DNA of 60,881 bases from Lishizhenia tianjinensis (GTDB lineage: Bacteria; Bacteroidota; Bacteroidia; Flavobacteriales_D; Crocinitomicaceae): contig CAMBBW010000002.1 of NCBI GenBank assembly GCA_945863425.1, forward strand, positions 1-60,881. The letters run 5' to 3'. The position numbers and the translations under genes are program-made. Of this stretch, positions 1 through 60,881 are shown in pieces. How positions within the stretch are numbered: position 1 is the stretch's first letter; every line of letters starts with the position of its first letter. Under the pieces are notes generated by a model, which searched no databases, was not told the origin of the DNA, and was given only the letters and a program-made list of their open reading frames with translations.

Positions 1-3000
1 TATGATGATTACGTGGGGTGTGATGTGAGTCGAGGATTAGGTTATTACTACAACGGTGATAATTATGATGCAGATAATTCTGGATACAAAGGATATGGGA
101 ATTCACCTCCAGCAGTTGGTGTTGATTTTTTTGAAGGACCTTATCAAGATGACGATGGAATCGATAACGGGTTTGGAATAGGTGAGGATGAAGCACTAAA
201 TGGTATTGGGTATGGAGATGGAATTGTGGATAATGAACGGTTTGGAATGCGAAGATTTTTGTACTATTCGAATACTACAAACGGAGCCAATCCTAATCAA
301 ACGGATCCTGTTAATGCTTCAGACTACTATAATTATTTAAGGGGATATTGGAAAGATGGAACTAAATTCGTTTACGGAGGAAGTGGTCATGTTTCAGACC
401 CTGATGCAAATCCATTAATTCCCTGCGATTTTATGTTTCCGGGTACTACGGATCCTCAAGGTTGGGGAACTGGAGGTTTACCTCAATCAAACTGGACGGA
501 ACAAACAGCGAATAATACCCCTAACGACAGAAGATTTGTTGAGTCAGCTGGGCCATTTGTGCTAAAACCAGGAGCCGTAAATAATATTACTGTTGGCGTT
601 GTTTGGGCAAGATCAACCGGTGGAGATCCTTTTCAATCTGTAGAAACCTTGAGGAGGGCAGATGATAAAGCCCAAGCATTATTCGAAAATTGTTTTAAAG
701 TAATGGATGCTCCACATGCTCCAGATATGCAGATTCAAGAAATGAATGAAGAACTTATTTTGACCTTGTCGAATGCTCCAAATTCGAATAATTTTAAGGA
801 GGAATATGTGGAAGCGGATCCATTTATTGTAGCCAGTGATCCAAATGCTGATAAGAAATTTCGTTTTCAAGGATATCAAATTTTCCAGTTAAAATCCAAT
901 CAAGTTTCATTATCCGATTTAAGAAATCCTGAAAAAGCAAGGTTAATTGCCCAATGCGATATAAAAGATAATATTAAGAGCATTATTAATTTTGAATTTG
1001 ATGAAGAATTGGGATTTAGTGTTCCGATTGAAGTTGTTCAGGCTGAAAATAAAGGGATTAAACATAGTTTTTCGGTTGATAAAGACTTGTTTGCTCAGGG
1101 GCAGCCCAAACTGATCAACTTTAAGCGATATTATTACATGGCGATTGCTTATGCCCATAACAATTATAAAACCTATATTCCAGATGATCCTGCCAATATT
1201 GATGGTCAAAAAACTCCCTATTTAGCGAGTAGAAAAGCGGCAGTAGGCGAAGTGTTAGTTATAGAAGGAATTCCGCACAACCCGACACCTGAAAATGATG
1301 GAACCAATTATATTATGGAATATGGCCATTCCCCACAAATCACACGTATCGATGGATATGGCAATGGCAATCGATCTTTAGAGTTTACTCAAGCTACCTT
1401 GAATAAAATTTTATTAGATGGATTTATGGAAAATCCGACGTATGATTACGGAAAAGGACCAATCAATGTCAAAGTAGTAGATCCATTGGCGTTAGCACCA
1501 GGATATTTTGAATGTAAATTCAGAGATTATGTAGCACCGGCAACCGGGAATGGTGCAGATACAGCTAGTTGGGTGGTTTATCAATACGATAAAAAAGGTG
1601 GGACTATTTTGGATTCAGTAACATCAGATCAGACAATTGCAGTGGATAATGAGCAAATTATTCCTCAATGGGGTATTTCGGTTCAAATTCACCAAGAGAA
1701 TTATTATTTTGCCTCTGGTTCTGGAAACGTTTCAGCGAAATATACAGATATGATAGAATCGTCGATTGAATTTGCAGATTCATCCAAAAGATGGTTAACA
1801 GGAGTATCAGATAACGATGCTTATTTCCCAACGAACTGGGTTCGGTCAGGGGATTACGCACCAGAGACAGATGAAAATGTTGATGCCTACGAATGTTTGC
1901 CTGATGGAGCAACCTACCTAGATCCTTGTCAATACCGCGATGAGGCAGGAGCTGATCCGGATCAAAAATATGAATCGATATTATCTGGTACAATTGCTCC
2001 GCATAGATTAGTTGGATATCAAGCAGATTATATGCCGTTGGCTTACTTTGGAACATTTACTGGATCAAGCAAAACTAATGCATCAATCAGTTTTTTACCA
2101 AGCGTAAATATTATATTGACGAATGATAAATCAAAATGGACGCGTTGTCCGGTGATTGAGTTGGGAAGAAATACAGCATTAAACGTAGGTTCTGCAGCAG
2201 CGGGTGCAATGCGTAAAAGTCCAAGTGTCAACAAAGAAGGTCAACCGGATGGAGCTGGAAATGGAATGGGCTGGTTCCCTGGATATGCCGTGGATTTGGA
2301 ATCTGGAGCACGTTTGTACATGGCTTTTGGAGAGAACTCATTCTTAGGAGGAGAAAACGGAGCAGATATGAAATGGAATCCAACGGATCGTTTCATTAGT
2401 AATGTTGGAACACCGTTAATGGGAGGAATGCATGCGATTTATGTATTTAGTTACAACCAGAAAACGATTAATGGCTTCTCCAATGGATTTGATTTCCCTG
2501 CTTACATTCCAACAGAAGCAGAAACGAATGGGACAAACTTTCTACAAAACAAATGGTTGGAGGTAGAAACAAATAACACGCAGAGCAAAAGAGAGTTGTA
2601 TGGTAGTTTGTCATGGGTATCTTATCCATTATTACGCCCAACACAATCGTTGTTATCAACAGATGTAACGATCAAGCTTCGAGTGAATAAAGAGTACAAG
2701 AACTTTGTTGGTTCAGGCGAGAATGGCGGTAAACCAATGTACTCGTGGAACATGGATGACATTGCAACGGTTACAGCAGATAAAGACCAATTGGCAGAAG
2801 CATTGAAAATGATTAATGTAGTACCAAATCCGTATTATGCATTCTCTGAGTATGAACGCAATCGTTTAGATACACGTGTTAAAATAACTAATTTGCCAAA
2901 AACATGTACGATAAATATCTATACAGTGAATGGTAAGTTGGTTCGAACATTCAAAAAAGACAGTGAGGTCACGTCACAAGATTGGGATTTAACGAATAAT

Positions 3001-3117
3001 AAAAGTATTCCAGTAGCAAGTGGAGTATATTTAATACATGTTGAAATTCCTGGAGTAGGGGAAAGGGTGTTGAAATTTGTGGGTGGTATGAGACAAGTGG
3101 ATTTACAAGGTATTTAA
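1..3117 (+). CDS. Large T9SS-secreted protein, 5'-truncated by the window edge
   Basis: The reading frame is open from the first base, so the true start lies outside the window and more than 1,038 C-terminal residues are present. The N-terminal visible part is rich in Asp, Gly, Asn and Tyr, with DDDGIDN-like acidic turns that could bind calcium. The last ~85 residues look like a type IX secretion type A sorting domain: NPYY motif, a beta-rich segment with VNGKLVRTF, then VASGVYLIHVE and a short tail. The protein is therefore expected to cross the outer membrane through T9SS. Its own function is not recognisable. A PorV/PorQ-family gene follows 21 bases downstream on the same strand, which suggests a dedicated partner. 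Confident as a T9SS cargo, not on activity. Confidence 0.85.
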   Translation, partial: YDDYVGCDVSRGLGYYYNGDNYDADNSGYKGYGNSPPAVGVDFFEGPYQDDDGIDNGFGIGEDEALNGIGYGDGIVDNERFGMRRFLYYSNTTNGANPNQTDPVNASDYYNYLRGYWKDGTKFVYGGSGHVSDPDANPLIPCDFMFPGTTDPQGWGTGGLPQSNWTEQTANNTPNDRRFVESAGPFVLKPGAVNNITVGVVWARSTGGDPFQSVETLRRADDKAQALFENCFKVMDAPHAPDMQIQEMNEELILTLSNAPNSNNFKEEYVEADPFIVASDPNADKKFRFQGYQIFQLKSNQVSLSDLRNPEKARLIAQCDIKDNIKSIINFEFDEELGFSVPIEVVQAENKGIKHSFSVDKDLFAQGQPKLINFKRYYYMAIAYAHNNYKTYIPDDPANIDGQKTPYLASRKAAVGEVLVIEGIPHNPTPENDGTNYIMEYGHSPQITRIDGYGNGNRSLEFTQATLNKILLDGFMENPTYDYGKGPINVKVVDPLALAPGYFECKFRDYVAPATGNGADTASWVVYQYDKKGGTILDSVTSDQTIAVDNEQIIPQWGISVQIHQENYYFASGSGNVSAKYTDMIESSIEFADSSKRWLTGVSDNDAYFPTNWVRSGDYAPETDENVDAYECLPDGATYLDPCQYRDEAGADPDQKYESILSGTIAPHRLVGYQADYMPLAYFGTFTGSSKTNASISFLPSVNIILTNDKSKWTRCPVIELGRNTALNVGSAAAGAMRKSPSVNKEGQPDGAGNGMGWFPGYAVDLESGARLYMAFGENSFLGGENGADMKWNPTDRFISNVGTPLMGGMHAIYVFSYNQKTINGFSNGFDFPAYIPTEAETNGTNFLQNKWLEVETNNTQSKRELYGSLSWVSYPLLRPTQSLLSTDVTIKLRVNKEYKNFVGSGENGGKPMYSWNMDDIATVTADKDQLAEALKMINVVPNPYYAFSEYERNRLDTRVKITNLPKTCTINIYTVNGKLVRTFKKDSEVTSQDWDLTNNKSIPVASGVYLIHVEIPGVGERVLKFVGGMRQVDLQGI

Positions 3118-3138
3118 TAACAAGAAAGCACTATTGAA

Positions 3139-4203
3139 ATGAAAAGTAGAATGAATATATCATTAGTAGGATTGTTAACAGCAAGTGTTGTTCTTTCATC
3201 AAGTTTATTTGCTGGTAATGAAGACAGAATTGGTTCTGCCGGAGCTTCGCATTTATTAATTAATCCATGGGCACGAGGTTCTGCTATCGGAGATGCAGGT
3301 GTTGCAAACATGAATGGAATAGAGGCAACGTTTACGAATGTAGCAGGCTTAGCATTCACGGATAAAACGCAAATAAAATTCAATTATTCAAATTGGATGG
3401 GTAATGCAGGAATTAGCTTAAACAGTGCTGGTTTTGCACAGCGAATAAATGAATCAAGCGTTTTTTCTGTAAGTGTACAATCATTAAATTATGGTGATAT
3501 TCCAATTACAACCGTAGCAAATCCAGAAGGAAATATTGGATTCTTCTCTCCTCGAGCAAACATCTTCAATGTTGCCTATGCCAAAGAATTCTCATCGTCT
3601 ATTTCGGGTGGAATTAATTTTAAAGTTATTTCGGAGAATATTTCTAATATGAAAGCAACGGGTGTAGCAATTGATGCAGGTATCCGATATGTTACTGGTG
3701 AACAAGATCATATTAAGTTTGGAATCGCTTTGAAAAATGTTGGGCCGGTAATGAAATACAAAGGAGATGGTTTAGCACAACAAGTTTCTTACGTTTCTAC
3801 TGGCTTCATCGGTAGTTTGGAGAATAGATCGGCCACTTACGAAATGCCATCATTACTTTCCATTGCTGGTTCATATGACTTTATCTTTAATGAAAAAAGT
3901 AAATTAAATCTCGCAGTTGCATTTACAGCAAATTCTTTTTCAAAGGATCAATATCGATTAGGATTGGATTATGGAATGACATCTGAAAAAATGGCATTTA
4001 ATTTAAGAGGCGGTATGGTTTATGAAAATGGTGCATTTACATCAGAGAATCGTTCTAATGCTTTAATCGGACCAACTGCTGGTTTCTCGATTGATGCTTT
4101 AGTTGGAAAAAGTAAAAGTGCATTAGGGTTAGAATATTGTGCACGTTTTGCTGGTGTGTTTGGAATTATTCATACAATTGGTGCTACAATTTCTTTGAAA
4201 TAA
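3139..4203 (+). CDS. PorV/PorQ-family outer-membrane protein
   Basis: 354 residues with a signal peptide (about residues 1-25, ending near SLFAG). The mature part has the family features: an N-terminal GSAGASHLLINPWARG segment, the GDAGVANMNGIEATFTNVAGLA stretch given here in part, and alternating beta strands of a 14-stranded-type barrel. The family includes PorV, the T9SS shuttle that carries cargo to the sortase, and PorQ. This copy lies directly downstream of a T9SS cargo gene and is probably co-transcribed with it. It may be a cargo-specific paralogue and not the genome's main PorV. A strong hairpin terminator follows the stop codon. Confidence 0.82.
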   Translation: MKSRMNISLVGLLTASVVLSSSLFAGNEDRIGSAGASHLLINPWARGSAIGDAGVANMNGIEATFTNVAGLAFTDKTQIKFNYSNWMGNAGISLNSAGFAQRINESSVFSVSVQSLNYGDIPITTVANPEGNIGFFSPRANIFNVAYAKEFSSSISGGINFKVISENISNMKATGVAIDAGIRYVTGEQDHIKFGIALKNVGPVMKYKGDGLAQQVSYVSTGFIGSLENRSATYEMPSLLSIAGSYDFIFNEKSKLNLAVAFTANSFSKDQYRLGLDYGMTSEKMAFNLRGGMVYENGAFTSENRSNALIGPTAGFSIDALVGKSKSALGLEYCARFAGVFGIIHTIGATISLK

Positions 4204-4227
4204 AAAGTTATTATTTTATATTTGTTC

Positions 4228-4257
4228 AAGAGAGCCTGAAAGGGCTCTCTTCTTTGT
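4228..4257 (+). terminator. Rho-independent terminator after the PorV-like gene
   Basis: A perfect 9-bp stem (AAGAGAGCC / GGCTCTCTT) with a six-base loop is followed by a T-rich tail. It lies 24 bases after the PorV-like stop codon and separates it from greA. Confidence 0.85.
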
Positions 4258-4279
4258 TTAAATCGTTAATACTTAGTGT

Positions 4280-4753
4280 ATGTCACAAATAAATTATTAT
4301 ACAGAAGAAGGCCTACAAAAATTAAAAAGTGATCTTTACAATATGAAGGTCGTTCAACGTCCCGCTATTTCTGAGCAAATCGCGGAAGCTAGGGATAAAG
4401 GAGATTTGTCTGAAAATGCAGAATATGATGCCGCAAAAGAAGCGCAGGGTTTATTGGAAATGAAAATTTCAAAAATGGAGAATATTATTGCAAATGCTCG
4501 TTTAATTGATGAATCGCATATTGATAACTCTAAAGTTTTTATATTATCAAATGTAAAAATAAAAAATATCGCTAACGGTATGGAAGTGGTCTATATCCTA
4601 GTCGCAGAAAACGAGGCTGATATTAAATTAAAAAAGATTTCAGTTGACTCACCGATTGGTAAAGGATTACTTGGTAAAAAAGTAGGAAATATTGTAGATA
4701 TTCAAACTCCTGGAGGAATTTTGCAATTTGAGATAATGAATATTTCGCGTTAA
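4280..4753 (+). CDS. greA: Transcription elongation factor GreA
   Basis: 157 residues, the normal GreA length. The N-terminal half is a coiled-coil hairpin carrying the family signature around residues 40-55 (ARDKGDLSENAEYDAAKE), whose acidic tip enters the RNA polymerase secondary channel and stimulates cleavage of backtracked RNA. The C-terminal half (about residues 85-157) is the FKBP-like domain, with SPIGKGLLGKKVGN. The stop overlaps the start of the HIT gene (TAATG), so the two are probably translationally coupled. Confidence 0.95.
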   Translation: MSQINYYTEEGLQKLKSDLYNMKVVQRPAISEQIAEARDKGDLSENAEYDAAKEAQGLLEMKISKMENIIANARLIDESHIDNSKVFILSNVKIKNIANGMEVVYILVAENEADIKLKKISVDSPIGKGLLGKKVGNIVDIQTPGGILQFEIMNISR

Positions 4754-5145
4754 TGACTTCTATTTTTTCAAAAATTTCCTCCCGCGATATCCCAGCATAC
4801 ATTATTGCCGAGAACGATTTTTTTTTAGCAATATTAGATATTAATCCACTAGTCAAAGGACATACTTTAGTTTTTCCTAAGAAAGAGCAAGATTACATCT
4901 TCGATTTGGAGAATAACGAATTGGAATCTATGATAATTTTTGCTAAAGAAGTAGCTGTCCAATTAAAAAAAGTGATTCCGTGTAGACGAATCGGTTTATC
5001 CGTAATAGGATTGGAAGTTCCTCACGCACATATTCACCTAATACCTATCAACAGCATTGATGATATGAATTTTAGTAAAACTAAACTATTTTTTACACCA
5101 ACAGAAATGACGGAATTACAAAATTTTATTTTGTCCGTTAGTTAA
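4753..5145 (+). CDS. HIT family nucleotide-binding hydrolase
   Basis: 130 residues. The histidine-triad motif HAHIHLIPI lies near residue 95, and the N-terminal half has the LDINPLVKGHTLVFPKK strand typical of Hint/HinT proteins. Members hydrolyse adenosine phosphoramidates or dinucleoside polyphosphates in the cytoplasm. It overlaps greA by one base (TAATG), and the pairing suggests one mRNA. Its stop codon is 2 bases from that of the convergent aldolase gene. Confidence 0.9.
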   Translation: MTSIFSKISSRDIPAYIIAENDFFLAILDINPLVKGHTLVFPKKEQDYIFDLENNELESMIIFAKEVAVQLKKVIPCRRIGLSVIGLEVPHAHIHLIPINSIDDMNFSKTKLFFTPTEMTELQNFILSVS

Positions 5146-5147
5146 TC

Positions 5148-6167
5148 CTAGAAGGTTCTCAATTTTTCAATTGTATAACCGATTTGGTCTGATGAAATGT
5201 CTAAATGTGTTACGAAGCGAATCATTCCTGGGCCAAAAGCAATTGTTTTAATACCCATTGACGATAAATTCTGAATGATTAAATCACGTTTTGCTTCATC
5301 TCTTAATATCGCAACAACAATGTTGGTTTCTACAGCAATGATCTCTTTAATCCAGGATAAATTGGTTAAGGTGTTACTAAGTAACTGAGCATGATTGTGA
5401 TCGATAGTTAGTCGTTCCACGTTATTTTTAAGTGCGTAAATTCCTGCCGCCGCAATTATTCCTGCTTGTCTCATTCCACCACCCAAAACCTTTCGAACGC
5501 GGTGTGCTTTTTTAATAAAATCTTTATTTCCAATAAGAACGGAACCTATTGGAGCTCCCAACCCTTTAGACAGACAAAGTGATATTGAATCAAATTGATT
5601 CGCATATTCTTTAGGGTCTATTTTTGTTTCAACCAATGCATTCATTAATCTAGCTCCATCCAAGTGAAGTGGTATGTTTTTATCCTTCGAAAAACTTGAG
5701 ATTCGTTTGATTTCTTCAAAATTGTAAATTGCACCACCACCTCTGTTTGAAGTATCCTCAATAGATATTAATTGGGTAATTGGAAAATGCACATCATGTT
5801 CAGGATTTATCCACTTTTCTATTTGATTTTTTGTGATTCTACCTCGATCCCCTTGCAATAATCGTACGGAAGCACCTGAGTTTTTGGCAATTCCACCACC
5901 TTCATATTTATAAATATGACTTTCCTCATGACAAATAACCTCGCCACCAGGACGAACATGCACATTAATAGCAATTTGATTGGTCTGAGTACCAGAGGTG
6001 CAGAATAGTGCGGCTTCCATTCCGAAATATTCAGCAACAAATTGTTGTAATTCATTTACGGTTGGGTCTTCACCAAAAACATCATCTCCGGTTTTAGCGC
6101 AAAACATAGCATCAAGCATCTCTGCTGATGGTTTTGTTACGGTATCACTTCTTAAATCTACAATCAT
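5148..6167 (-). CDS. ltaE: Low-specificity L-threonine aldolase (PLP-dependent)
   Basis: 339 residues, typical length. The start (MIVDLRSDTVTKPS) is the canonical aldolase N-terminus. Fold-type I PLP features are visible: HLDGARLMNA near residue 170 and the cofactor lysine in SLCLSKGLGAPIGSVL near residue 200. The enzyme cleaves L-threonine or L-allo-threonine to glycine and acetaldehyde. A TAnnTTTG box lies just upstream. The gene is divergent from the TauE/SafE permease. Confidence 0.92.
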   Translation of the reverse strand: MIVDLRSDTVTKPSAEMLDAMFCAKTGDDVFGEDPTVNELQQFVAEYFGMEAALFCTSGTQTNQIAINVHVRPGGEVICHEESHIYKYEGGGIAKNSGASVRLLQGDRGRITKNQIEKWINPEHDVHFPITQLISIEDTSNRGGGAIYNFEEIKRISSFSKDKNIPLHLDGARLMNALVETKIDPKEYANQFDSISLCLSKGLGAPIGSVLIGNKDFIKKAHRVRKVLGGGMRQAGIIAAAGIYALKNNVERLTIDHNHAQLLSNTLTNLSWIKEIIAVETNIVVAILRDEAKRDLIIQNLSSMGIKTIAFGPGMIRFVTHLDISSDQIGYTIEKLRTF

Positions 6168-6183
6168 ATTTCTTTTATTGCTA

Positions 6184-6191
6184 CAAAGCTA
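6184..6191 (-). promoter_or_regulatory. Bacteroidota -7 box for threonine aldolase
   Basis: The minus strand reads TAGCTTTG, a perfect TAnnTTTG, 16 bases before the ltaE start codon. No convincing TTG -33 element was found at the usual distance, so this is half a promoter match. Confidence 0.5.
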
Positions 6192-6216
6192 TTACTTTAG
6201 TTTAAAATTTATTGAA

Positions 6217-6990
6217 TTGGATCTGATTATTATTCTTTTTACGGTGCTTATTGGAAGTTTACTGACCTTTTTTTCAGGCTTCGGGTTAGGAACAATTTTG
6301 TTACCTGTTTTCACTCTATTTTTTTCACTTGAAATTGCAATTGGTGCAACAGCAATAGTTCATTTTTTTAATTCATTCTTCAAAGTTCTTCTTGTTTATC
6401 GATATGTTAATTGGAAATTGCTACTAAGGTTTGGTTCAACGGCAATACCCTTTGCTTTTATGGGTGCATGGACCTTAGGCAAATTAGATTCATCCGATTT
6501 TGTCATACATTATAACTTTTATTTTCTGAATAAGGATGTTTCATTAATTCAATTTTGTATTGGTGTTTTGATGTTGCTTTTTGCTTCAATCGAATTATTT
6601 TGGAAAAAAAAGGAGTTCAATTTTTCGGGTTCAATGCTATACATAGGTGGATTGTTGAGTGGTTTTTTTGGCGGACTTTCTGGTCATCAAGGGGCGCTAC
6701 GTGCCATGTTTTTGACAAAAACAAATATTTCAAAGGAAGAATTTGTTGCTACGTCAAGTACAATTGGTCTGTTTATTGATTTTACCCGTTTAGTGGTGTA
6801 TTCCACAACGATTTCCATAATTGGTGTTATCTCTATACAATCGACGTTAATTCCTGCCATTTGCGTGGCATTTGTCGGTAGTTACTTTGGTTCAAAATTA
6901 TTGGGGAAAACAACAATGAAATCGGTTCAATACCTGGTGACATTCTTATTGTTTATCATGGGGCTATTATTAGTATTTGGCTTCCTTTAA
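6217..6990 (+). CDS. TauE/SafE family sulfite exporter / anion permease
   Basis: About 257 residues if it starts at the TTG at 6217. There is no ATG in this frame near the beginning of the membrane domain, and the longer reading frame that reaches back to 5998 only mirrors the aldolase gene. The protein is almost entirely hydrophobic, with about eight predicted membrane segments and the family repeats FFSGFGLGTILLP and GGLLSGFFGGLSGHQG. The family moves sulfite, sulfoacetate or related organic anions across the inner membrane. The substrate cannot be told here. The stop overlaps the convergent SRPBCC stop through a shared TTAA. Confidence 0.8.
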   Translation: MDLIIILFTVLIGSLLTFFSGFGLGTILLPVFTLFFSLEIAIGATAIVHFFNSFFKVLLVYRYVNWKLLLRFGSTAIPFAFMGAWTLGKLDSSDFVIHYNFYFLNKDVSLIQFCIGVLMLLFASIELFWKKKEFNFSGSMLYIGGLLSGFFGGLSGHQGALRAMFLTKTNISKEEFVATSSTIGLFIDFTRLVVYSTTISIIGVISIQSTLIPAICVAFVGSYFGSKLLGKTTMKSVQYLVTFLLFIMGLLLVFGFL

Positions 6991-7448
6991 TCCTTATATT
7001 CGCCGAAAATCTCAATTACTTTTGCATATCGGTAATCAAAAATTTCGTTAAGTTTCTTTTGAACAATTATCGGCTTTGCCAGTTTTCCAAATATCCCAAA
7101 AGGAATTTCATAGGAAACGATATCATTCATTTCGACACCTCCAGAAACTTCTTTGAAATGATGTTCGTGGTGCCAGATTCGATAAGGTCCTTTTCTTTGT
7201 TCATCTACAAAATATTTTAGTTCCTCAACATGAGTAATTTCGGTTATCCATTTCATGGGCAGGTTGAAAATTGGCCTCACACGATATTCAATCATTAATC
7301 CCGGATACATTTTTTCCGGCACATCGAAAAGAACATCAAATCCCATGTAATTTGGTGTTATAAGTTTTAAATTACTGGGTGAGGAAAAAAAATCCCAACA
7401 TGTTTGTAAATCTGTTGGAATGATTTGCTTAGTTTTTAGTTGAAACAT
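6987..7448 (-). CDS. SRPBCC (START-like) family protein
   Basis: 153 residues. Pattern of the polyketide-cyclase/START-like fold: an N-terminal strand followed by CWDFFSSPSNLKLITP, a central GLMIEYRVRP strand, WHHEHHF, and a C-terminal helix. The family binds hydrophobic ligands, and no ligand can be assigned. Cytoplasmic; no signal peptide. Its stop overlaps that of the convergent permease by four bases. Confidence 0.8.
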   Translation of the reverse strand: MFQLKTKQIIPTDLQTCWDFFSSPSNLKLITPNYMGFDVLFDVPEKMYPGLMIEYRVRPIFNLPMKWITEITHVEELKYFVDEQRKGPYRIWHHEHHFKEVSGGVEMNDIVSYEIPFGIFGKLAKPIIVQKKLNEIFDYRYAKVIEIFGEYKD

Positions 7449-7531
7449 TTCGTTTATTTATTGAGTAACAATCAAAACTTGAAATTGGTTTAAATAACAA
7501 TTCGATTGGAAATTACTATTACCTTTATTGA

Positions 7532-8131
7532 ATGGAAATGGAATCTTATTATTCGGATTTAATTCGTTATTTTTCAGAAAGGATTATCCTTTCTGACAGC
7601 GATATTAAACTGATTATTTCAGCCTATGAATTTCGGGTTTTAAAGAAAAAAGAATTTTTGTTTCATCAAGGTGAAGTATGTCGATATGAAGCTTTTGTGA
7701 TCAAAGGGGCTTGTAAATTGTATTATTCTGATCTTAAAGGAGCAGATCATATTTTATATTTTGCTTTTAAAGATTGGTGGGTTGGAGACGTTGCTTCTTT
7801 TTCCACTCAAGAACCAGCCGCAATGTCTGCTCAAGCATTAGAAGAAACATATATTCTAACTGTCAATGCGCAAAGAAAAGAAGCGCTATTCGCTCAAGTA
7901 CCCCAATTAGAACGTATGTTTCGAGTTATAACTCAACGAACTTTATCCGTTCTTCAAAAACGATTTTTTTTAACGATGAGTGGAGGTGCTCGAGAACGCT
8001 ATTCACAATTAATTGAACGGTATCCAACGATTGAACAACTGGTTCCTCAGTATCAAATAGCATCTTATTTAGGGATTCTTCCAGAATCTTTGAGTCGACT
8101 CAAAAAACAATTATATGAACAAACCATTTGA
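7532..8131 (+). CDS. Crp/Fnr family transcriptional regulator
   Basis: 199 residues. An N-terminal cyclic-nucleotide-binding-like beta roll (about residues 30-115, FLFHQGEVCRYEAFVIKG) is followed by a dimer helix and a C-terminal winged helix (about 155-199, VPQYQIASYLGILPESLSRL). There is no Fnr-type cysteine cluster. Bacteroidota have many such regulators with unknown effectors. A weaker TACCTTTA box lies at 7520-7527 and may be the promoter. The 3' end overlaps pabB by 17 bases, so the regulator is probably co-expressed with pabB and tilS. Confidence 0.88.
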   Translation: MEMESYYSDLIRYFSERIILSDSDIKLIISAYEFRVLKKKEFLFHQGEVCRYEAFVIKGACKLYYSDLKGADHILYFAFKDWWVGDVASFSTQEPAAMSAQALEETYILTVNAQRKEALFAQVPQLERMFRVITQRTLSVLQKRFFLTMSGGARERYSQLIERYPTIEQLVPQYQIASYLGILPESLSRLKKQLYEQTI

Positions 8132-9317
8132 TTTTCCAATAGCATATTTGAATAGTAATGATGGCTCTTCAATGCTTGCTTTCGGAGAAAAGGAAAGTCT
8201 TACAATAATGGATGGAAATTCGTGGGATTTATTAGATGAATTTCTAGTAAAACATGCTGACAATTATGTTTTTGGTTGCCTAAATTATAACCTTAAAAAT
8301 GAAATTGAATCGCTGAGCACTCGAAATAAAGATCAACATGATTTTCCAATGGTACAATTTTTTGTCCCAACTTGTGTGGTTAAATTGGATCATGAAAATT
8401 TCGAATTTTTACAAGGAGAGAAAACTAATGCAAATTTTGAATTCCTGAATTATTTTCTAGAAGAGGAAACGGATCAGAATTTTCATGAGTTGAAAATAAA
8501 TTGGAAATCCCGAACTACAAAGGATCGTTATTTGAATAACGTGGTTGAATTAAAAAAACACATTGCCAGGGGAGATATTTATGAAGTTAATTATTGTCAA
8601 GAATTTTTTGCTGAAGATGTTTCAATTGATTACCCACTTGATTTTTACTTTAAATTGAACGAAATAACGAAAGCTCCTTTTTCTGCATTTGTTCAAATAA
8701 ATGATAACACCATTTTTTGTGGTAGCCCGGAAAGATATTTAAAAAGAACCCAAAACAAAGTTATTTCGCAGCCGATTAAAGGAACAGCAAGGAGAAATTC
8801 TGATACATTGAGGGATCTTGAATTAGTTGAAAATCTTCGTGCTGATGCAAAAGAACGTGCAGAAAATATTATGATTGTTGATTTGGTTCGCAATGATTTA
8901 GCAAAAATAGCCCTCCCAAACTCTGTTCTGGTGGATGAATTATGCGAAGTTTATTCTTTCGAAACTGTCCACCAAATGATATCAACTATTTCGTGCGAAA
9001 TAGACAATAAAACATCGTTTACTGATATAATCAGAGCAACTTTTCCAATGGGCTCTATGACGGGTGCGCCTAAGCTTAAAGCAATGCAGTTGATTGATCA
9101 ATTTGAAGATTTCTCTCGTGGAATCTATTCAGGAACAGTTGGTTATATTGCGCCAAACGGCGATTTCGATTTTAATGTGGTCATTCGCAGTATTATTTAC
9201 AATACTAAAACTAAGTATCTTTCTTGTCCTGTTGGTGGAGCAATCACGATCGATTCTGATCCAGAAAAGGAGTATAAAGAATGTCAAATTAAAATTTCTC
9301 GTATTTTAAATATGTAA
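8115..9317 (+). CDS. pabB: Chorismate-binding enzyme, aminodeoxychorismate synthase component I type
   Basis: 400 residues with the chorismate-binding domain in the C-terminal ~260 residues: PIKGTARR, ENIMIVDLVRNDLAKI and PMGSMTGAPKLKAMQLID. The short N-terminal region is like PabB and unlike the longer TrpE. No trp genes are nearby. The expected reaction is amination of chorismate to 4-amino-4-deoxychorismate for folate, with a glutaminase subunit encoded elsewhere. Anthranilate synthase is a less likely alternative. It overlaps crp upstream and tilS downstream (TAATG). Confidence 0.85.
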   Translation: MNKPFDFPIAYLNSNDGSSMLAFGEKESLTIMDGNSWDLLDEFLVKHADNYVFGCLNYNLKNEIESLSTRNKDQHDFPMVQFFVPTCVVKLDHENFEFLQGEKTNANFEFLNYFLEEETDQNFHELKINWKSRTTKDRYLNNVVELKKHIARGDIYEVNYCQEFFAEDVSIDYPLDFYFKLNEITKAPFSAFVQINDNTIFCGSPERYLKRTQNKVISQPIKGTARRNSDTLRDLELVENLRADAKERAENIMIVDLVRNDLAKIALPNSVLVDELCEVYSFETVHQMISTISCEIDNKTSFTDIIRATFPMGSMTGAPKLKAMQLIDQFEDFSRGIYSGTVGYIAPNGDFDFNVVIRSIIYNTKTKYLSCPVGGAITIDSDPEKEYKECQIKISRILNM

Positions 9318-10582
9318 TGCAATCAATTCAAAAAGCTATTAAAGACATTCAAGAAAAGCTTGGTTCTGTACCCGTTTTTGTTGCAGTTAGTGGTGGTGTA
9401 GACTCTATGTTACTCCTTGAACTTGTGAAAGATTATTTTTCAGTCGTAGCATTACATGTGAATTATAATTTAAGAGGAAAAGAAAGTGATCTAGATGAAG
9501 AATTGGTGCGTGAATTCTGTTTCAATAAAAATATTCGATTGGTCGTTTATAACTATAATTTGGAAACAGAATTAAAACATAAAAAATCAAATCTACAAAA
9601 TCGTGCCCGCGAAATTCGCTATGAATTTTTTAGACAACAATTGGAAAAAACTCCGAATTCCTACTTATTTGTTGGTCATCATGCTGACGATCAAATTGAA
9701 ACATTTTTTATTCAATACCTGAGAAATGCTGGAATTGCTGGTTTATCTGGAATGAAGGAAATTTCAAACCGCATAGTTCGTCCCTTTTTGCCATTTACAA
9801 AAGTTCAATTAACGACTGTTGCCCAAGAAATAGGGCTTCACTGGAGGGAAGACGAATCGAATAGCAAGAATGATTACTTGCGGAATAAATTGCGAAATCA
9901 AATTTTACCCGCCATTGAAATTGAAATTCCGGCAATTCACAGCTCTATTATAACCCTGATGAATTGTTTGCAAGAAAATCAAATTCGATTAGAAACGGAA
10001 GCGAAGAGATTAGTTGAAACAATAAAAATTTCTGGAACCCTTGATTTAGATACAATCTCACTCCTCGACCCAACCCTAACCGTGGAATTACTTCGTCAAT
10101 TGGATATTTCAACTACTTATTTGTTGGAGTGGAATAAGTTGATTGATTCGCAAAAAGGTTCGAAATTAATCATATCACAAAGTAAAATTTTAATATCTGT
10201 TATTCGGGAAGAAAACGGGTTTTATTTTAAATTTGTGCATGACACCAAAATAATCGAACCACAATTTCGTGCCTTTTCAGTTGCAGTGCTCCCTAGCGAA
10301 TTTTCTAAGTCAATTATTTTTTTAGATAAACAAAAAATCAAGGGTGAAATTTCCATGCGATTGTGGAAAAATGGTGATAGAATCTATCCGCTTGGTGTAA
10401 ACGGTTCTAAACTAATTAGCGACGTGTTGACAAACTCAAAAGTTCCTCATGTAGAAAGAAACAATCAATGGGTGTTAGTTGATGAGGAAAAAATCTTGGC
10501 CTGTGTGCATCATTGCCTTGATCGTAGGGCTATCGCAAATCAAAGCACGAGTGATATTTTATGTATTGAAATAAATCATTAA
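9317..10582 (+). CDS. tilS: tRNA(Ile)-lysidine synthase TilS
   Basis: 421 residues. The PP-loop ATP pyrophosphatase motif SGGVDS is at residues 25-30, and the HHADDQIETFF motif typical of TilS is near residue 120. A C-terminal domain with KLISDVLTNSKVPHVERN is present. The enzyme adds lysine to C34 of the CAU-anticodon tRNA-Ile so that it reads AUA, and it is essential in most bacteria. Last gene of the crp-pabB-tilS run. Confidence 0.94.
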   Translation: MQSIQKAIKDIQEKLGSVPVFVAVSGGVDSMLLLELVKDYFSVVALHVNYNLRGKESDLDEELVREFCFNKNIRLVVYNYNLETELKHKKSNLQNRAREIRYEFFRQQLEKTPNSYLFVGHHADDQIETFFIQYLRNAGIAGLSGMKEISNRIVRPFLPFTKVQLTTVAQEIGLHWREDESNSKNDYLRNKLRNQILPAIEIEIPAIHSSIITLMNCLQENQIRLETEAKRLVETIKISGTLDLDTISLLDPTLTVELLRQLDISTTYLLEWNKLIDSQKGSKLIISQSKILISVIREENGFYFKFVHDTKIIEPQFRAFSVAVLPSEFSKSIIFLDKQKIKGEISMRLWKNGDRIYPLGVNGSKLISDVLTNSKVPHVERNNQWVLVDEEKILACVHHCLDRRAIANQSTSDILCIEINH

Positions 10583-10602
10583 TTGCGAATTCACTTGTGT
10601 CA

Positions 10603-10637
10603 TTTGAAATATGAACGAAAGAAAAGCGTTACTTTTG
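10603..10637 (+). promoter_or_regulatory. Promoter upstream of the barrel-waaA pair
   Basis: TTTG at 10603-10606, a 23-base spacer, and TACTTTTG at 10630-10637 (perfect TAnnTTTG). The start codon at 10642 follows after only 4 bases, so the transcript would have almost no leader. The bases before the box (AAGAAAAGCGTTA) resemble those in the hpt promoter. Confidence 0.6.
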
Positions 10638-10641
10638 AAGT

Positions 10642-11400
10642 ATGAAATGGTTGTTTTCAGTTTTCTTATTTGTATTAATCTTCGGTCAATTAAGTGCACA
10701 ACGAAATGTGAAGGATTCAGCTATCGCCACCCCTTGGGTCGGAGTTCATTACGGAGGAAATAGCACGTCGGCAGATTTGGCAGATCGATACGGGTATTTG
10801 AATCACATCGGAATTATAGCGGGTTACAAAACAGCCTCCAATTGGTATTTTGGATTGGAAAGTAATTTTATGTTTGGTAATCAAGTGCGTATATCGGGTC
10901 TATTAGATAATCTGATTGATTCTTATGGGAATGTAACTGATGTAAATGGAGATATTGCTCGGATTTATGTGTTGCCTCGCGGAATAAATGTGAATGTGTC
11001 TATTGGAAAAGTAATCCCTGTACTTAGTCCCAATCGAAATTCTGGAATTTTCATAAATGGAGGATTGGGGTATCTAATTCATCACATGAGGATCGAATCG
11101 AATGACCAAGTTATACCAGTGTTGGAATTGAATTATAGAAAGGGATATGATCGATTAACAGCAGGGGTGAATTTCCATCAATTTATCGGTTATGCTTTCA
11201 TGGCGAACGGTGGGTTTTACAATTTTTATGGTGGGTTTTACGCGCAAGAAGGTTTCACAAAAAATTTAAGAACCATTAATTTTGATGAGCCAAGTATTCC
11301 GGTTTCTAACAAAACACGATTAGATGTTCAGTTTGGCTTTCGATTAGGTTGGATGATTCCTTTTTACAAACGTAAACCAAAAGATTTTTACTTCAATTGA
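10642..11400 (+). CDS. Outer-membrane beta-barrel protein of unknown function
   Basis: 252 residues. Signal peptide of about 19 residues (cleavage near GQLSAQ). The mature chain alternates aromatic and small residues in strand-like stretches (YFGLESNFMFG, GIFINGGLGYLIHH, LDVQFGFRLGWMIP), as in an 8- to 10-stranded barrel. No catalytic motif was seen. The stop codon overlaps the waaA start (TGATG), so the pair is co-expressed. A link to the cell envelope or LPS is plausible but unproven. Confidence 0.7.
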   Translation: MKWLFSVFLFVLIFGQLSAQRNVKDSAIATPWVGVHYGGNSTSADLADRYGYLNHIGIIAGYKTASNWYFGLESNFMFGNQVRISGLLDNLIDSYGNVTDVNGDIARIYVLPRGINVNVSIGKVIPVLSPNRNSGIFINGGLGYLIHHMRIESNDQVIPVLELNYRKGYDRLTAGVNFHQFIGYAFMANGGFYNFYGGFYAQEGFTKNLRTINFDEPSIPVSNKTRLDVQFGFRLGWMIPFYKRKPKDFYFN

Positions 11401-12650
11401 TGCAAATTCTTTATAATTTATCAATAGTTTTATTTGGTAAAGCCATACAAATCGCTTCCACTTTCAATAAAAAAGCAAATTACTGGATAATTGGAAGAAA
11501 AAATTGGAGACAGAATTTACCAAAAATAGATTCAAGTAAAGACTTAGTTTGGTTTCATTGTGCTTCTCTAGGAGAGTTTGACCAAGGATTACCAGTTATG
11601 AAAGAGTGGAAAGCACAAAATCCTGACTGTTACATTCTTGTTTCCTTCTTTTCACCTTCCGGAATGCAGCATTATCAGAAACGAAATCATTGTGCGGATT
11701 ATGTTGTGTATTTACCGTTAGACATCCCGTCAAATGCTAGATATTTCCTCAATTATTTTAATCCAAAGGCTGTTTTTTTTGTGAAATATGAGTTTTGGGT
11801 AAATTACATTTCAACGGCACATAAAATGCAGATTCCGCTGTATTCGATAGCAGGAAATTTCAGAGAAAACCAACATTTTTTTAGTTGGTATGGCTCGTTT
11901 TTTAGAAGTGTTTTGAAGCGGTTTACTTATTTTTTCGTGCAAACCGAGAACTCTATGAACTTATTACAATCCATTGGAATAAAAAATGTTCAAGTTACAG
12001 GGGACACTCGATTTGACGCAGTTTTAGAAACGAAAAATCAGTTTGTTAATCAAATTAAAGAGGAGCAACTTGATGATGACTGGACACAATTTGAAAGGTT
12101 TCTGCAGGGTGAAAAAGCAATAATTATTGGTAGTTCATGGCCTTCTGAAGAAGATATCATCATTCCTTATATTTTAAAAAATCAGATAACAAAATTCATT
12201 CTTGCACCCCATGATATTTCTGAGGATCACATTTTGAAAATCGAACAGGCATTAAACAACCAATCTATTCGATTTACGCGATTTCTTAGTGATCATTCTG
12301 ATGTTAATTGTTTAATTCTTGATACAATTGGGCATTTATCAAAAGCCTATTATTTTGGTGAAATAGCCATTATTGGAGGCGGGTTTTCTGGCAAATTGCA
12401 CAATGTGTTAGAGCCAGCTGTTTTTGGCTTACCAGTTTTGTTTGGTCCTAAACATGATCGATTTCCAGAGGCTGATTTATTAATTTCAAACAATATTGCG
12501 TTTGAATTTAGTAATGAAAATGAATTAGAAGAAATATTAAATAAATTGATTCTTAAAAACCCAATGCGAACATCCGAAATTCAATCATTCATTGAAACAC
12601 AGTCTGGTGCAGCTACTAAAATTGTTTCATCTATTAGAAATGGTCTCTAA
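11400..12650 (+). CDS. waaA: 3-deoxy-D-manno-octulosonic acid (Kdo) transferase
   Basis: 416 residues from the ATG at 11400, which overlaps the upstream TGA and is preferred over an in-frame TTG one codon earlier. The N-terminal ~20 residues are hydrophobic and act as an inner-membrane anchor. The catalytic acid motif is FHCASLGEFDQG (E59). Other family signatures are VFFVKYEFWVN, GDTRFDA, and the donor-binding stretch IIGGGFSGKLHNVLEPAVFG. WaaA adds Kdo to lipid IVA in LPS assembly. The 3' end is 3 bases from the convergent DUF2490 gene. Confidence 0.93.
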   Translation: MQILYNLSIVLFGKAIQIASTFNKKANYWIIGRKNWRQNLPKIDSSKDLVWFHCASLGEFDQGLPVMKEWKAQNPDCYILVSFFSPSGMQHYQKRNHCADYVVYLPLDIPSNARYFLNYFNPKAVFFVKYEFWVNYISTAHKMQIPLYSIAGNFRENQHFFSWYGSFFRSVLKRFTYFFVQTENSMNLLQSIGIKNVQVTGDTRFDAVLETKNQFVNQIKEEQLDDDWTQFERFLQGEKAIIIGSSWPSEEDIIIPYILKNQITKFILAPHDISEDHILKIEQALNNQSIRFTRFLSDHSDVNCLILDTIGHLSKAYYFGEIAIIGGGFSGKLHNVLEPAVFGLPVLFGPKHDRFPEADLLISNNIAFEFSNENELEEILNKLILKNPMRTSEIQSFIETQSGAATKIVSSIRNGL

Positions 12651-12653
12651 TCC

Positions 12654-13424
12654 TTATTTTTTTTTCTTGGTGAAATCCATATTATAAGTTAAGCCCGTCA
12701 ATAAAGTATGATTTCGTTCTGTTTTTATCCCGTCTGATTTAATTACATATTGGTTCAAGTAGCCTATTTGAATGTTGAAATTACTGTTAAATCTCCATCC
12801 TAGGGCTGCGTTAAACCTATTTTGGTCTATAACATTTTTACCGATTCCCTTCCCAAAACCAATAAATACCTCATTATTTAGATTTAAAAAAAGTGTATTG
12901 TCTTGCATCGTTTTTTTGGTTAAAGGAATAAAAACAAGAGCGCGATACCTAACCCGTTGTCTGAAAATATTGTCGCCTTTGACTAGATCTCCTGAGCTGT
13001 TTTTCAAGTAATTTTCTATGAAACGTTGTTCAAGTCTATAGCGGTGTTGGATATCAATCGTCCGGAATTTACCCTCAATTTTACTTTTCAAGTTCAATTG
13101 TTGCCAGATGCGATTTTCATTGTAGTCTCTTAATACGGGTTGATCACCATAGGGAAAAGTGACAATCCAACCATATCCTGCGGTTACCGTTACATTCGGA
13201 TTTAATGTATAATCAACGCCGATACGCATAAGTGATTGTTTCCAATTTTTAAAACCATCTTCTCTGCGCCATTGATATTCAGTGTGAATGCCGAATTTAT
13301 TGCTTAGTTTATGATTGCCCAAATAACTCACCCAAGCATGTTGTTGGTCTGAAAAAACTTTTTGCGCAAAAGTTACTACTTCAAATTGCAAGAATATAAT
13401 CCAAATTAGGTACTTAAATTTCAT
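12654..13424 (-). CDS. DUF2490 family outer-membrane protein at the end of the DAB operon
   Basis: 256 residues from the ATG at 13424, which is preferred because it begins a clean signal peptide (MKFKYLIWIIFLQF, cleavage near TFAQ). A start at 13487 would overlap the sulP gene and add a polar tail. The chain has repeated amphipathic strands and WRREDGFKNWKQ, RQRVRYRALVFIPL and ALGWRFNSNFNIQIGYLNQYV, as in DUF2490 barrels. It follows sulP by one base, so it is co-transcribed with the bicarbonate-uptake genes. A role as an outer-membrane channel for that system is an inference. Confidence 0.75.
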   Translation of the reverse strand: MKFKYLIWIIFLQFEVVTFAQKVFSDQQHAWVSYLGNHKLSNKFGIHTEYQWRREDGFKNWKQSLMRIGVDYTLNPNVTVTAGYGWIVTFPYGDQPVLRDYNENRIWQQLNLKSKIEGKFRTIDIQHRYRLEQRFIENYLKNSSGDLVKGDNIFRQRVRYRALVFIPLTKKTMQDNTLFLNLNNEVFIGFGKGIGKNVIDQNRFNAALGWRFNSNFNIQIGYLNQYVIKSDGIKTERNHTLLTGLTYNMDFTKKKK

Positions 13425-13425
13425 A

Positions 13426-15039
13426 TCACTTAATTTTTTTCTTTGCTGAAAGTTGATGACTTGAATTACCAATATTCTTGAATTCATCTAGACCTAAGAT
13501 TGTAAAGCTACCACACTCTGTAGCAAAGTCGTTTTTTATGTGATACAAATTTTCTATAACAGAATGATCTACCAGAAAACAACCTGATAAATCCAAAATG
13601 ATATGCTCAGTGAATTCAAAAGAGTGAATCTGTTTTTTAATTTTAGTAAAATTACTAAATATTGCAGCGTTGCGGATAATTATTATGTTTCCATTTACTT
13701 CAGTGTTAGCTTTAAATAAATTGGATGGTTTCACTCCTCTTGCTATATGGATGATTAGTTTTAACAATATTCCTATGCCGATTCCAATTAATAAGTCTGT
13801 GATAAGAATAAATAAAATAGTTGTAATAAATATAGCAATTTGATCCTTGCCAATTTTAGCCATGTGTCCAAATTCTCGAGGATGCGTTAACTTCCAACCA
13901 ACTCCAATTAACATTGCTGCCAATGCAGCTTTAGGTATTAAATTACTGAAAGAAACTGCGAAAATTAAGAAAATCAATATAAATAATCCGTGGTAAAAAT
14001 TTGCCCAACGAGTTTTTGCACCGTTATTTACATTAGCAGAGGAACGAGCCACCTCTGAAATCATTGGTAACCCACCTAAAAAACCTGCAATGACATTACC
14101 TATTCCGACGGCTATAAGATCCTTATTCGTGTTAGATCGTCTTTTATAACTATCTAATTCGTCAATTGCTTTTATTGTAAGCAAAGATTCTAAGCTCCCA
14201 ACTAAGGCAAACATACAGATATATTTAATAAAGGTTCCTAACTCTGCAAACCCGTCGAAGTTCGCATTAACTGCAATTATTTCCGTAAATCCTTTATTGA
14301 ATTCTAGTAATGGTGTAAAATCTTTTGTGTTGTGAATATCAAAGAGAATACCTAGAGGAACTGATACAAGTAATACGATTAATGCGGAGGGAATTTTTCT
14401 AATTGTCTTGTTAGGGATCAGAGGCCACCCAAAAACTATAAGTAGACAAACTAACCCAATTATTACAACATCCTTGTGCATAAAGAAATTTGCCAAGGTG
14501 TTTTTTAATTCTAGTAATAATTCAATCGGTTCAACCATTGGTCTACCTTCTGCTGTTAACGGGTTCAAACCTGCTAATACGTGCAATTGTTTACTGATAA
14601 TAATAATCCCAATAGCAGCAAGCATTCCGTGTACGGCAGACAAAGGGAAGAAATCACTCAAAGATCCAAGTTTTAGTATGCCAAATATTATTTGAAGTAT
14701 GCCTGCGATGACTACCGCACCAAGTGTTAATTGCCATCCTAGTTCATTATTACCATGCCCAAGTTCGGTTACCGAGCCAGCAACAATTACAATAAGTCCA
14801 GCCGCAGGCCCTTTAATTGTCAGTAAAGAACCTGCAAAAAGGCTAATAACTAAACCACCAATCATTGCAGTTACTAACCCAAATATTGGGGGGAAATTAC
14901 TGGCTCCGGCAATACCTAAACTTAATGGTAACGCAAGTAGAAAAACTAAAAATCCTGATAAAGCATCAGCGCTAAAATTTTCTTTGAGTCCTGTAAATCC
15001 ATCTTTTGGAAGAACATTTTTTTTATTTTTTTTATTCAT
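13426..15039 (-). CDS. SulP family anion transporter (probable bicarbonate or sulfate)
   Basis: 537 residues. The membrane domain (about residues 15-430) has the SLC26/SulP signatures: FLVFLLALPLSLGIA near the start, GLVTAMIGGLVISLFAGS, and GGLPMISEVARSSANVNNGAKTRWAN. A C-terminal STAS-like domain (about 435-530, HIILDLSGCFLVDHSVIENL) is present but short. Members carry sulfate, bicarbonate or dicarboxylates. Location downstream of dabAB favours bicarbonate. It is separated from dabB by 28 bases of 8-mer repeats. Confidence 0.87.
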   Translation of the reverse strand: MNKKNKKNVLPKDGFTGLKENFSADALSGFLVFLLALPLSLGIAGASNFPPIFGLVTAMIGGLVISLFAGSLLTIKGPAAGLIVIVAGSVTELGHGNNELGWQLTLGAVVIAGILQIIFGILKLGSLSDFFPLSAVHGMLAAIGIIIISKQLHVLAGLNPLTAEGRPMVEPIELLLELKNTLANFFMHKDVVIIGLVCLLIVFGWPLIPNKTIRKIPSALIVLLVSVPLGILFDIHNTKDFTPLLEFNKGFTEIIAVNANFDGFAELGTFIKYICMFALVGSLESLLTIKAIDELDSYKRRSNTNKDLIAVGIGNVIAGFLGGLPMISEVARSSANVNNGAKTRWANFYHGLFILIFLIFAVSFSNLIPKAALAAMLIGVGWKLTHPREFGHMAKIGKDQIAIFITTILFILITDLLIGIGIGILLKLIIHIARGVKPSNLFKANTEVNGNIIIIRNAAIFSNFTKIKKQIHSFEFTEHIILDLSGCFLVDHSVIENLYHIKNDFATECGSFTILGLDEFKNIGNSSHQLSAKKKIK

Positions 15040-15040
15040 T

Positions 15041-15064
15041 TTTTAAAATTTTAAAATTTTAAAG
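15041..15064. repeat. Three tandem copies of an 8-mer between dabB and sulP
   Basis: TTTTAAAA occurs twice in tandem, followed by TTTTAAAG. The unit is its own reverse complement, so it could pair in several registers. It fills nearly all of the spacer between the dabB stop and the sulP start. Function unknown. Confidence 0.6.
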
Positions 15065-15067
15065 TTT

Positions 15068-16939
15068 TTATGCAGATCGTTTGGCAACGTCATGATATTT
15101 TTTGATGTGTGGTCCAAGAAATACTCTTGAATAAATTCTAATTGCTGCTAATCCGTTAATGATTAAACTTAAGGATGTGAAAAAGGCCAATCCAATCTGA
15201 TTGAAGTGAACATGGGAAAAGATTAAATCTTCACCAATGAAAGTGGGAGAAATTGGAAAACCGGCTAATGTTAAAGAACAAATCAGGAAAATAATGGCGA
15301 TTTTGGGATGTTCAAAAGCATGACCATAAAAATCATCAAGACTAATCCATTCCTCCTTACTTCTTAATCTATTAAGTAAATAAATCCCTAAAAGCCACGC
15401 GCAAATAACCCCACTCAAATACCAGATTAGTTCTTCTTTTTTGAATTCATCGTTGAACGAAATTGCCATAGCAATAAAGAAATGATTTACCATAATCAAT
15501 GTGTATGCTAACCGAGCGCTATTACGTTCTGTAAATGCCTTTATTACAACAATGAAACCGATAAATGCGTAGAATTCTGGTAGGATATTCAGAATTTTTT
15601 TAGGCAAAACGTTCGAGAAGAAAAGTGGGATTAGCCCCAATAAGAACAACGCGCCGAAGATAAATAGCACATTTTGAAAATTAATGAATTTAAGTTTTTT
15701 GCCTATATCCTTCAAGGGATTCCATAACCAGTTATATAAAATAGAGTCTAAATTCCATTCCTTCAGACTTAGGATGAAAAGTGTATTTTCAATCCTTTTC
15801 GGGAGGGAATCCTCAATCGTTAAAGTTCTCGGAATAAAATTGTAAAATTGTTCACGGATTTTGTAGCTAACAATCGATGGCGAAACCAATAATTGATAGG
15901 TTCTCAAGAAAGCATTTCCTGCAATATGTATCAAAGCCAAGTAATGCAATCCTAACGCAATTTCAACGAATATTAAACCAATTTGTCCAATGGATGCATA
16001 GGCTATTTGGCTTTTTATGGAGGATTGTACACGAGCGGTCATCGTCGCAATAATTGCCGTAACAATTCCAGAAATTACTACAATCACTTTGAAAATTGTT
16101 TGATGTTCCCAAAAATGAGATGTACGCAACAAAATAAAAGCTCCAATATGAACGGATAAGGAACCGTAGAAAATAGCACTTGAAGGAGTTGGTCCCTCCA
16201 TCGCTCGAGGTAGCCAAGATGAAAATGGTAATTGTGCAGATTTGGCAGATGCTGAAATGAATATCAACAACGAAATGGTTAATCCAATCCACGAATGAGC
16301 CTCCAGGTGTTCATTAACCAAATGAGCATTATTTAATTTGAAAAATGAAATATTCTCATGCCATAAATGATGCGATAGCCACATTACTAGTATAAGTCCA
16401 ACATCTCCGATTCGATAAATGGAGAATACTTTCACTGCATTTTTTACAGGTAAATAACGGTCACGGTAGAAGGCAATAAGCAGGAATGAAGACACGCCTA
16501 ATATTTCCCATCCAATGAATAACGTTTCCAAATTACCTGAAAAAATGATAATAGTAAACCCTGAATAGAAGAACAATATGGTATTAAAAAATCGCTTGTA
16601 GCCACTTTCTCGATGCATATAATAACGACTATAGCTTGTGATAATCAACGTCAATATTGATCCTAGGAATAAATAAACTAAAGTGATATGATCAAAATAG
16701 AAATCAAGGTAAAAATCATATCCTGGAGAACTATAGATAGAAAACTCTTTAATATTTATGATATTATGACCATTGCTAATCCAAAAAACAGTGAAGATTA
16801 TAGCTGATAAAAATTGAATGCCAACTGTTAACACAGCTATCCGAGAGAGTAATTGCTCGTTTGATTGTGGAACTATTAAACTTAACAAAAAACCAATAAT
16901 TGGTATTGCTATAAATGAATGTATGAATGAATTTTCCAT
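15068..16939 (-). CDS. dabB: DabB-like membrane subunit of an inorganic-carbon uptake complex
   Basis: 623 residues with about 14-16 predicted membrane segments. It belongs to the proton-conducting NuoL/MrpA family: LETLFIGWEILGVSSFLLIAFY, SAKSAQLPFSSWLPRAMEGPTPSSAIFYG and KSQIAYASIGQIGLIFVEI are recognisable in part. A NuoL homologue placed 4 bases after a DUF2309/DabA gene, with no other complex I genes nearby, matches the DAB system, in which DabB is thought to couple cation flux to DabA. It could be miscalled as NADH dehydrogenase subunit 5. Confidence 0.88.
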   Translation of the reverse strand: MENSFIHSFIAIPIIGFLLSLIVPQSNEQLLSRIAVLTVGIQFLSAIIFTVFWISNGHNIINIKEFSIYSSPGYDFYLDFYFDHITLVYLFLGSILTLIITSYSRYYMHRESGYKRFFNTILFFYSGFTIIIFSGNLETLFIGWEILGVSSFLLIAFYRDRYLPVKNAVKVFSIYRIGDVGLILVMWLSHHLWHENISFFKLNNAHLVNEHLEAHSWIGLTISLLIFISASAKSAQLPFSSWLPRAMEGPTPSSAIFYGSLSVHIGAFILLRTSHFWEHQTIFKVIVVISGIVTAIIATMTARVQSSIKSQIAYASIGQIGLIFVEIALGLHYLALIHIAGNAFLRTYQLLVSPSIVSYKIREQFYNFIPRTLTIEDSLPKRIENTLFILSLKEWNLDSILYNWLWNPLKDIGKKLKFINFQNVLFIFGALFLLGLIPLFFSNVLPKKILNILPEFYAFIGFIVVIKAFTERNSARLAYTLIMVNHFFIAMAISFNDEFKKEELIWYLSGVICAWLLGIYLLNRLRSKEEWISLDDFYGHAFEHPKIAIIFLICSLTLAGFPISPTFIGEDLIFSHVHFNQIGLAFFTSLSLIINGLAAIRIYSRVFLGPHIKKYHDVAKRSA

Positions 16940-16943
16940 TGTC

Positions 16944-19427
16944 TTATGTGTTTAATTCAAAAACGGGTAAATTCTCATGCGCTGATTCAATTACTGATTC
17001 AACATTATCGACCTGTGAGATTGAATAATCTAATAAATTGTAGGGATTGAATACACCATCCGAAAAAGAGAAAAATTTATTGTTCTCACTATCAAATGCC
17101 ACTAAATTCACCCATTCATTAGCGAACCATTCGTAGGTTGCTGGGTTTTTCTGAATTGTAGCTAATACTACATCAGGATGATGCTCAACAATTACCAATA
17201 ACCGCAACGGATCATGCACTTCAATCATTTGACTCGGTAAACCAGTTCGTAAATCGCCATCTATTCCATTAGCAACTCCAAATAATCCCATTACGTTATG
17301 CGGTAGTTTCGTTCCTGCACCTAGATTTTGATTATCAACACGTGAGAAATAGTATTCTAAATTGATGCCACCGCAAACAGGTGCCACCGCATTCATTATG
17401 CCTAGCAAATAGTTCCCTTCTGGATCAGTGGTGTAATCATAGGAATGCATAAATGCTCTCCGGTCTAAAAAGAGCCCTTTGGTGATTTCTCGTCTACCTA
17501 CAATACAAAGTGTATTGGTAGCGTGATTTAGCTCTGGACGAGGTTCAAATAATGAAACTGTTCTCAATTTAACAACATCATGTACTTTTGCTGCACTGCG
17601 TTTTGAATTCATCACTACAAATCTTCGTGATCGCTCTTTTGCATTTAGGTCTAGCGCCTGAAGGATTATTTCAGTGTTTTCGGCATGAAGTTGTTTGTTT
17701 TTTTTAGATAAAACATGCTCATCGTAATAGGCAATTTCATCACGTGATGTATCGTGCAATGCGCCAACAAATTGCGTTTCATCTGGAATAATTAGACCCC
17801 TTGATTTGAGAATATTTCTCACCTGAGGATGATTTCCGATATGGCAAATTACTCTTGCGTTTGCAGATCCAGGTTTACCCGAGCATGCACCACAATCATA
17901 ACCTGCATAATGCGTATTATTAACACTGCTTGAACCATGACCTATTGCATATACTAAAGGCGCAAAGTTGTCAATGAGCCCAATTGTACGTAATAATCCC
18001 TCTAATCTGTTTGCCATTTCTTCAAGAGTATATCCAACTTGTAGATTGTCTTTTGAAACCTCTCCGGTAAATTCAATTGTTAAGGTTGAGTCAGCATGCA
18101 TGTGTTTGAAAGAAGAAACAGAAGTCGCATTTTGACTAGGGAATAAAATAGATTTCGCCAATTGAATTCCTGACCAAAATCCAATAAATTGAGTGATTAG
18201 CCATCCCGTTAGCAAGCCTTGTGAATGCTTATCAAAGTGGTAATCTTTTTTATTACTTACAATTGAGCCCTTTTCTTTAATTAGGTATTTTGGTGTCAAT
18301 GGTGCCGGACATACTTTGGTATGAAAATCACTTCCTTCAGGTTGATAATAAAATTCAACATTAAAATGTCCTGCAGTTCCAAATGTTGCTGAATGAGGAG
18401 CTAATTGTTCTACATAGCGTCGAATAGAGCATTCGCGATCATCTATGCAAAAAATCGCTTGAAAAGAATTTTCCTTGTTTTCCTTATGGACTTGTTTTTT
18501 CTGAATACCATTCAATACTTCATCATAATAAGAGATTTCCATGGCGTCTTGCCAAATTGAAAGCGCCTCCATTATTTCATTTGATTGAACTCTTTCAAAT
18601 AAATGTAGATTTTCTTTTTTTGCTTTTTGCCCAATGGTTGGCCAAGCTTTTCCGAAATGATAATTTAAGACATCTAACTCCAGTAATAGTTCAAAGTGAA
18701 TGAGCTCTGTGAGTTTTATATTTCTTTTATCTAATAATGAATTGGGATTTTCGTCTAAAAAACTAATAATACCTGACCAGCCGGGATGTGAAAATTGTTG
18801 ATCAAACAAATACGTTTCGTAATACGCTTCATTTCCAACAATTTCCTTTAATAAATAGGGAATGTCCACTGACTCATCAAGCAACAAATTTTTAGCAAGT
18901 TGACCACGAAAAAAACTAGTTTTAGTTGAGCTTTCTAATTTGCGCAGCGTGGCTAAAAAGCCATTGTCATCGATTGGGAAATTCCAAATTGAAATTCCTT
19001 GATCTAAATAACTACTTATTATTCTAAAAAGAATAGGATGTATCATGGAATCCAAATCAATTTTGAATTCAGACTTCCATAGACTTCTTAACATTCCAAT
19101 TTTAGAGTCTACATTTTCATCAATTTCATTGACTAAAAGAATGGATTTCCATTGTTCTCTATTTTTCGATCTATTTTCTAGAACCCGATCTAAGGCTTTT
19201 TCTGTAATTTGTTTCTCTTGAAAACGTTCTCGAAATTCACTAATTTGTAAGTAAGTTTTCCATCCAAAGATTTTATTTGCTTTAACTAACCCTTCATGAA
19301 ACTTATCATGCTGAAAAGCGTGAAGTGTATTGTGGTGAATAAAATCCTTTAATGGTGCTTGACTCGGTAAGTAGTGTTTTAATTCGTGAACAACCTCCTC
19401 CAAAGAGAAAAGTTGTTTTTTAGACAT
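16944..19427 (-). CDS. dabA: DabA (DUF2309), probable carbonic-anhydrase-like subunit of a CO2/bicarbonate uptake system
   Basis: 827 residues. The zinc-site residues known for DabA appear in order: FCIDDRE gives C327 and D329, GHGSSS gives H497, and GYDCGAC gives C512. The two-residue and 15-residue spacings match the described C-x-D and H-x14-C pattern. There is no signal peptide, so it is a soluble or membrane-attached cytoplasmic protein. With DabB it is proposed to hydrate CO2 one way and trap bicarbonate in the cell. In heterotrophs this supplies bicarbonate for carboxylations. The gene order is dabA-dabB-sulP-DUF2490. Confidence 0.92.
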   Translation of the reverse strand: MSKKQLFSLEEVVHELKHYLPSQAPLKDFIHHNTLHAFQHDKFHEGLVKANKIFGWKTYLQISEFRERFQEKQITEKALDRVLENRSKNREQWKSILLVNEIDENVDSKIGMLRSLWKSEFKIDLDSMIHPILFRIISSYLDQGISIWNFPIDDNGFLATLRKLESSTKTSFFRGQLAKNLLLDESVDIPYLLKEIVGNEAYYETYLFDQQFSHPGWSGIISFLDENPNSLLDKRNIKLTELIHFELLLELDVLNYHFGKAWPTIGQKAKKENLHLFERVQSNEIMEALSIWQDAMEISYYDEVLNGIQKKQVHKENKENSFQAIFCIDDRECSIRRYVEQLAPHSATFGTAGHFNVEFYYQPEGSDFHTKVCPAPLTPKYLIKEKGSIVSNKKDYHFDKHSQGLLTGWLITQFIGFWSGIQLAKSILFPSQNATSVSSFKHMHADSTLTIEFTGEVSKDNLQVGYTLEEMANRLEGLLRTIGLIDNFAPLVYAIGHGSSSVNNTHYAGYDCGACSGKPGSANARVICHIGNHPQVRNILKSRGLIIPDETQFVGALHDTSRDEIAYYDEHVLSKKNKQLHAENTEIILQALDLNAKERSRRFVVMNSKRSAAKVHDVVKLRTVSLFEPRPELNHATNTLCIVGRREITKGLFLDRRAFMHSYDYTTDPEGNYLLGIMNAVAPVCGGINLEYYFSRVDNQNLGAGTKLPHNVMGLFGVANGIDGDLRTGLPSQMIEVHDPLRLLVIVEHHPDVVLATIQKNPATYEWFANEWVNLVAFDSENNKFFSFSDGVFNPYNLLDYSISQVDNVESVIESAHENLPVFELNT

Positions 19428-19476
19428 ACCTTAATTAATTATGAGTAACACACTGATTTATGATCAAGTGATACTG

Positions 19477-19836
19477 CTATAATCGGTAATTTTCGAAAGG
19501 AATAAATAGAGGTAACTTAAATGAATGTTTCCGCTTAAACGAATTAAAAAGATGAGCTTGTGCTCTCTCCCAAAGAAGCGATCGTTTGGTACATGAAGTG
19601 AAAAGAATGAAAGATTCAATTTCAATTTCATTTTCAACCTCTTCAAAAGATTCAATTTCATCGTCTTCAATATCTAATAAGCTTGTTAAATCCGCTTTTT
19701 TAAACGCAGCTTTTTTTTTATCTATCTTAATTTCCGAAGAACCAGCAAAAAGAATGTGATCCATTCCACTTGCATGAATACTCATTCCAAAAATGAGAAG
19801 GAATAATATTATTTTACGAAAAATTCTTTGATTCAC
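19477..19836 (-). CDS. Small exported protein of unknown function, first gene of the DAB operon, GTG start
   Basis: 119 residues. The start is the GTG at 19836: it gives a complete signal peptide (RKIILFLLIFGMSIHASG), while the first in-frame ATG (19785) would remove most of it. After cleavage there is a basic stretch (KIDKKKAAFKKAD), an acidic stretch (DIEDDEIESFEEVENEIEIE), and a C-terminus rich in Phe, Lys and Pro. No domain is recognised. It lies 49 bases upstream of dabA and directly behind a well-formed promoter, so it is probably translated with the DAB genes. A shorter frame on the same strand (19464-19670) looks spurious. Confidence 0.55.
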   Translation of the reverse strand: MNQRIFRKIILFLLIFGMSIHASGMDHILFAGSSEIKIDKKKAAFKKADLTSLLDIEDDEIESFEEVENEIEIESFILFTSCTKRSLLWERAQAHLFNSFKRKHSFKLPLFIPFENYRL

Positions 19837-19840
19837 AAGA

Positions 19841-19871
19841 CAAATGTAGAGGATTTATTTACCTATATCAA
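19841..19871 (-). promoter_or_regulatory. Promoter of the DAB operon
   Basis: On the minus strand TTG (19869-19871), a 20-base spacer and TACATTTG (19841-19848) form a near-ideal Bacteroidota promoter. The GTG start of the small exported protein is only 4 bases downstream of the box, so transcription would begin at or very near that codon. Confidence 0.7.
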
Positions 19872-19881
19872 TTTCTTACGG

Positions 19882-21291
19882 TTAATTTTCAGGAAATAAT
19901 TTTCCGGGATTTAAAATGTGGTTGGGATCAAAAATGGTTTTAATGTTTTTCATTAGGTTTAAAGTGACTTCAGGAAATGCGATATCCATGTAGTTTTTTT
20001 GGACATACCCAATACCATGTTCACCTGAGAGGGTTCCACCTAGCTGTACGACTTTTTCAAAAAGTTCCCGAATTGCTTTTGGAAGCTCGCTTTCCCACGT
20101 TTCGTCCGATAGATTTCCTTTGAGAATATTTATGTGTAGATTTCCATCGCCTGCATGCCCGTAACAAATCGATTCAAACCCATAATTTTTCCCAATCCGC
20201 TTTACTTCCTTGAGGAGATTTGGTAATTCAAAGCGAGGCACTACCGTGTCTTCTTCTTTATAAATGGAATGATATTTCACGGCTTCTCCTACTTTTCTAC
20301 GTAATTGCCAAAGAGCCTCTTTTTGCGCTTGATTTTCAGCAAATAGAATATCATCGGTATCAAATTTTTCAAGCACAACCATTATTTTTTCACATTCCAC
20401 CATTAGGTACTCTAATTCAAAACCATCTACTTCAATGAGTAAATGTGCCGCGTGATTTTCTTTCACAACAATTGTTGAGTCTCCAACGGATTTTTTTGCC
20501 AATAGTAAGGCATCGTTTTCCATAAACTCAAGTCCGCTGGGAGTGATTCCTGCTTGAAAGATAGCAGCTACTGCTTCGCATGCTTTTGTTGCATCGTAGA
20601 ATGGCACCAGCATCAATAAATCTTGGGTCGGGTGGGGTATTAGTTTTAAAACAATTTTTGTAACTATTCCCAATGTTCCTTCTGATCCAACGATGAGTTG
20701 AGTTAGATTGTATCCCGTTGCGTTTTTCAGCACATTTGCCCCTGTCCAAATAATCGATCCATCAGTCAAAACCACTTCAAGATTTAACACATAATCTTTT
20801 GTTACACCATATTTTACAGCTTTTGGTCCACCTGAATTTTCTGAGATATTTCCACCAATGAAACAACTTCCTTTGCTTGCAGGATCCGGAGGATAAAACA
20901 ATCCTTTTTCTTTTACGGAATCTTGTAATACTTGAGTAATAACTCCAGGTTCAGTTATTACTTGATGATTCTTTTCATCGATTTCAATGATTTTATTGAA
21001 AAGTTCCATGCTTAATAATACACCACCATAGATGGACAATGCACCTCCGCTCAATCCTGTTCGTGCTCCAGCTGGTGTAACACAAATATTAGTTGAATTA
21101 CAGTATGAAAGAATTTTTGAAACTTCTTCTACCGTGTTTGGTTTTATTACAACCTCAGGAGGAAAAGATAAATCTTCTGTTTCATCGTGTGAATATTGGT
21201 GTAATATTTCAGAATCGTCGTGTACACGTGTACCACAAATCTCTTTGAAAAAAGAAATGTGTTCTGAGTTTATTTTCGTGTATTTTTTCAT
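19882..21291 (-). CDS. FAD-binding oxidoreductase, GlcD / D-lactate dehydrogenase type
   Basis: 469 residues, the GlcD length. The PCMH-type FAD domain has VTPAGARTGLSGGALS near residue 75 and FIGGNISENSGGPKAVKYG near 145. The C-terminal domain carries GHAGDGNLHINIL and SGEHGIGYVQK, which are involved in substrate and metal binding. The enzyme oxidises a 2-hydroxyacid such as glycolate or D-lactate to the oxoacid. Which one cannot be told, and no GlcE or GlcF partner is beside it. It follows the lipid kinase by 21 bases and is probably co-transcribed. Confidence 0.9.
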   Translation of the reverse strand: MKKYTKINSEHISFFKEICGTRVHDDSEILHQYSHDETEDLSFPPEVVIKPNTVEEVSKILSYCNSTNICVTPAGARTGLSGGALSIYGGVLLSMELFNKIIEIDEKNHQVITEPGVITQVLQDSVKEKGLFYPPDPASKGSCFIGGNISENSGGPKAVKYGVTKDYVLNLEVVLTDGSIIWTGANVLKNATGYNLTQLIVGSEGTLGIVTKIVLKLIPHPTQDLLMLVPFYDATKACEAVAAIFQAGITPSGLEFMENDALLLAKKSVGDSTIVVKENHAAHLLIEVDGFELEYLMVECEKIMVVLEKFDTDDILFAENQAQKEALWQLRRKVGEAVKYHSIYKEEDTVVPRFELPNLLKEVKRIGKNYGFESICYGHAGDGNLHINILKGNLSDETWESELPKAIRELFEKVVQLGGTLSGEHGIGYVQKNYMDIAFPEVTLNLMKNIKTIFDPNHILNPGKLFPEN

Positions 21292-21312
21292 AATAGAAGC
21301 TAAAAATAACGA

Positions 21313-22176
21313 TTAGGGGTGAATAACAAAAAGGGATTTCGGAACGATTCGGTATTTAAAATCAATAAATTCATTTTTACTGCCTTCCCCGTCCATTTGG
21401 AAATATAGACTATCCGTTGAAAATTGAATTTCTTTAAATTGCTTCATCGTCACATACTTTGAGTCATTTGATTTCCCAAATAAGAATCTAATTACCTGAA
21501 AAGGAAAATCAATTACGCTTGCTTTTTTCACCAAGATTAACTCCAGAAGTCCGTCCGCAGCATGTGATGTGGGGGAGATTTTAAATCCATTTCCAAATTC
21601 CTTCGTATTTGCAACTGCTACCATCAAATAATTTTCGGTTTTATCACCGAATGTAACAGAAATTCCTTTATATGAAAAATAGGATCTCATAATCAGGATG
21701 AGGTACTTGATTAATCCTCTGAGTTTATTATTCACCATGTCAAATGCAATTTTGGCATCATATCCAATTCCAGCAACTTGAATAAATGGAATGTCATTTA
21801 CCAAACAGGTGTCAATTTTAGAAAAGTTTCCCTCGTTGATCACATGAATACTTTTCTTGACATTTTCTGAAATATTAAAATGCCGTGCAAATCCATTTCC
21901 TGATCCGCAGGGAATAATGGCGAGTTTGACATCAGAATGAATTAGTGCAACAGCAATTTCATGAACAGTTCCATCGCCTCCTACTGCACAAATCACATTG
22001 ACTTTTTGAGTTATTCCTTGTTGAGCAATTTCAGTGGCATGCCCTAGGTAGTTCGTATAAATAACCGAAACGTTAAATTTGAGTTTGTCTACGTACTTCC
22101 GGATTAGGGTTTCAATTCGTTTCTTGTTAGAAATTCCTGATGTCGGATTAATAATAAACCAAATTTCTTGTTTCAT
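21313..22176 (-). CDS. Diacylglycerol-kinase family lipid kinase (YegS/DgkB type)
   Basis: 287 residues. N-terminal WFIINPTSG phosphate-binding strand, then the signature CAVGGDGTVHEIAVAL near residue 60 and PCGSGNGFARHF near 95. The C-terminal beta-sandwich (ADGLLELILVKK) is present. The family phosphorylates diacylglycerol, sphingosine or phosphatidylglycerol at the inner membrane. The gene is 8 bases from the upstream TonB-type barrel gene and shares its strand. Confidence 0.92.
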   Translation of the reverse strand: MKQEIWFIINPTSGISNKKRIETLIRKYVDKLKFNVSVIYTNYLGHATEIAQQGITQKVNVICAVGGDGTVHEIAVALIHSDVKLAIIPCGSGNGFARHFNISENVKKSIHVINEGNFSKIDTCLVNDIPFIQVAGIGYDAKIAFDMVNNKLRGLIKYLILIMRSYFSYKGISVTFGDKTENYLMVAVANTKEFGNGFKISPTSHAADGLLELILVKKASVIDFPFQVIRFLFGKSNDSKYVTMKQFKEIQFSTDSLYFQMDGEGSKNEFIDFKYRIVPKSLFVIHP

Positions 22177-22184
22177 AATTCCTT

Positions 22185-24653
22185 TTACATATCCCCGCCA
22201 CCTTCTCCTCCCGGTAGTTTTTTTGTGTTCAATTCTAGTTTTCCAAATTTATAACTCGCTGAAAAATATACTCTTCGTGTCATCCATTTGAAATTTGATG
22301 TTTGCTCTACTGTTGGTCTGTCCACGAGGAAATAAAATCCTTGAACATTAAAAACATCAGAAACCCTAGTTCCAATTGTCCATTTACCATTTCCCAGTCG
22401 CTTTTCAAATGCTATATCAGTGGGTCCTTGTCGCTGTGCAATTCCTTGAACAGTAACCCTCTTCCCGTTGTAAGTGAAACTTACTTGAACAGAGGCTGTT
22501 TTTTTCCAAAATTCAATAGATGAATTGAGTTTGAAGTTATGAAAATAACCTTGTCTATTGGGTAATGATTCTTGATTCGTAATGTACCATATATAATTTC
22601 CATTCCAAGAAAGCGAAGCCTTCCACCAAGAGGTTGCTTTAACGTTTAATACGATTTCAGAACCTAAACTGTGTGTTTCGGCAATATTCATAAAGGTTAC
22701 GGCGCTCGTGTTATTTTCGTAATATTCTTTCACCCGACTAATTACTCCTTTCGAACGACGGTAATAGATGCTCGATGTAATGCTATATTTTTTACGTTCT
22801 TGAATAAATCCTAAATCATAAGAGTCTGTGTATTCAGGCTTTAAATAAGGATTCCCCGTTCGCAAATTGAAAGGGTCTGAATAATTTGTAAATGGATTCA
22901 TGTCTGCAGAGGCCGGACGAGTGATTCGTTTGCTATAACTCAAACTGAATTCTGATTTTGGGACAATCTCGTAGCGAATATGAGCGGATGGAAAGATGTT
23001 GAAATACGGTGGGTTGTTTATGTCGATTCCTTCAGAAACAAGACTTGGAAGTTGATAGGCTTGTTCTATACGAAGTCCACCTTGGTACTTGAATTTACCC
23101 AATTGTTGTCCAAAAACTCCGTAAGCACTAAAAATTCGTTCTTTGTATTGATATAAAAAATTGGCAAGCGTATCTTGCATGAATTGATTGAGAGAATAAT
23201 CAAAAGCTTCTGAGTATGTATTCACTTGTTGATTCCTAAGAATTGTTTTTAAACCCGTTTCCATTCGTGCTGAAATTTTTGGGAAAAGCAAGGTTAAATC
23301 CGCTTGAATGGTTGTAATATTATTCTTCTCTTTATTATTTAGTTGTTGTTTTAACGGATTAACACCAATAGAAGGAACTGAATCTGGTTCAAAGTAGTTT
23401 TCTTGGTAATACCCTTGGATTCCTTCCTTTCCTAAGGATTGAGTGGCATCTAGCACAAAATTGCCTCGATCTTTTTTCAAATCATACCGATAATTGACAT
23501 TGAAATCTAAGTTTTGTTGCTGTGATGGATCGTAACTAGTTCTTTGCCAAAAAGCCGTTCTGTTCGCGAGAGAGTCATAAACGGAATTCCAGAGATCGCC
23601 GGTTCTGTCCCGAACTCCAATGCTTCCTGTAGCTGAAACACCTAATGTTTGACGATCTTTGAGGTTGAAATCAGCACCTGTTCTAAAAGTATGACCAGCA
23701 TTTAAATCAGTACCAGTTCTAATTTGATTCAAAATAAATCTACTACCATCAAAATTTAATTGGTTAATGTAGGAATCATTGTTTCGAAATCCATCTAAAT
23801 AACGATAACTATAAGTTCCGTAAACGTTGTAAGCACCATTTCGATAACTTAACGATAAATTTGATTCAGCCACATTGCCGTTTCTAATATTTCCGGATGC
23901 TAAATTGGTTGAGACCAGTCCATTGAATCCTTTCAACTTATTCTTTTTCAGTACAATATTTATGATTCCTGAGTTTCCGTCAGGATCGTATTTGGCGGAT
24001 GGGTTTGTAACAATTTCTATGCGTTCAATTGAACCAGCGGGTAAGGCATCCAACAATGTTTTTCCATTTCCTCCAGCAATGGAGCTTGGTCTTCCGTCTA
24101 TCAAAACAGTTACCGTTCCCTCGCCACGAAGCGAAATCTTTCCTTCTTGATCCAATTCAACAGAGGGGAGTCTTGTTAAAATATCATTTGCTGTCCCACC
24201 TTTAACGGATAGATCTTCACCAACATTATAGATTTTTTTATCGATCCCGGCCTTTAATACATCCAAATTTCCTACCACTTCAAACTCTTTCAAATTTGTT
24301 GTAGATGAGGCAAGTTTAATCGTTCCGAGGTTGAAAACCTTTAAATTGGCAGTTATACTAATGTCTTTGATCGTATCGGTCTCATAACCGGTAAAAGAAC
24401 AGATGGCGTAAAAAGTTCCTTGTGGTACATTCTCCAAATTGATTTTACCAAAATTATCTGTAAATATACCAACAACAACTTTTGATTCATTTGATTTAAA
24501 TAGTCGAAATGAAACGTATTCAAGCGCTTTGGAGGATGTTGCATCAATGATTTTTCCTGTAATTAAGCCGTCGTCTTGCTTGGTTGGTTTTTGAGCTACT
24601 ATAGCAATAGAATTAAGAGCAATAAAAAGGAGCAGAAGGCTTTTTTTCATCAA
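22185..24653 (-). CDS. TonB-dependent receptor-like outer-membrane barrel
   Basis: 822 residues: signal peptide (1-20, ending near IVAQ), a carboxypeptidase-regulatory-like beta domain (about 28-110, GKIIDATSSKALEYVSFRLF), a plug (about 125-235, LSVKGGTANDILTRLPSVEL, with IEIVTNPSAKYDPDGNSGIINIVL), and a long barrel of the OMP_b-brl_3 kind. There is no SusD partner, so glycan uptake through a PUL is not indicated. The substrate is unknown. The C-terminus ends in a Gly-rich tail and lacks a T9SS signal. Likely first gene of a barrel-lipid kinase-oxidoreductase operon. Confidence 0.88.
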   Translation of the reverse strand: MMKKSLLLLFIALNSIAIVAQKPTKQDDGLITGKIIDATSSKALEYVSFRLFKSNESKVVVGIFTDNFGKINLENVPQGTFYAICSFTGYETDTIKDISITANLKVFNLGTIKLASSTTNLKEFEVVGNLDVLKAGIDKKIYNVGEDLSVKGGTANDILTRLPSVELDQEGKISLRGEGTVTVLIDGRPSSIAGGNGKTLLDALPAGSIERIEIVTNPSAKYDPDGNSGIINIVLKKNKLKGFNGLVSTNLASGNIRNGNVAESNLSLSYRNGAYNVYGTYSYRYLDGFRNNDSYINQLNFDGSRFILNQIRTGTDLNAGHTFRTGADFNLKDRQTLGVSATGSIGVRDRTGDLWNSVYDSLANRTAFWQRTSYDPSQQQNLDFNVNYRYDLKKDRGNFVLDATQSLGKEGIQGYYQENYFEPDSVPSIGVNPLKQQLNNKEKNNITTIQADLTLLFPKISARMETGLKTILRNQQVNTYSEAFDYSLNQFMQDTLANFLYQYKERIFSAYGVFGQQLGKFKYQGGLRIEQAYQLPSLVSEGIDINNPPYFNIFPSAHIRYEIVPKSEFSLSYSKRITRPASADMNPFTNYSDPFNLRTGNPYLKPEYTDSYDLGFIQERKKYSITSSIYYRRSKGVISRVKEYYENNTSAVTFMNIAETHSLGSEIVLNVKATSWWKASLSWNGNYIWYITNQESLPNRQGYFHNFKLNSSIEFWKKTASVQVSFTYNGKRVTVQGIAQRQGPTDIAFEKRLGNGKWTIGTRVSDVFNVQGFYFLVDRPTVEQTSNFKWMTRRVYFSASYKFGKLELNTKKLPGGEGGGDM

Positions 24654-24666
24654 AATGTTTGAAATA

Positions 24667-24693
24667 CAAAAATACCGAACTATTTCGTATCAA
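24667..24693 (-). promoter_or_regulatory. Probable promoter of the TonB-type barrel gene
   Basis: The minus strand has TATTTTTG at 24667-24674 (perfect TAnnTTTG), with TTG at 24691-24693. The 16-base spacer is slightly short. The start codon is 13 bases downstream of the box. Confidence 0.5.
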
Positions 24694-24704
24694 TCATCCC
24701 TTTT

Positions 24705-25112
24705 TTAGTCCTTTTTTATCGTTTCCGTTTCGGTTGTTACTGCCTCAGGTAATACCTTTCCTTTAATAGTTAAAACAATAGGCTCAGTTCCTTTGATGAT
24801 TACAGTCATTGTTTTTGTAAAATCACCAACTCGTTTAGTGTCGTATTTCGCAATTAGTTTCTCTTTTTTTCCAGGTTTAATACTGTCTGAAGGGAAATAG
24901 GGGGTAGTACATCCACAAGAGCGTTTTACGTCTTCAATTTTCACATATTCCTTCGATGTATTTTTAAAAGGGAATTCAAATGTGAAATCAGATCCATAGG
25001 GAATTGAATTATTTTCAATCATTAATGTGTTGAATTTTAATTTCGGTTCCGTTTGACAAAAAGTTATAGTGGTTAAACTAATGAAAAACATAATGAATAG
25101 GGCTGATTTCAT
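24705..25112 (-). CDS. DUF1573 periplasmic protein
   Basis: 135 residues with a signal peptide (about 1-19, ending TFCQ). The mature part is a single Ig-like/ASH-type beta sandwich with the DUF1573 core: FEFPFKNTSKEYVKIEDVKRSCGCTTPYFP, given here in part, and IKPGKKEKLIAKYDT. The CGC cysteines may bind metal or form a disulfide. Such proteins are abundant in Bacteroidota and their function is poorly known. It has its own promoter. Confidence 0.88.
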   Translation of the reverse strand: MKSALFIMFFISLTTITFCQTEPKLKFNTLMIENNSIPYGSDFTFEFPFKNTSKEYVKIEDVKRSCGCTTPYFPSDSIKPGKKEKLIAKYDTKRVGDFTKTMTVIIKGTEPIVLTIKGKVLPEAVTTETETIKKD

Positions 25113-25125
25113 GGTCTTTTTTTGT

Positions 25126-25157
25126 CAAATATATTTTATTCCTTTCCACCTTTCAAA
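25126..25157 (-). promoter_or_regulatory. Promoter of the DUF1573 gene
   Basis: The minus strand has TTTTG at the upstream edge (25154-25158), a 20-base spacer and TATATTTG at 25126-25133. The start codon is 13 bases further down. The motif AAGAAAGCGTTA (25162-25173) lies just upstream of this promoter. Confidence 0.68.
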
Positions 25158-25177
25158 ACATTAACGCTTTCTTAACA

Positions 25178-28156
25178 TTACAAGCCCAATCCAGAAATTG
25201 ATAATGGTTTACTAAACGGGTTAAATTTCAGCGTCAATCGGATATTCCTTGAATAATTGGAGTAAAGATTCCCCATATTTGAACTATTGAGCAACGGGAA
25301 GTAAACACCAAATATTGAACTTAAGCGAATTCCAAGCCCAGCATTGTATGCATAATTTATAGTGTTTCCATTATAGAACGTTCCAAAATCTCCATAGACT
25401 CCGAGGAATCCTAATCGAGGTAAAGGTAATGGCGCATAAAGATTAGCAGATGCCATCCAAAAGGAAGTCGTTCCAATTGAACTTGTACTATTAAATCCTC
25501 CTAAGTTGTTGTTTCGTTGAATGGTACTTGAGTTGAAACGATCAAAATAATATTCTTCCATAAATAAATCTTGCATACCATTTGCTCCACTTAGTGCGAG
25601 TTGATAGTAATTATAACCAATACTGGATCCATTGGTGTAGGATAGGTTGTTTCCAAAAAATGTGCGCAAATGAATCCATCGTTTCATTTTGTTTCGAAGG
25701 TATCTTAAACTATATTCTGCCGTTAAGGAAACCCTTCTGAGTTGGTCTGAATTTGCAGTAAGTTCATGCATTTCATCATAACGAAGTTGCAGTTTAAAAC
25801 GTTGGTCGGTTGTATTTGCAGCGCTTTCAATCCACATGTATCCACCACCTAAATTGATTGAATTATCACCTCTGACTTCGTTGCGCAGTGCGATTGATAT
25901 TTTACCGGAGTATTGAAATAAATTATTTTTCTTCCGATTGCCAATTTGAGTTTGCATATAAAGTGAACCAAAGTTTAAACCAGATTCCCAGTTCTCAAAA
26001 TTACCGTCTGCCTTGAATCGCTTGATGTTGGCGCCAAACGTTACGTTTTTAAAATTTGATTTTGGCAGAAGAGTATGTGATATTTCGGCAATACCAGCCA
26101 AGCTTTTGTTTCCAAACGAAAACATTGGAGCTAATAGAAAATGAGTTGGTCTAAGCGGAACCGCAATATTATGTACAGCCATGCCAAGCATTAATTTGTC
26201 GTGTTGATTTCCAGCAATAATTGGTGTAAAAAATTGATTGTTTTTAAAATTGTCCTGGTCACCCAAAAGAAATTGAAATCGAGGAGATTCTACTTTTGAT
26301 AACATAGTTCGATTTGTCCAAAAATTATTTTGACGATTGATTTCCGGAATCTCCTTATTTGCATCGATTGCTACTTTCGTGATTACTTTTTTAGGCGTTT
26401 TAACTTCAACTGTTCGTTGTCCGGGTTCTGCCCAAACTGTTTCAACAATTGAATCACCCTTGAAAACATTTAACTCAATGGGCCCATTAACTTGCCCTAC
26501 ATTTTTTACTTTAACCGTTGATCCACCATTTTTTGAATGATGAACACATTGAATTTTGTAGTCTAAATGATTGGTTGTCTGAATGAGGTCATCAAAGAGC
26601 CAATTCAGATTTTTTCCTGAGGTGCGTTCCATTGATTTCCGCATATCTTCCGGCTGAGGATGTTTGAATTTCCATTCGCTAAAATAGGCCTGCATGCATT
26701 TATTGAATAAATCCTCGCCCAAATAATCTTTTAAATAATAGAAAACTAATCCAGTTTTTTGATACATAATCAATCCATAATTTATTGAAGTAAATTCCGC
26801 TGAATGGGTTTCAATGGGTTGATCAGCACTAAAATGAGCCAAAACTTTATATAAGTAATCTCCTTGCGCGCGGTAATCCAAGTTATCCATATGAATGAAT
26901 CTTCCAGCAATTTGTTCCGATGTAAAAGCATTATTCGGATACTTGGTTTGCATGTAACGCACTTCATTTAGTGTATTCATTCCTTCGTCCATCCAACCAT
27001 GTACACGTTCGTTAGATCCTAAAATTCCGTAGAACCAATTATGACCTACTTCATGAACAATTACTGTTTCGAGCGATCGAGCATTTCCAACGGATCCAAT
27101 AACAGTAACATTTGGATATTCCATTCCACCTCCAGCGCTAATTGTACCATCCACAGCAGTTACTTGATTGTACGGATAATCTCCGTTCCACAAGGAATAA
27201 TAATAGGTTCCGTCATTAATATATTCAATCGCACGTTGCCACAGTGAAGCATTTTGGGGAGTGAACATTGCCCAAGAAGTAACATAGCGTTCTGAATGTG
27301 GAAGTTTTACTTCGCCTTTTAAAACTAGGTATCGCTTATCTGCAAACCAAGCAAAATCATGTACTTTGGATTGTTTATATCGAATTGTTTTATGTTCCGA
27401 TTCGGATGCCGGAAACTTCATGTTTTCTTTGTCATTGTCGGTCATTGAACCAATGTTTTTTTCAGTTTCCACAGCTTTATTTTTTAAAAATTCAATTTCT
27501 GACTCTGTCTGGAGATCTCCTGTTGAACCCACAATATAATTCTTTGGAAGAGTTATCGATACATCATAGGAGCCATATTCAGAATAGAATTCGCCTTGGT
27601 TCAAATAAGGCATTTGATTCCATCCGTTTTTGTCGAAAACAGCAGGCTTAGGATACCATTGTGTAATTTGATAGGATTGACCAATGTGGCCCAATCGAGA
27701 AATGCTACCACTTGGAATTTTTACTTTAAACGGCGTTGAAATCAGAATTTTCTCACCAGATTTTAATGGTTGAGGTAGATAAATCAACGCTATATCAATA
27801 TGTTCCGCATCTAATTCCCATTTTAATTGCTGACCATTAGATTGAAAGTTCAAAGAATCAATATACCCTTTGATGGAATCTGCACCGAATTTTAATTCAG
27901 TTTCACCATTTTTATACAATTGTTTTGCTAGTGCCGTATTTTCATTTTTGTAGGCATTAGCCCAAAGATGAATATATATTTTGTCTAATGTGCTAGGAGA
28001 ATTGTTGACGTATTCAAATTCCTCGACTCCCCGAATGATATGGTTTTTATCATCTAATTTAACTGAGATTTTGTAATTCACCTCTTGTTGCCAATAGGCT
28101 TGACCAAAAGAATTATTGAACAGTGCGAGCAAAAGAAAAGAGAATAATAAACGCAT
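25178..28156 (-). CDS. Large M1 family metallopeptidase
   Basis: 992 residues. Signal peptide about 1-19 (ending SFGQ). The gluzincin site is complete: HEVGH at 368-372 and the third zinc ligand E391 in WMDEGMN, exactly 19 residues after the second His. The substrate-binding GGGMEYP motif is at 342-348. The region after about 640 resembles an outer-membrane barrel (repeated FGNKSLAGIAEISH, FKLQLRYDEMHEL, GVYGDFGTFYNG), so this may be a surface or outer-membrane-anchored aminopeptidase. The C-terminus lacks an obvious T9SS signal. It is followed by the DUF1573 gene with its own promoter. Confidence 0.9.
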   Translation of the reverse strand: MRLLFSFLLLALFNNSFGQAYWQQEVNYKISVKLDDKNHIIRGVEEFEYVNNSPSTLDKIYIHLWANAYKNENTALAKQLYKNGETELKFGADSIKGYIDSLNFQSNGQQLKWELDAEHIDIALIYLPQPLKSGEKILISTPFKVKIPSGSISRLGHIGQSYQITQWYPKPAVFDKNGWNQMPYLNQGEFYSEYGSYDVSITLPKNYIVGSTGDLQTESEIEFLKNKAVETEKNIGSMTDNDKENMKFPASESEHKTIRYKQSKVHDFAWFADKRYLVLKGEVKLPHSERYVTSWAMFTPQNASLWQRAIEYINDGTYYYSLWNGDYPYNQVTAVDGTISAGGGMEYPNVTVIGSVGNARSLETVIVHEVGHNWFYGILGSNERVHGWMDEGMNTLNEVRYMQTKYPNNAFTSEQIAGRFIHMDNLDYRAQGDYLYKVLAHFSADQPIETHSAEFTSINYGLIMYQKTGLVFYYLKDYLGEDLFNKCMQAYFSEWKFKHPQPEDMRKSMERTSGKNLNWLFDDLIQTTNHLDYKIQCVHHSKNGGSTVKVKNVGQVNGPIELNVFKGDSIVETVWAEPGQRTVEVKTPKKVITKVAIDANKEIPEINRQNNFWTNRTMLSKVESPRFQFLLGDQDNFKNNQFFTPIIAGNQHDKLMLGMAVHNIAVPLRPTHFLLAPMFSFGNKSLAGIAEISHTLLPKSNFKNVTFGANIKRFKADGNFENWESGLNFGSLYMQTQIGNRKKNNLFQYSGKISIALRNEVRGDNSINLGGGYMWIESAANTTDQRFKLQLRYDEMHELTANSDQLRRVSLTAEYSLRYLRNKMKRWIHLRTFFGNNLSYTNGSSIGYNYYQLALSGANGMQDLFMEEYYFDRFNSSTIQRNNNLGGFNSTSSIGTTSFWMASANLYAPLPLPRLGFLGVYGDFGTFYNGNTINYAYNAGLGIRLSSIFGVYFPLLNSSNMGNLYSNYSRNIRLTLKFNPFSKPLSISGLGL

Positions 28157-28195
28157 ATTTTTTAAAATTTGAACATTAGACTAATTTTCGTAAAA

Positions 28196-28231
28196 TTTGT
28201 TACGAATGATGTAAAAATACAATTATTTTTG
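28196..28231 (+). promoter_or_regulatory. Promoter of the small lipoprotein gene
   Basis: TTTG at 28196-28199, a 24-base spacer and TATTTTTG at 28224-28231. The spacer is one base beyond the usual range. The start codon is 15 bases downstream of the box. Confidence 0.5.
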
Positions 28232-28246
28232 TGTCAAAATTAATCC

Positions 28247-28516
28247 ATGAAAATTGCTGTCACAATATTGTTTTTAGCCTTGATCTCTTATTCTTGTACT
28301 AACATTGAAAAAGAAGCTGAAATGCTTGCAGATTATTGTTATTGCCAAACCACTCAAGCAAAAACGCAAGCAGAAAAAAACCAAGCGAAACGCAATTGTA
28401 ATGACATGAAAAATCAGATTGAAAAACAACACGGTAAAGACCTAAGTAAGGTTTCAGAAGAAGAAAAAGAGCTGTTTAATGAAGTTTTTTTCAAACGTGT
28501 TAATGAATGTAAATAA
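28247..28516 (+). CDS. Small lipoprotein of unknown function
   Basis: 89 residues. Signal peptide with a lipobox ending ISYSC (C17). The mature part has a CYC pair, a third Cys in RNCNDM and a C-terminal ECK, so two disulfides or a metal site are possible. It is mostly charged and helical (KTQAEKNQAKRN, SKVSEEEKELFNEVF). No family is recognised. The stop codon is 2 bases from that of the convergent recJ. Confidence 0.7.
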   Translation: MKIAVTILFLALISYSCTNIEKEAEMLADYCYCQTTQAKTQAEKNQAKRNCNDMKNQIEKQHGKDLSKVSEEEKELFNEVFFKRVNECK

Positions 28517-28518
28517 CC

Positions 28519-30243
28519 TTAAATTTCTCTAATGTCTTTCAAGTTAAGCTGTAACGTTTCCTTTTCTCTGAAGACATTCGTTTCCAATGTATAGGCTAAT
28601 TGAAAAGGTAAACCATCCGCCACCAATATTTCTTTATCAGCCATATTGAATCCAATTGCTTCCATTGTTAAATCATGGTTTGGTTGTAAAACGGTAAGTT
28701 TTAAATGAGCATCATTTAAGAGACGAAAATTTTTAGTGTAAACGTTTTCAGAAACAAATACGGGTTTCATATTGCCAGGGCCAAAGGGTTCAAAATGATC
28801 TATAATTTTTTTGAATCGAGGAATCTTTAATCTATTTTCATTCGGTAAAAATAATTCGTTGAAAGCTATTTCTGCATCAATGATTTGGGTTGGATAAATT
28901 GTTTTATTCCGCAACATTTCTTGAGTTACCTCCTCAAAATGAATAATAAACTTTTGAAGATTTTCTTCTTTAAGTGTTAATCCAGCAGCGTGTTTGTGTC
29001 CGCCAAATTGTTCAAGAAGATGAGAGCAGGCATCAATGGCTTCGTATAAGTCAAAATCTTCAATGCTTCGCGCAGAGCCAGTAATTAATCCATTTGATTT
29101 TGTTAAAACAATCGTTGGTTTATAATGGGTTTCTATTAATCGTGATGCGACAATTCCCACAACTCCTTTGTGCCAATGAGGTCGGTAAACCACAGTCGAT
29201 TTTTTGATAGAAGAATTGGAGTCTAATTCAATGATTTTCAAGGCTTCTTGCGTAATTTCTTGATCAATTTTTCTTCTGTTTTGGTTGTCCAAATGAATAT
29301 CTTGTGCCAATTGATTCATTTCACTCCGATTGGTCGAAATCATTAATTCAACCGCGTATTTTCCACTTCGTAGTCTTCCAGCGGCATTAATCCTCGGGGC
29401 AATGATAAAAACAACATCAGTAAGGGTTAGAGGAAAGTTTTTTTTCGCAAGCGTAATTAATTCTTGAAATGCAACACGAGGTTTTTCATTCAGTTTTTTA
29501 ATTCCATGATATGCCAAAATTCTATTTTCACCAATTACAGGAACGATATCCGCACCAATGCTAATGGCGACCAAATCCAACTGATTTAATAACAGTCCTT
29601 CCTCCCATTTGTTAGTAGTATATAGCGCTTGCATCACTTTAAAACCAACGCCACAGCCACATAATTCCTTGAAAGGGTAGGGGCAATCCAACCGCTTTGG
29701 GTCCAAAACAATACAATCTGGGATAATTGGTCCAGGTTGGTGATGATCGCAAATGATAAAATCTACTGAATTTTGTTTTGCGTAATCTACAAGATCGATC
29801 GATTTTATTCCGCAATCCAAGGCAATTATCAATGAATAACCTTCTTGAATCGCAAAATCCACCCCTTGTTTGCTAATTCCATAGCCCTCAGTATAGCGAT
29901 CTGGTATGTAAAATGAAATGGATTGATAAAAAGGGATTAAGCTAAGATAGACTAGGGCTACTGCCGTTGTTCCGTCCACATCATAATCGCCAAAAAGCAA
30001 GATTTTTTCATTAGAGGAAATGGCATGATTAATTCTTTCAATTGCTTCCTTCATATCTTTCATTTCAAATGGATCATGAATTTCTTCCATTTTCGGTCTT
30101 AAAAAAGATTCTGCTCCTGCCTTGGTCGTAATTCCTTTTTGGAGCAATAATCTTGCAACAATAGAATCTACATGTAGTTCTTGTTTCAATCGTTCAATTT
30201 CTTCCGCTGAAGGGACAGATTTCAGCAACCATTTTTTATTCAT
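28519..30243 (-). CDS. recJ: Single-stranded-DNA-specific exonuclease RecJ
   Basis: 574 residues, the usual length. The DHH-family motifs are visible: LLFGDYDVDGTTAVALVY near residue 82 and FIICDHHQPGP near 160, which bind manganese, then the DHHA1 domain with GGHKHAAGLTL near 415 and an OB fold at the C-terminus. RecJ resects 5' ends in recombination and repair. The gene follows the AddA-like gene by 39 bases on the same strand, which suggests a repair operon. Confidence 0.94.
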   Translation of the reverse strand: MNKKWLLKSVPSAEEIERLKQELHVDSIVARLLLQKGITTKAGAESFLRPKMEEIHDPFEMKDMKEAIERINHAISSNEKILLFGDYDVDGTTAVALVYLSLIPFYQSISFYIPDRYTEGYGISKQGVDFAIQEGYSLIIALDCGIKSIDLVDYAKQNSVDFIICDHHQPGPIIPDCIVLDPKRLDCPYPFKELCGCGVGFKVMQALYTTNKWEEGLLLNQLDLVAISIGADIVPVIGENRILAYHGIKKLNEKPRVAFQELITLAKKNFPLTLTDVVFIIAPRINAAGRLRSGKYAVELMISTNRSEMNQLAQDIHLDNQNRRKIDQEITQEALKIIELDSNSSIKKSTVVYRPHWHKGVVGIVASRLIETHYKPTIVLTKSNGLITGSARSIEDFDLYEAIDACSHLLEQFGGHKHAAGLTLKEENLQKFIIHFEEVTQEMLRNKTIYPTQIIDAEIAFNELFLPNENRLKIPRFKKIIDHFEPFGPGNMKPVFVSENVYTKNFRLLNDAHLKLTVLQPNHDLTMEAIGFNMADKEILVADGLPFQLAYTLETNVFREKETLQLNLKDIREI

Positions 30244-30282
30244 TCTTTACAATTTATACCTTTAAGTTACAAAAAATTAGGA

Positions 30283-33200
30283 TCATTGACAAACAACTTC
30301 TTGTAAAATTTCAGTATTTGTAAAATATAAATAAGCTTTAATATTCGGCAGGTTCATTTCCCTGAGGGCAGTGGCATAATCGCTAATTTGTTTCAAGTAT
30401 TTTGGATTTTCTGCGCCTGTTTTAAAATCAATAAGGATTGTTTTATCTGATTTTAGAATGAGTTTATCAGGTCTTTTGATGCTGTCTCTCGCAACAATAA
30501 TGGGGATTTCATTTAACACCGTTTGTGCATCTGATAAAATTCCTTGCGATTTCATTAATTCAAAGGCGCGCAATGCTTTTGTTTTTAATTCAACCTTTAA
30601 TTTGGCTGGTATTTCATCTTGAAGAATTAGTGTTTCCAGCACAGAATCAATTTGCTCGGTAGAATCACAAGAAGACATAAGGAGGTGAAAAGCATTACCA
30701 AATTTCTGTTCCATAGATAATTCGTTCAATAATTCATCTTGTCTTATAGCGATATCAGGAAACCATAAATTATCAGAAACAATGGTTGGTTCAAAAAAAT
30801 CAGATTCAACAATTGGAGTATTTTTTCCTTGGTGTTTGGGGTTTGTGCCCTCGGCACCTTGTTTATGCACAATAGTTTCCTCTGCAATGTTGTTGTTTAA
30901 TTTTTTAAGTGTTGAATGAATAAGACTACCCAAATTAGTGCTTTGGAAATAATTCAACACATAAAGTCGTTCTCTCGCTCGCGTGAATGCTACATAGCAA
31001 AGATTCACTTTATCCGTTAAAATCTGACCACTTTCCTGTGTATATGCATCTGCTATTTCTTGAATGGATGAGTCTTTTGATAGACTGGAATAAAGGACAT
31101 TGTCATTTACCTCTACTAGCTGTTTCGACCAAGCTTTCACTTTTAAATCAAAATCGATATCCGGTAATATGACAACAGGAAATTCAAGGCCTTTCGCTTT
31201 ATGAATGGTCATCAATTTAATTGAATTATCAGATTCAGGTAATTGAACGGACATTTTTTCATTGTGTTTTGAATAGTAGTCGATAAACCCCCTCAAATCA
31301 CTTGAGTTATTTTGCTCGTATTGGAACACTACATCCGCCAAGTGATGTAAATAGGCATTTTTCTCTTCGAACCACCCCATTTTTCGATAAAAATGTTGAA
31401 TCAAGCTGTATAATGTTTCATACGCTGCAAAAAACGATTGATTGTTCCCAAAATTTTCTAAAATAAATGAGGAATCGTCAAAGTATTTAACTTTTTTTCC
31501 ATTGATGTCTTTTTCAACGAAATATTTCCAATAATCAGCTTGCGTTTTGTCCGATCGCATACGAAAAAAAAGATCCGCAAATTTCTTCATCTCTGTCTTG
31601 TTTTTTGGATCCAATCTCCTTTTTAAATAAGAGATAGTAAGTCGGACGCGCGGTTCATTATTCACAAATAAGGAATCACCAGACACAACCGAAATCCCTC
31701 GTTTCAATAATTCAATAGCCCAACTATTCAGTTTTTTGTTGGTGTCATGCAGAAGACAGATATCTCCCCTCTTAAAGTGAGATTGATCGCAATTTTCAAT
31801 AATTTCCACAAGTTTATCTATCCGATCATCTAAGTCTAATTTTTCTTTATTGGAAACAATCGAAACAAAACCTTCGGATTTGGAAGTTGCTATTTGACTT
31901 ACAGGGTCATAGTATTTTTGAGATTTTTCGTTTAATTCTAATTTGAGCAACTCAAAAAAGTGATTATTGAAATTTACAACAGCTTGTGCAGACCTCCAAT
32001 TCTCTAATAAAGGAATTACCACTCCTCTTTGCTCAAAAATACGTGATTTTGCCTCAATCTCAGCTGAATTTTCTGGATTGTAAATGCGAGGTAATTCTAC
32101 AAATTGTTCAGCAACCCCGTTTCTGAAACGATATATAGATTGTTTTGGATCACCAACAATGAAATTTAGGTGATTGTGTCCGAGAGATTCATCGACAAGG
32201 TGTATTAAATTGAGCCATTGCATCCGCGATGTATCCTGAAATTCATCCAATAAATAATGGTTGAATTTAGTGCCAATTCGTTCATAAATATAAGGGGCGT
32301 GTGATTGTTGAATAAGTTCTGAAATAAGCTTATTAAATTCGGAAATCTGAATAATTTGTTCTTGTTGTTTTATTTCCTCTAAAAATTGGTGCATAAATTT
32401 GAGTAAAGCCATGCTATGGAAATTTTTGCTTAGCATGTTCACCAAGTTGAATGTTCTGAGATTGTCGGTGTAGAAGTCTAAATATTCTCTCAATGCTTGT
32501 TGAAATTCAGCAGGAACAAATTTATCCTTTTTGGGTTCTTCTAATAGACTTTTAGCATAACCTTCCGTGACTGGTTGCTTCTCTGCTAACGATTTCAAGC
32601 TGTTTAATTTCATGAGTTGATTAAACGCTTTTATTCCGTTCGGGATTTTTTCAGCGGCCATCCCTAATTCGTTCACCAACGCATAAACATGAGCGCCTTT
32701 CTGAATGTATGCTTTGTTTAGATCATTTCTTTGTTTAATCCAATTATGAAACAATGATTGATCGTATTTCTTTGCCATGATTTTATCCAAAACAGGGAAA
32801 ACACTTTCTTTTGTTAAAATCTTAGCAAAATCAACTAAAATTGTTTTTACATCCCATTTTTCTCCATCATCGAGGTTACTTTTGGCATAAGAAAACACAA
32901 TTTCCGTTAGTTCCTCAACGTCTTTTTCACCCACTTTATTCAACAGTTGATCCACTAATTTTTCAATCAATAAATCTGTATTCATTTCAATTTCAAATTG
33001 TCCCGGTAAATCAAGGTCTCGACTAAAATTTCGAATGAGTTTTAGGTTAAATTTATCAATCGTCATTACATGAAAATCCTCATAAGTATGCAAAAGAGAT
33101 TGAAGTGATTTTTGAGCTCGTTTAATAAGGATTGCTTTACCAACACCGAGTTCTTCTTCAAGTTTTTCAAATAATGAAATTGCATCAGGAAGAACTTCCA

Positions 33201-33423
33201 ATTCGGTGGATCTTGCCATGACATCTAGTGCTTTAATAACACGTTCTTTCATTTCATTGGCGGCTTTATTGGTGAAAGTCATTGCCAAAATATGCCTGAA
33301 GTCTTGGTAAGAATATTCTGTTTTAACGAGTATTTTTATGTATTGAAAAACTAAATTGTACGTCTTTCCACTGCCTGCTGATGCATTTAAAATTAAAAGC
33401 GGTTTTTCTGTTTGTTGATTCAT
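30283..33423 (-). CDS. UvrD/AddA-like ATP-dependent helicase-nuclease
   Basis: 1046 residues. Walker A ASAGSGKT at 14-21, FRHILAMTFTNKAANEMKER motif Ia (in part), DEFQDTSRMQW (motif II), FIVGDPKQSIYRFRNG (motif III), IKLMTIHKAKGLEFPVVILP (motif V, in part) and CYVAFTRARERLYVL (motif VI). The C-terminal end (about 1000-1046) has LILKSDKTILIDFKTG and YLKQISDYA, a PD-(D/E)XK nuclease like AddA/RecB. The protein would process double-strand breaks together with an AddB-type partner, which is not encoded in this window. The neighbour upstream is divergent. Confidence 0.9.
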   Translation of the reverse strand: MNQQTEKPLLILNASAGSGKTYNLVFQYIKILVKTEYSYQDFRHILAMTFTNKAANEMKERVIKALDVMARSTELEVLPDAISLFEKLEEELGVGKAILIKRAQKSLQSLLHTYEDFHVMTIDKFNLKLIRNFSRDLDLPGQFEIEMNTDLLIEKLVDQLLNKVGEKDVEELTEIVFSYAKSNLDDGEKWDVKTILVDFAKILTKESVFPVLDKIMAKKYDQSLFHNWIKQRNDLNKAYIQKGAHVYALVNELGMAAEKIPNGIKAFNQLMKLNSLKSLAEKQPVTEGYAKSLLEEPKKDKFVPAEFQQALREYLDFYTDNLRTFNLVNMLSKNFHSMALLKFMHQFLEEIKQQEQIIQISEFNKLISELIQQSHAPYIYERIGTKFNHYLLDEFQDTSRMQWLNLIHLVDESLGHNHLNFIVGDPKQSIYRFRNGVAEQFVELPRIYNPENSAEIEAKSRIFEQRGVVIPLLENWRSAQAVVNFNNHFFELLKLELNEKSQKYYDPVSQIATSKSEGFVSIVSNKEKLDLDDRIDKLVEIIENCDQSHFKRGDICLLHDTNKKLNSWAIELLKRGISVVSGDSLFVNNEPRVRLTISYLKRRLDPKNKTEMKKFADLFFRMRSDKTQADYWKYFVEKDINGKKVKYFDDSSFILENFGNNQSFFAAYETLYSLIQHFYRKMGWFEEKNAYLHHLADVVFQYEQNNSSDLRGFIDYYSKHNEKMSVQLPESDNSIKLMTIHKAKGLEFPVVILPDIDFDLKVKAWSKQLVEVNDNVLYSSLSKDSSIQEIADAYTQESGQILTDKVNLCYVAFTRARERLYVLNYFQSTNLGSLIHSTLKKLNNNIAEETIVHKQGAEGTNPKHQGKNTPIVESDFFEPTIVSDNLWFPDIAIRQDELLNELSMEQKFGNAFHLLMSSCDSTEQIDSVLETLILQDEIPAKLKVELKTKALRAFELMKSQGILSDAQTVLNEIPIIVARDSIKRPDKLILKSDKTILIDFKTGAENPKYLKQISDYATALREMNLPNIKAYLYFTNTEILQEVVCQ

Positions 33424-33489
33424 CTATTTTCTCGTAAATTCGTGATTGATTTGCTAATGTTTTAAAGATAAGAAAAATTTAAAAAATAC

Positions 33490-34245
33490 ATGATGATAAA
33501 ATTAATTTCAGCAATAATAGTTTTTATGTTTTTGGTAACATCGTGTAAAAAAGATGATGTAACTCCGCCCGCAACCCAATATCTTCAAGTGGATGTAATA
33601 CCTACCTATACCAATGGTGGTGCTATGAAAATGAATCTTGATTCTGTTTACACCACACCTGAAGGGCACCAAGTTAAATTTACCGATGTAAAGTTCTACA
33701 CTTCAACATTAAAAAATGAATCTATTAATTTACTTCAGTCATCTCTTTTTGATTATAGAGAAACGGGGGGCATTATGCTTAGAACATCGGGAGATTACAC
33801 CAAATTCGCTAATTTACAAGGATTTATCGGAGTAGATTCTGTGTTGAATCACTCAGATCCGTCAGCATTTCCAAATGAAAGCCCATTGAATATTAGCAAC
33901 GCGGGCCCGATGCATTGGGGCTGGAATCCAGGATATATTTTTATGAATATTGAAGGGAAAGTGGATACGATCCCAGACGGAATTAACAACTTAGATCACA
34001 GTTTTAGTTTTCACATTGGAACAGATTTATACCGCAGAGATTTCTCGTTTACTAATTTAAATTGGCTTAAGATTTCGGATTCTGAACGAAAATTGAATTT
34101 GAAATTGGATCTTTGGAAATTCTTACATAACCCAATAAGTTCAATTGATTTAAAATCTGAATTTTTAACTCATACGGCATCTGGTCAACAGCCATTAACT
34201 GAAAAAGTAATTTCCAATTTTCAACAATCTTTACAACCATATTGA
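33490..34245 (+). CDS. MbnP-like copper-binding lipoprotein
   Basis: 251 residues. Lipobox ends LVTSC (C19), followed by KKDD, so it is a lipoprotein. The family core is visible: LDSVYTTPEGHQVKFTDVKFYTS near residue 50 (in part), FIGVDSVLNHSDP near 112, and GPMHWGWNPGYIFMNIEG at 139-156, with H142, W143 and W145. In the studied MbnP proteins an oxidised tryptophan (kynurenine) made by MbnH is needed for copper binding. It overlaps the MbnH-like gene (TGATG), the expected pairing. Assignment comes from motif memory, not alignment. Confidence 0.82.
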   Translation: MMIKLISAIIVFMFLVTSCKKDDVTPPATQYLQVDVIPTYTNGGAMKMNLDSVYTTPEGHQVKFTDVKFYTSTLKNESINLLQSSLFDYRETGGIMLRTSGDYTKFANLQGFIGVDSVLNHSDPSAFPNESPLNISNAGPMHWGWNPGYIFMNIEGKVDTIPDGINNLDHSFSFHIGTDLYRRDFSFTNLNWLKISDSERKLNLKLDLWKFLHNPISSIDLKSEFLTHTASGQQPLTEKVISNFQQSLQPY

Positions 34246-35321
34246 TGAAATACGCTTTATATATTTTTATTTTATTGGGCGTTTTTCTGGCTTGCAGAAA
34301 GGATAAGGTGGGTTATAAAGCAACTCCTTATATTCTTGATATACCTTCCCATTTTCCAGATATGATTATCCCTTCAGATAATCCAATGACAGCTGAAGGA
34401 GTAGAATTAGGTCGTTTCCTATTTTATGAAAAGAAATTAAGTGGTGATAATTCAATGAATTGTGCTACGTGTCACATGCCTCAAAATTCTTTTTCAGATC
34501 CCAACCAATATTCAACTGGAATTGATGGAATTCAAGGAAATAGACAATCTATGGCATTGATAAATATGGGATGGGAAAATTTCTTTTTTTGGGATGGAGG
34601 TAAAACCACATTAGAAAAACAAATTTTGGAGCCGGTAATCAATCCAATCGAAATGCATGAATCTTGGAAAAATGCAGTGAAAAAACTAGATCAGGATATG
34701 GCCTATCGAAATATGTTTTTTCGGGCTTTTGGCGAAGGAGGAATTGACTCAACCAAAGCAGCAAAGGCTATCGCACAATTTATTCGAACACTGATTTCTG
34801 GTCAATCTAAATTCGATGTAATGTACAAATACGAAAATAGTATGCCACTAACAGCGGCTGAACAATCTATTTTTCAAACTATTGATGTAGAAGAATGGGC
34901 TGGATATGATATTTTCAAAAGTTTAGATGGTGCTGATTGTTTTCATTGCCACAATGGCCCCTTAATGCGTGTAAAGAAATTTAGTAATAATGGGTTACTT
35001 CCCAATGCTTTTAACGATTTAGGTAGGGCACATGTAACCAATAATCCAGAAGACAATTATAAATTCAAAGTTCCAACCTTGCGAAACATTGCTTTGACAG
35101 CACCGTACATGCACGATGGTAGATTTGCCAATTTAGATGAGGTCATTGAACATTATTCAAGCGGGATACACATGAGTTCAACAATTGATCCTTTAATAGA
35201 ATTTGGAAGTCAAGGAGGTGTTCAGCTTGATGCACAGGAAAAGTACTTGTTGAAGAAATTTTTACTTACGCTTACGGACAATAACTTCGTCAATAATCCA
35301 AAATTTAAAGATCCACACTAA
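34245..35321 (+). CDS. MbnH-like dihaem cytochrome c peroxidase family protein
   Basis: 358 residues from the ATG at 34245, which overlaps the upstream TGA; a TTG one codon earlier is less likely. A lipobox ends VFLAC (C17). Two haem c motifs are present: CATCH at 73-77 and CFHCH at 232-236. Between and after them are the peroxidase-family signatures LFYEKKLSGDNSMNC and VPTLRNIALTAPYMHDG, the latter containing a probable axial Met. Beside an MbnP gene the likely role is oxidation of MbnP tryptophan. Generic hydrogen-peroxide reduction is the alternative. Confidence 0.88.
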   Translation: MKYALYIFILLGVFLACRKDKVGYKATPYILDIPSHFPDMIIPSDNPMTAEGVELGRFLFYEKKLSGDNSMNCATCHMPQNSFSDPNQYSTGIDGIQGNRQSMALINMGWENFFFWDGGKTTLEKQILEPVINPIEMHESWKNAVKKLDQDMAYRNMFFRAFGEGGIDSTKAAKAIAQFIRTLISGQSKFDVMYKYENSMPLTAAEQSIFQTIDVEEWAGYDIFKSLDGADCFHCHNGPLMRVKKFSNNGLLPNAFNDLGRAHVTNNPEDNYKFKVPTLRNIALTAPYMHDGRFANLDEVIEHYSSGIHMSSTIDPLIEFGSQGGVQLDAQEKYLLKKFLLTLTDNNFVNNPKFKDPH

Positions 35322-35322
35322 T

Positions 35323-36738
35323 ATGATTCAGGACATTCGATTAACTACTGAGGATAAGGCGCTCAAAATTAATTTAAAGAGAGATATTTATGGTTGTTTT
35401 GCTGAGATTGGCGCAGGCCAAGAGGTAGCGGCTAATTTCTTTAAAGCGGGAGGAAGTTCTGGTACGATTGCTTATACTCAGTCTGCATACGACATGAAGG
35501 TTTCCGATTCATTGTATGGAGAAGCGGTGCGTTATGTGTGCGAAGAGCGACTCGTAACCATGCTAGAAACAGAATTTAATCAATTGAAACTTCGTTTGCC
35601 AAGTAAATCAAAGGAGTCTCGATTTTTTGCTTTTTGTAATACTGTAGAATCACTGAATTATCATAAAACTAATCAAGGTCAAGGTTGGGTAGGCATGCGG
35701 TTTCAATTAGCGTTGGATGGTCAGCCCAATGATGTTATTCTCCATGTTAAAATGCATGATACAAGCAACAAGGCGCAACAAGAAGCGCTTGGTATTTTGG
35801 GAGTAAACATTATTCATGCTTGCTATTTCCATCACAATAATTTAGATGATTTCTTGACTGATTTAACGCATCGTCTCCCGCGTGATCGAATGGAAATTGA
35901 TATGCTGTGTGTATCAGGTCCTGATTTTGAAAACATTGATAATCGTATTATTGCATTGAATTTGGTGAAGCGTGGTATGACAGATGCGACCATGTTTGAT
36001 TTAGCTAAAAACGTTCTTCAGCCAGCAACGGCACTTTATAAAAAGAATATCTTACTCATGCGAGGAAGATTCCGTCCGGTAACCAAGGTTCATATCGATA
36101 TGATTGAAAATGGGCGTAAACAATTCATCAAAGAAACGCAGGTTGATGCGGAAAAAGTTGAAGTTGTTTTTGAATTAACGCTCAAAGATCTTACAGCAGA
36201 TGGGAAAATATCAGATAAGGATTTCGTGGATCGAGCAGAATTATTAGGTTCCTTGGGTTACACGGTGATGATATCCAATTATTTAAAACATTACAAAATG
36301 GTAGAGTATTTGGCGACAATTGCCAAAGAAAACCTATTGGGTGTTATATTAGGTGTATATAATTTAACTACTATTTTTGACGAACGTTATTACGATAATT
36401 TACCTGGTGGATTATTGGAGGCCTTTGGCAGAGGCTTTGGTCATAATGTGAAATTGTATGTATATCCAGCCATGAATGTGGAAGATGGTTCATTGTATGA
36501 TTTGTCAACGGTAAGAATACCGGATAATCTTCGAGGCTTACTTGATTTTATGTTGCATAATAATAAAATGGTAGCCATTGAATCATACGACCCCAAGCTA
36601 TTGAGTATTTGGTCTGATGATGTTTTGAGTAAAATAAAATCTGGCGCATCCTCTTGGGAAGAAGATGTTCCTGAAGAGGTGGTAAAAGCAATTAAGTTTT
36701 TCGAGCTTTTTGGTTATCATTCAAAAGTGATTTCGTAA
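35323..36738 (+). CDS. Conserved protein of unknown function (often misnamed in databases)
   Basis: 471 residues, no signal peptide and no membrane segment, so cytoplasmic. Conserved-looking blocks include FAEIGAGQEVAANFFKAGGS near residue 25, AYDMKVSDSLYGEAVRYV near 52, GWVGMRFQLALDGQPNDVILH near 125 (in part), and LLMRGRFRPVTKVHIDMIENG near 240. I recognise this as a widely kept family that some databases label as nicotinate-nucleotide adenylyltransferase or TonB receptor. Neither fits: there is no HIGH-type nucleotidyltransferase motif and no barrel. It starts 1 base after the MbnH-like gene and ends 1 base before the WYL regulator. Confidence 0.72.
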   Translation: MIQDIRLTTEDKALKINLKRDIYGCFAEIGAGQEVAANFFKAGGSSGTIAYTQSAYDMKVSDSLYGEAVRYVCEERLVTMLETEFNQLKLRLPSKSKESRFFAFCNTVESLNYHKTNQGQGWVGMRFQLALDGQPNDVILHVKMHDTSNKAQQEALGILGVNIIHACYFHHNNLDDFLTDLTHRLPRDRMEIDMLCVSGPDFENIDNRIIALNLVKRGMTDATMFDLAKNVLQPATALYKKNILLMRGRFRPVTKVHIDMIENGRKQFIKETQVDAEKVEVVFELTLKDLTADGKISDKDFVDRAELLGSLGYTVMISNYLKHYKMVEYLATIAKENLLGVILGVYNLTTIFDERYYDNLPGGLLEAFGRGFGHNVKLYVYPAMNVEDGSLYDLSTVRIPDNLRGLLDFMLHNNKMVAIESYDPKLLSIWSDDVLSKIKSGASSWEEDVPEEVVKAIKFFELFGYHSKVIS

Positions 36739-36739
36739 A

Positions 36740-37759
36740 ATGCCTCACATTAAGAATGCACTCATTCGATACCGAATTATTGATCGCTGTATTCGAAATA
36801 AATACAAACCTTTTCCATCCAAAAGAGAGCTGAGAGAAGCCTGTGAAGAGAATTTGTTTGGGTCAAATTACGGGGAACATATTTGCGATTCAACAATTGA
36901 AAAGGATTTATTCGCAATGCGTTTGGAACACGATGCGCCCATAAAATACAGTAAAAAAAATGGGGGTTATTTTTATGAGGATGACGCGTATTCCATCAAT
37001 GATATTCCATTAACACAAGAAGATCTAGAATCCATTCAGTTCGCTGTAAATACGCTGCAGCAATTTAGAGATGTTGGTATGTTTAAACAATTTGGTCAAG
37101 CAATTGATAAAATTGTGGACAGAGTTACGATTGAATCCAAACAACCGATCGATGATTCAAACCAAATTGTCCAATTTGAAACAGCTTATTCCAGCGGTGG
37201 GAATGATTTTCTTCCCTTACTTTACGAAGCAATTTTGCAGAAAGTGAAAGTAGCTTTTGATTACAAAAGTTTTAAATCTACAGAATCTAAGTGGCGTGAA
37301 GTATCACCATTACTTTTAAAGGAATATCGAAATCGATGGTACTTAATTTCCTTTGATGGGTCAAAAAATGATGTCATAACTTATGCGCTGGATCGCATGG
37401 AAGGATTAAAAATTTGCACCGATAAATGCGATACTCCATCATTTTTCAATCCAAATACCTATTTCGAATATTCAACTGGAATCACAGCATATAAGGGTGA
37501 TCCGGAACAAATTGTGCTGAAAGCGGATACGATTTCGTCAAAATATATTGAATCACAACCTTTTCACCATTCACAACAAAAAACAGCAGAGCATTCGGAG
37601 CATTGTGTTTTTGAGTTGACCGTTTTTATTTCAGAGGAAATAATCCGCGGTATTTTGAGTTTTGGGGGAGAGGTAGAGGTGCTCATGCCCCTTTCTTTGC
37701 GTGAGATTATTGCTCAACGCATCGATTCGATTCATCAAAAGTATTCTACGAAGGGTTAA
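36740..37759 (+). CDS. WYL-domain transcriptional regulator
   Basis: 339 residues. The N-terminal ~70 residues look like a winged helix (RIIDRCIRNKYKPFPSKREL). The WYL domain (about 150-225) is complete, with VAFDYKSFKSTESKWREVSPLLL (in part) and the signature RNRWYLISFD. The C-terminal extension (about 250-339) has VLMPLSLREIIAQRI, typical of YafY/PafC-type regulators. WYL domains sense nucleic acids or nucleotides. The gene is 1 base behind the unknown 471-residue protein, its most likely partner or target. Confidence 0.9.
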   Translation: MPHIKNALIRYRIIDRCIRNKYKPFPSKRELREACEENLFGSNYGEHICDSTIEKDLFAMRLEHDAPIKYSKKNGGYFYEDDAYSINDIPLTQEDLESIQFAVNTLQQFRDVGMFKQFGQAIDKIVDRVTIESKQPIDDSNQIVQFETAYSSGGNDFLPLLYEAILQKVKVAFDYKSFKSTESKWREVSPLLLKEYRNRWYLISFDGSKNDVITYALDRMEGLKICTDKCDTPSFFNPNTYFEYSTGITAYKGDPEQIVLKADTISSKYIESQPFHHSQQKTAEHSEHCVFELTVFISEEIIRGILSFGGEVEVLMPLSLREIIAQRIDSIHQKYSTKG

Positions 37760-37826
37760 ATTATCGGTTGATTAAAGCAAATACTCATACAATAATGCAA
37801 AATTTTCATTTTTATTGGAGAATTCA

Positions 37827-37840
37827 ATAGAATGTTCTAT
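37827..37840. promoter_or_regulatory. 14-base palindrome upstream of the ECF sigma gene
   Basis: ATAGAA-TG-TTCTAT lies 76 bases before the sigma-factor start, in the only sizeable gap (157 bases) between it and the WYL gene. It could be an operator. No promoter box was recognised in this gap. Confidence 0.3.
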
Positions 37841-37916
37841 CTTCGAAAAAAATTATAAAACTCGAACGCCTATAGAACCAAATTTTACTCTGAATTACAA
37901 TTTATAAGGGTTAATT

Positions 37917-38516
37917 ATGGAAGCTATATCAAGTCTGGACGATCGATATCTCGTGCAATTATACAAGGATGGAAATGAAACAGCGTTTAAAACGTTGCTT
38001 TTTCGTCACAAGGATAAAATTTTCCGTTTTATTCAAATGAAAGTTAGGGATACTGATCTTTCTAATGACATTTTTCAGGATACATTTATAAAAGTGGTTA
38101 ATACAATCAAGGCAGGATCATATAATGAAGAAGGTAAGTTTTTACCATGGGTCATGCGAATAGCACACAACTTAATCATTGATCATTTTAGAAGAAATTC
38201 TAGGGTTCGTATGATTTCTGAGGCGTCATCTAATTCATCCGAGTATTCGATACTGACTAATATTTCATGCCCAACGAAGAATATTGAAGACCAAATTACA
38301 AGTAAAGAATTACTTGATCAAATGGTTGAATTGGTTGATTATTTACCAAAAACCCAACGTGAAATAGTGAGCATGCGTATTTTTCATGATATGTCTTTCA
38401 AAGAAATTGCCGAATCAGAAAATATTAGCATCAATACAGCTTTGGGTCGCATGCGTTATGCTCTGATCAATTTAAGAAAATTGATCGATAAACATAGCAT
38501 TGTTGTCGATATTTGA
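37917..38516 (+). CDS. ECF-type sigma-70 factor
   Basis: 199 residues. Region 2 (about 25-95) has DLSNDIFQDTFIKVVNTI and FLPWVMRIAHNLIIDHFRRN. Region 4 (about 135-195) has LPKTQREIVSMRIFHDMSFKEIAE and INTALGRMRYALINLRK. Regions 1 and 3 are absent, as in ECF factors. No anti-sigma gene is next to it, so control must lie elsewhere or be transcriptional. The stop codon is 1 base from that of the convergent DUF1801 gene. Confidence 0.92.
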   Translation: MEAISSLDDRYLVQLYKDGNETAFKTLLFRHKDKIFRFIQMKVRDTDLSNDIFQDTFIKVVNTIKAGSYNEEGKFLPWVMRIAHNLIIDHFRRNSRVRMISEASSNSSEYSILTNISCPTKNIEDQITSKELLDQMVELVDYLPKTQREIVSMRIFHDMSFKEIAESENISINTALGRMRYALINLRKLIDKHSIVVDI

Positions 38517-38517
38517 C

Positions 38518-38958
38518 TTATCTGTTGAGTTGTTTTTCGTAAATACTAATCCAATCTGCTACCGAAACCTTACTACATAATTCGCCAATTAAGGCCAAAG
38601 GGATTTCTTTTTGAGGTTTGAAACGGATGCAACTTTTCCCCATGTCTAATTTCCCCTTCACTTGTTGGGAATACGATTCAACAAACCAATTAAGTAATTC
38701 AGGATTCATATAAATCCCCATGTGATAGAGATTTATTGAGTTTTTTTGGGAAGCCAAAGAAAGGAATGGTAGGGGGAGTTTAGGATCACAATGATATCCA
38801 TTTGGATAAATTGCATGAGGTACCACATAACCAATCATACCATAACCAATGCATTCTTCAAAACCAGCAGGTAAATTTTGTTTAATTACTGCACGAATTG
38901 ATTGAAATTGATCCAATCTATCGGCTGGAATATTCGCTATATATTCATCAACAGTCAT
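38518..38958 (-). CDS. DUF1801 (YdhG-like) family protein
   Basis: 146 residues. Starts MTVDEYIANIPADRLDQFQSIR and has the family pattern EECIGYGMIGYVVPH, LPFLSLASQKNSINLYHMGIY and DMGKSCIRFKPQKEIPL (each in part). The fold resembles the iron-chaperone frataxin-like YdhG group. The biochemical role is not established. It lies 10 bases upstream of the terC stop codon's side and on the same strand as terC, so it probably follows that gene in one transcript. Confidence 0.85.
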   Translation of the reverse strand: MTVDEYIANIPADRLDQFQSIRAVIKQNLPAGFEECIGYGMIGYVVPHAIYPNGYHCDPKLPLPFLSLASQKNSINLYHMGIYMNPELLNWFVESYSQQVKGKLDMGKSCIRFKPQKEIPLALIGELCSKVSVADWISIYEKQLNR

Positions 38959-38968
38959 CGATTATGAA

Positions 38969-39919
38969 TTAATGATTTGCATTTTTGGGTTTCACCAACG
39001 AGATTAATATTCCACCACTTAATGCTGCTAGAATAACAATCAAAGAAACCATTGCGTCGATGTGGTAAAAATCTACGATTAGCATTTTAATCGCCACAAA
39101 CATAAGCACCACAACAAGCGAATATTTCATGAAATGAAAGCGATCTAACATATTTGATAGAAAGAAATACAGGTTTCTTAGTCCCATAATCGCGAAAATA
39201 TTCGAGCTAAAAACAATAAAAGGGTCAGTAGTAATACTAAAAATAGCTGGAATTGAATCAATGGCAAAAAGAATGTCAGAGAACTCCACGACAACTAAGG
39301 TTGCAAACAAAGCTGTTGCTACTGTTTTCCCGTCCTTTTTGATAAAATAGCCATCGCTTTTAGCTTTCCAATCGATTGGGTAAATCTTAGATAGCATTCT
39401 AATAGCGAATGATTTTGTGAAATCTTCGTTGTCATCATCACTTTGCTTAATCATTCTTAATGCAGAATACAATAAAATTCCTCCAAAAATATAGGTAGCA
39501 GCAGCGAAGCTTTCAATAAATGCCGCACCCAACACAATCATAATCATGCGGAAAAAAATAGCGCCTAAAATACCCCAAAACAGTATCCGATGTTGGAATT
39601 TAGGTTCAATTTTAAAAAATTGAAAAATCATGGCGATAACAAAAATATTATCAAGACTTAAAGATTCCTCGATAACATAGCCTGTATAATAATCTAAAAC
39701 TGTTTTCCCCGCTGAAACATTCTTGGGATTCATACCCATAAAATTAGTATCGTAAATCCAATAAATTACACCACCGAAAAGAAGAGCAACAGTAATCCAA
39801 ACGCACGTCCAAGCTAACGATTCTTTAATTGAAACAGGTTTATTACTTTTATGAAAAACACCTAAATCGAGTGCTAACAATCCAAAGATTAATAGAATAA
39901 ATAAAATCCAAACAAGCAT
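38969..39919 (-). CDS. TerC family integral membrane protein
   Basis: 316 residues from the ATG at 39919 (MLVWILFILLIFGLLALDLGVF), the usual TerC start. A longer frame reaching 40039 would run through the hpt promoter and adds a polar tail unlike the family. About nine membrane segments contain the conserved acids: YVIEESLSLDNIFVIAMIF and VVEFSDILFAIDSIPAIFSIT (in part). TerC proteins are tied to tellurite resistance and to metal (Mn2+) loading of exported enzymes. The gene is divergent from hpt. Confidence 0.92.
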   Translation of the reverse strand: MLVWILFILLIFGLLALDLGVFHKSNKPVSIKESLAWTCVWITVALLFGGVIYWIYDTNFMGMNPKNVSAGKTVLDYYTGYVIEESLSLDNIFVIAMIFQFFKIEPKFQHRILFWGILGAIFFRMIMIVLGAAFIESFAAATYIFGGILLYSALRMIKQSDDDNEDFTKSFAIRMLSKIYPIDWKAKSDGYFIKKDGKTVATALFATLVVVEFSDILFAIDSIPAIFSITTDPFIVFSSNIFAIMGLRNLYFFLSNMLDRFHFMKYSLVVVLMFVAIKMLIVDFYHIDAMVSLIVILAALSGGILISLVKPKNANH

Positions 39920-39931
39920 AATTTTTTCTTG

Positions 39932-39939
39932 CAAATATA
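39932..39939 (-). promoter_or_regulatory. Bacteroidota -7 box for terC
   Basis: The minus strand reads TATATTTG, a perfect TAnnTTTG, 12 bases before the terC start codon. No TTG element lies at the standard distance. It supports the 39919 start. Confidence 0.55.
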
Positions 39940-39977
39940 CTTCTTCCAATTCAATGAAATTCGATTGGAACAGATAA

Positions 39978-40007
39978 TTGTGTTTACATAAGAAAGCGTT
40001 ACCTTTG
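39978..40007 (+). promoter_or_regulatory. Promoter of the hpt-adk-obgE operon
   Basis: TTG at 39978-39980, a 19-base spacer and TACCTTTG at 40000-40007: an ideal Bacteroidota promoter. The hpt start codon is 8 bases after the box, so the leader is a few bases at most. The bases just before the box (AAGAAAGCGTTA) recur upstream of two other genes in the window. Confidence 0.8.
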
Positions 40008-40015
40008 TAGTCGGT

Positions 40016-40555
40016 ATGCAGCAGAATATTCAAATACACGATAAATCATTTAAGATTTTTATACCATCTGAGTATATTCAGGGAGAAGTTGAAGCAATCG
40101 CTGAAAAATTAATGGTGGATTACTCGGGTAAAAATCCAATTTTTTTGGTCGTACTGAACGGTGCTTTTATGTTTGCCGCTGATTTATTGAAACACTATAC
40201 CGATACATGCGATATTACATTTACCAAATTGAGTTCCTATGTCGGAACAATTTCTACTGGTGTAGTGACAAGGCAAATGGAAATTTCGATTGACGTCACT
40301 AATCGCCATATCATTATAATTGAAGATATTGTGGATACTGGATTGACCATTCAAGCATTGAAAGAAAACTTGCAAGAACTCAATCCTTTGTCTGTTGAAG
40401 TTTGTACATTGTTATTCAAGCCAGAAGCATTCAAAGGCATTCATGTACCCAAGTATCAAGGCTTTGTCATACCAAATAAATTCGTTTTAGGCTATGGGTT
40501 GGATTATGATGAGCGTGGGCGAAATTTGAAAGATTTATATCAACTTAAAGAATGA
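40016..40555 (+). CDS. hpt: Hypoxanthine phosphoribosyltransferase
   Basis: 179 residues. The PRPP-binding signature IIIIEDIVDTGLTIQALKE is near residue 100, and the N-terminal strand LVVLNGAFMFAADLLK is typical. It converts hypoxanthine or guanine and PRPP to IMP or GMP. It heads an operon with adk (4 bases on), which continues purine-nucleotide metabolism. Confidence 0.94.
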   Translation: MQQNIQIHDKSFKIFIPSEYIQGEVEAIAEKLMVDYSGKNPIFLVVLNGAFMFAADLLKHYTDTCDITFTKLSSYVGTISTGVVTRQMEISIDVTNRHIIIIEDIVDTGLTIQALKENLQELNPLSVEVCTLLFKPEAFKGIHVPKYQGFVIPNKFVLGYGLDYDERGRNLKDLYQLKE

Positions 40556-40559
40556 AATT

Positions 40560-41138
40560 ATGTTGAACATTGTATTATTTGGCCCCCCAGGGGCTGGCAA
40601 GGGAACTCAATCTGAACGATTAATTGAGAAATATGGATTAACACACCTTTCAACGGGTGATATTTTTCGAGCAAATATTAAAGGAGAAACTGATTTAGGG
40701 AAATTGGCTAAAAGTTTTATGGATCAAGGACATTTGGTTCCAGATTCAGTTACGATTGATATGCTTCGTGCTGAAGTCTTGAAAAGTAATTCATCTCAAG
40801 GTTATATTTTCGACGGATTTCCCCGTACCAATGCGCAAGCTACAGCTTTGGATGAGTTATTGAAATCTATCGGGACAGAGATCACATTGATGTTGGCCTT
40901 GGATGTTGAGGAAAATGAATTAAAAAACAGGTTATTAAATCGCGCAGCTGTTAGTGGTCGCCCAGATGATGCTGATCCTGTTATCATTGAGAATAGAATT
41001 GCTGTTTATAACCGAGAAACGGCACCTGTAAAAAGTTTCTACCAAGCTCAAAATAAACTGATTTTCGTAGACGGATTAGGAACAATAAATGAAATAACAG
41101 ATAGACTTTTTGAGGCTGTAGATTCTAGAAACATATAA
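40560..41138 (+). CDS. adk: Adenylate kinase
   Basis: 192 residues. Walker A GPPGAGKGT at 8-16, then THLSTGDIFRANI, GYIFDGFPRTNAQA near residue 82, and NRAAVSGRPDDADPVIIENRI where the LID would be. The LID is short, as is usual for the ~190-residue Bacteroidota enzyme, and lacks zinc cysteines. It interconverts ATP + AMP and 2 ADP. Four bases separate it from hpt and six from obgE. Confidence 0.96.
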   Translation: MLNIVLFGPPGAGKGTQSERLIEKYGLTHLSTGDIFRANIKGETDLGKLAKSFMDQGHLVPDSVTIDMLRAEVLKSNSSQGYIFDGFPRTNAQATALDELLKSIGTEITLMLALDVEENELKNRLLNRAAVSGRPDDADPVIIENRIAVYNRETAPVKSFYQAQNKLIFVDGLGTINEITDRLFEAVDSRNI

Positions 41139-41144
41139 AAATTA

Positions 41145-42137
41145 ATGGCATCTGATAATTTTGTTGATTACGTAAAAATTCATTGTTCATCTGGCAATGG
41201 AGGCGCAGGATCTACTCATTTCCGTCGTGAGAAATACATACCCATGGGTGGCCCTGATGGGGGTGATGGGGGTAGAGGAGGTCATGTGATTGTTCGGGGT
41301 AATTCTCAATTGTGGACTTTACTGCATTTGAAGTTTAAAAAACACATAAAGGCTAGTCACGGGGCGCATGGAGCGGGAAATTTAAAAACGGGTTCTCAAG
41401 GTACTGATGAAATTATTGATGTTCCTTTAGGAACAATAGCAAAGGATGCTGAAACGGGCGAAATTTTGTTTGAAATTACGGAGAATGGTGAACAGCAATT
41501 GATTCAACCAGGGGGAAGGGGAGGATTAGGGAACAATAATTTTAAATCTCCCACGAATCAAACACCTCGGTTTGCACAACCGGGCGAGGAAGGGCTTAAA
41601 GGATGGAAAATTTTAGAACTGAAATTATTGGCAGATGTTGGGCTTGTTGGTTTTCCGAATGCGGGAAAAAGCACCTTGCTATCTGTTATTTCTGCTGCAA
41701 AACCTGAAATAGCTGATTATCCGTTCACAACAATTCGACCCAATTTAGGAATGGTGAATTACCGTGATATTCGTTCTTTTGTCATGGCAGATATTCCTGG
41801 AATTATAGAAGGAGCGCATGCTGGTAAAGGATTGGGATTGCGTTTTTTACGTCACATTGAACGAAATTCTTTGCTTTTATTTATGATTCCGGCAGATAGC
41901 GATGATATTAAAAAGGAATACAACGTTTTACTTAAGGAATTAAAGTTGTTTAATCCAGAGTTACTGCACAAAGATCGATTACTTGCCATTTCTAAATCGG
42001 ATATGCTTGATGATGAATTGAAAATGGCTATTCAAAAAGATTTACCTAAAATTCCTTTTCTATTTATATCTTCTGTTGCGCAACAAGGGTTAACCGAATT
42101 GAAAGATTTGATTTGGAAGCACCTCAATTATGATTGA
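41145..42137 (+). CDS. obgE: Obg-family GTPase ObgE/CgtA
   Basis: 330 residues. Glycine-rich Obg domain 1-158 ([30 protein letters not shown]). G domain from about 159, with P-loop [19 protein letters not shown] (G2), [16 protein letters not shown] (G3) and SKSDMLD (G4). The C-terminal OCT domain is missing, as is common in this phylum. It acts in 50S ribosome assembly. The last 8 bases overlap the PAP2 gene. Confidence 0.96.
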
Positions 42138-42717
42138 TTGGTTAGAGAAAATAGATGGTCAATTTGTAGTATTACTGAATAGTTTACATACCCCCTTTCT
42201 AGATGAGTTTATGTGGATTGTTTCTGCTCGAATTACATGGATTCCTCTTTATCTTTTCTTGATTTGGTTTGTATATAAAAGGTTTGGTATTAAAGACGCA
42301 GCATTGTTTTTTTTAGTGTTAATTCTCACTGTTTCTTTGGTTGATTTTGTTTCTGTAAATGCTTTTAAAGAGGTTGTCCAACGCTATCGACCTTCGCATA
42401 ACTTGCTAATTGAATCAAAACTTCATTATTACCAGATGTCTTCTGGTCAGTATTATCGCGGTGGAATGTTTGGATTTATATCTTCACACGCCGCTAATTT
42501 TTCGGCTATTGCAACTTTTTTTCTATTAACTGTAAATCGATTTAAATATCCCTGGATTTTATGGTTTTGTGTTGGTTTAGTTGGGTTGAGTAGGGTTTAT
42601 TTAGGTGTACATTATTTTTCTGACGTTCTTGTAGGGTGGATTGTTGGCGCAGGCATTTCAATTGGCATTTATAAATTGGTGTATGTTCGAGTAATAAACA
42701 AATTAAACGCTAAATGA
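42130..42717 (+). CDS. PAP2 family membrane phosphatase
   Basis: 195 residues with about five to six membrane segments. All three phosphatase motifs are present: KEVVQRYRP (KX6RP), SSHAANFS (PSGH-like, here SSH) and [16 protein letters not shown] (SRX5HX3D). The family dephosphorylates undecaprenyl pyrophosphate, phosphatidate or lipid A, and the substrate is undetermined. It overlaps obgE by 8 bases and crcB by 4 (ATGA). Confidence 0.9.
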
Positions 42718-43067
42718 AATTTATCTTTGTTTTTCTAGGCGGAGGATTGGGAAGTATTGCGCGATATGGACTATCCCTTATTTTTGCTCGAACGATAGTC
42801 AATTTTCCAATTGCAACACTTTTATCGAATCTGTTATCAACCCTGATTTTCGCATTAATTTCTGTGTATTTATATAAAAAACCAGAACTTCATTGGTTGC
42901 AACCGCTTGTATTGATAGGTTTTTGCGGGGGCTTTAGTACATTTAGCACATTTTCATTTGAAACAATACATTTGTTCAATACCGGACAAACTTTCTTAGC
43001 GATCTTAAATATTTCCATCTCCCTAATTGTTTGTTTGTGTATGGTCTATTTTTTTACCAAACCATAA
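42714..43067 (+). CDS. crcB: Fluoride channel CrcB/Fluc
   Basis: 117 residues with four membrane segments. Signatures are GGGLGSIARYGLS near the start and GFCGGFSTFSTFSFETIHL near residue 70, which holds the central Na+-site Gly-Gly-Phe and the fluoride-path Phe residues. It exports fluoride as a dual-topology dimer. No fluoride riboswitch precedes it; it is embedded in the hpt operon (ATGA overlap with the PAP2 gene). Confidence 0.94.
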   Translation: MKFIFVFLGGGLGSIARYGLSLIFARTIVNFPIATLLSNLLSTLIFALISVYLYKKPELHWLQPLVLIGFCGGFSTFSTFSFETIHLFNTGQTFLAILNISISLIVCLCMVYFFTKP

Positions 43068-43128
43068 GTTTAAACAAAATCAATAGTTCGACAAAAACAA
43101 CGAAATTATCGCACAAAGGAGTTATTTG

Positions 43129-43162
43129 AAAAAAAAGGCTAAAAAAACCAACCTTTTTTTTT
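43129..43162 (+). terminator. Possible weak terminator between crcB and rpoD
   Basis: An A8GG run and a CCT9 run can pair around a 13-base loop and end in a T tract. Only two G-C pairs support the stem, so this is tentative. It lies in the 135-base gap after crcB. Confidence 0.3.
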
Positions 43163-43202
43163 AATCTACGTTATAGGCTTTGAACACTAATTTTTTCCTA
43201 TC

Positions 43203-44072
43203 ATGCGTCAGCTTAAAATTGCAAAACAAGTTACTAACAGAGAGACTGCTTCCTTAGATAAATATTTACAGGAAATTGGTCGTGTAGATTTAATTTCTCC
43301 AGAGGAAGAGGTTGAATTAGCACGTAGAATACGGACGGGCGATAAAGCGGCCTTGGAGCGTTTAACCAAAGCAAATCTGCGGTTTGTGGTTTCTGTATCC
43401 AAACAATACCAAAATCAAGGGTTGGCTTTACCAGATTTAATCAATGAAGGAAATGTTGGCTTAATTAAAGCAGCAGAGCGATTTGATGAAACGCGTGGAT
43501 TTAAATTTATTTCTTATGCAGTTTGGTGGATTCGTCAATCGATTCTGCAAGCGTTGGCAGAGCAAGCTCGAATTGTACGTTTACCATTGAATAAAATTGG
43601 ATCAATAAACAAAATTAATAAGGCATATTCTGAATTAGAGCAAAAGTTTGAAAGACCGCCCTCTGCAGAAGAATTAGCTGAGTTTATAGGCTGTACCACC
43701 GAGGAAATTAAACAATCACTTTCTCATAATGGTCGTCATGTATCAATGGATGCGCCGTTGGTTGAAGGCGATGAGTCCTCGTCAAGTATGTATGATGTTT
43801 TGGCGAATGATTCATTACCTGGTCCGGAAAGCAATTTGGTTGTAGAATCATTGCGCAAAGATATTGAACGATCACTAACGGCATTGACTCAGAGAGAAAG
43901 TGATGTGGTGCGTTTGTTCTACGGGTTGGAAGGAAGATCCCCAATGTCATTAGACGAAATTGGAGTTCGTTTCGATCTTACTCGAGAGCGTGTTCGTCAA
44001 ATAAAAGAGAAAGCAATTCGAAGATTAAAACATTCTTCAAAAAATAGAATTTTAAGGTCTTATTTAGGTTAG
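43203..44072 (+). CDS. rpoD: Primary sigma factor RpoD (short Bacteroidota form)
   Basis: 289 residues, lacking region 1.1 and the non-conserved insert. Region 1.2 ([22 protein letters not shown]), region 2 ([38 protein letters not shown]), region 3, and region 4 ([22 protein letters not shown]) are all recognisable in part. This is the housekeeping sigma that reads TTG/TAnnTTTG promoters, which are seen throughout the window. It is monocistronic, with a strong terminator. Confidence 0.96.
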
Positions 44073-44090
44073 GTTGATTATTTGGTTTAG

Positions 44091-44118
44091 AACGCCGGCT
44101 TGTTGTCGGCGTTTTTTT
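44091..44118 (+). terminator. Rho-independent terminator of rpoD
   Basis: Stem AACGCCG / CGGCGTT with a nine-base loop, followed by a T7 run, 18 bases after the rpoD stop codon. Confidence 0.88.
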
Positions 44119-44151
44119 GTTTAGATAAATCATTACATGTTTTAAGTTATT

Positions 44152-45483
44152 TTGGAAGCTTTACCCACAGCATTTATTGAGAGAATTAAATCCGATTCTT
44201 TTTGGGATGATAAATTATTGTCTGCATTGGAAGATTCTAGTCCAATTTCTATCCGATTAAATCCCAGTAAATCAGAACCTCTATTTCCATTTGATTGGTC
44301 AGTTTCTTGGTGCTCAGGTGCTTATTATTTACCAAAGAGACCTATTTACACCCTTGATCCACTTTTTCATTCTGGATGTTATTACCCTCAAGAAGCTGGA
44401 TCCATGTTTATTCAATCCATTCTTCAGCAAATAGAAGTATCCAAGTCTTCCATTATTCTTGATTTATGCGCTGCTCCTGGCGGGAAATCAACTTTGTTAA
44501 ATTCTTTTTTGGATGAACAAGGATTTTTAGTAAGCAATGAAATAATTCCAACCAGAAATGTTATTCTACGTGAGAATTTGTCTAAATGGGGTTGTGCTAA
44601 TGTTGTTGTAACGGGTAATCAACCTATTCATTTTCAGCGAATCCCTTCTTTTTTTGATGTAGTGTTAGTTGATGCGCCGTGTTCCGGTGAGGGTATGTTT
44701 CGCAAAGATCCCGATTCGAGAAAGGAATGGTCTGAGGATAATGTTGATATGTGTGCGAGTCGCCAAAAGGATATTGTTTCAGATGTTTGGGACGCGCTCA
44801 AAGAAGATGGTTGTTTGATTTATTCAACCTGTACCTTGAATCAGCAAGAAAACGAGGACAACGTAAATTGGATGTGTGAAAATCTCAATGCAGAATTAAT
44901 TTCATTTAACATTCCAACAGGCGCTATTTCTGGACGAGGAGGTATTGGATGTTATTTTGCCCCTGGCAGTACCCCAAGTGAAGGATTTTATTGTGCTGTT
45001 TTAAGAAAAAAAAAGGTGATCGCGGCAGGAAAAAAAATACGATCCCGCTTAAAAGTACTACCTAATCAGATTTTTCAGAAATTTGATTCATTAGTAAAGA
45101 CAGATGATTTAGTGGCTATCGAATATAAAAATGGGGTTTCAGTTTTTCGAAAATTTCATTTAACGACTGTTGAAACGCTTGATTTTTTCATGAATTGTAC
45201 AAAGATAGGGGTTGCAATTGGAACCATTTTTCCAAATAAGATTGAGCCAAATCATGAATTAGCATTGAGTAAAATTAGGCATCCTGAGATTTCAAAAATC
45301 GAATTAACCAAGGAAATGGCTTTACATTATTTGAAAGGAGAAACATTTCCAATTTCTTCAGTTCATAAAGGATATTATTTAATGACCTATCAAAATGAGC
45401 CGCTTGGCTGGATAAATCATTTGGGTAATCGTTTCAATAACCTTTATCCAAAGGAATGGCGCATACGAATGAAAATTGATTAA
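44152..45483 (+). CDS. RsmF-type 16S rRNA (cytosine-C5) methyltransferase, TTG start
   Basis: 443 residues. The SAM site is ILDLCAAPGGKST near residue 103. The two catalytic cysteines of the NOL1/NOP2/Sun family are C177 in DAPCSGEGMFR and C227 in STCTLN. The C-terminal ~150 residues match the extra RsmF domain (LKGETFPI, GYYLMTYQNEPLGWINH). The only sensible start is TTG at 44152, because the nearest upstream ATG runs into a stop at once. It follows the rpoD terminator. Four bases overlap with the convergent amidohydrolase (shared TTAA). Confidence 0.9.
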   Translation: MEALPTAFIERIKSDSFWDDKLLSALEDSSPISIRLNPSKSEPLFPFDWSVSWCSGAYYLPKRPIYTLDPLFHSGCYYPQEAGSMFIQSILQQIEVSKSSIILDLCAAPGGKSTLLNSFLDEQGFLVSNEIIPTRNVILRENLSKWGCANVVVTGNQPIHFQRIPSFFDVVLVDAPCSGEGMFRKDPDSRKEWSEDNVDMCASRQKDIVSDVWDALKEDGCLIYSTCTLNQQENEDNVNWMCENLNAELISFNIPTGAISGRGGIGCYFAPGSTPSEGFYCAVLRKKKVIAAGKKIRSRLKVLPNQIFQKFDSLVKTDDLVAIEYKNGVSVFRKFHLTTVETLDFFMNCTKIGVAIGTIFPNKIEPNHELALSKIRHPEISKIELTKEMALHYLKGETFPISSVHKGYYLMTYQNEPLGWINHLGNRFNNLYPKEWRIRMKID

Positions 45484-46487
45484 AGAAATTTCGTGATCGG
45501 TAAATTCAACCACTCCAAAGTGGAATGACAAAAAACATTTTCAATATCTTCTTTACTTAAATCGCTTTCTTCAATGAATTTACCAATTTCTAAATCTCCT
45601 AGAGGGAACGGATAGTCAGAGCCCAAGCATATTTTTTTACTGCCTTGCATTTTTAAAATATATTTTAAAGCATCTATGTCGTGCGTTATAGAATCAACCC
45701 AAAATTTACCGATATATTCCCTTGGATTTATTGGATTGTCGATTGCTACCAAATCCGGTCGACAATTGAATCCATGTTCAATCCTTCCAATTGTGGGTAA
45801 AAAAGACCCACCGGCATGAGAAAAACAAATTCTAAGATTGGGTAAGCGTTCTAATACTCCTCCAAAAATCAATGAGCAGGCGGCACGTGAAGTTTCTGCA
45901 GGCATTCCTACCAACCAAGGAAGCCAATATTTTTGTAATTGATCAAACCCCATCATTTGCCAAGGATGTATCATTAAAGCTAATCCTAATTCTTGACAAG
46001 CTTCAAAAATTGGAAAGAACTTATCTTCATTGAGATTTTCTGTGTTGATATTAGAACCAATTTGAACTCCGACCAAACCAATTTCTTTGCAACGTTTTAA
46101 CTCGCGAATTGCTGTTTCAGTATCTTGCATGGGGATAGTTCCAAGTCCAATATAATTCTTTGGAAATCTCGCCACAAGATCGGCAATATGATCATTTAAA
46201 AATTTAGATAACTCCTCACAATCAGCAGGTTTTGCCCAATATGAAAATAAAACGGGAATTGTACAAACAACTTGCACTTGCGTGTTGAAGTTTGAATATT
46301 CTTGGATACGTTTTTCTTCATTCCAGCAATTTTCTTCGATTCGTCTAAAGAATTTACCACCTTGAATCATGTCGGCAACTCCCTCCTCAACATGTTCTAA
46401 GTGAATAAAATCACCATAACCAAATTTATCCGCCCATTTCGGTAGATGTTTTGGAATAATGTGGGTGTGCATATCAATTTTCAACAT
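45480..46487 (-). CDS. Amidohydrolase, probable aminocarboxymuconate-semialdehyde decarboxylase (ACMSD)
   Basis: 335 residues, ACMSD length. Metal ligands of the amidohydrolase barrel are visible: MHTHIIPKHLP at the N-terminus, LALMIHPWQM near residue 172, SHAGGSFLPTIGRIEHG near 224 and LGSDYPFPLG near 290. The stretch GMPAETSRAACSLIFGG, with the RPDL motif after it, is close to eukaryotic ACMSD. The enzyme removes CO2 from ACMS in tryptophan-kynurenine catabolism, diverting it from quinolinate. No other kynurenine-pathway gene is in the window. Confidence 0.87.
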   Translation of the reverse strand: MLKIDMHTHIIPKHLPKWADKFGYGDFIHLEHVEEGVADMIQGGKFFRRIEENCWNEEKRIQEYSNFNTQVQVVCTIPVLFSYWAKPADCEELSKFLNDHIADLVARFPKNYIGLGTIPMQDTETAIRELKRCKEIGLVGVQIGSNINTENLNEDKFFPIFEACQELGLALMIHPWQMMGFDQLQKYWLPWLVGMPAETSRAACSLIFGGVLERLPNLRICFSHAGGSFLPTIGRIEHGFNCRPDLVAIDNPINPREYIGKFWVDSITHDIDALKYILKMQGSKKICLGSDYPFPLGDLEIGKFIEESDLSKEDIENVFCHSTLEWLNLPITKFL

Positions 46488-46502
46488 ACCAGATTTTTTA
46501 AT

Positions 46503-46529
46503 AACAAAAAAGCCGGCAAAAACCGGCTT
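46503..46529 (-). terminator. Rho-independent terminator of sucC
   Basis: On the minus strand AAGCCGG / CCGGCTT form a 7-bp stem with a six-base loop, followed by T-rich TTTTTGTT, 20 bases after the sucC stop codon. It separates sucC from the ACMSD gene. Confidence 0.88.
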
Positions 46530-46549
46530 GATGAAAAGATATTATTTAA

Positions 46550-47761
46550 TTACGCTAAAACTTCCTTTACTTTGTCTGCTGCTTCTTGCAACAATACCGC
46601 AGAATGTACATTCAAACCAGAATCGTCAATTAATTTTTTTGCTTCAACAGCATTTGTACCTTGAAGACGAACAATAATTGGAACAGGAATAGAGCCCATA
46701 TTTTTATAGGCGTCAACTACTCCTTGAGCAACACGGTCACAACGAACAATTCCACCAAAAATGTTAATTAAGATGGCTTTCACATTTGGATCTTTCAAGA
46801 TGATTTTGAATGCTTTTTCAACACGCTCTGCATTTGCAGTTCCTCCAACATCTAAAAAGTTTGCCGGATTACCACCCGATAATTTGATGATATCCATGGT
46901 TGCCATTGCCAGACCTGCTCCGTTAACCATACAACCAACATTTCCATCTAATTTCACGAAATTCAAGCCTGCTTCACCTGCTTCCACTTCGGTTGCATCT
47001 TCTTCCGTTACGTCCCTCATCGCTAAATAGTCAGGGTGACGCATTAGTCCATTTCCATCCAAAGTAACTTTCGCATCAACAGCAATAATTTTATTATCTG
47101 ATGTTTTAAGAACTGGATTAATTTCAAACATGGCAGCATCAATTCCATCATACGCTTTATATAACGAAGCAACGAATTTTGTCATTTGTTTAAACGCCTC
47201 TCCAGACAAACCAAGATTAAACGCTATTTTTCTTGTTTGAAATCCTTGAAGTCCTACTCGAGGATCCACATGTTCTTTAAATATTAAGTGTGGTGTATGT
47301 TCTGCAACATGTTCGATATCCATTCCGCCCTCAGTAGAATAAATAATTACATTACATCCTTTTTCTCTATCTAACAAAACAGACATATAGAACTCACTTG
47401 TCTCTGTTGCACCAGGATAATACACATCTTGTGCAATTAGCACTTTGTTTACTTTTTTTCCGGTAGCGCTGGTTTGTAACGTAACAAGATGCCCTCCAAG
47501 TATGCCTTGTACTTTTTCTTCGATTTGATCAATCCCTTTTGCTAAAACAACACCATGTGATCCGGTTTCTGTTACTTTTCCTTTTCCTCGCCCACCTGCA
47601 TGAATTTGAGCCTTAACAACGTACCAAGAAGTACCAGTTTCTTCTGTCAGTTTTAATGCTGCTGCACGTGCGTTTTCAACACTATCAACAACGATTCCTT
47701 CTTGCACAGAAACTCCGTACGATTTTAAAATTTGTTTTCCTTGATACTCGTGTAAGTTCAT
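46550..47761 (-). CDS. sucC: Succinate-CoA ligase, ADP-forming, beta subunit
   Basis: 403 residues. Starts [17 protein letters not shown], the classical SucC ATP-grasp N-terminus. [13 protein letters not shown] near residue 50, FEINPVLKT near 198, and the C-terminal CoA-ligase segment [31 protein letters not shown] and [14 protein letters not shown]. It makes succinate and ATP from succinyl-CoA in the TCA cycle. The alpha subunit gene sucD is not adjacent, as is usual in Flavobacteriia. Confidence 0.96.
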
Positions 47762-47830
47762 TTTTCTATTATTTGTGATGTAAAAGTAAAAGAATTAATT
47801 GAATTATTAATTGAAATGATTCAAAAATCA

Positions 47831-49333
47831 TTAACCGGAATGTCGTTGCTTAAGTAAGCGTAATTTCCATTTTTGGTAGTAAGCGATTGATTCTGGTTCT
47901 AAGCGAAATAGAAAAACCGGAACAATAAATCCGAATGAGAAAAAAATAGTTTTAACACCGATTGATACAAACTGATTCGGCCAATTAAGTTGCATGAATA
48001 TAAATTCATTAATACCCATTAATACAAGGAAAAGAAGGAGTAAATACCAAAGCTTCTTGGTAAATGGATGAATTTGAAACGAATGGTATATATACCAAAT
48101 TCGCCCAATATTATAGATGACATAAGCGAAACCAGTAGAAGCAGCAGCGCCAATAATTCCGTAGATAGGAATAAGCCAATAATTCAACCCAAATACGGTA
48201 AAAGAAAGAAAAACAGAAAATAACAAATCGTATCTGTATTTGCGAGAAGTTGAAAAAATGGTTCCGTTTAGCCCTCCAACCATATCCACCATTCGACCAA
48301 TCATGAGAAATAGAAAAACGAATATGCCTGCTTGGTACTCTGTTGGTAAAAACGAAAATAATTCAATTCGATTAATCCATATGATGGAAAACGAAAAGGT
48401 GCCAATAAGCATGCCTAATGAACTTACTTTTTGATAGAGTTTTTGCATTTCTGGAATATTTTTTTCTTTCCAATACTTTGCGATTAATGGTGAACTGATT
48501 CTAACGACAGAACGATAGGGTACTTGAATTGCCGAAGTAAGGTAAATGATATTTGTATAAACACCTGTGGCAGTAAGACCAATGAATGAAGCGATCATCA
48601 TGGTGTCTAAGGAAATAACTAATAAGGTTGTTAATGTATTGATATAGCTAAATAAACTAAAATTCAATAGTATTTTTCTGAATCGTTTTGGAATAGTTAT
48701 CGATTTAATAGATAAATGAAATTCGCCTAATCGAATGAGGTAGATCAGTAAAAAAACGGTTGGAACAAAATAACCAAGTAGGTTATAAATCAGAAATTGA
48801 TCGAACGTAATAATTTCAAATGCAAATAAGCTTAGTAATGTCAATGTCACGGAGCGAAGCACAATTTCTTGGAGAAAAACAGAAACAAGATTTTTATGAA
48901 GACCTCGTAGGTAATAATCGAAAATCATAAAAAAAACATTTGCTATTCCAACAGGGATAATCCAGAAATAATAATCCAAGAATTCGGCTGATTTTTTGCT
49001 GTAGAATTGAGCAATATCTGACTTGAAAATCCAGTAAATCCCTGAGAAAATCGATATTCCAACAAGGATAATTAAACAATTCATTAAGAGAAATCCGTAA
49101 TTTTTTCTTTCTGCATTTCTAAAAAAAGGGAAAAATCTCCATGTGACGTATATACTTCCCAGGTTTGTCAATTGTGCAAACAATAATCCAATTGTTGTTA
49201 TAAGACTAATTAATCCAATTTGTTGACTGGTGAATAAAACCAGAAAAAGCACGCCCCGATTTAAATAACCTAAGGCAATGCCCACGTAGGTAATCAGTGT
49301 AGCAAGTAAAGCGTCTTTTTGTATAAATCCCAT
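47831..49333 (-). CDS. Polysaccharide flippase (MOP/Wzx-like) family membrane protein
   Basis: 500 residues with about 12-14 membrane segments. N-terminal QKDALLATLITYVGIALGYLNRGVLF (in part) and the middle GLTATGVYTNIIYLTSAIQVPYR match the MOP exporter family. Members move lipid-linked O-antigen, exopolysaccharide or peptidoglycan units across the inner membrane. No glycosyltransferases are close, so the cargo is unknown. A perfect -7 box lies upstream. Confidence 0.85.
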   Translation of the reverse strand: MGFIQKDALLATLITYVGIALGYLNRGVLFLVLFTSQQIGLISLITTIGLLFAQLTNLGSIYVTWRFFPFFRNAERKNYGFLLMNCLIILVGISIFSGIYWIFKSDIAQFYSKKSAEFLDYYFWIIPVGIANVFFMIFDYYLRGLHKNLVSVFLQEIVLRSVTLTLLSLFAFEIITFDQFLIYNLLGYFVPTVFLLIYLIRLGEFHLSIKSITIPKRFRKILLNFSLFSYINTLTTLLVISLDTMMIASFIGLTATGVYTNIIYLTSAIQVPYRSVVRISSPLIAKYWKEKNIPEMQKLYQKVSSLGMLIGTFSFSIIWINRIELFSFLPTEYQAGIFVFLFLMIGRMVDMVGGLNGTIFSTSRKYRYDLLFSVFLSFTVFGLNYWLIPIYGIIGAAASTGFAYVIYNIGRIWYIYHSFQIHPFTKKLWYLLLLFLVLMGINEFIFMQLNWPNQFVSIGVKTIFFSFGFIVPVFLFRLEPESIAYYQKWKLRLLKQRHSG

Positions 49334-49379
49334 TTGGTTAAGATCTTGAATCGGATAATTTCTGCTAAAAGTAAATAAA

Positions 49380-49387
49380 CAAATTTA
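49380..49387 (-). promoter_or_regulatory. Bacteroidota -7 box for the flippase gene
   Basis: The minus strand reads TAAATTTG, perfect TAnnTTTG, 46 bases before the start codon. No TTG at the standard distance. Confidence 0.4.
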
Positions 49388-49500
49388 TTGTGGGGTTGCT
49401 TTCTCTTAAAAGGTTTAACAAATCACTTTTAAAAAGTTTGTTGGAATAAAAAGATTTCATTGAATAAATGAAATAAATTTACCTATTAAAAATCCGTGCA

Positions 49501-49794
49501 ATGAATTGGAAAGTAACTTTGTTGAAATTTATCAAAAACAAATTCCTCGTTACCATCCTTGTTTTCCTAATTTATGCCTTGTTTTTAGATGATTGGGATA
49601 TTTTTCATTTGATGAAACAAAATAAGAAGTTGTCCGAATTAACAATTCAAAAAACAGAAACGAATAAAAAGCTTCTACGCGTAAAATCTTCCTTGTCTAA
49701 ACTAAAGACCCCAGCAGGTATTGAAGCATTTGCAAGAGAAGAAAAGTTTTTTAAGAAACAGGATGAAGATATTTTCGTAATTTCGTACGAATAA
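49501..49794 (+). CDS. FtsB/DivIC family septum protein
   Basis: 97 residues: short N-terminal tail, one membrane segment (about 16-33, FLVTILVFLIYALFLDDW), then a coiled coil (about 40-75, MKQNKKLSELTIQKTETNKK), and a small C-terminal part with FAREEKFFKKQDED. This is the layout of FtsB/DivIC, which acts with FtsL and FtsQ in division. Six bases separate it from the DUF4249 gene. Confidence 0.85.
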   Translation: MNWKVTLLKFIKNKFLVTILVFLIYALFLDDWDIFHLMKQNKKLSELTIQKTETNKKLLRVKSSLSKLKTPAGIEAFAREEKFFKKQDEDIFVISYE

Positions 49795-49800
49795 TAGAAA

Positions 49801-50754
49801 ATGTTTAAAAATTTACTCGCTTTTTTATTGGTTTCGTTGATGCTTTTTTCTTGTTCCAAGGAAGTTAAAATTGATATTCCTGGTTACCAAGAACAATTAG
49901 TTGTTGATGGTAAAATTGAAACAGGTTCATTTCCTATAGTGTTACTTTCAAAATCAGCCAACATTTACCAACCAACCGATTTAGGGAGTTATCTTCAAAC
50001 CTTTGTACAGAATGCTTTTGTAACTGTTTCCAATGGCGTTGACACGATTCAATTAGAACTGTTTGCTATATCTGAATTGCCAATCGAATCTCAATATCAA
50101 ATGGCCGAAATGTTGGACTTAGAACCAGAAGATGTTGTGTTGTTGCCAATTTTTGTTTATTCAACCACCAATGAATTGATGCGCGGAGTGGTTAATAAAA
50201 GTTATACCTTGACAATTTTGGAATCAGGTAAAACCTATCAAGCTACCACTTTTTTGCCTCCAGTAACCCCGCTAGAGTCTCTCTATTGGTTGCCGGACAA
50301 TGCTAATCCTAATTATGGTAAATCGTGGGGAAGGTTAGCGGATCCAGCGAGTCAAGTAGATGCCTATAAATGGGAAGTAAAACGAATAAATATTTCATCG
50401 GATAATCAACCGAAAGATTTAATTTTTAAAAGAGTAAGGAATGCCTATTTTAATGATAAATTTTTTAATGGTTTAACATTTGATTTTGAAGCAGAAAATC
50501 CAATGAGGAGAAAGGACAGCACCCATTTAGTTGATTATAAACGATTTTATCGCTTGGGTGATAGTGTAGTGGTCAAGTTTTCGAAAATGGATTTGAATAC
50601 ATATAATTTTTTTGATAAAAAGTTTGCCCAAATGTCCTCCGCTTCAAGTCCTTTCTCAACACCAATTAACGTCCCAACAAATTTGAGCGGTGGCGCTTTA
50701 GGTATTTGGGCCGGATATTCTCCTTGGTACGATACATTGTATTGCCAGCCTTAA
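49801..50754 (+). CDS. DUF4249 family lipoprotein
   Basis: 317 residues. Lipobox LMLFSC (C18) followed by SKEVKIDIPGYQEQLVVDGKIETG, the usual DUF4249 N-terminus of PEGA/Ig-like outer-membrane lipoproteins. A central GKTYQATTFLPPVTPLESLYW segment follows. Such proteins are often beside TonB-dependent receptors, but none is next to this one. Function unknown. Confidence 0.87.
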   Translation: MFKNLLAFLLVSLMLFSCSKEVKIDIPGYQEQLVVDGKIETGSFPIVLLSKSANIYQPTDLGSYLQTFVQNAFVTVSNGVDTIQLELFAISELPIESQYQMAEMLDLEPEDVVLLPIFVYSTTNELMRGVVNKSYTLTILESGKTYQATTFLPPVTPLESLYWLPDNANPNYGKSWGRLADPASQVDAYKWEVKRINISSDNQPKDLIFKRVRNAYFNDKFFNGLTFDFEAENPMRRKDSTHLVDYKRFYRLGDSVVVKFSKMDLNTYNFFDKKFAQMSSASSPFSTPINVPTNLSGGALGIWAGYSPWYDTLYCQP

Positions 50755-50826
50755 TAAGCACTAAAGTATTAATAACTTTATTCTATTCCGCTTTTTAACG
50801 TTTTGGGATTGAATAATTTTATATCC

Positions 50827-51831
50827 ATGTTTCAAATTCCGTCGAATTTTGTTGTTGATGCTGAGATTGAAAGTCAAGTCTTGAATTTTCTGGCTGATTG
50901 GCATTCTATAGTGCGTACTATTCAAGTTAAAACCTCTGGATCAACAGGTACACCCAAGGAGATTGAACTTTCAAAACAAGGCATGCTTTTTTCCGCTCAA
51001 AATACGATACAATTTTTTTCTTTAACGGCTAAATCAACGGCGCTTTTATGCTTACCTCTCAGTACCATTGGTGGTAAAATGATGCTCGTTCGTGCGTTGC
51101 AAAGTTCGATGAGTGTATACATTCAAACTCCATCTGCTAATCCATTAAAATCTGGCGATTTTTCAATTGATTTTATTGCAGTTACCCCTATGCAATTGAA
51201 AGTGATGTTGGATGAGTCTGAGTCTAAATTAAGGAAAATCAGGTCTATTTTAGTGGGAGGAGGTCCAATTTCTTCTGAATTGGAACTACAGTTAACCGAA
51301 AAAGAAATAACAGTATATCATAGTTACGGAATGACGGAAACTGCGAGCCATGTGGCATTAAGAAAAGTAGGCTATGGCGGAAATGAGTATTTTAATTCAT
51401 TACCGGGGATTCATTTTTCCGTCAACGAGAATCAAGCCTTGCAAATCCATTTTACAGCCTTACAATCGGAGGTTATAGAAACAACTGATCGAGTAGAATT
51501 AGTGTCAGAAACTGCATTTCGTTGGCTTGGAAGGACAGATTTTGTGATCAATTCGGGGGGCGTAAAAATTCATCCGGAAGAAATTGAATCCCTACTTGCA
51601 AAACAAATTCCAAATCCTTTTTTCATTTCGAGCGTTCCAGATCAAATATTAGGTGAGCAAGTGGTTTTGTTTGTTGAAGGAGTGGAAAGTATTTCGTTAG
51701 ATTTTGAAATTGATTTTCCGAAATATGGTCGCCCCAAGGAGGTGCTATTCCTACCTAAATTTTGGTATACGCAGAGTGGTAAGATTGATCGAATAGTTAC
51801 TCGAAAACAATATTTGGATCATATAAAATGA
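50827..51831 (+). CDS. menE: AMP-binding acyl-CoA ligase, MenE-like
   Basis: 334 residues from the ATG at 50827; a TTG at 50803 is possible but less likely. The adenylate-forming signatures are complete: KTSGSTGTPKEIELS near residue 40, YHSYGMTETASHVAL near 165, WLGRTDFVINSGGVKIHPEEIE near 232 (in part), and a catalytic Lys in SGKIDRIVTRK near the C-terminus. At ~335 residues it matches the short MenE (o-succinylbenzoate-CoA ligase) of this phylum. No other men gene is adjacent, so the substrate is an inference. Four bases overlap the DnaJ gene (ATGA). Confidence 0.8.
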   Translation: MFQIPSNFVVDAEIESQVLNFLADWHSIVRTIQVKTSGSTGTPKEIELSKQGMLFSAQNTIQFFSLTAKSTALLCLPLSTIGGKMMLVRALQSSMSVYIQTPSANPLKSGDFSIDFIAVTPMQLKVMLDESESKLRKIRSILVGGGPISSELELQLTEKEITVYHSYGMTETASHVALRKVGYGGNEYFNSLPGIHFSVNENQALQIHFTALQSEVIETTDRVELVSETAFRWLGRTDFVINSGGVKIHPEEIESLLAKQIPNPFFISSVPDQILGEQVVLFVEGVESISLDFEIDFPKYGRPKEVLFLPKFWYTQSGKIDRIVTRKQYLDHIK

Positions 51832-52673
51832 AAAAATACTACCAAATATTAGGGCTAACGGAATCTGCCACACAAGCAGAGATAAAACGAAATTACCGCA
51901 GGCTAGCGTTTGAATACCACCCCGATAGAAATCCTTCAGCGAGTGCACAGGAAAAATTTATCTTAATTCAAGAAGCCTACGAGATTGTTACCGGTAAGAA
52001 AAAGATGCCGCAACAACGAGTGGGGGATTACAGCTCACGTCGGACCAGACCAGATGAGTCTTGGGAGGAAAAGGTAAAAAAAGCACGCGCAAAATACGAG
52101 GAGAACAAGCGCCATCAGGAAAAAGTGATTGCAAACTATTTTATGCGCTTAAGGTCAGGCTGGAGATGGTATTATTTGCGAATTTCTGCTATCACAGGCT
52201 TGATCATTTCTTTATGCATGATAGCCGATTTACTTCTTCCAAGTCATCTTACGGATGAGCGAGTTATACGCTATTCGAAGGAGGTATATTCTTCTGTTGG
52301 TTCGGCTCAAATATCGTTAATTGAAACTGCGAAAAATGAAAAGCTTTGGGTTCAAACTCAAAATTATGGGTTATATAGAAGTAACAATTTAATTCAAGTG
52401 GAACGGAGTTGGATATTTCATTCGCCGCAAGTTGTCCTTTCCAATCAAAAGCACATTAAGTATCTTATTCCAGTTCATTTCACCTTCTTTTGGGGGGGTA
52501 TGATTATCATTCCTCTATTTTTATTGCCATTTTTTGTCTGGTTTTACAAGAAAAATAATCCACTTTTCGTAATTACTTATCATGCAAGTGTTTTTATGGT
52601 CAGTATTGTGATTTTCTATTTTTTATGTACGGAGGATCGTTGGTTTCACTTATTGACAATGGGAAGTTATTGA
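51828..52673 (+). CDS. J-domain protein with membrane segments
   Basis: 281 residues. N-terminal J domain (1-63) with the HPD tripeptide in FEYHPDRNP. Then a basic linker (about 65-105, rich in Arg and Lys), a membrane segment near 115-137, an extracytoplasmic stretch, and two more hydrophobic segments near 215-235 and 245-265. There is no zinc-finger or substrate domain of DnaJ proper. It probably recruits DnaK at the membrane. Translationally coupled to the MenE-like gene. Its stop codon is 2 bases from that of the convergent CPBP gene. Confidence 0.88.
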   Translation: MKKYYQILGLTESATQAEIKRNYRRLAFEYHPDRNPSASAQEKFILIQEAYEIVTGKKKMPQQRVGDYSSRRTRPDESWEEKVKKARAKYEENKRHQEKVIANYFMRLRSGWRWYYLRISAITGLIISLCMIADLLLPSHLTDERVIRYSKEVYSSVGSAQISLIETAKNEKLWVQTQNYGLYRSNNLIQVERSWIFHSPQVVLSNQKHIKYLIPVHFTFFWGGMIIIPLFLLPFFVWFYKKNNPLFVITYHASVFMVSIVIFYFLCTEDRWFHLLTMGSY

Positions 52674-52675
52674 AG

Positions 52676-53467
52676 CTAATTCATATTCCAAACAGCGAAA
52701 AAATCCATCGAGATTGCAACAGAAAAATGCAAAAGTACGCCTAGCCAAATAGAGTTCGATTTCAAACTCATTGATCCAAGAACAATTCCTGCAAAAATAG
52801 CACCTATCGTTTCCGGTAAAGGTTTGCCAAAATGAATCATGCAATAAGGAATCATCATGATAAAAATGGAATAATATCCGAACCTTTTTTTAAGTGCATG
52901 AACCATAAAACCTCTGAAAAAGAACTCAAGACCAACAAATTGAAGAAAATAAAAGCACTCCCAAATGACTAAATTTTCATACGAAGCATTTGAATAGTTT
53001 AATCGATAAAACGGATAACTATGCTGAAATTGTTCAGTTTGAGAGGCTATCCAAACCAAAGGAAGCATAATTAGGAGAAAAAGTAGGTAAAACCGCATTC
53101 CTTTGGTGAGTCCTTTCAGCGAAAGTCCATAGGAAGAAATTTTCTCTTTCCAACTAAATTTAATCACTAAAACAGGTACGATAAAGTAAAAAAAGAAGGA
53201 GCACATCGCCCAATAATTTAAATCTAATAACTGATAATCATTGACTTTTTGAAGCGATTCTATTGCAATAGATGTCAAGTCGTTTAATCCCAGCGAATGG
53301 AGTAATTGTAGTGTTTTTTGGATCGAGTTGAGGTACTGAATGGCAACGAGCGAAAACACTGAAACAAGTATTGTAACCAGAACTTTTTTATCTAGTTTTT
53401 CTTGGGGGTGAAACTTGAGAAATACATCTCCAAAGATAGTTTGAAGGACTTTTCTTAATCTAAGCAC
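52676..53467 (-). CDS. CPBP family membrane protein (Abi/Rce1-like) with one altered motif
   Basis: 263 residues with about seven membrane segments. Motif 1 reads LEFFFRG: E181 and R185 are present, but the first Glu of the usual EExxxR is Leu180. Motif 2 His (H212, CMIHFGKP) and motif 3 His (H247, GVLLHFSV) are kept. It may be an intact protease, since one Glu is enough in some members, or a partly degenerate copy. The stop codon is 2 bases from the convergent DnaJ gene. It follows the 797-residue unknown gene by 8 bases. Confidence 0.78.
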   Translation of the reverse strand: MLRLRKVLQTIFGDVFLKFHPQEKLDKKVLVTILVSVFSLVAIQYLNSIQKTLQLLHSLGLNDLTSIAIESLQKVNDYQLLDLNYWAMCSFFFYFIVPVLVIKFSWKEKISSYGLSLKGLTKGMRFYLLFLLIMLPLVWIASQTEQFQHSYPFYRLNYSNASYENLVIWECFYFLQFVGLEFFFRGFMVHALKKRFGYYSIFIMMIPYCMIHFGKPLPETIGAIFAGIVLGSMSLKSNSIWLGVLLHFSVAISMDFFAVWNMN

Positions 53468-53475
53468 GCTTTAAA

Positions 53476-55869
53476 TTAATTTAAGTAGTAATTAAAATAA
53501 CTGCATTCTGAAACTATATCTTGGTAGAATTGCGTGTTAAAATAGGTGTTTTTTAACACGGCAAAGTTTTTTTGAAATCCTTGTTGCTTAATGTCAAATA
53601 GGAATTTATAAAAATTCAAGTTGTCTTCGTAATTATCTCGAATTTCCCCATAATTCTGCGTGAATAAATTCAATTCGCAACGCGCTGCCATAAAATGAGC
53701 TTTCGCTTCCAATTCTCTGTTCCCTAATCCAATTGTTAACGCTTTATTCAAGAAGTTCATGGATATGGAATTATCAGTAAATCCATTTGGTTTTGTTGTA
53801 CAACGATAATACGCAAGAAATTTCCATGAATCACTGTAATAAGATAAATTGTAATAGGCTAATCCTAAGTAGTAATAATCTATCGCAGAGTTTGTTGCTT
53901 TCGCTTTCTCGTAATGAATTTGAAGTTTTTTGGCTAGGGTTAGTTTGTCCAATGCATTTTCATAATTTATTTCTTCTGGCGTTTTAAGTATTATTGGTTT
54001 TGCCGTCATTGCAAATGGATCGGTGTAACGAGTTGTTGTATTAGAAAAATTTTCAGGTAGTTTTTCAAAAATTTCAATTGCTTCTGCTAATTTTTCAGGT
54101 TTTCGCATGAGCAGCGTTGCTTTAAGTTCATTTAATACATATTTAATATCAGAAAATTTAGAGATATAATAATATACATCAGAATCAAAATTTTTGCCCA
54201 TTCCAAAATAATATCTTGAAGCATACTCCACAAGTTTAGTTTTTTCAGTAGTTTCAAAAGCAGTTAGCAATTCAGCAATATATTCAGGTGAAAGTGCTTT
54301 TTTACCTTGTTCATTTTCATTCCATTCCGGGAAATCTCTATCATATATGTCAGAGTCAATCGTTTGGCCATTGAAAACCAATTCTTTAAAGTCATTTTTA
54401 CCTTTTACCTTCGTATAGATTAATTTAAATAGATATTCGTTAATTGTATTATAATCTTCGCTGCCTTTTCTATAATAGTTTGTTGCATAATATGAAGTAT
54501 TTGACGTTTCATTTGATACAGTAGAAACGGAAGACAGGGTTTCATTGTCGGAGTTTATTTCATATAGCTTATGGCCAATTATATTCTCATCCACAATGCT
54601 CAGTTCTGACTTAGAAGAAACGTAATTAAGGATATCGATAACTGCGTGTTGCCTTTTTAAGCTTTCATCTTTTGGAGTATTTCCATCCAACACAGCTTTA
54701 CAACTTGCGTAATCTTTGTTCAGGAAATGCAAATAACCAAGGCTTAGATACCAGAATTTATTAGAATCGTCTTTTGGAAGCATCAATTTATTAAGTGTTA
54801 TTAATCTATTCATATAGTTCACTGCCTCGTCTTTAGACTTGATTGGATCATCTTCAGAAGAATATTCAAAGCTGTCTCCATTTTGAGGAAGTAGTAAATA
54901 TTCCATTTTATTTATTTCATGACTCATCAAAACACGTGCATATTCATGGTTTCCTCCATTTTTGAAAATAAAATCAATGTCATCAATTGCTAAGTTTTTT
55001 GTTTCTATTCCTCGAATAAAATGCAAGGCAAGCTTTTCATCGTTTGATTGACAAAGGGATTTCGCCTCATTCATTTCTTGTTCTGAATTGATGGAAATGC
55101 TTAAATAAGCACTTTCTCTTCTGCTAGGAGAATTAACATAGACTTTAGAAAAATAATAATTGGCCTCTGCTTTTCTACCCATACTTGCTAGAGCACCTGC
55201 ATAATGATCCATAGCCCAATACCCAATAAAAGAATTCGTTGCTGCAAAATTTCTTTCAAAAGCGTTTAATACTTCCTGGTAATTTTCTTCGTACCGATGC
55301 AACTTAATGAGTTGAAAAGCCAAACGTTCTTTAATGATTTGATGCTGTGCTACTTGCAACATCTGGTTAGCTTTTGCTACTAATCGATTATATTCTTCTG
55401 GATTTTTAGTTTTTTCTTTCTCCTCGTACGACCAAGGATCGGGAGCATAAGCCTTTAAATGCTTTTCGATCTGAAGAGATAATTCCAAGTAATTGATGAA
55501 AACAGTTTCTTTCTGTGAAATCTCTTTGTCTGAGACACGTCCCTGTTTTAGATTACTCATTTCTTGGGCGTGGTTTGTAAAGCCTCCTTCGCGATAGATA
55601 AATGGGATCAAATCTTTTGCTATATATTTATTTTCTAGGAAATTTGCCCATTCAGTAGTATTTTGTAATTGAATTGGATAAGTTCCATACAAGGATGAGT
55701 TGTAGTTCCATAGATTAAAACTGGTTAATGACTTTCCACTTGAAAAAACTAGGTCTCTATCAAAAAGCATGTGGTAATACATGTAATAACCGCCACAGTT
55801 TTGACCGTGTTTTGGAACTGTAATATTAATGAATGTAAGAAGTAAGGTTAGAAAAGAAATTTTTTTCAT
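53476..55869 (-). CDS. Large exported protein of unknown function (repeat-rich helical)
   Basis: 797 residues. The ATG at 55869 gives a signal peptide of about 20 residues (MKKISFLTLLLTFINITVPK) and is preferred although it overlaps the upstream gene by 44 bases. The mature N-terminus is GQNCGGYYMYYHMLFD. The rest is helical with TPR-like pairs (AMDHYAGALASMGRKAEANYYFSKVYVNSP, ALDKLTLAKKLQIHYEKAKA, YYLGLAYYNLSYYSDSW, each in part), which suggests a repeat scaffold. No enzymatic motif and no T9SS signal were seen. It is probably coupled to the TIM-barrel-like lipoprotein gene and the downstream CPBP gene. Confidence 0.7.
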   Translation of the reverse strand: MKKISFLTLLLTFINITVPKHGQNCGGYYMYYHMLFDRDLVFSSGKSLTSFNLWNYNSSLYGTYPIQLQNTTEWANFLENKYIAKDLIPFIYREGGFTNHAQEMSNLKQGRVSDKEISQKETVFINYLELSLQIEKHLKAYAPDPWSYEEKEKTKNPEEYNRLVAKANQMLQVAQHQIIKERLAFQLIKLHRYEENYQEVLNAFERNFAATNSFIGYWAMDHYAGALASMGRKAEANYYFSKVYVNSPSRRESAYLSISINSEQEMNEAKSLCQSNDEKLALHFIRGIETKNLAIDDIDFIFKNGGNHEYARVLMSHEINKMEYLLLPQNGDSFEYSSEDDPIKSKDEAVNYMNRLITLNKLMLPKDDSNKFWYLSLGYLHFLNKDYASCKAVLDGNTPKDESLKRQHAVIDILNYVSSKSELSIVDENIIGHKLYEINSDNETLSSVSTVSNETSNTSYYATNYYRKGSEDYNTINEYLFKLIYTKVKGKNDFKELVFNGQTIDSDIYDRDFPEWNENEQGKKALSPEYIAELLTAFETTEKTKLVEYASRYYFGMGKNFDSDVYYYISKFSDIKYVLNELKATLLMRKPEKLAEAIEIFEKLPENFSNTTTRYTDPFAMTAKPIILKTPEEINYENALDKLTLAKKLQIHYEKAKATNSAIDYYYLGLAYYNLSYYSDSWKFLAYYRCTTKPNGFTDNSISMNFLNKALTIGLGNRELEAKAHFMAARCELNLFTQNYGEIRDNYEDNLNFYKFLFDIKQQGFQKNFAVLKNTYFNTQFYQDIVSECSYFNYYLN

Positions 55870-56824
55870 AATTTGAAATTGAATTGGAACTTATGTGATA
55901 AAATATAATGTCATTGAAATGGTGATTGGATTTTTCCAGTATCTCTGCACATTTTAATAGAGTAGAGGGGTCTGATTCTTCAATGCGTAAAATATCATTC
56001 TTGCAAAAATAGGTGTTGTCGTAATAAAAATTTGAATCTGCTCGAAACTTATTTTCACTTAATTTAGTGAACGCGAATGATTTCAATTGATTGCGGTCAA
56101 TGTCATTCACAATCAGTGTTAGTTTTCCCAAACGATAAATTAATCCCCAATGATAGGAGGGAAGCGCTAGATCTAATGGAAGCGGATATGGATCGATTTC
56201 AAAGATATATTTCTTTAATTCAGCTTCTGAAATAATCGAATTATCTGTTTTTTGATTGTCAATTTTGCCCATATTATAGCACATTAACACGGCTTTTTCA
56301 ACGGGAGGAACGCCGGTTTTTTTGGGGTATTTGAATTGATGTAAGCGCAGTGTGGAGGTGATAATTTGTTTGTTTTGAGAGATTTTTTTGAGTTGTGTTA
56401 AGAAAGAAAAATACGCTTTTTGGGTGGCATCTGTCCAATCGCAATCAATTTGAATCTCATTCAATTGTAATTTATTGGATTCGGCAATTTTACCTACAAG
56501 GCCATAAACTTTTAAAGCAATATCAGCAGAGTTATTTTGTTTAAACACTTGATTTTCAATAAATATACAAGGGATTATATTAAATTTTCCTACAGGTATT
56601 TTAAAATCTATTTTTGAAATAGGTTTCGCTTTATTTTCTCTTGAGTCCCACGTAACATCAAAAAATTTTACATATAGTTTTTTAACTTGATTGAATTCAA
56701 GAATAGCCTTTTGCGATTGATTTAAATTGAAATCTTGTTTCCAATAGTAAAAAGAAATTTCATGTTTTGAATTATTGGTACAACCAACTAAGAGAAGCGT
56801 AAAAAATAGAGCCATTCGTACCAT
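55826..56824 (-). CDS. Lipoprotein with a possible glycosidase-like TIM barrel, unknown function
   Basis: 332 residues. Lipobox LLLVGC (C15), then a chain of alternating short beta strands and helices that resembles an 8-stranded barrel: ISFYYWKQ, KKLYVKFFDVTW, FNIIPCIFIENQVF, NEIQIDCDWTDATQ, QIITSTLRLHQF, KAVLMCYNMGKID, DLALPSYHWGLIYRL. The DCDWT acids after strand 4 lie where GH18-like enzymes have catalytic acids. The family is not recognised by name. It overlaps the 797-residue gene by 44 bases, so the two proteins likely act together. Confidence 0.62.
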   Translation of the reverse strand: MVRMALFFTLLLVGCTNNSKHEISFYYWKQDFNLNQSQKAILEFNQVKKLYVKFFDVTWDSRENKAKPISKIDFKIPVGKFNIIPCIFIENQVFKQNNSADIALKVYGLVGKIAESNKLQLNEIQIDCDWTDATQKAYFSFLTQLKKISQNKQIITSTLRLHQFKYPKKTGVPPVEKAVLMCYNMGKIDNQKTDNSIISEAELKKYIFEIDPYPLPLDLALPSYHWGLIYRLGKLTLIVNDIDRNQLKSFAFTKLSENKFRADSNFYYDNTYFCKNDILRIEESDPSTLLKCAEILEKSNHHFNDIIFYHISSNSISNYEKNFFSNLTSYIH

Positions 56825-56913
56825 ACAACCATTGATAGATTAAAAGTACAATTTATTTTCTTGCTTATACTTATTTCAAGCAATAAGCACCTTGCTTCTT
56901 GTATTCAATACGG

Positions 56914-58128
56914 CTAGAGCATATTGGTCAATTTCAACCATTCGTTTGCCGAAACTACTCGTATCTGTTTATCTCCCTGATCAAATGTGTCTGTTTGATT
57001 CATCGTTACAATTGTACCTTCCTTTAAATCAAAAAAATCCATAGCTTCTTTTAGGCCATTTAACTCGCGCTTAAGATTGTCTGTATTTAGTTCATAACAA
57101 GCTTGAACAACTTGAGTCACTTTTTCTTTCTCCTTCACTACAAAATCACATTCTCCCTTTTCACGGAAGTAATATAAGTTGTTGAATTTTTGCCGCAGTG
57201 AAAGGTATATCATGTTTTCGAACAATCTTCCTGCATCTGAGCTAAAACTAGTAGAATTGGCTCTGGCAAATCCGGTATCGATGCTGTATATTTTTTTTTG
57301 GTTAACTGCTACCGACTTTAGCGACCAGCTAAAACGGGGCAAGGTAAAAAAAAGATAGCTATCCTCCAGCCAAGAAACATAATCCGAAACTGAATTCGCG
57401 GAGCCCAGTTCAAAGATTTTTTTCAACCCATTCAATGAATAAGGCTTGGCAATGTTTGAGATTAAATAGAGTGTGATTTCTTCCACCACTTTTCCGTTTC
57501 GAATGCCGTGCCGCGCGATGATGTCTCGATAAAGTATGTCCCGCAGCAGTTGATGCAAATAGGATTTTTCGCCTGTTTTAATAAATAGCGGTATCCCTCC
57601 ATTATTCATGTATTTTGAAGCACTTTCTGAATTATTTTCCCATGAATGGAACCTGCAATATTCGAGGTAATTAAAAGGGAAAAGTTCCTTCGTTATATTT
57701 CGGCCGGTTAGTCTTGTTCCCAATTCTTTGCTCAAAAGCGAGGCGTTAGATCCAGTAATACAAATTGTTTTTCCTTGATCGTGTAATTTTCGAATAAATA
57801 GTTCCCATTGCGGAACATTTTGTATTTCATCAAAAAAATAATAGCTTTTCTCTCCCAAAACTTCTTCCAGCTTGGTGAAATCATCCACAGTAAAACCAAA
57901 TATACGAGGATCCTCAAAATGAAAATAGGCAAAATCCGAATCCAATTGGTGTATGAGCTGGTGCATCAAGGTGCTTTTACCCGATCGGCGGATTCCTGTG
58001 ATGATAGTAATAAATTCTTTTCGCAAGGATATTTTTTCCAAGGCGTATCGATTAACCCCAAGATCGGTTTGCATTAATTGCTTGCGCTGATCGGCCACAC
58101 ACGCTTCTATTATTGACTTTAGTACCAT
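56914..58128 (-). CDS. DUF4143 AAA-type ATPase with a nuclease-like C-terminus
   Basis: 404 residues. Walker A TGIRRSGKST at 44-53, Walker B YYFFDEIQNVPQWE near 100, and Sensor-like TGSNASLLSKELGTRLTGR near 128. The second half has the DUF4143 signatures KIYSIDTGFARANS and GRLFENMIYLSLRQ, then EKGECDFVVKEKEK, a PD-(D/E)XK-like core without clear catalytic completeness. Such ATPases are frequent, often horizontally moved and of unknown role. The promoter region carries tandem palindromes. Confidence 0.88.
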   Translation of the reverse strand: MVLKSIIEACVADQRKQLMQTDLGVNRYALEKISLRKEFITIITGIRRSGKSTLMHQLIHQLDSDFAYFHFEDPRIFGFTVDDFTKLEEVLGEKSYYFFDEIQNVPQWELFIRKLHDQGKTICITGSNASLLSKELGTRLTGRNITKELFPFNYLEYCRFHSWENNSESASKYMNNGGIPLFIKTGEKSYLHQLLRDILYRDIIARHGIRNGKVVEEITLYLISNIAKPYSLNGLKKIFELGSANSVSDYVSWLEDSYLFFTLPRFSWSLKSVAVNQKKIYSIDTGFARANSTSFSSDAGRLFENMIYLSLRQKFNNLYYFREKGECDFVVKEKEKVTQVVQACYELNTDNLKRELNGLKEAMDFFDLKEGTIVTMNQTDTFDQGDKQIRVVSANEWLKLTNML

Positions 58129-58143
58129 GGAATTCCTTTTTCA

Positions 58144-58151
58144 CAAAGGTA
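58144..58151 (-). promoter_or_regulatory. Bacteroidota -7 box for the DUF4143 ATPase
   Basis: The minus strand reads TACCTTTG (perfect TAnnTTTG), 15 bases before the start codon. No TTG lies at the usual distance; the two palindromic repeats take the place of the -33 region. Confidence 0.6.
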
Positions 58152-58152
58152 A

Positions 58153-58192
58153 TTAATTTTACTAAAATATAAAAGTTAATTTTACTAAAATA
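58153..58192. repeat. Two tandem palindromic operator-like repeats upstream of the ATPase
   Basis: TTAATTTTACTAAAATA occurs twice (58153-58169 and 58176-58192) at a 23-base period. Each copy holds the palindrome ATTTTA-C-TAAAAT (58156-58168 and 58179-58191). They abut the -7 box and cover the -33 region, the expected place for a repressor site. The period of about two helical turns would put both on the same face of the DNA. Confidence 0.65.
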
Positions 58193-58314
58193 CAGAAGTT
58201 TATATTATTAATATATAAATTATGGATTTATGGTTTTTCTTGCAATTTCTCTCCAATAAAAAGAAAAAGAACCGCTGTTTTTATTCAAGTAATAAGAGTT
58301 CCATTAATTACAGC

Positions 58315-59613
58315 TTATTTAATGGCAATATTTTTAATAGATTGATTACCAATAATAACAGTATAAATGCCACTTTCAATTCCGCTAATCGGGATTTGAT
58401 GCTTCATCTTTTCTAGAGCGCCAATTCTTATCGTCTTACCTAATTGATCCACAATTTTATAGCATTCCCCTATGCGTTCAGGCTCAACAGCAATTGTCAA
58501 CATTTCCTCTGCAGGGTTAGGATAAAGCAATACCTGATTTTCTTTCATTTCTTGATTGATACCAAGTGCTGGGCAATTCGGTTCAATTCCAACTGATTCC
58601 TGGAAAACCCCATTAGAAACGCTCCAATTATACCAATTACCCGTAGAATTTGTTTCCCACAGATTAAGATTGAATATACTTGAACCAGCGGCATCACCCT
58701 TTACTTGAAATGCTTTAACTGCTTGACCATTTAGGTCCCATGTTAATGGATTTCCTGGGGTGCAAGATTCTGGTGCAGGATTGGGTGCTTCACAATTCAA
58801 CTGAACGAAATAGGCGTTGTCATCATAAGTAGGGTGACCACCAAATACACGCGCTTGTCCAACGGTATCAATGCAAACGGCTGTATATTCATCACAAGCG
58901 ATGGCATATCCTGAGATTCCGAAATCTGTGTAGATTCTTGCTAAAAATGAAACTAAACGTCCTTTTCGATCTGGGCTATCGAAATGTGTATCTGTTATAA
59001 CATTTTGCAATATAGTATTTTGAATAAATGATGTTGAATCAACAGTCATGGTACTGGCAAATGGATTTGTTGTTGCTGTATTAGAGGTTACCGTGCCATT
59101 TTCTGCTGAAAAATAATACTTGCCTTGTATAGCCATCCCTGCACTTGTGCCGCCTATCACTACATTTCTTTGTTGAATTGCTAGATTGATGGCATCGCTA
59201 ACAGGACTATTTCTCCAATAACTAATATACGTCCATTGATTACCACCCGCAAACCAAATCGCTTCAGCTTGATTGATTTTATTTAGGACATACGCATCCG
59301 AACTTGCATTAATATTGTTACATACGATTGTTTCAACAGAGTTTACATTGATGCCCAAGGTAGCATACAAATAATCATTATATCCATCAGAACCTGTCGC
59401 TCTCAATACCAATACATCTCCTCCATTAGCGCGTTCTAAAAACCATTTCATGGCATTATCATCTTCGCTAGCGCCACCCATTAGGCAAATCCCACCGGTA
59501 GGGTTTGTTACTAAATCCGTTGAGTTTCCGGTGAGATAGGAGGTGTAGTTTTGACCGAATGAAAGGACTGAAACGAAAAAAAACACGAGGGATAATTGCT
59601 TATTAAATGCCAT
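58315..59613 (-). CDS. Secreted S51 (cyanophycinase-like) peptidase with T9SS sorting domain
   Basis: 432 residues. Signal peptide 1-20 (ending LSFG). The S51 fold is marked by GGICLMGGASEDDNA near 40, FAGGNQ at 121-126 and the nucleophile elbow GGTSAG with S157, followed by a His in TDTHFDSPDRKGRLV near 208. Cyanophycinase and related dipeptidases cleave after Asp/Arg-type links. The last ~75 residues are a type A T9SS domain (LLYPNPAEEML, VDQLGKTI, GIESGIYTVII). A cyanophycinase-like enzyme exported by T9SS could degrade extracellular cyanophycin or peptides. The substrate is an inference. Confidence 0.88.
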   Translation of the reverse strand: MAFNKQLSLVFFFVSVLSFGQNYTSYLTGNSTDLVTNPTGGICLMGGASEDDNAMKWFLERANGGDVLVLRATGSDGYNDYLYATLGINVNSVETIVCNNINASSDAYVLNKINQAEAIWFAGGNQWTYISYWRNSPVSDAINLAIQQRNVVIGGTSAGMAIQGKYYFSAENGTVTSNTATTNPFASTMTVDSTSFIQNTILQNVITDTHFDSPDRKGRLVSFLARIYTDFGISGYAIACDEYTAVCIDTVGQARVFGGHPTYDDNAYFVQLNCEAPNPAPESCTPGNPLTWDLNGQAVKAFQVKGDAAGSSIFNLNLWETNSTGNWYNWSVSNGVFQESVGIEPNCPALGINQEMKENQVLLYPNPAEEMLTIAVEPERIGECYKIVDQLGKTIRIGALEKMKHQIPISGIESGIYTVIIGNQSIKNIAIK

Positions 59614-59962
59614 ATTTTTTTAGTTTAAAATTACTCCTTTAAAATGAAACTTGGTTCATTAAATGAACTGAAATTTGTAATGTCCAAAACCAGATTAGAG
59701 TATTTTAATTTCAATTTCGTTTGGAATCAATTTGATATATATTGTTACAATGACATCAATAGGGTAAAAGTATTGATATAATCGTCAGATATCGAAAAAT
59801 TGAAGAATGAAAATGTTTGAGCTAAAGGATTTACCTCTTTGAATACAATTTCAAGAACAATAATGATTCCTTAATTCGCCCGTTGGTTTTGGTTAATTTT
59901 TGGTCAATTTCAATACCTTAAAAAACAAAACCCCTTGATAATCAAGGGGTTTAAGTGTTTCT
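59614..59962. other. 349-base intergenic region between the S51 gene and tRNA-Lys
   Basis: No gene longer than about 60 codons fits. It is AT-rich. It holds a 15-base palindrome GTTCATT-A-AATGAAC (59654-59668), 40 bases upstream of the S51 start codon and a possible operator, and the tRNA terminator near 59919-59951. No TAnnTTTG box on the minus strand was found before the S51 gene. Confidence 0.5.
59919..59951 (-). terminator. Rho-independent terminator of tRNA-Lys
   Basis: A perfect 10-bp stem (AACCCCTTGA / TCAAGGGGTT) with a 3-base loop. On the minus strand it is followed by TTTTGTTTTTT. It lies 11 bases after the tRNA 3' end. Confidence 0.88.
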
Positions 59963-60038
59963 TGGTGATCCCGCTGGGATTCGAACCCAGGGCCCATACA
60001 TTAAAAGTGTATTGCTCTACCAGCTGAGCTACGGAATC
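59963..60038 (-). tRNA. tRNA-Lys (anticodon UUU)
   Basis: 76 bases, with the CCA end encoded (59963-59965). On the minus strand the acceptor GATTCCG pairs with CGGGATC (one G-T pair), the D arm is AGCTCAGCTGGTAGAGC, and the anticodon stem-loop is ATACA-CTTTTAA-TGTAT, giving TTT. The T arm has the GGTTCGAATCC motif. It reads AAA and AAG. Confidence 0.95.
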
Positions 60039-60051
60039 AAAATCGAGGGTG

Positions 60052-60081
60052 CAAATATACAGTATAAAATCGATTCAACAA
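60052..60081 (-). promoter_or_regulatory. Promoter of tRNA-Lys
   Basis: On the minus strand TTG (60079-60081), a 19-base spacer and TATATTTG (60052-60059), an ideal Bacteroidota promoter. The mature tRNA begins 13 bases downstream of the box. Confidence 0.78.
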
Positions 60082-60158
60082 GAGTGTGGGTTCTGTTTTT
60101 ATTAATTTTTTTTATAAAATTCCTTTAACTCATTGTTTTTCAGTCAATTATTTTAATT

Positions 60159-60881
60159 CTAATTTATGTGCTTTCCGTACGAATTAAAGATCACTTCATC
60201 AGTTAACTCACGAACCATATTAATTAGCTCTGATTTGAAAGTTGCCAATTCATACTCTCCTTTCTCAATCAGTCGAATTTTACGCTCCCATTGTCCGGTT
60301 AGTTCCACGCTTTTCAGTAATTCATTTTGAATGGTGTCAATTAAATTGATTCCAGTTTCAGTAGCAATGATATTTTTTTTCTTTTTCTCAATGTATCTGC
60401 GCTTGAACAACGTTTCTATGATGTTTGCACGTGTAGAGGGGCGTCCTATTCCGTTTAATTTGAGCATGTCGCGCATTTCTTCATCGTCAACTAATTTACC
60501 AGCCGTTTCCATTGCTCGGAGTAAGGTTGCTTCTGTATAAGGTTTGGGTGCTGAAGTTTTTCCTTGATGAATAAAGGGCTCATGTGGTCCACTTTCACCT
60601 TCTTCAAAAAGGGGCAATGTCTTTTCTTCCTCGGTTTGTTTTTCTTCGTCCTCTTTTTTGTCTTGCTGGTACAGAACACGCCAGCCGGGATCTAAGATTT
60701 GCTTGCCGGTTGCTTTGAATACAAGTTCTTCTACTTTGCCAAGAACTGTTGTATTTGAAACCTTGCATTCAGGATAAAACACGGCAATAAATCGCCTACA
60801 AATCATATCATAAATGATTTTCTCCTCGATTGTCCAAGCTCCGGGTTTTACTCCAGTTGGAATGATGGCATGGTGATCGCT
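60159..60881 (-). CDS. topB: DNA topoisomerase III, C-terminal part (cut by the window edge)
   Basis: The frame stays open to the last base, so the N-terminal TOPRIM domain and catalytic Tyr lie outside the window. About 240 residues are visible. They begin with SDHHAIIPTG, a conserved type IA topoisomerase motif, and contain LNGIGRPSTRANIIETLFKRRYI (in part), the hallmark of the type IA fold, then GTINLIDT-like and TGQWERKIRLIEKGEY stretches. It ends without zinc fingers, as in TopB. The enzyme relaxes and decatenates single-stranded DNA. Confidence 0.9.
   Translation of the reverse strand, partial: SDHHAIIPTGVKPGAWTIEEKIIYDMICRRFIAVFYPECKVSNTTVLGKVEELVFKATGKQILDPGWRVLYQQDKKEDEEKQTEEEKTLPLFEEGESGPHEPFIHQGKTSAPKPYTEATLLRAMETAGKLVDDEEMRDMLKLNGIGRPSTRANIIETLFKRRYIEKKKKNIIATETGINLIDTIQNELLKSVELTGQWERKIRLIEKGEYELATFKSELINMVRELTDEVIFNSYGKHIN

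Follow-up and report, generated by a model that had tools for sequence, protein, structure and literature searches.

A two-gene module of Bacteroidota combining a chitinase-type barrel that lacks the standard catalytic residue with a TPR-like partner

What do two adjoining genes for exported proteins do together when both products fall below every Pfam and NCBIfam cut-off, and do they form a unit at all? The question arises from a stretch of 60,881 nucleotides of Lishizhenia tianjinensis (contig CAMBBW010000002.1, positions 1 to 60,881), here called the window. On its minus strand, gene A (55826..56824) encodes a lipoprotein of 332 amino acids with a predicted GH18 (chitinase-type) TIM barrel, and gene B (53476..55869) an exported protein of 797 amino acids, modelled as a TPR-like solenoid. 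The two genes share 44 nt out of frame (55826..55869, minus strand), where the last residues of A, part of its final helix, coincide with the signal peptide of B. An ORF check reproduced the coordinates, strand, protein lengths and overlap of the original prediction, and a CPBP gene lies on the same strand as claimed (52676-53467), 8 nt downstream of the pair. Two outcomes had been named as fatal to that prediction, namely families that do not co-occur and a barrel model that fails. Both were looked for, and neither was found, since the pair co-occurs, its overlap is conserved and A is modelled with a GH18 fold. The A-B pair is real and stronger than first claimed. No study among the titles, abstracts and passages covered by a literature search was recognised as dealing with it, although absence from the literature is thereby unproven.

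Conservation of the pair in other genomes, proposed as a check, was evident in a sample of 296 genomes of the phylum. Strong B matches were present in 36 of the 37 genomes with A, the remaining one containing A alone (partial), and no genome carried strong B alone; all 36 genomes with strong B fall within the 37 with A. In this sample, five weak B matches (E 5e-5 to 8e-4) were counted as TPR noise, and three A matches run across in-frame stops (G475, G463, G358). Among 200 genomes of the family, A occurred in 51 and B in 50, with 49 shared. Eight genomes of the phylum sample possess two copies of A, and each copy has an adjoining B (8/8). In one genome, G376, A and B are located on separate contigs, and adjacency is therefore not strictly needed. 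The two genes thus form an obligate module, here observed in Bacteroidota (GTDB sense) and co-inherited in about one in eight sampled phylum genomes (37/296). The module is missing from the other 259 of the 296, which indicates an accessory function. Outside the phylum, A was sought by a collection scan alone, of whose 580 confirmed places the best 80 were listed; these best 80 include many named Flavobacterium species. Plasmid carriage was considered and rejected, as neither A nor a Flavobacterium B matched any of 72,556 plasmid records. The nearly constant association of A and B in the bacteria searched therefore suggests that they probably act as one unit, most likely a periplasmic, sugar-handling one.

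The claims that A is a lipoprotein and a glycosidase-like TIM barrel were borne out: a lipobox (LVGC) is present, and the AlphaFold model (AF2, pLDDT 94.2) is a (beta/alpha)8 chitinase-type barrel of the GH18 fold. The top Foldseek match was SleL (4s3j, E 4e-11), and a fold search aligned 272 residues with 5jh8 (Z 18.5, rmsd 4.0). At the sequence level the likeness to GH18 is marginal. PF00704, the GH18 family of Pfam, did not match window A and reached E<=0.1 in 2 of 62 members (best 0.0027, cut-off not printed). DUF3142 (PF11340) gave a weak profile match at E<=0.1 in 7 of the 62 members (best E 4.9e-4), but window A scored 11.7 bits against a cut-off of 30; DUF3142 itself was detected in none of 148 phylum genomes, where its controls were silent too. 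Searches of solved structures by sequence had no useful outcome for the pair; the A profile reached three chains, with SleL the sole GH18 enzyme among them (E 0.19). The closest known counterparts of A are the non-catalytic chi-lectins of GH18 (YKL-39, SPC-40, plant TCLL), which share the barrel fold over almost all of A (residues 19-332), and strands 4, 6 and 7 of A carry their motifs in the order of the GH18 superfamily. Chi-lectins, in the literature excerpts on them, likewise have an altered signature, and A is without the canonical acid. A differs from GH18 proteins and chi-lectins in its identity of 6-16% among the fold-search matches listed, below Pfam recognition, as well as in its membrane tether, its obligate TPR partner and its own invariant motifs Q-x-D-C-D-W and MxYN.

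Fifteen residues are invariant in all 62 A members: P85, Q125, D127-C128-D129-W130, Y138, T158, R160, L180-M181, Y183-N184, Y213 and P222. The GH18 signature DxxDxDxE is incomplete, the catalytic Glu being missing in 62/62 members in either possible register: position 129 is always Asp, and position 131 is T in 46, S in 10, M in 5 and N in 1. The residues of the pocket, by contrast, do not vary. Could A nevertheless be an active, divergent glycosidase with Asp129 as catalytic acid, its activity modulated by B? The invariance of D127, C128, D129, W130, R160, Y183 and N184 speaks for this, and D129 fell on the catalytic Glu when 19 GH18 proteins were compared, in the alignment with SleL and in 15 of 40 profile alignments made by resampling. 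Against it, T131 took that place in 25 of the 40 replicates, including the most probable of the 12 printed, and in a comparison with 8 GH18 proteins. According to excerpts of PMC3662789, moreover, chitinase-like members of GH18 whose active sites are altered have no chitinase activity, and some of them bind sugars. From these sequence comparisons, an active glycosidase appears unlikely. Distinctly unlikely is the more specific proposal of a periplasmic enzyme of GH18 fold whose active site would be new (Q-x-D-C-D-W, R160, Y-N, with Asp129 as acid) and which would work only with its dedicated TPR guide, the pair being locked by an out-of-frame overlap of ~41 nt kept across the phylum. As modelled, A is likely a glycan-binding, or divergent glycan-cleaving, periplasmic barrel held by the TPR scaffold B.

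B begins with ATG followed by a signal-peptide-like segment, and its model (pLDDT 81.7) is an almost wholly helical solenoid of helical hairpins. The original prediction called B repeat-rich; this holds only insofar as B is a TPR-like helical solenoid. The model matched TPR chains generically, with Z up to 13.9 and mostly high rmsd. Window B stayed below the Pfam TPR cut-offs, with ANAPC3 best at 15.7 bits against 27.2 and TPR_6 at 12.7 against 26.3; other members gave weak TPR matches (best E 6.7e-4, cut-offs not printed). C25 and C789 are invariant in 40/40 members and probably join the ends of B by a disulfide. B resembles the envelope TPR solenoids of LbcA-type adaptor lipoproteins and of SprE of type IX secretion. 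It differs from the former in that 80 of 84 members are without a lipobox, which rules B out as a lipoprotein, and the match to SprE is generic only (Z 10.8 at rmsd 16.6).

Our best explanation, offered tentatively and with somewhat less than even confidence, is an obligate A-B module in which a tethered barrel with a glycan pocket faces the periplasm and B serves as TPR scaffold. A would be held to the membrane by its lipid anchor; a few lineages use a transmembrane anchor instead, or have A fused, as C-terminal domain, to a polytopic protein. Its GH18-fold pocket would recognise a GlcNAc-type glycan, possibly cleaving it by a non-canonical route. B, exported to the same compartment, its ends probably bridged by C25-C789, would bind A and/or thread or present the glycan, much as the TPR domain of PgaA serves PgaB. 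The periplasmic location, the binding of A to B, the glycan ligand and the disulfide are inferred, whereas the pair, its overlap and co-occurrence, the anchor variants, the state of the motif and the predicted folds were observed. The TPR domain of PgaA binds PgaB and PNAG according to PMC9384988. In PNAG export the glycoside hydrolase part of PgaB and this domain likewise pair a periplasmic sugar-handling barrel with a TPR scaffold. Unlike PgaA/PgaB, the A-B pair has no linked synthase, deacetylase or outer-membrane porin domain, and the likeness seen is one of architecture. PgaA and PgaB chains were absent from the fold-search matches listed, which excludes nothing.

At the locus level, no neighbour family exceeded 6 loci in a set made up of 55 diverse loci and the window, where some neighbours stayed unnamed, and nothing recurred beside the pair across lineages, be it an exopolysaccharide synthase, a porin or any other gene; the linked synthase and outer-membrane export barrel of a PgaA/PgaB-type system were likewise absent. 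In a Flavobacterium-rich set of 81 loci some neighbours recurred, the commonest in 48, a pattern that we read as genus synteny. CPBP, DnaJ, AAA_14 and other neighbours were rejected as system members for want of recurrence across lineages. A CPBP-like gene followed the pair in 1 of 21 loci, that of the closest relative (L051, by eye from the printed sequence); the CPBP gene is outside the A-B unit. If a periplasmic glycan is indeed handled, the pair would represent a further, two-protein solution to that task, without recurrently linked synthase or utilisation genes.

A may instead bind peptidoglycan, with B as a TPR adaptor guiding a hydrolase or protease of the wall to its place, as LbcA does for CtpA; NlpI for Prc is a further example of a TPR adaptor. 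The spore-cortex enzyme SleL is both the top Foldseek match of A and the only GH18 enzyme reached by its profile, and a chain of the CtpA-LbcA complex appeared in the Foldseek search with B (E 0.014). These matches, however, all either concern the fold alone or lack significance; in the 55 diverse loci and the window, no gene for a protease or hydrolase was recurrently linked across lineages, and so patchy a distribution speaks against a core function in the wall. We consider this reading improbable.

The periplasmic A-B module also has to be weighed against a glycan-binding or -cutting complex at the cell surface, with A on the outer face and B as extracellular scaffold, as the original prediction had it. 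The GH18 fold of A is in keeping with such a complex, and many Bacteroidota surface lipoproteins handle glycans. Surface-exported Bacteroidota lipoproteins bear an LES, a K-(D/E)2 or S-D-D-type motif after the lipid Cys (passages of PMC5080379). Window A has no LES, and by rules that rest on few species K(D/E)2 occurred in just 2 and S(D/E)2 in none of 86 lipobox-bearing A proteins. A further 19 of 105 A were outside the lipobox pattern, some because of the start chosen, and the wrong Cys was used for a few tails. Of 45 A tails, 11% had at least two acidic residues at +2..+6, as against 36% of the 42 tails from other lipoproteins. Anchor versions without a lipobox Cys occur (L007, L012, L109), in a survey from which 35 rows lacking the YYW motif were left out and which applied a loose rule (Cys anywhere after the hydrophobic segment). 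In three genomes of one genus, A is fused to a polytopic membrane protein, whose membrane part in L211 may resemble a GT-C glycosyltransferase, a likeness supported by no tool. B in turn showed no T9SS sorting-tail match (window B and 40 members), and no neighbour family recurs across lineages. The claimed surface location thus did not hold up well, and a surface complex is very doubtful. We favour the periplasm for A because surface-export signals are rare and membrane-anchored versions and a polytopic membrane fusion exist.

The overlap, described as unusually large, proved to be so, and to be conserved as the original prediction proposed to check. In 31 stretches (30 fetched and the window), overlaps of at least 29 nt occurred in 23 of 26 A-B pairs versus 6 of 218 other same-strand neighbour pairs, figures that the use of the longest ATG start makes upper bounds. 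Among 162 distinct testable A relatives the overlap was at least 20 nt in 146 and exactly 41 nt in 88, with the same phase in 147 of 150 overlaps; exceptions included 8 gaps and 4 short overlaps. This set excludes A copies that share the same last 150 residues, as well as matches of <60 bits or ending short of model position 250, with two loci of <450 nt downstream put aside. Relatives of one genus are non-independent. A start-codon artefact was rejected, as ATG and a signal-peptide-like segment precede B in all rows printed; the count of 158/158 ATG starts is partly by construction, because the scripts favour ATG. That A and B are two unrelated exported proteins in a tight operon, their overlap frozen by accident, is barely credible: the overlap is dispensable in the exceptions and B may initiate independently, but co-occurrence is near-perfect, holds for the split-contig genome and the eight with paralogous copies, and persists in neighbourhoods that differ between lineages. 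An overlap of ~41 nt kept across the phylum offers a natural test case for the persistence of long gene overlaps. The translational coupling read into it was not borne out, as the RNA around the start of B is A/T-rich and predicted to fold weakly, and B may initiate on its own. Over 80 nt at this start the mean was -4.9 versus -11.0 kcal/mol in the flanks (90 junctions, not deduplicated; lower GC contributes), and coupling through structured RNA, with ribosomes on A unfolding the start of B, was rejected since that start is less structured than its flanks. A programmed frameshift fusion of A and B seems unlikely, because B retains its own start and signal peptide.

Gene A (55826-56824, minus strand) encodes a lipoprotein of 332 aa with a textbook lipobox (LVGC), and gene B (53476-55869, minus strand) an exported protein of 797 aa with an ATG start and a signal-peptide-like segment. 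The open reading frames of the window bear out the positions and the 44-nt overlap of the original prediction, which had found no family name for either protein; indeed, neither passed the cut-off of any Pfam or NCBIfam model, the top Pfam score of A being 11.7 bits for DUF3142 (cut-off 30). The assembly of the host genome is incomplete, at 2.56 Mb in 239 contigs (85.8% complete).

Profile searches for A and for B covered 296 genomes sampled from the phylum, including that of the window. The A profile matched in 37 genomes and the B profile strongly in 36, with weak matches (E 5e-5 to 8e-4) in five more. All 36 strong-B genomes also held A, compared to approximately 4.5 shared genomes expected under independent inheritance (37 x 36 / 296), and the sole A-only genome, G428, carried a partial A. 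Within the window's own family (200 genomes), A was found in 51 by single-sequence search, B in 50 by profile and both in 49; as to the three exceptions, the A of G081 was weak (E 2e-5), the contig of G097 stops 84 nt past A, and the B of G003 sits at base 257 of its contig. A second A is present in eight phylum-sample genomes (G220, G224, G368, G400, G404, G420, G443 and G455) and B adjoins every copy, the second B of G368 being broken into two frames. A and B lie on different contigs in G376, and in G354 (loci L204 and L205) A is located less than 50 nt from the end of one contig while three tandem B genes open another. A scan of the collection confirmed 580 relatives of A, and 79 of the best 80 carry Bacteroidota names; the remaining one (L083) is titled Ignavibacteria, a group placed within Bacteroidota by GTDB. 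A and B are an obligate unit, and the existence of this pair is on much firmer ground than its reading as a periplasmic glycan-binding barrel on a scaffold. The pair observation of the original prediction stands and was even understated: A-B is a module, so far without a name, that extends across the phylum and amounts to a new variation on known kinds of protein, not to a categorically new system.

The gene overlap was counted in 162 distinct A copies with enough downstream DNA, taken from all fetched loci. A and B overlapped by at least 20 nt in 146 copies, with exactly 41 nt in 88, and by 1-19 nt in four; eight copies showed a gap and four (L064, L086, L128 and L207) had no B within 300 nt. 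One phase was common to 147 of the 150 overlaps. The start of B was ATG in all 158 cases scored, by a script that favours ATG. In the collection-scan loci alone, B overlapped A in 73 of the best 80 of 580. Across 31 stretches, overlaps of at least 29 nt occurred in 23 of 26 A-B pairs versus 6 of 218 other same-strand neighbour pairs. From these counts it follows that the overlap is inherited and kept, but not essential. By itself it is no proof of translational coupling. The start region of B is A/T-rich: of 90 junctions, 71 have an A at -3 and 74 have one at -6. Only weak RNA folding is predicted around the ATG, so that B could initiate independently. According to a survey (PMC6728339), Shine-Dalgarno motifs are hardly used in Bacteroidetes, overlapping gene pairs included. 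A second same-strand pair in the window (12654-13487 and 13426-15039) overlaps by 62 nt with the longest ATG starts, possibly an artefact of start choice.

The glycosidase-like TIM barrel originally proposed for A was right at the fold level. An AlphaFold model from 62 sequences (pLDDT 94.2, pTM 0.90) retrieved 86 PDB chains at E<=0.001 with Foldseek, the best 50 of which were all GH18-type enzymes, and VIA-align matched A to chitinase 5jh8 (Z 18.5, rmsd 4.0, 272 residues) and to the pseudo-chitinase YKL-39 (Z 16.8). The sequence support for this assignment is collinear, yet marginal: hhalign gave E 0.0023 (probability 12.8%) against GH18 proteins of 19 class-level relatives and E 0.0037 (9.0%) against eight of them, with three motifs of A (the acidic one of strand 4, MxYN of strand 6 and LPxY of strand 7) paired with GH18 motifs both times. 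Pfam GH18 matched just two of the 62 members, at E 0.0027 for the better one. Position T131 (T46, S10, M5, N1) fell on the catalytic Glu of GH18 in 25 of 40 resampled alignments and D129 in 15; the fixed comparisons differed likewise, with D129 on the Glu against the 19 proteins and T131 against the eight, and a weak alignment of the A profile to SleL placed D129 there. The Glu is absent from all 62 members in both possible registers. Given the fold matches and the missing Glu, A has the GH18 fold, as modelled, but lacks the signature of that family, and may act either as a lectin or as a divergent enzyme. All 62 members share fifteen invariant columns, including Q125, D127, C128, D129, W130, R160, Y183 and N184, suggesting that the pocket is in use.

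The model of B (pLDDT 81.7, pTM 0.75) is almost all helix. Its closest solved chains are TPR proteins with mostly high rmsd (top Z 13.9 for Ctr9; SprE Z 10.8), a likeness of the predicted structure that is a general resemblance and no more. All 40 B proteins compared keep C25 and C789; since a lipobox is missing from 80 of 84, C25 is more likely engaged in a disulfide than lipidated. In the proposed working, A would recognise a periplasmic glycan that contains GlcNAc and might be peptidoglycan, a lipid-linked polymer or an exported one, while B would hold A and guide the glycan or recruit a partner. PgaB and PgaA show a resembling arrangement of a periplasmic sugar-handling barrel and a TPR scaffold, the latter binding both PgaB and the polymer, as described in PMC9384988. 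Unlike that system, the A-B pair has no recurrently linked synthase or porin, and the likeness is one of working, not of membership or of established homology. As a whole, this reading of a periplasmic glycan-binding barrel on a scaffold is tentative and may well prove wrong.

The cell-surface location originally suggested is unlikely. Of the distinct A proteins that carry the domain-start motif, 130 have a Cys somewhere past the hydrophobic segment, by a permissive rule; three (L007, L012 and L109) have the segment and no Cys, like an uncleaved anchor; and in three others (L185, L276 and L277) A forms the C-terminal portion of a far longer reading frame. Neither L181 (incomplete) nor L273 (borderline as a lipoprotein) falls into these classes. 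A fusion is seen in three genomes of one genus (L211:9928-12549, L276 and L277), where an unannotated polytopic membrane protein continues at its C-terminus into A; the frames have 885, 859 and 841 codons, and the membrane part has seven hydrophobic segments in a simple scan. Relatives of this part were present in a further 29 of the 61 genomes searched; they have no significant Pfam match, and their frames could not also hold A. Among the matches listed, these separate frames span 485-607 codons in other members of the same family. The surface-export motif of Bacteroidota lipoproteins, as defined in PMC5080379, is seldom present in A: of 86 proteins, two have K(D/E)2 and none has S(D/E)2. At least two acidic residues at +2 to +6 were found in 11% of 45 A tails; in 42 tails of other lipoproteins encoded at these loci the share was 36%. 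LES-like strings occurred in 4% and 14%, respectively. The anchor variants, the fusion and the rarity of the export signal thus favour the periplasm, although the differences are modest and the signal is known from few species.

Apart from A and B, no family occurred in more than six loci among 55 diverse loci and the window. Some neighbours did recur in a Flavobacterium-rich set of 81 loci, at up to 48 of them, a pattern read as genus synteny. The originally noted link to the CPBP gene downstream of B (52676-53467) proved local: of 21 loci listed, L051, the closest relative, is the only one with a CPBP-like gene after the pair. This CPBP protease matched the archaeomyxosortase MrtA model (E 1.9e-23) with 83.7 bits, far under the 200-bit cut-off, and is possibly a sorting protease. 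In L064 (6001-13015), a putative ABC-type ATPase and a 1190-aa peptidase M1-domain protein sit between A and B. Upstream of the pair in the window lies an AAA_14/DUF4143 ATPase (56914-58128), which is not a neighbour of A and B at the other listed loci. The window also encodes a cyanophycinase/peptidase S51-like protein (58315-59613) that bears a sorting tail for type IX secretion.
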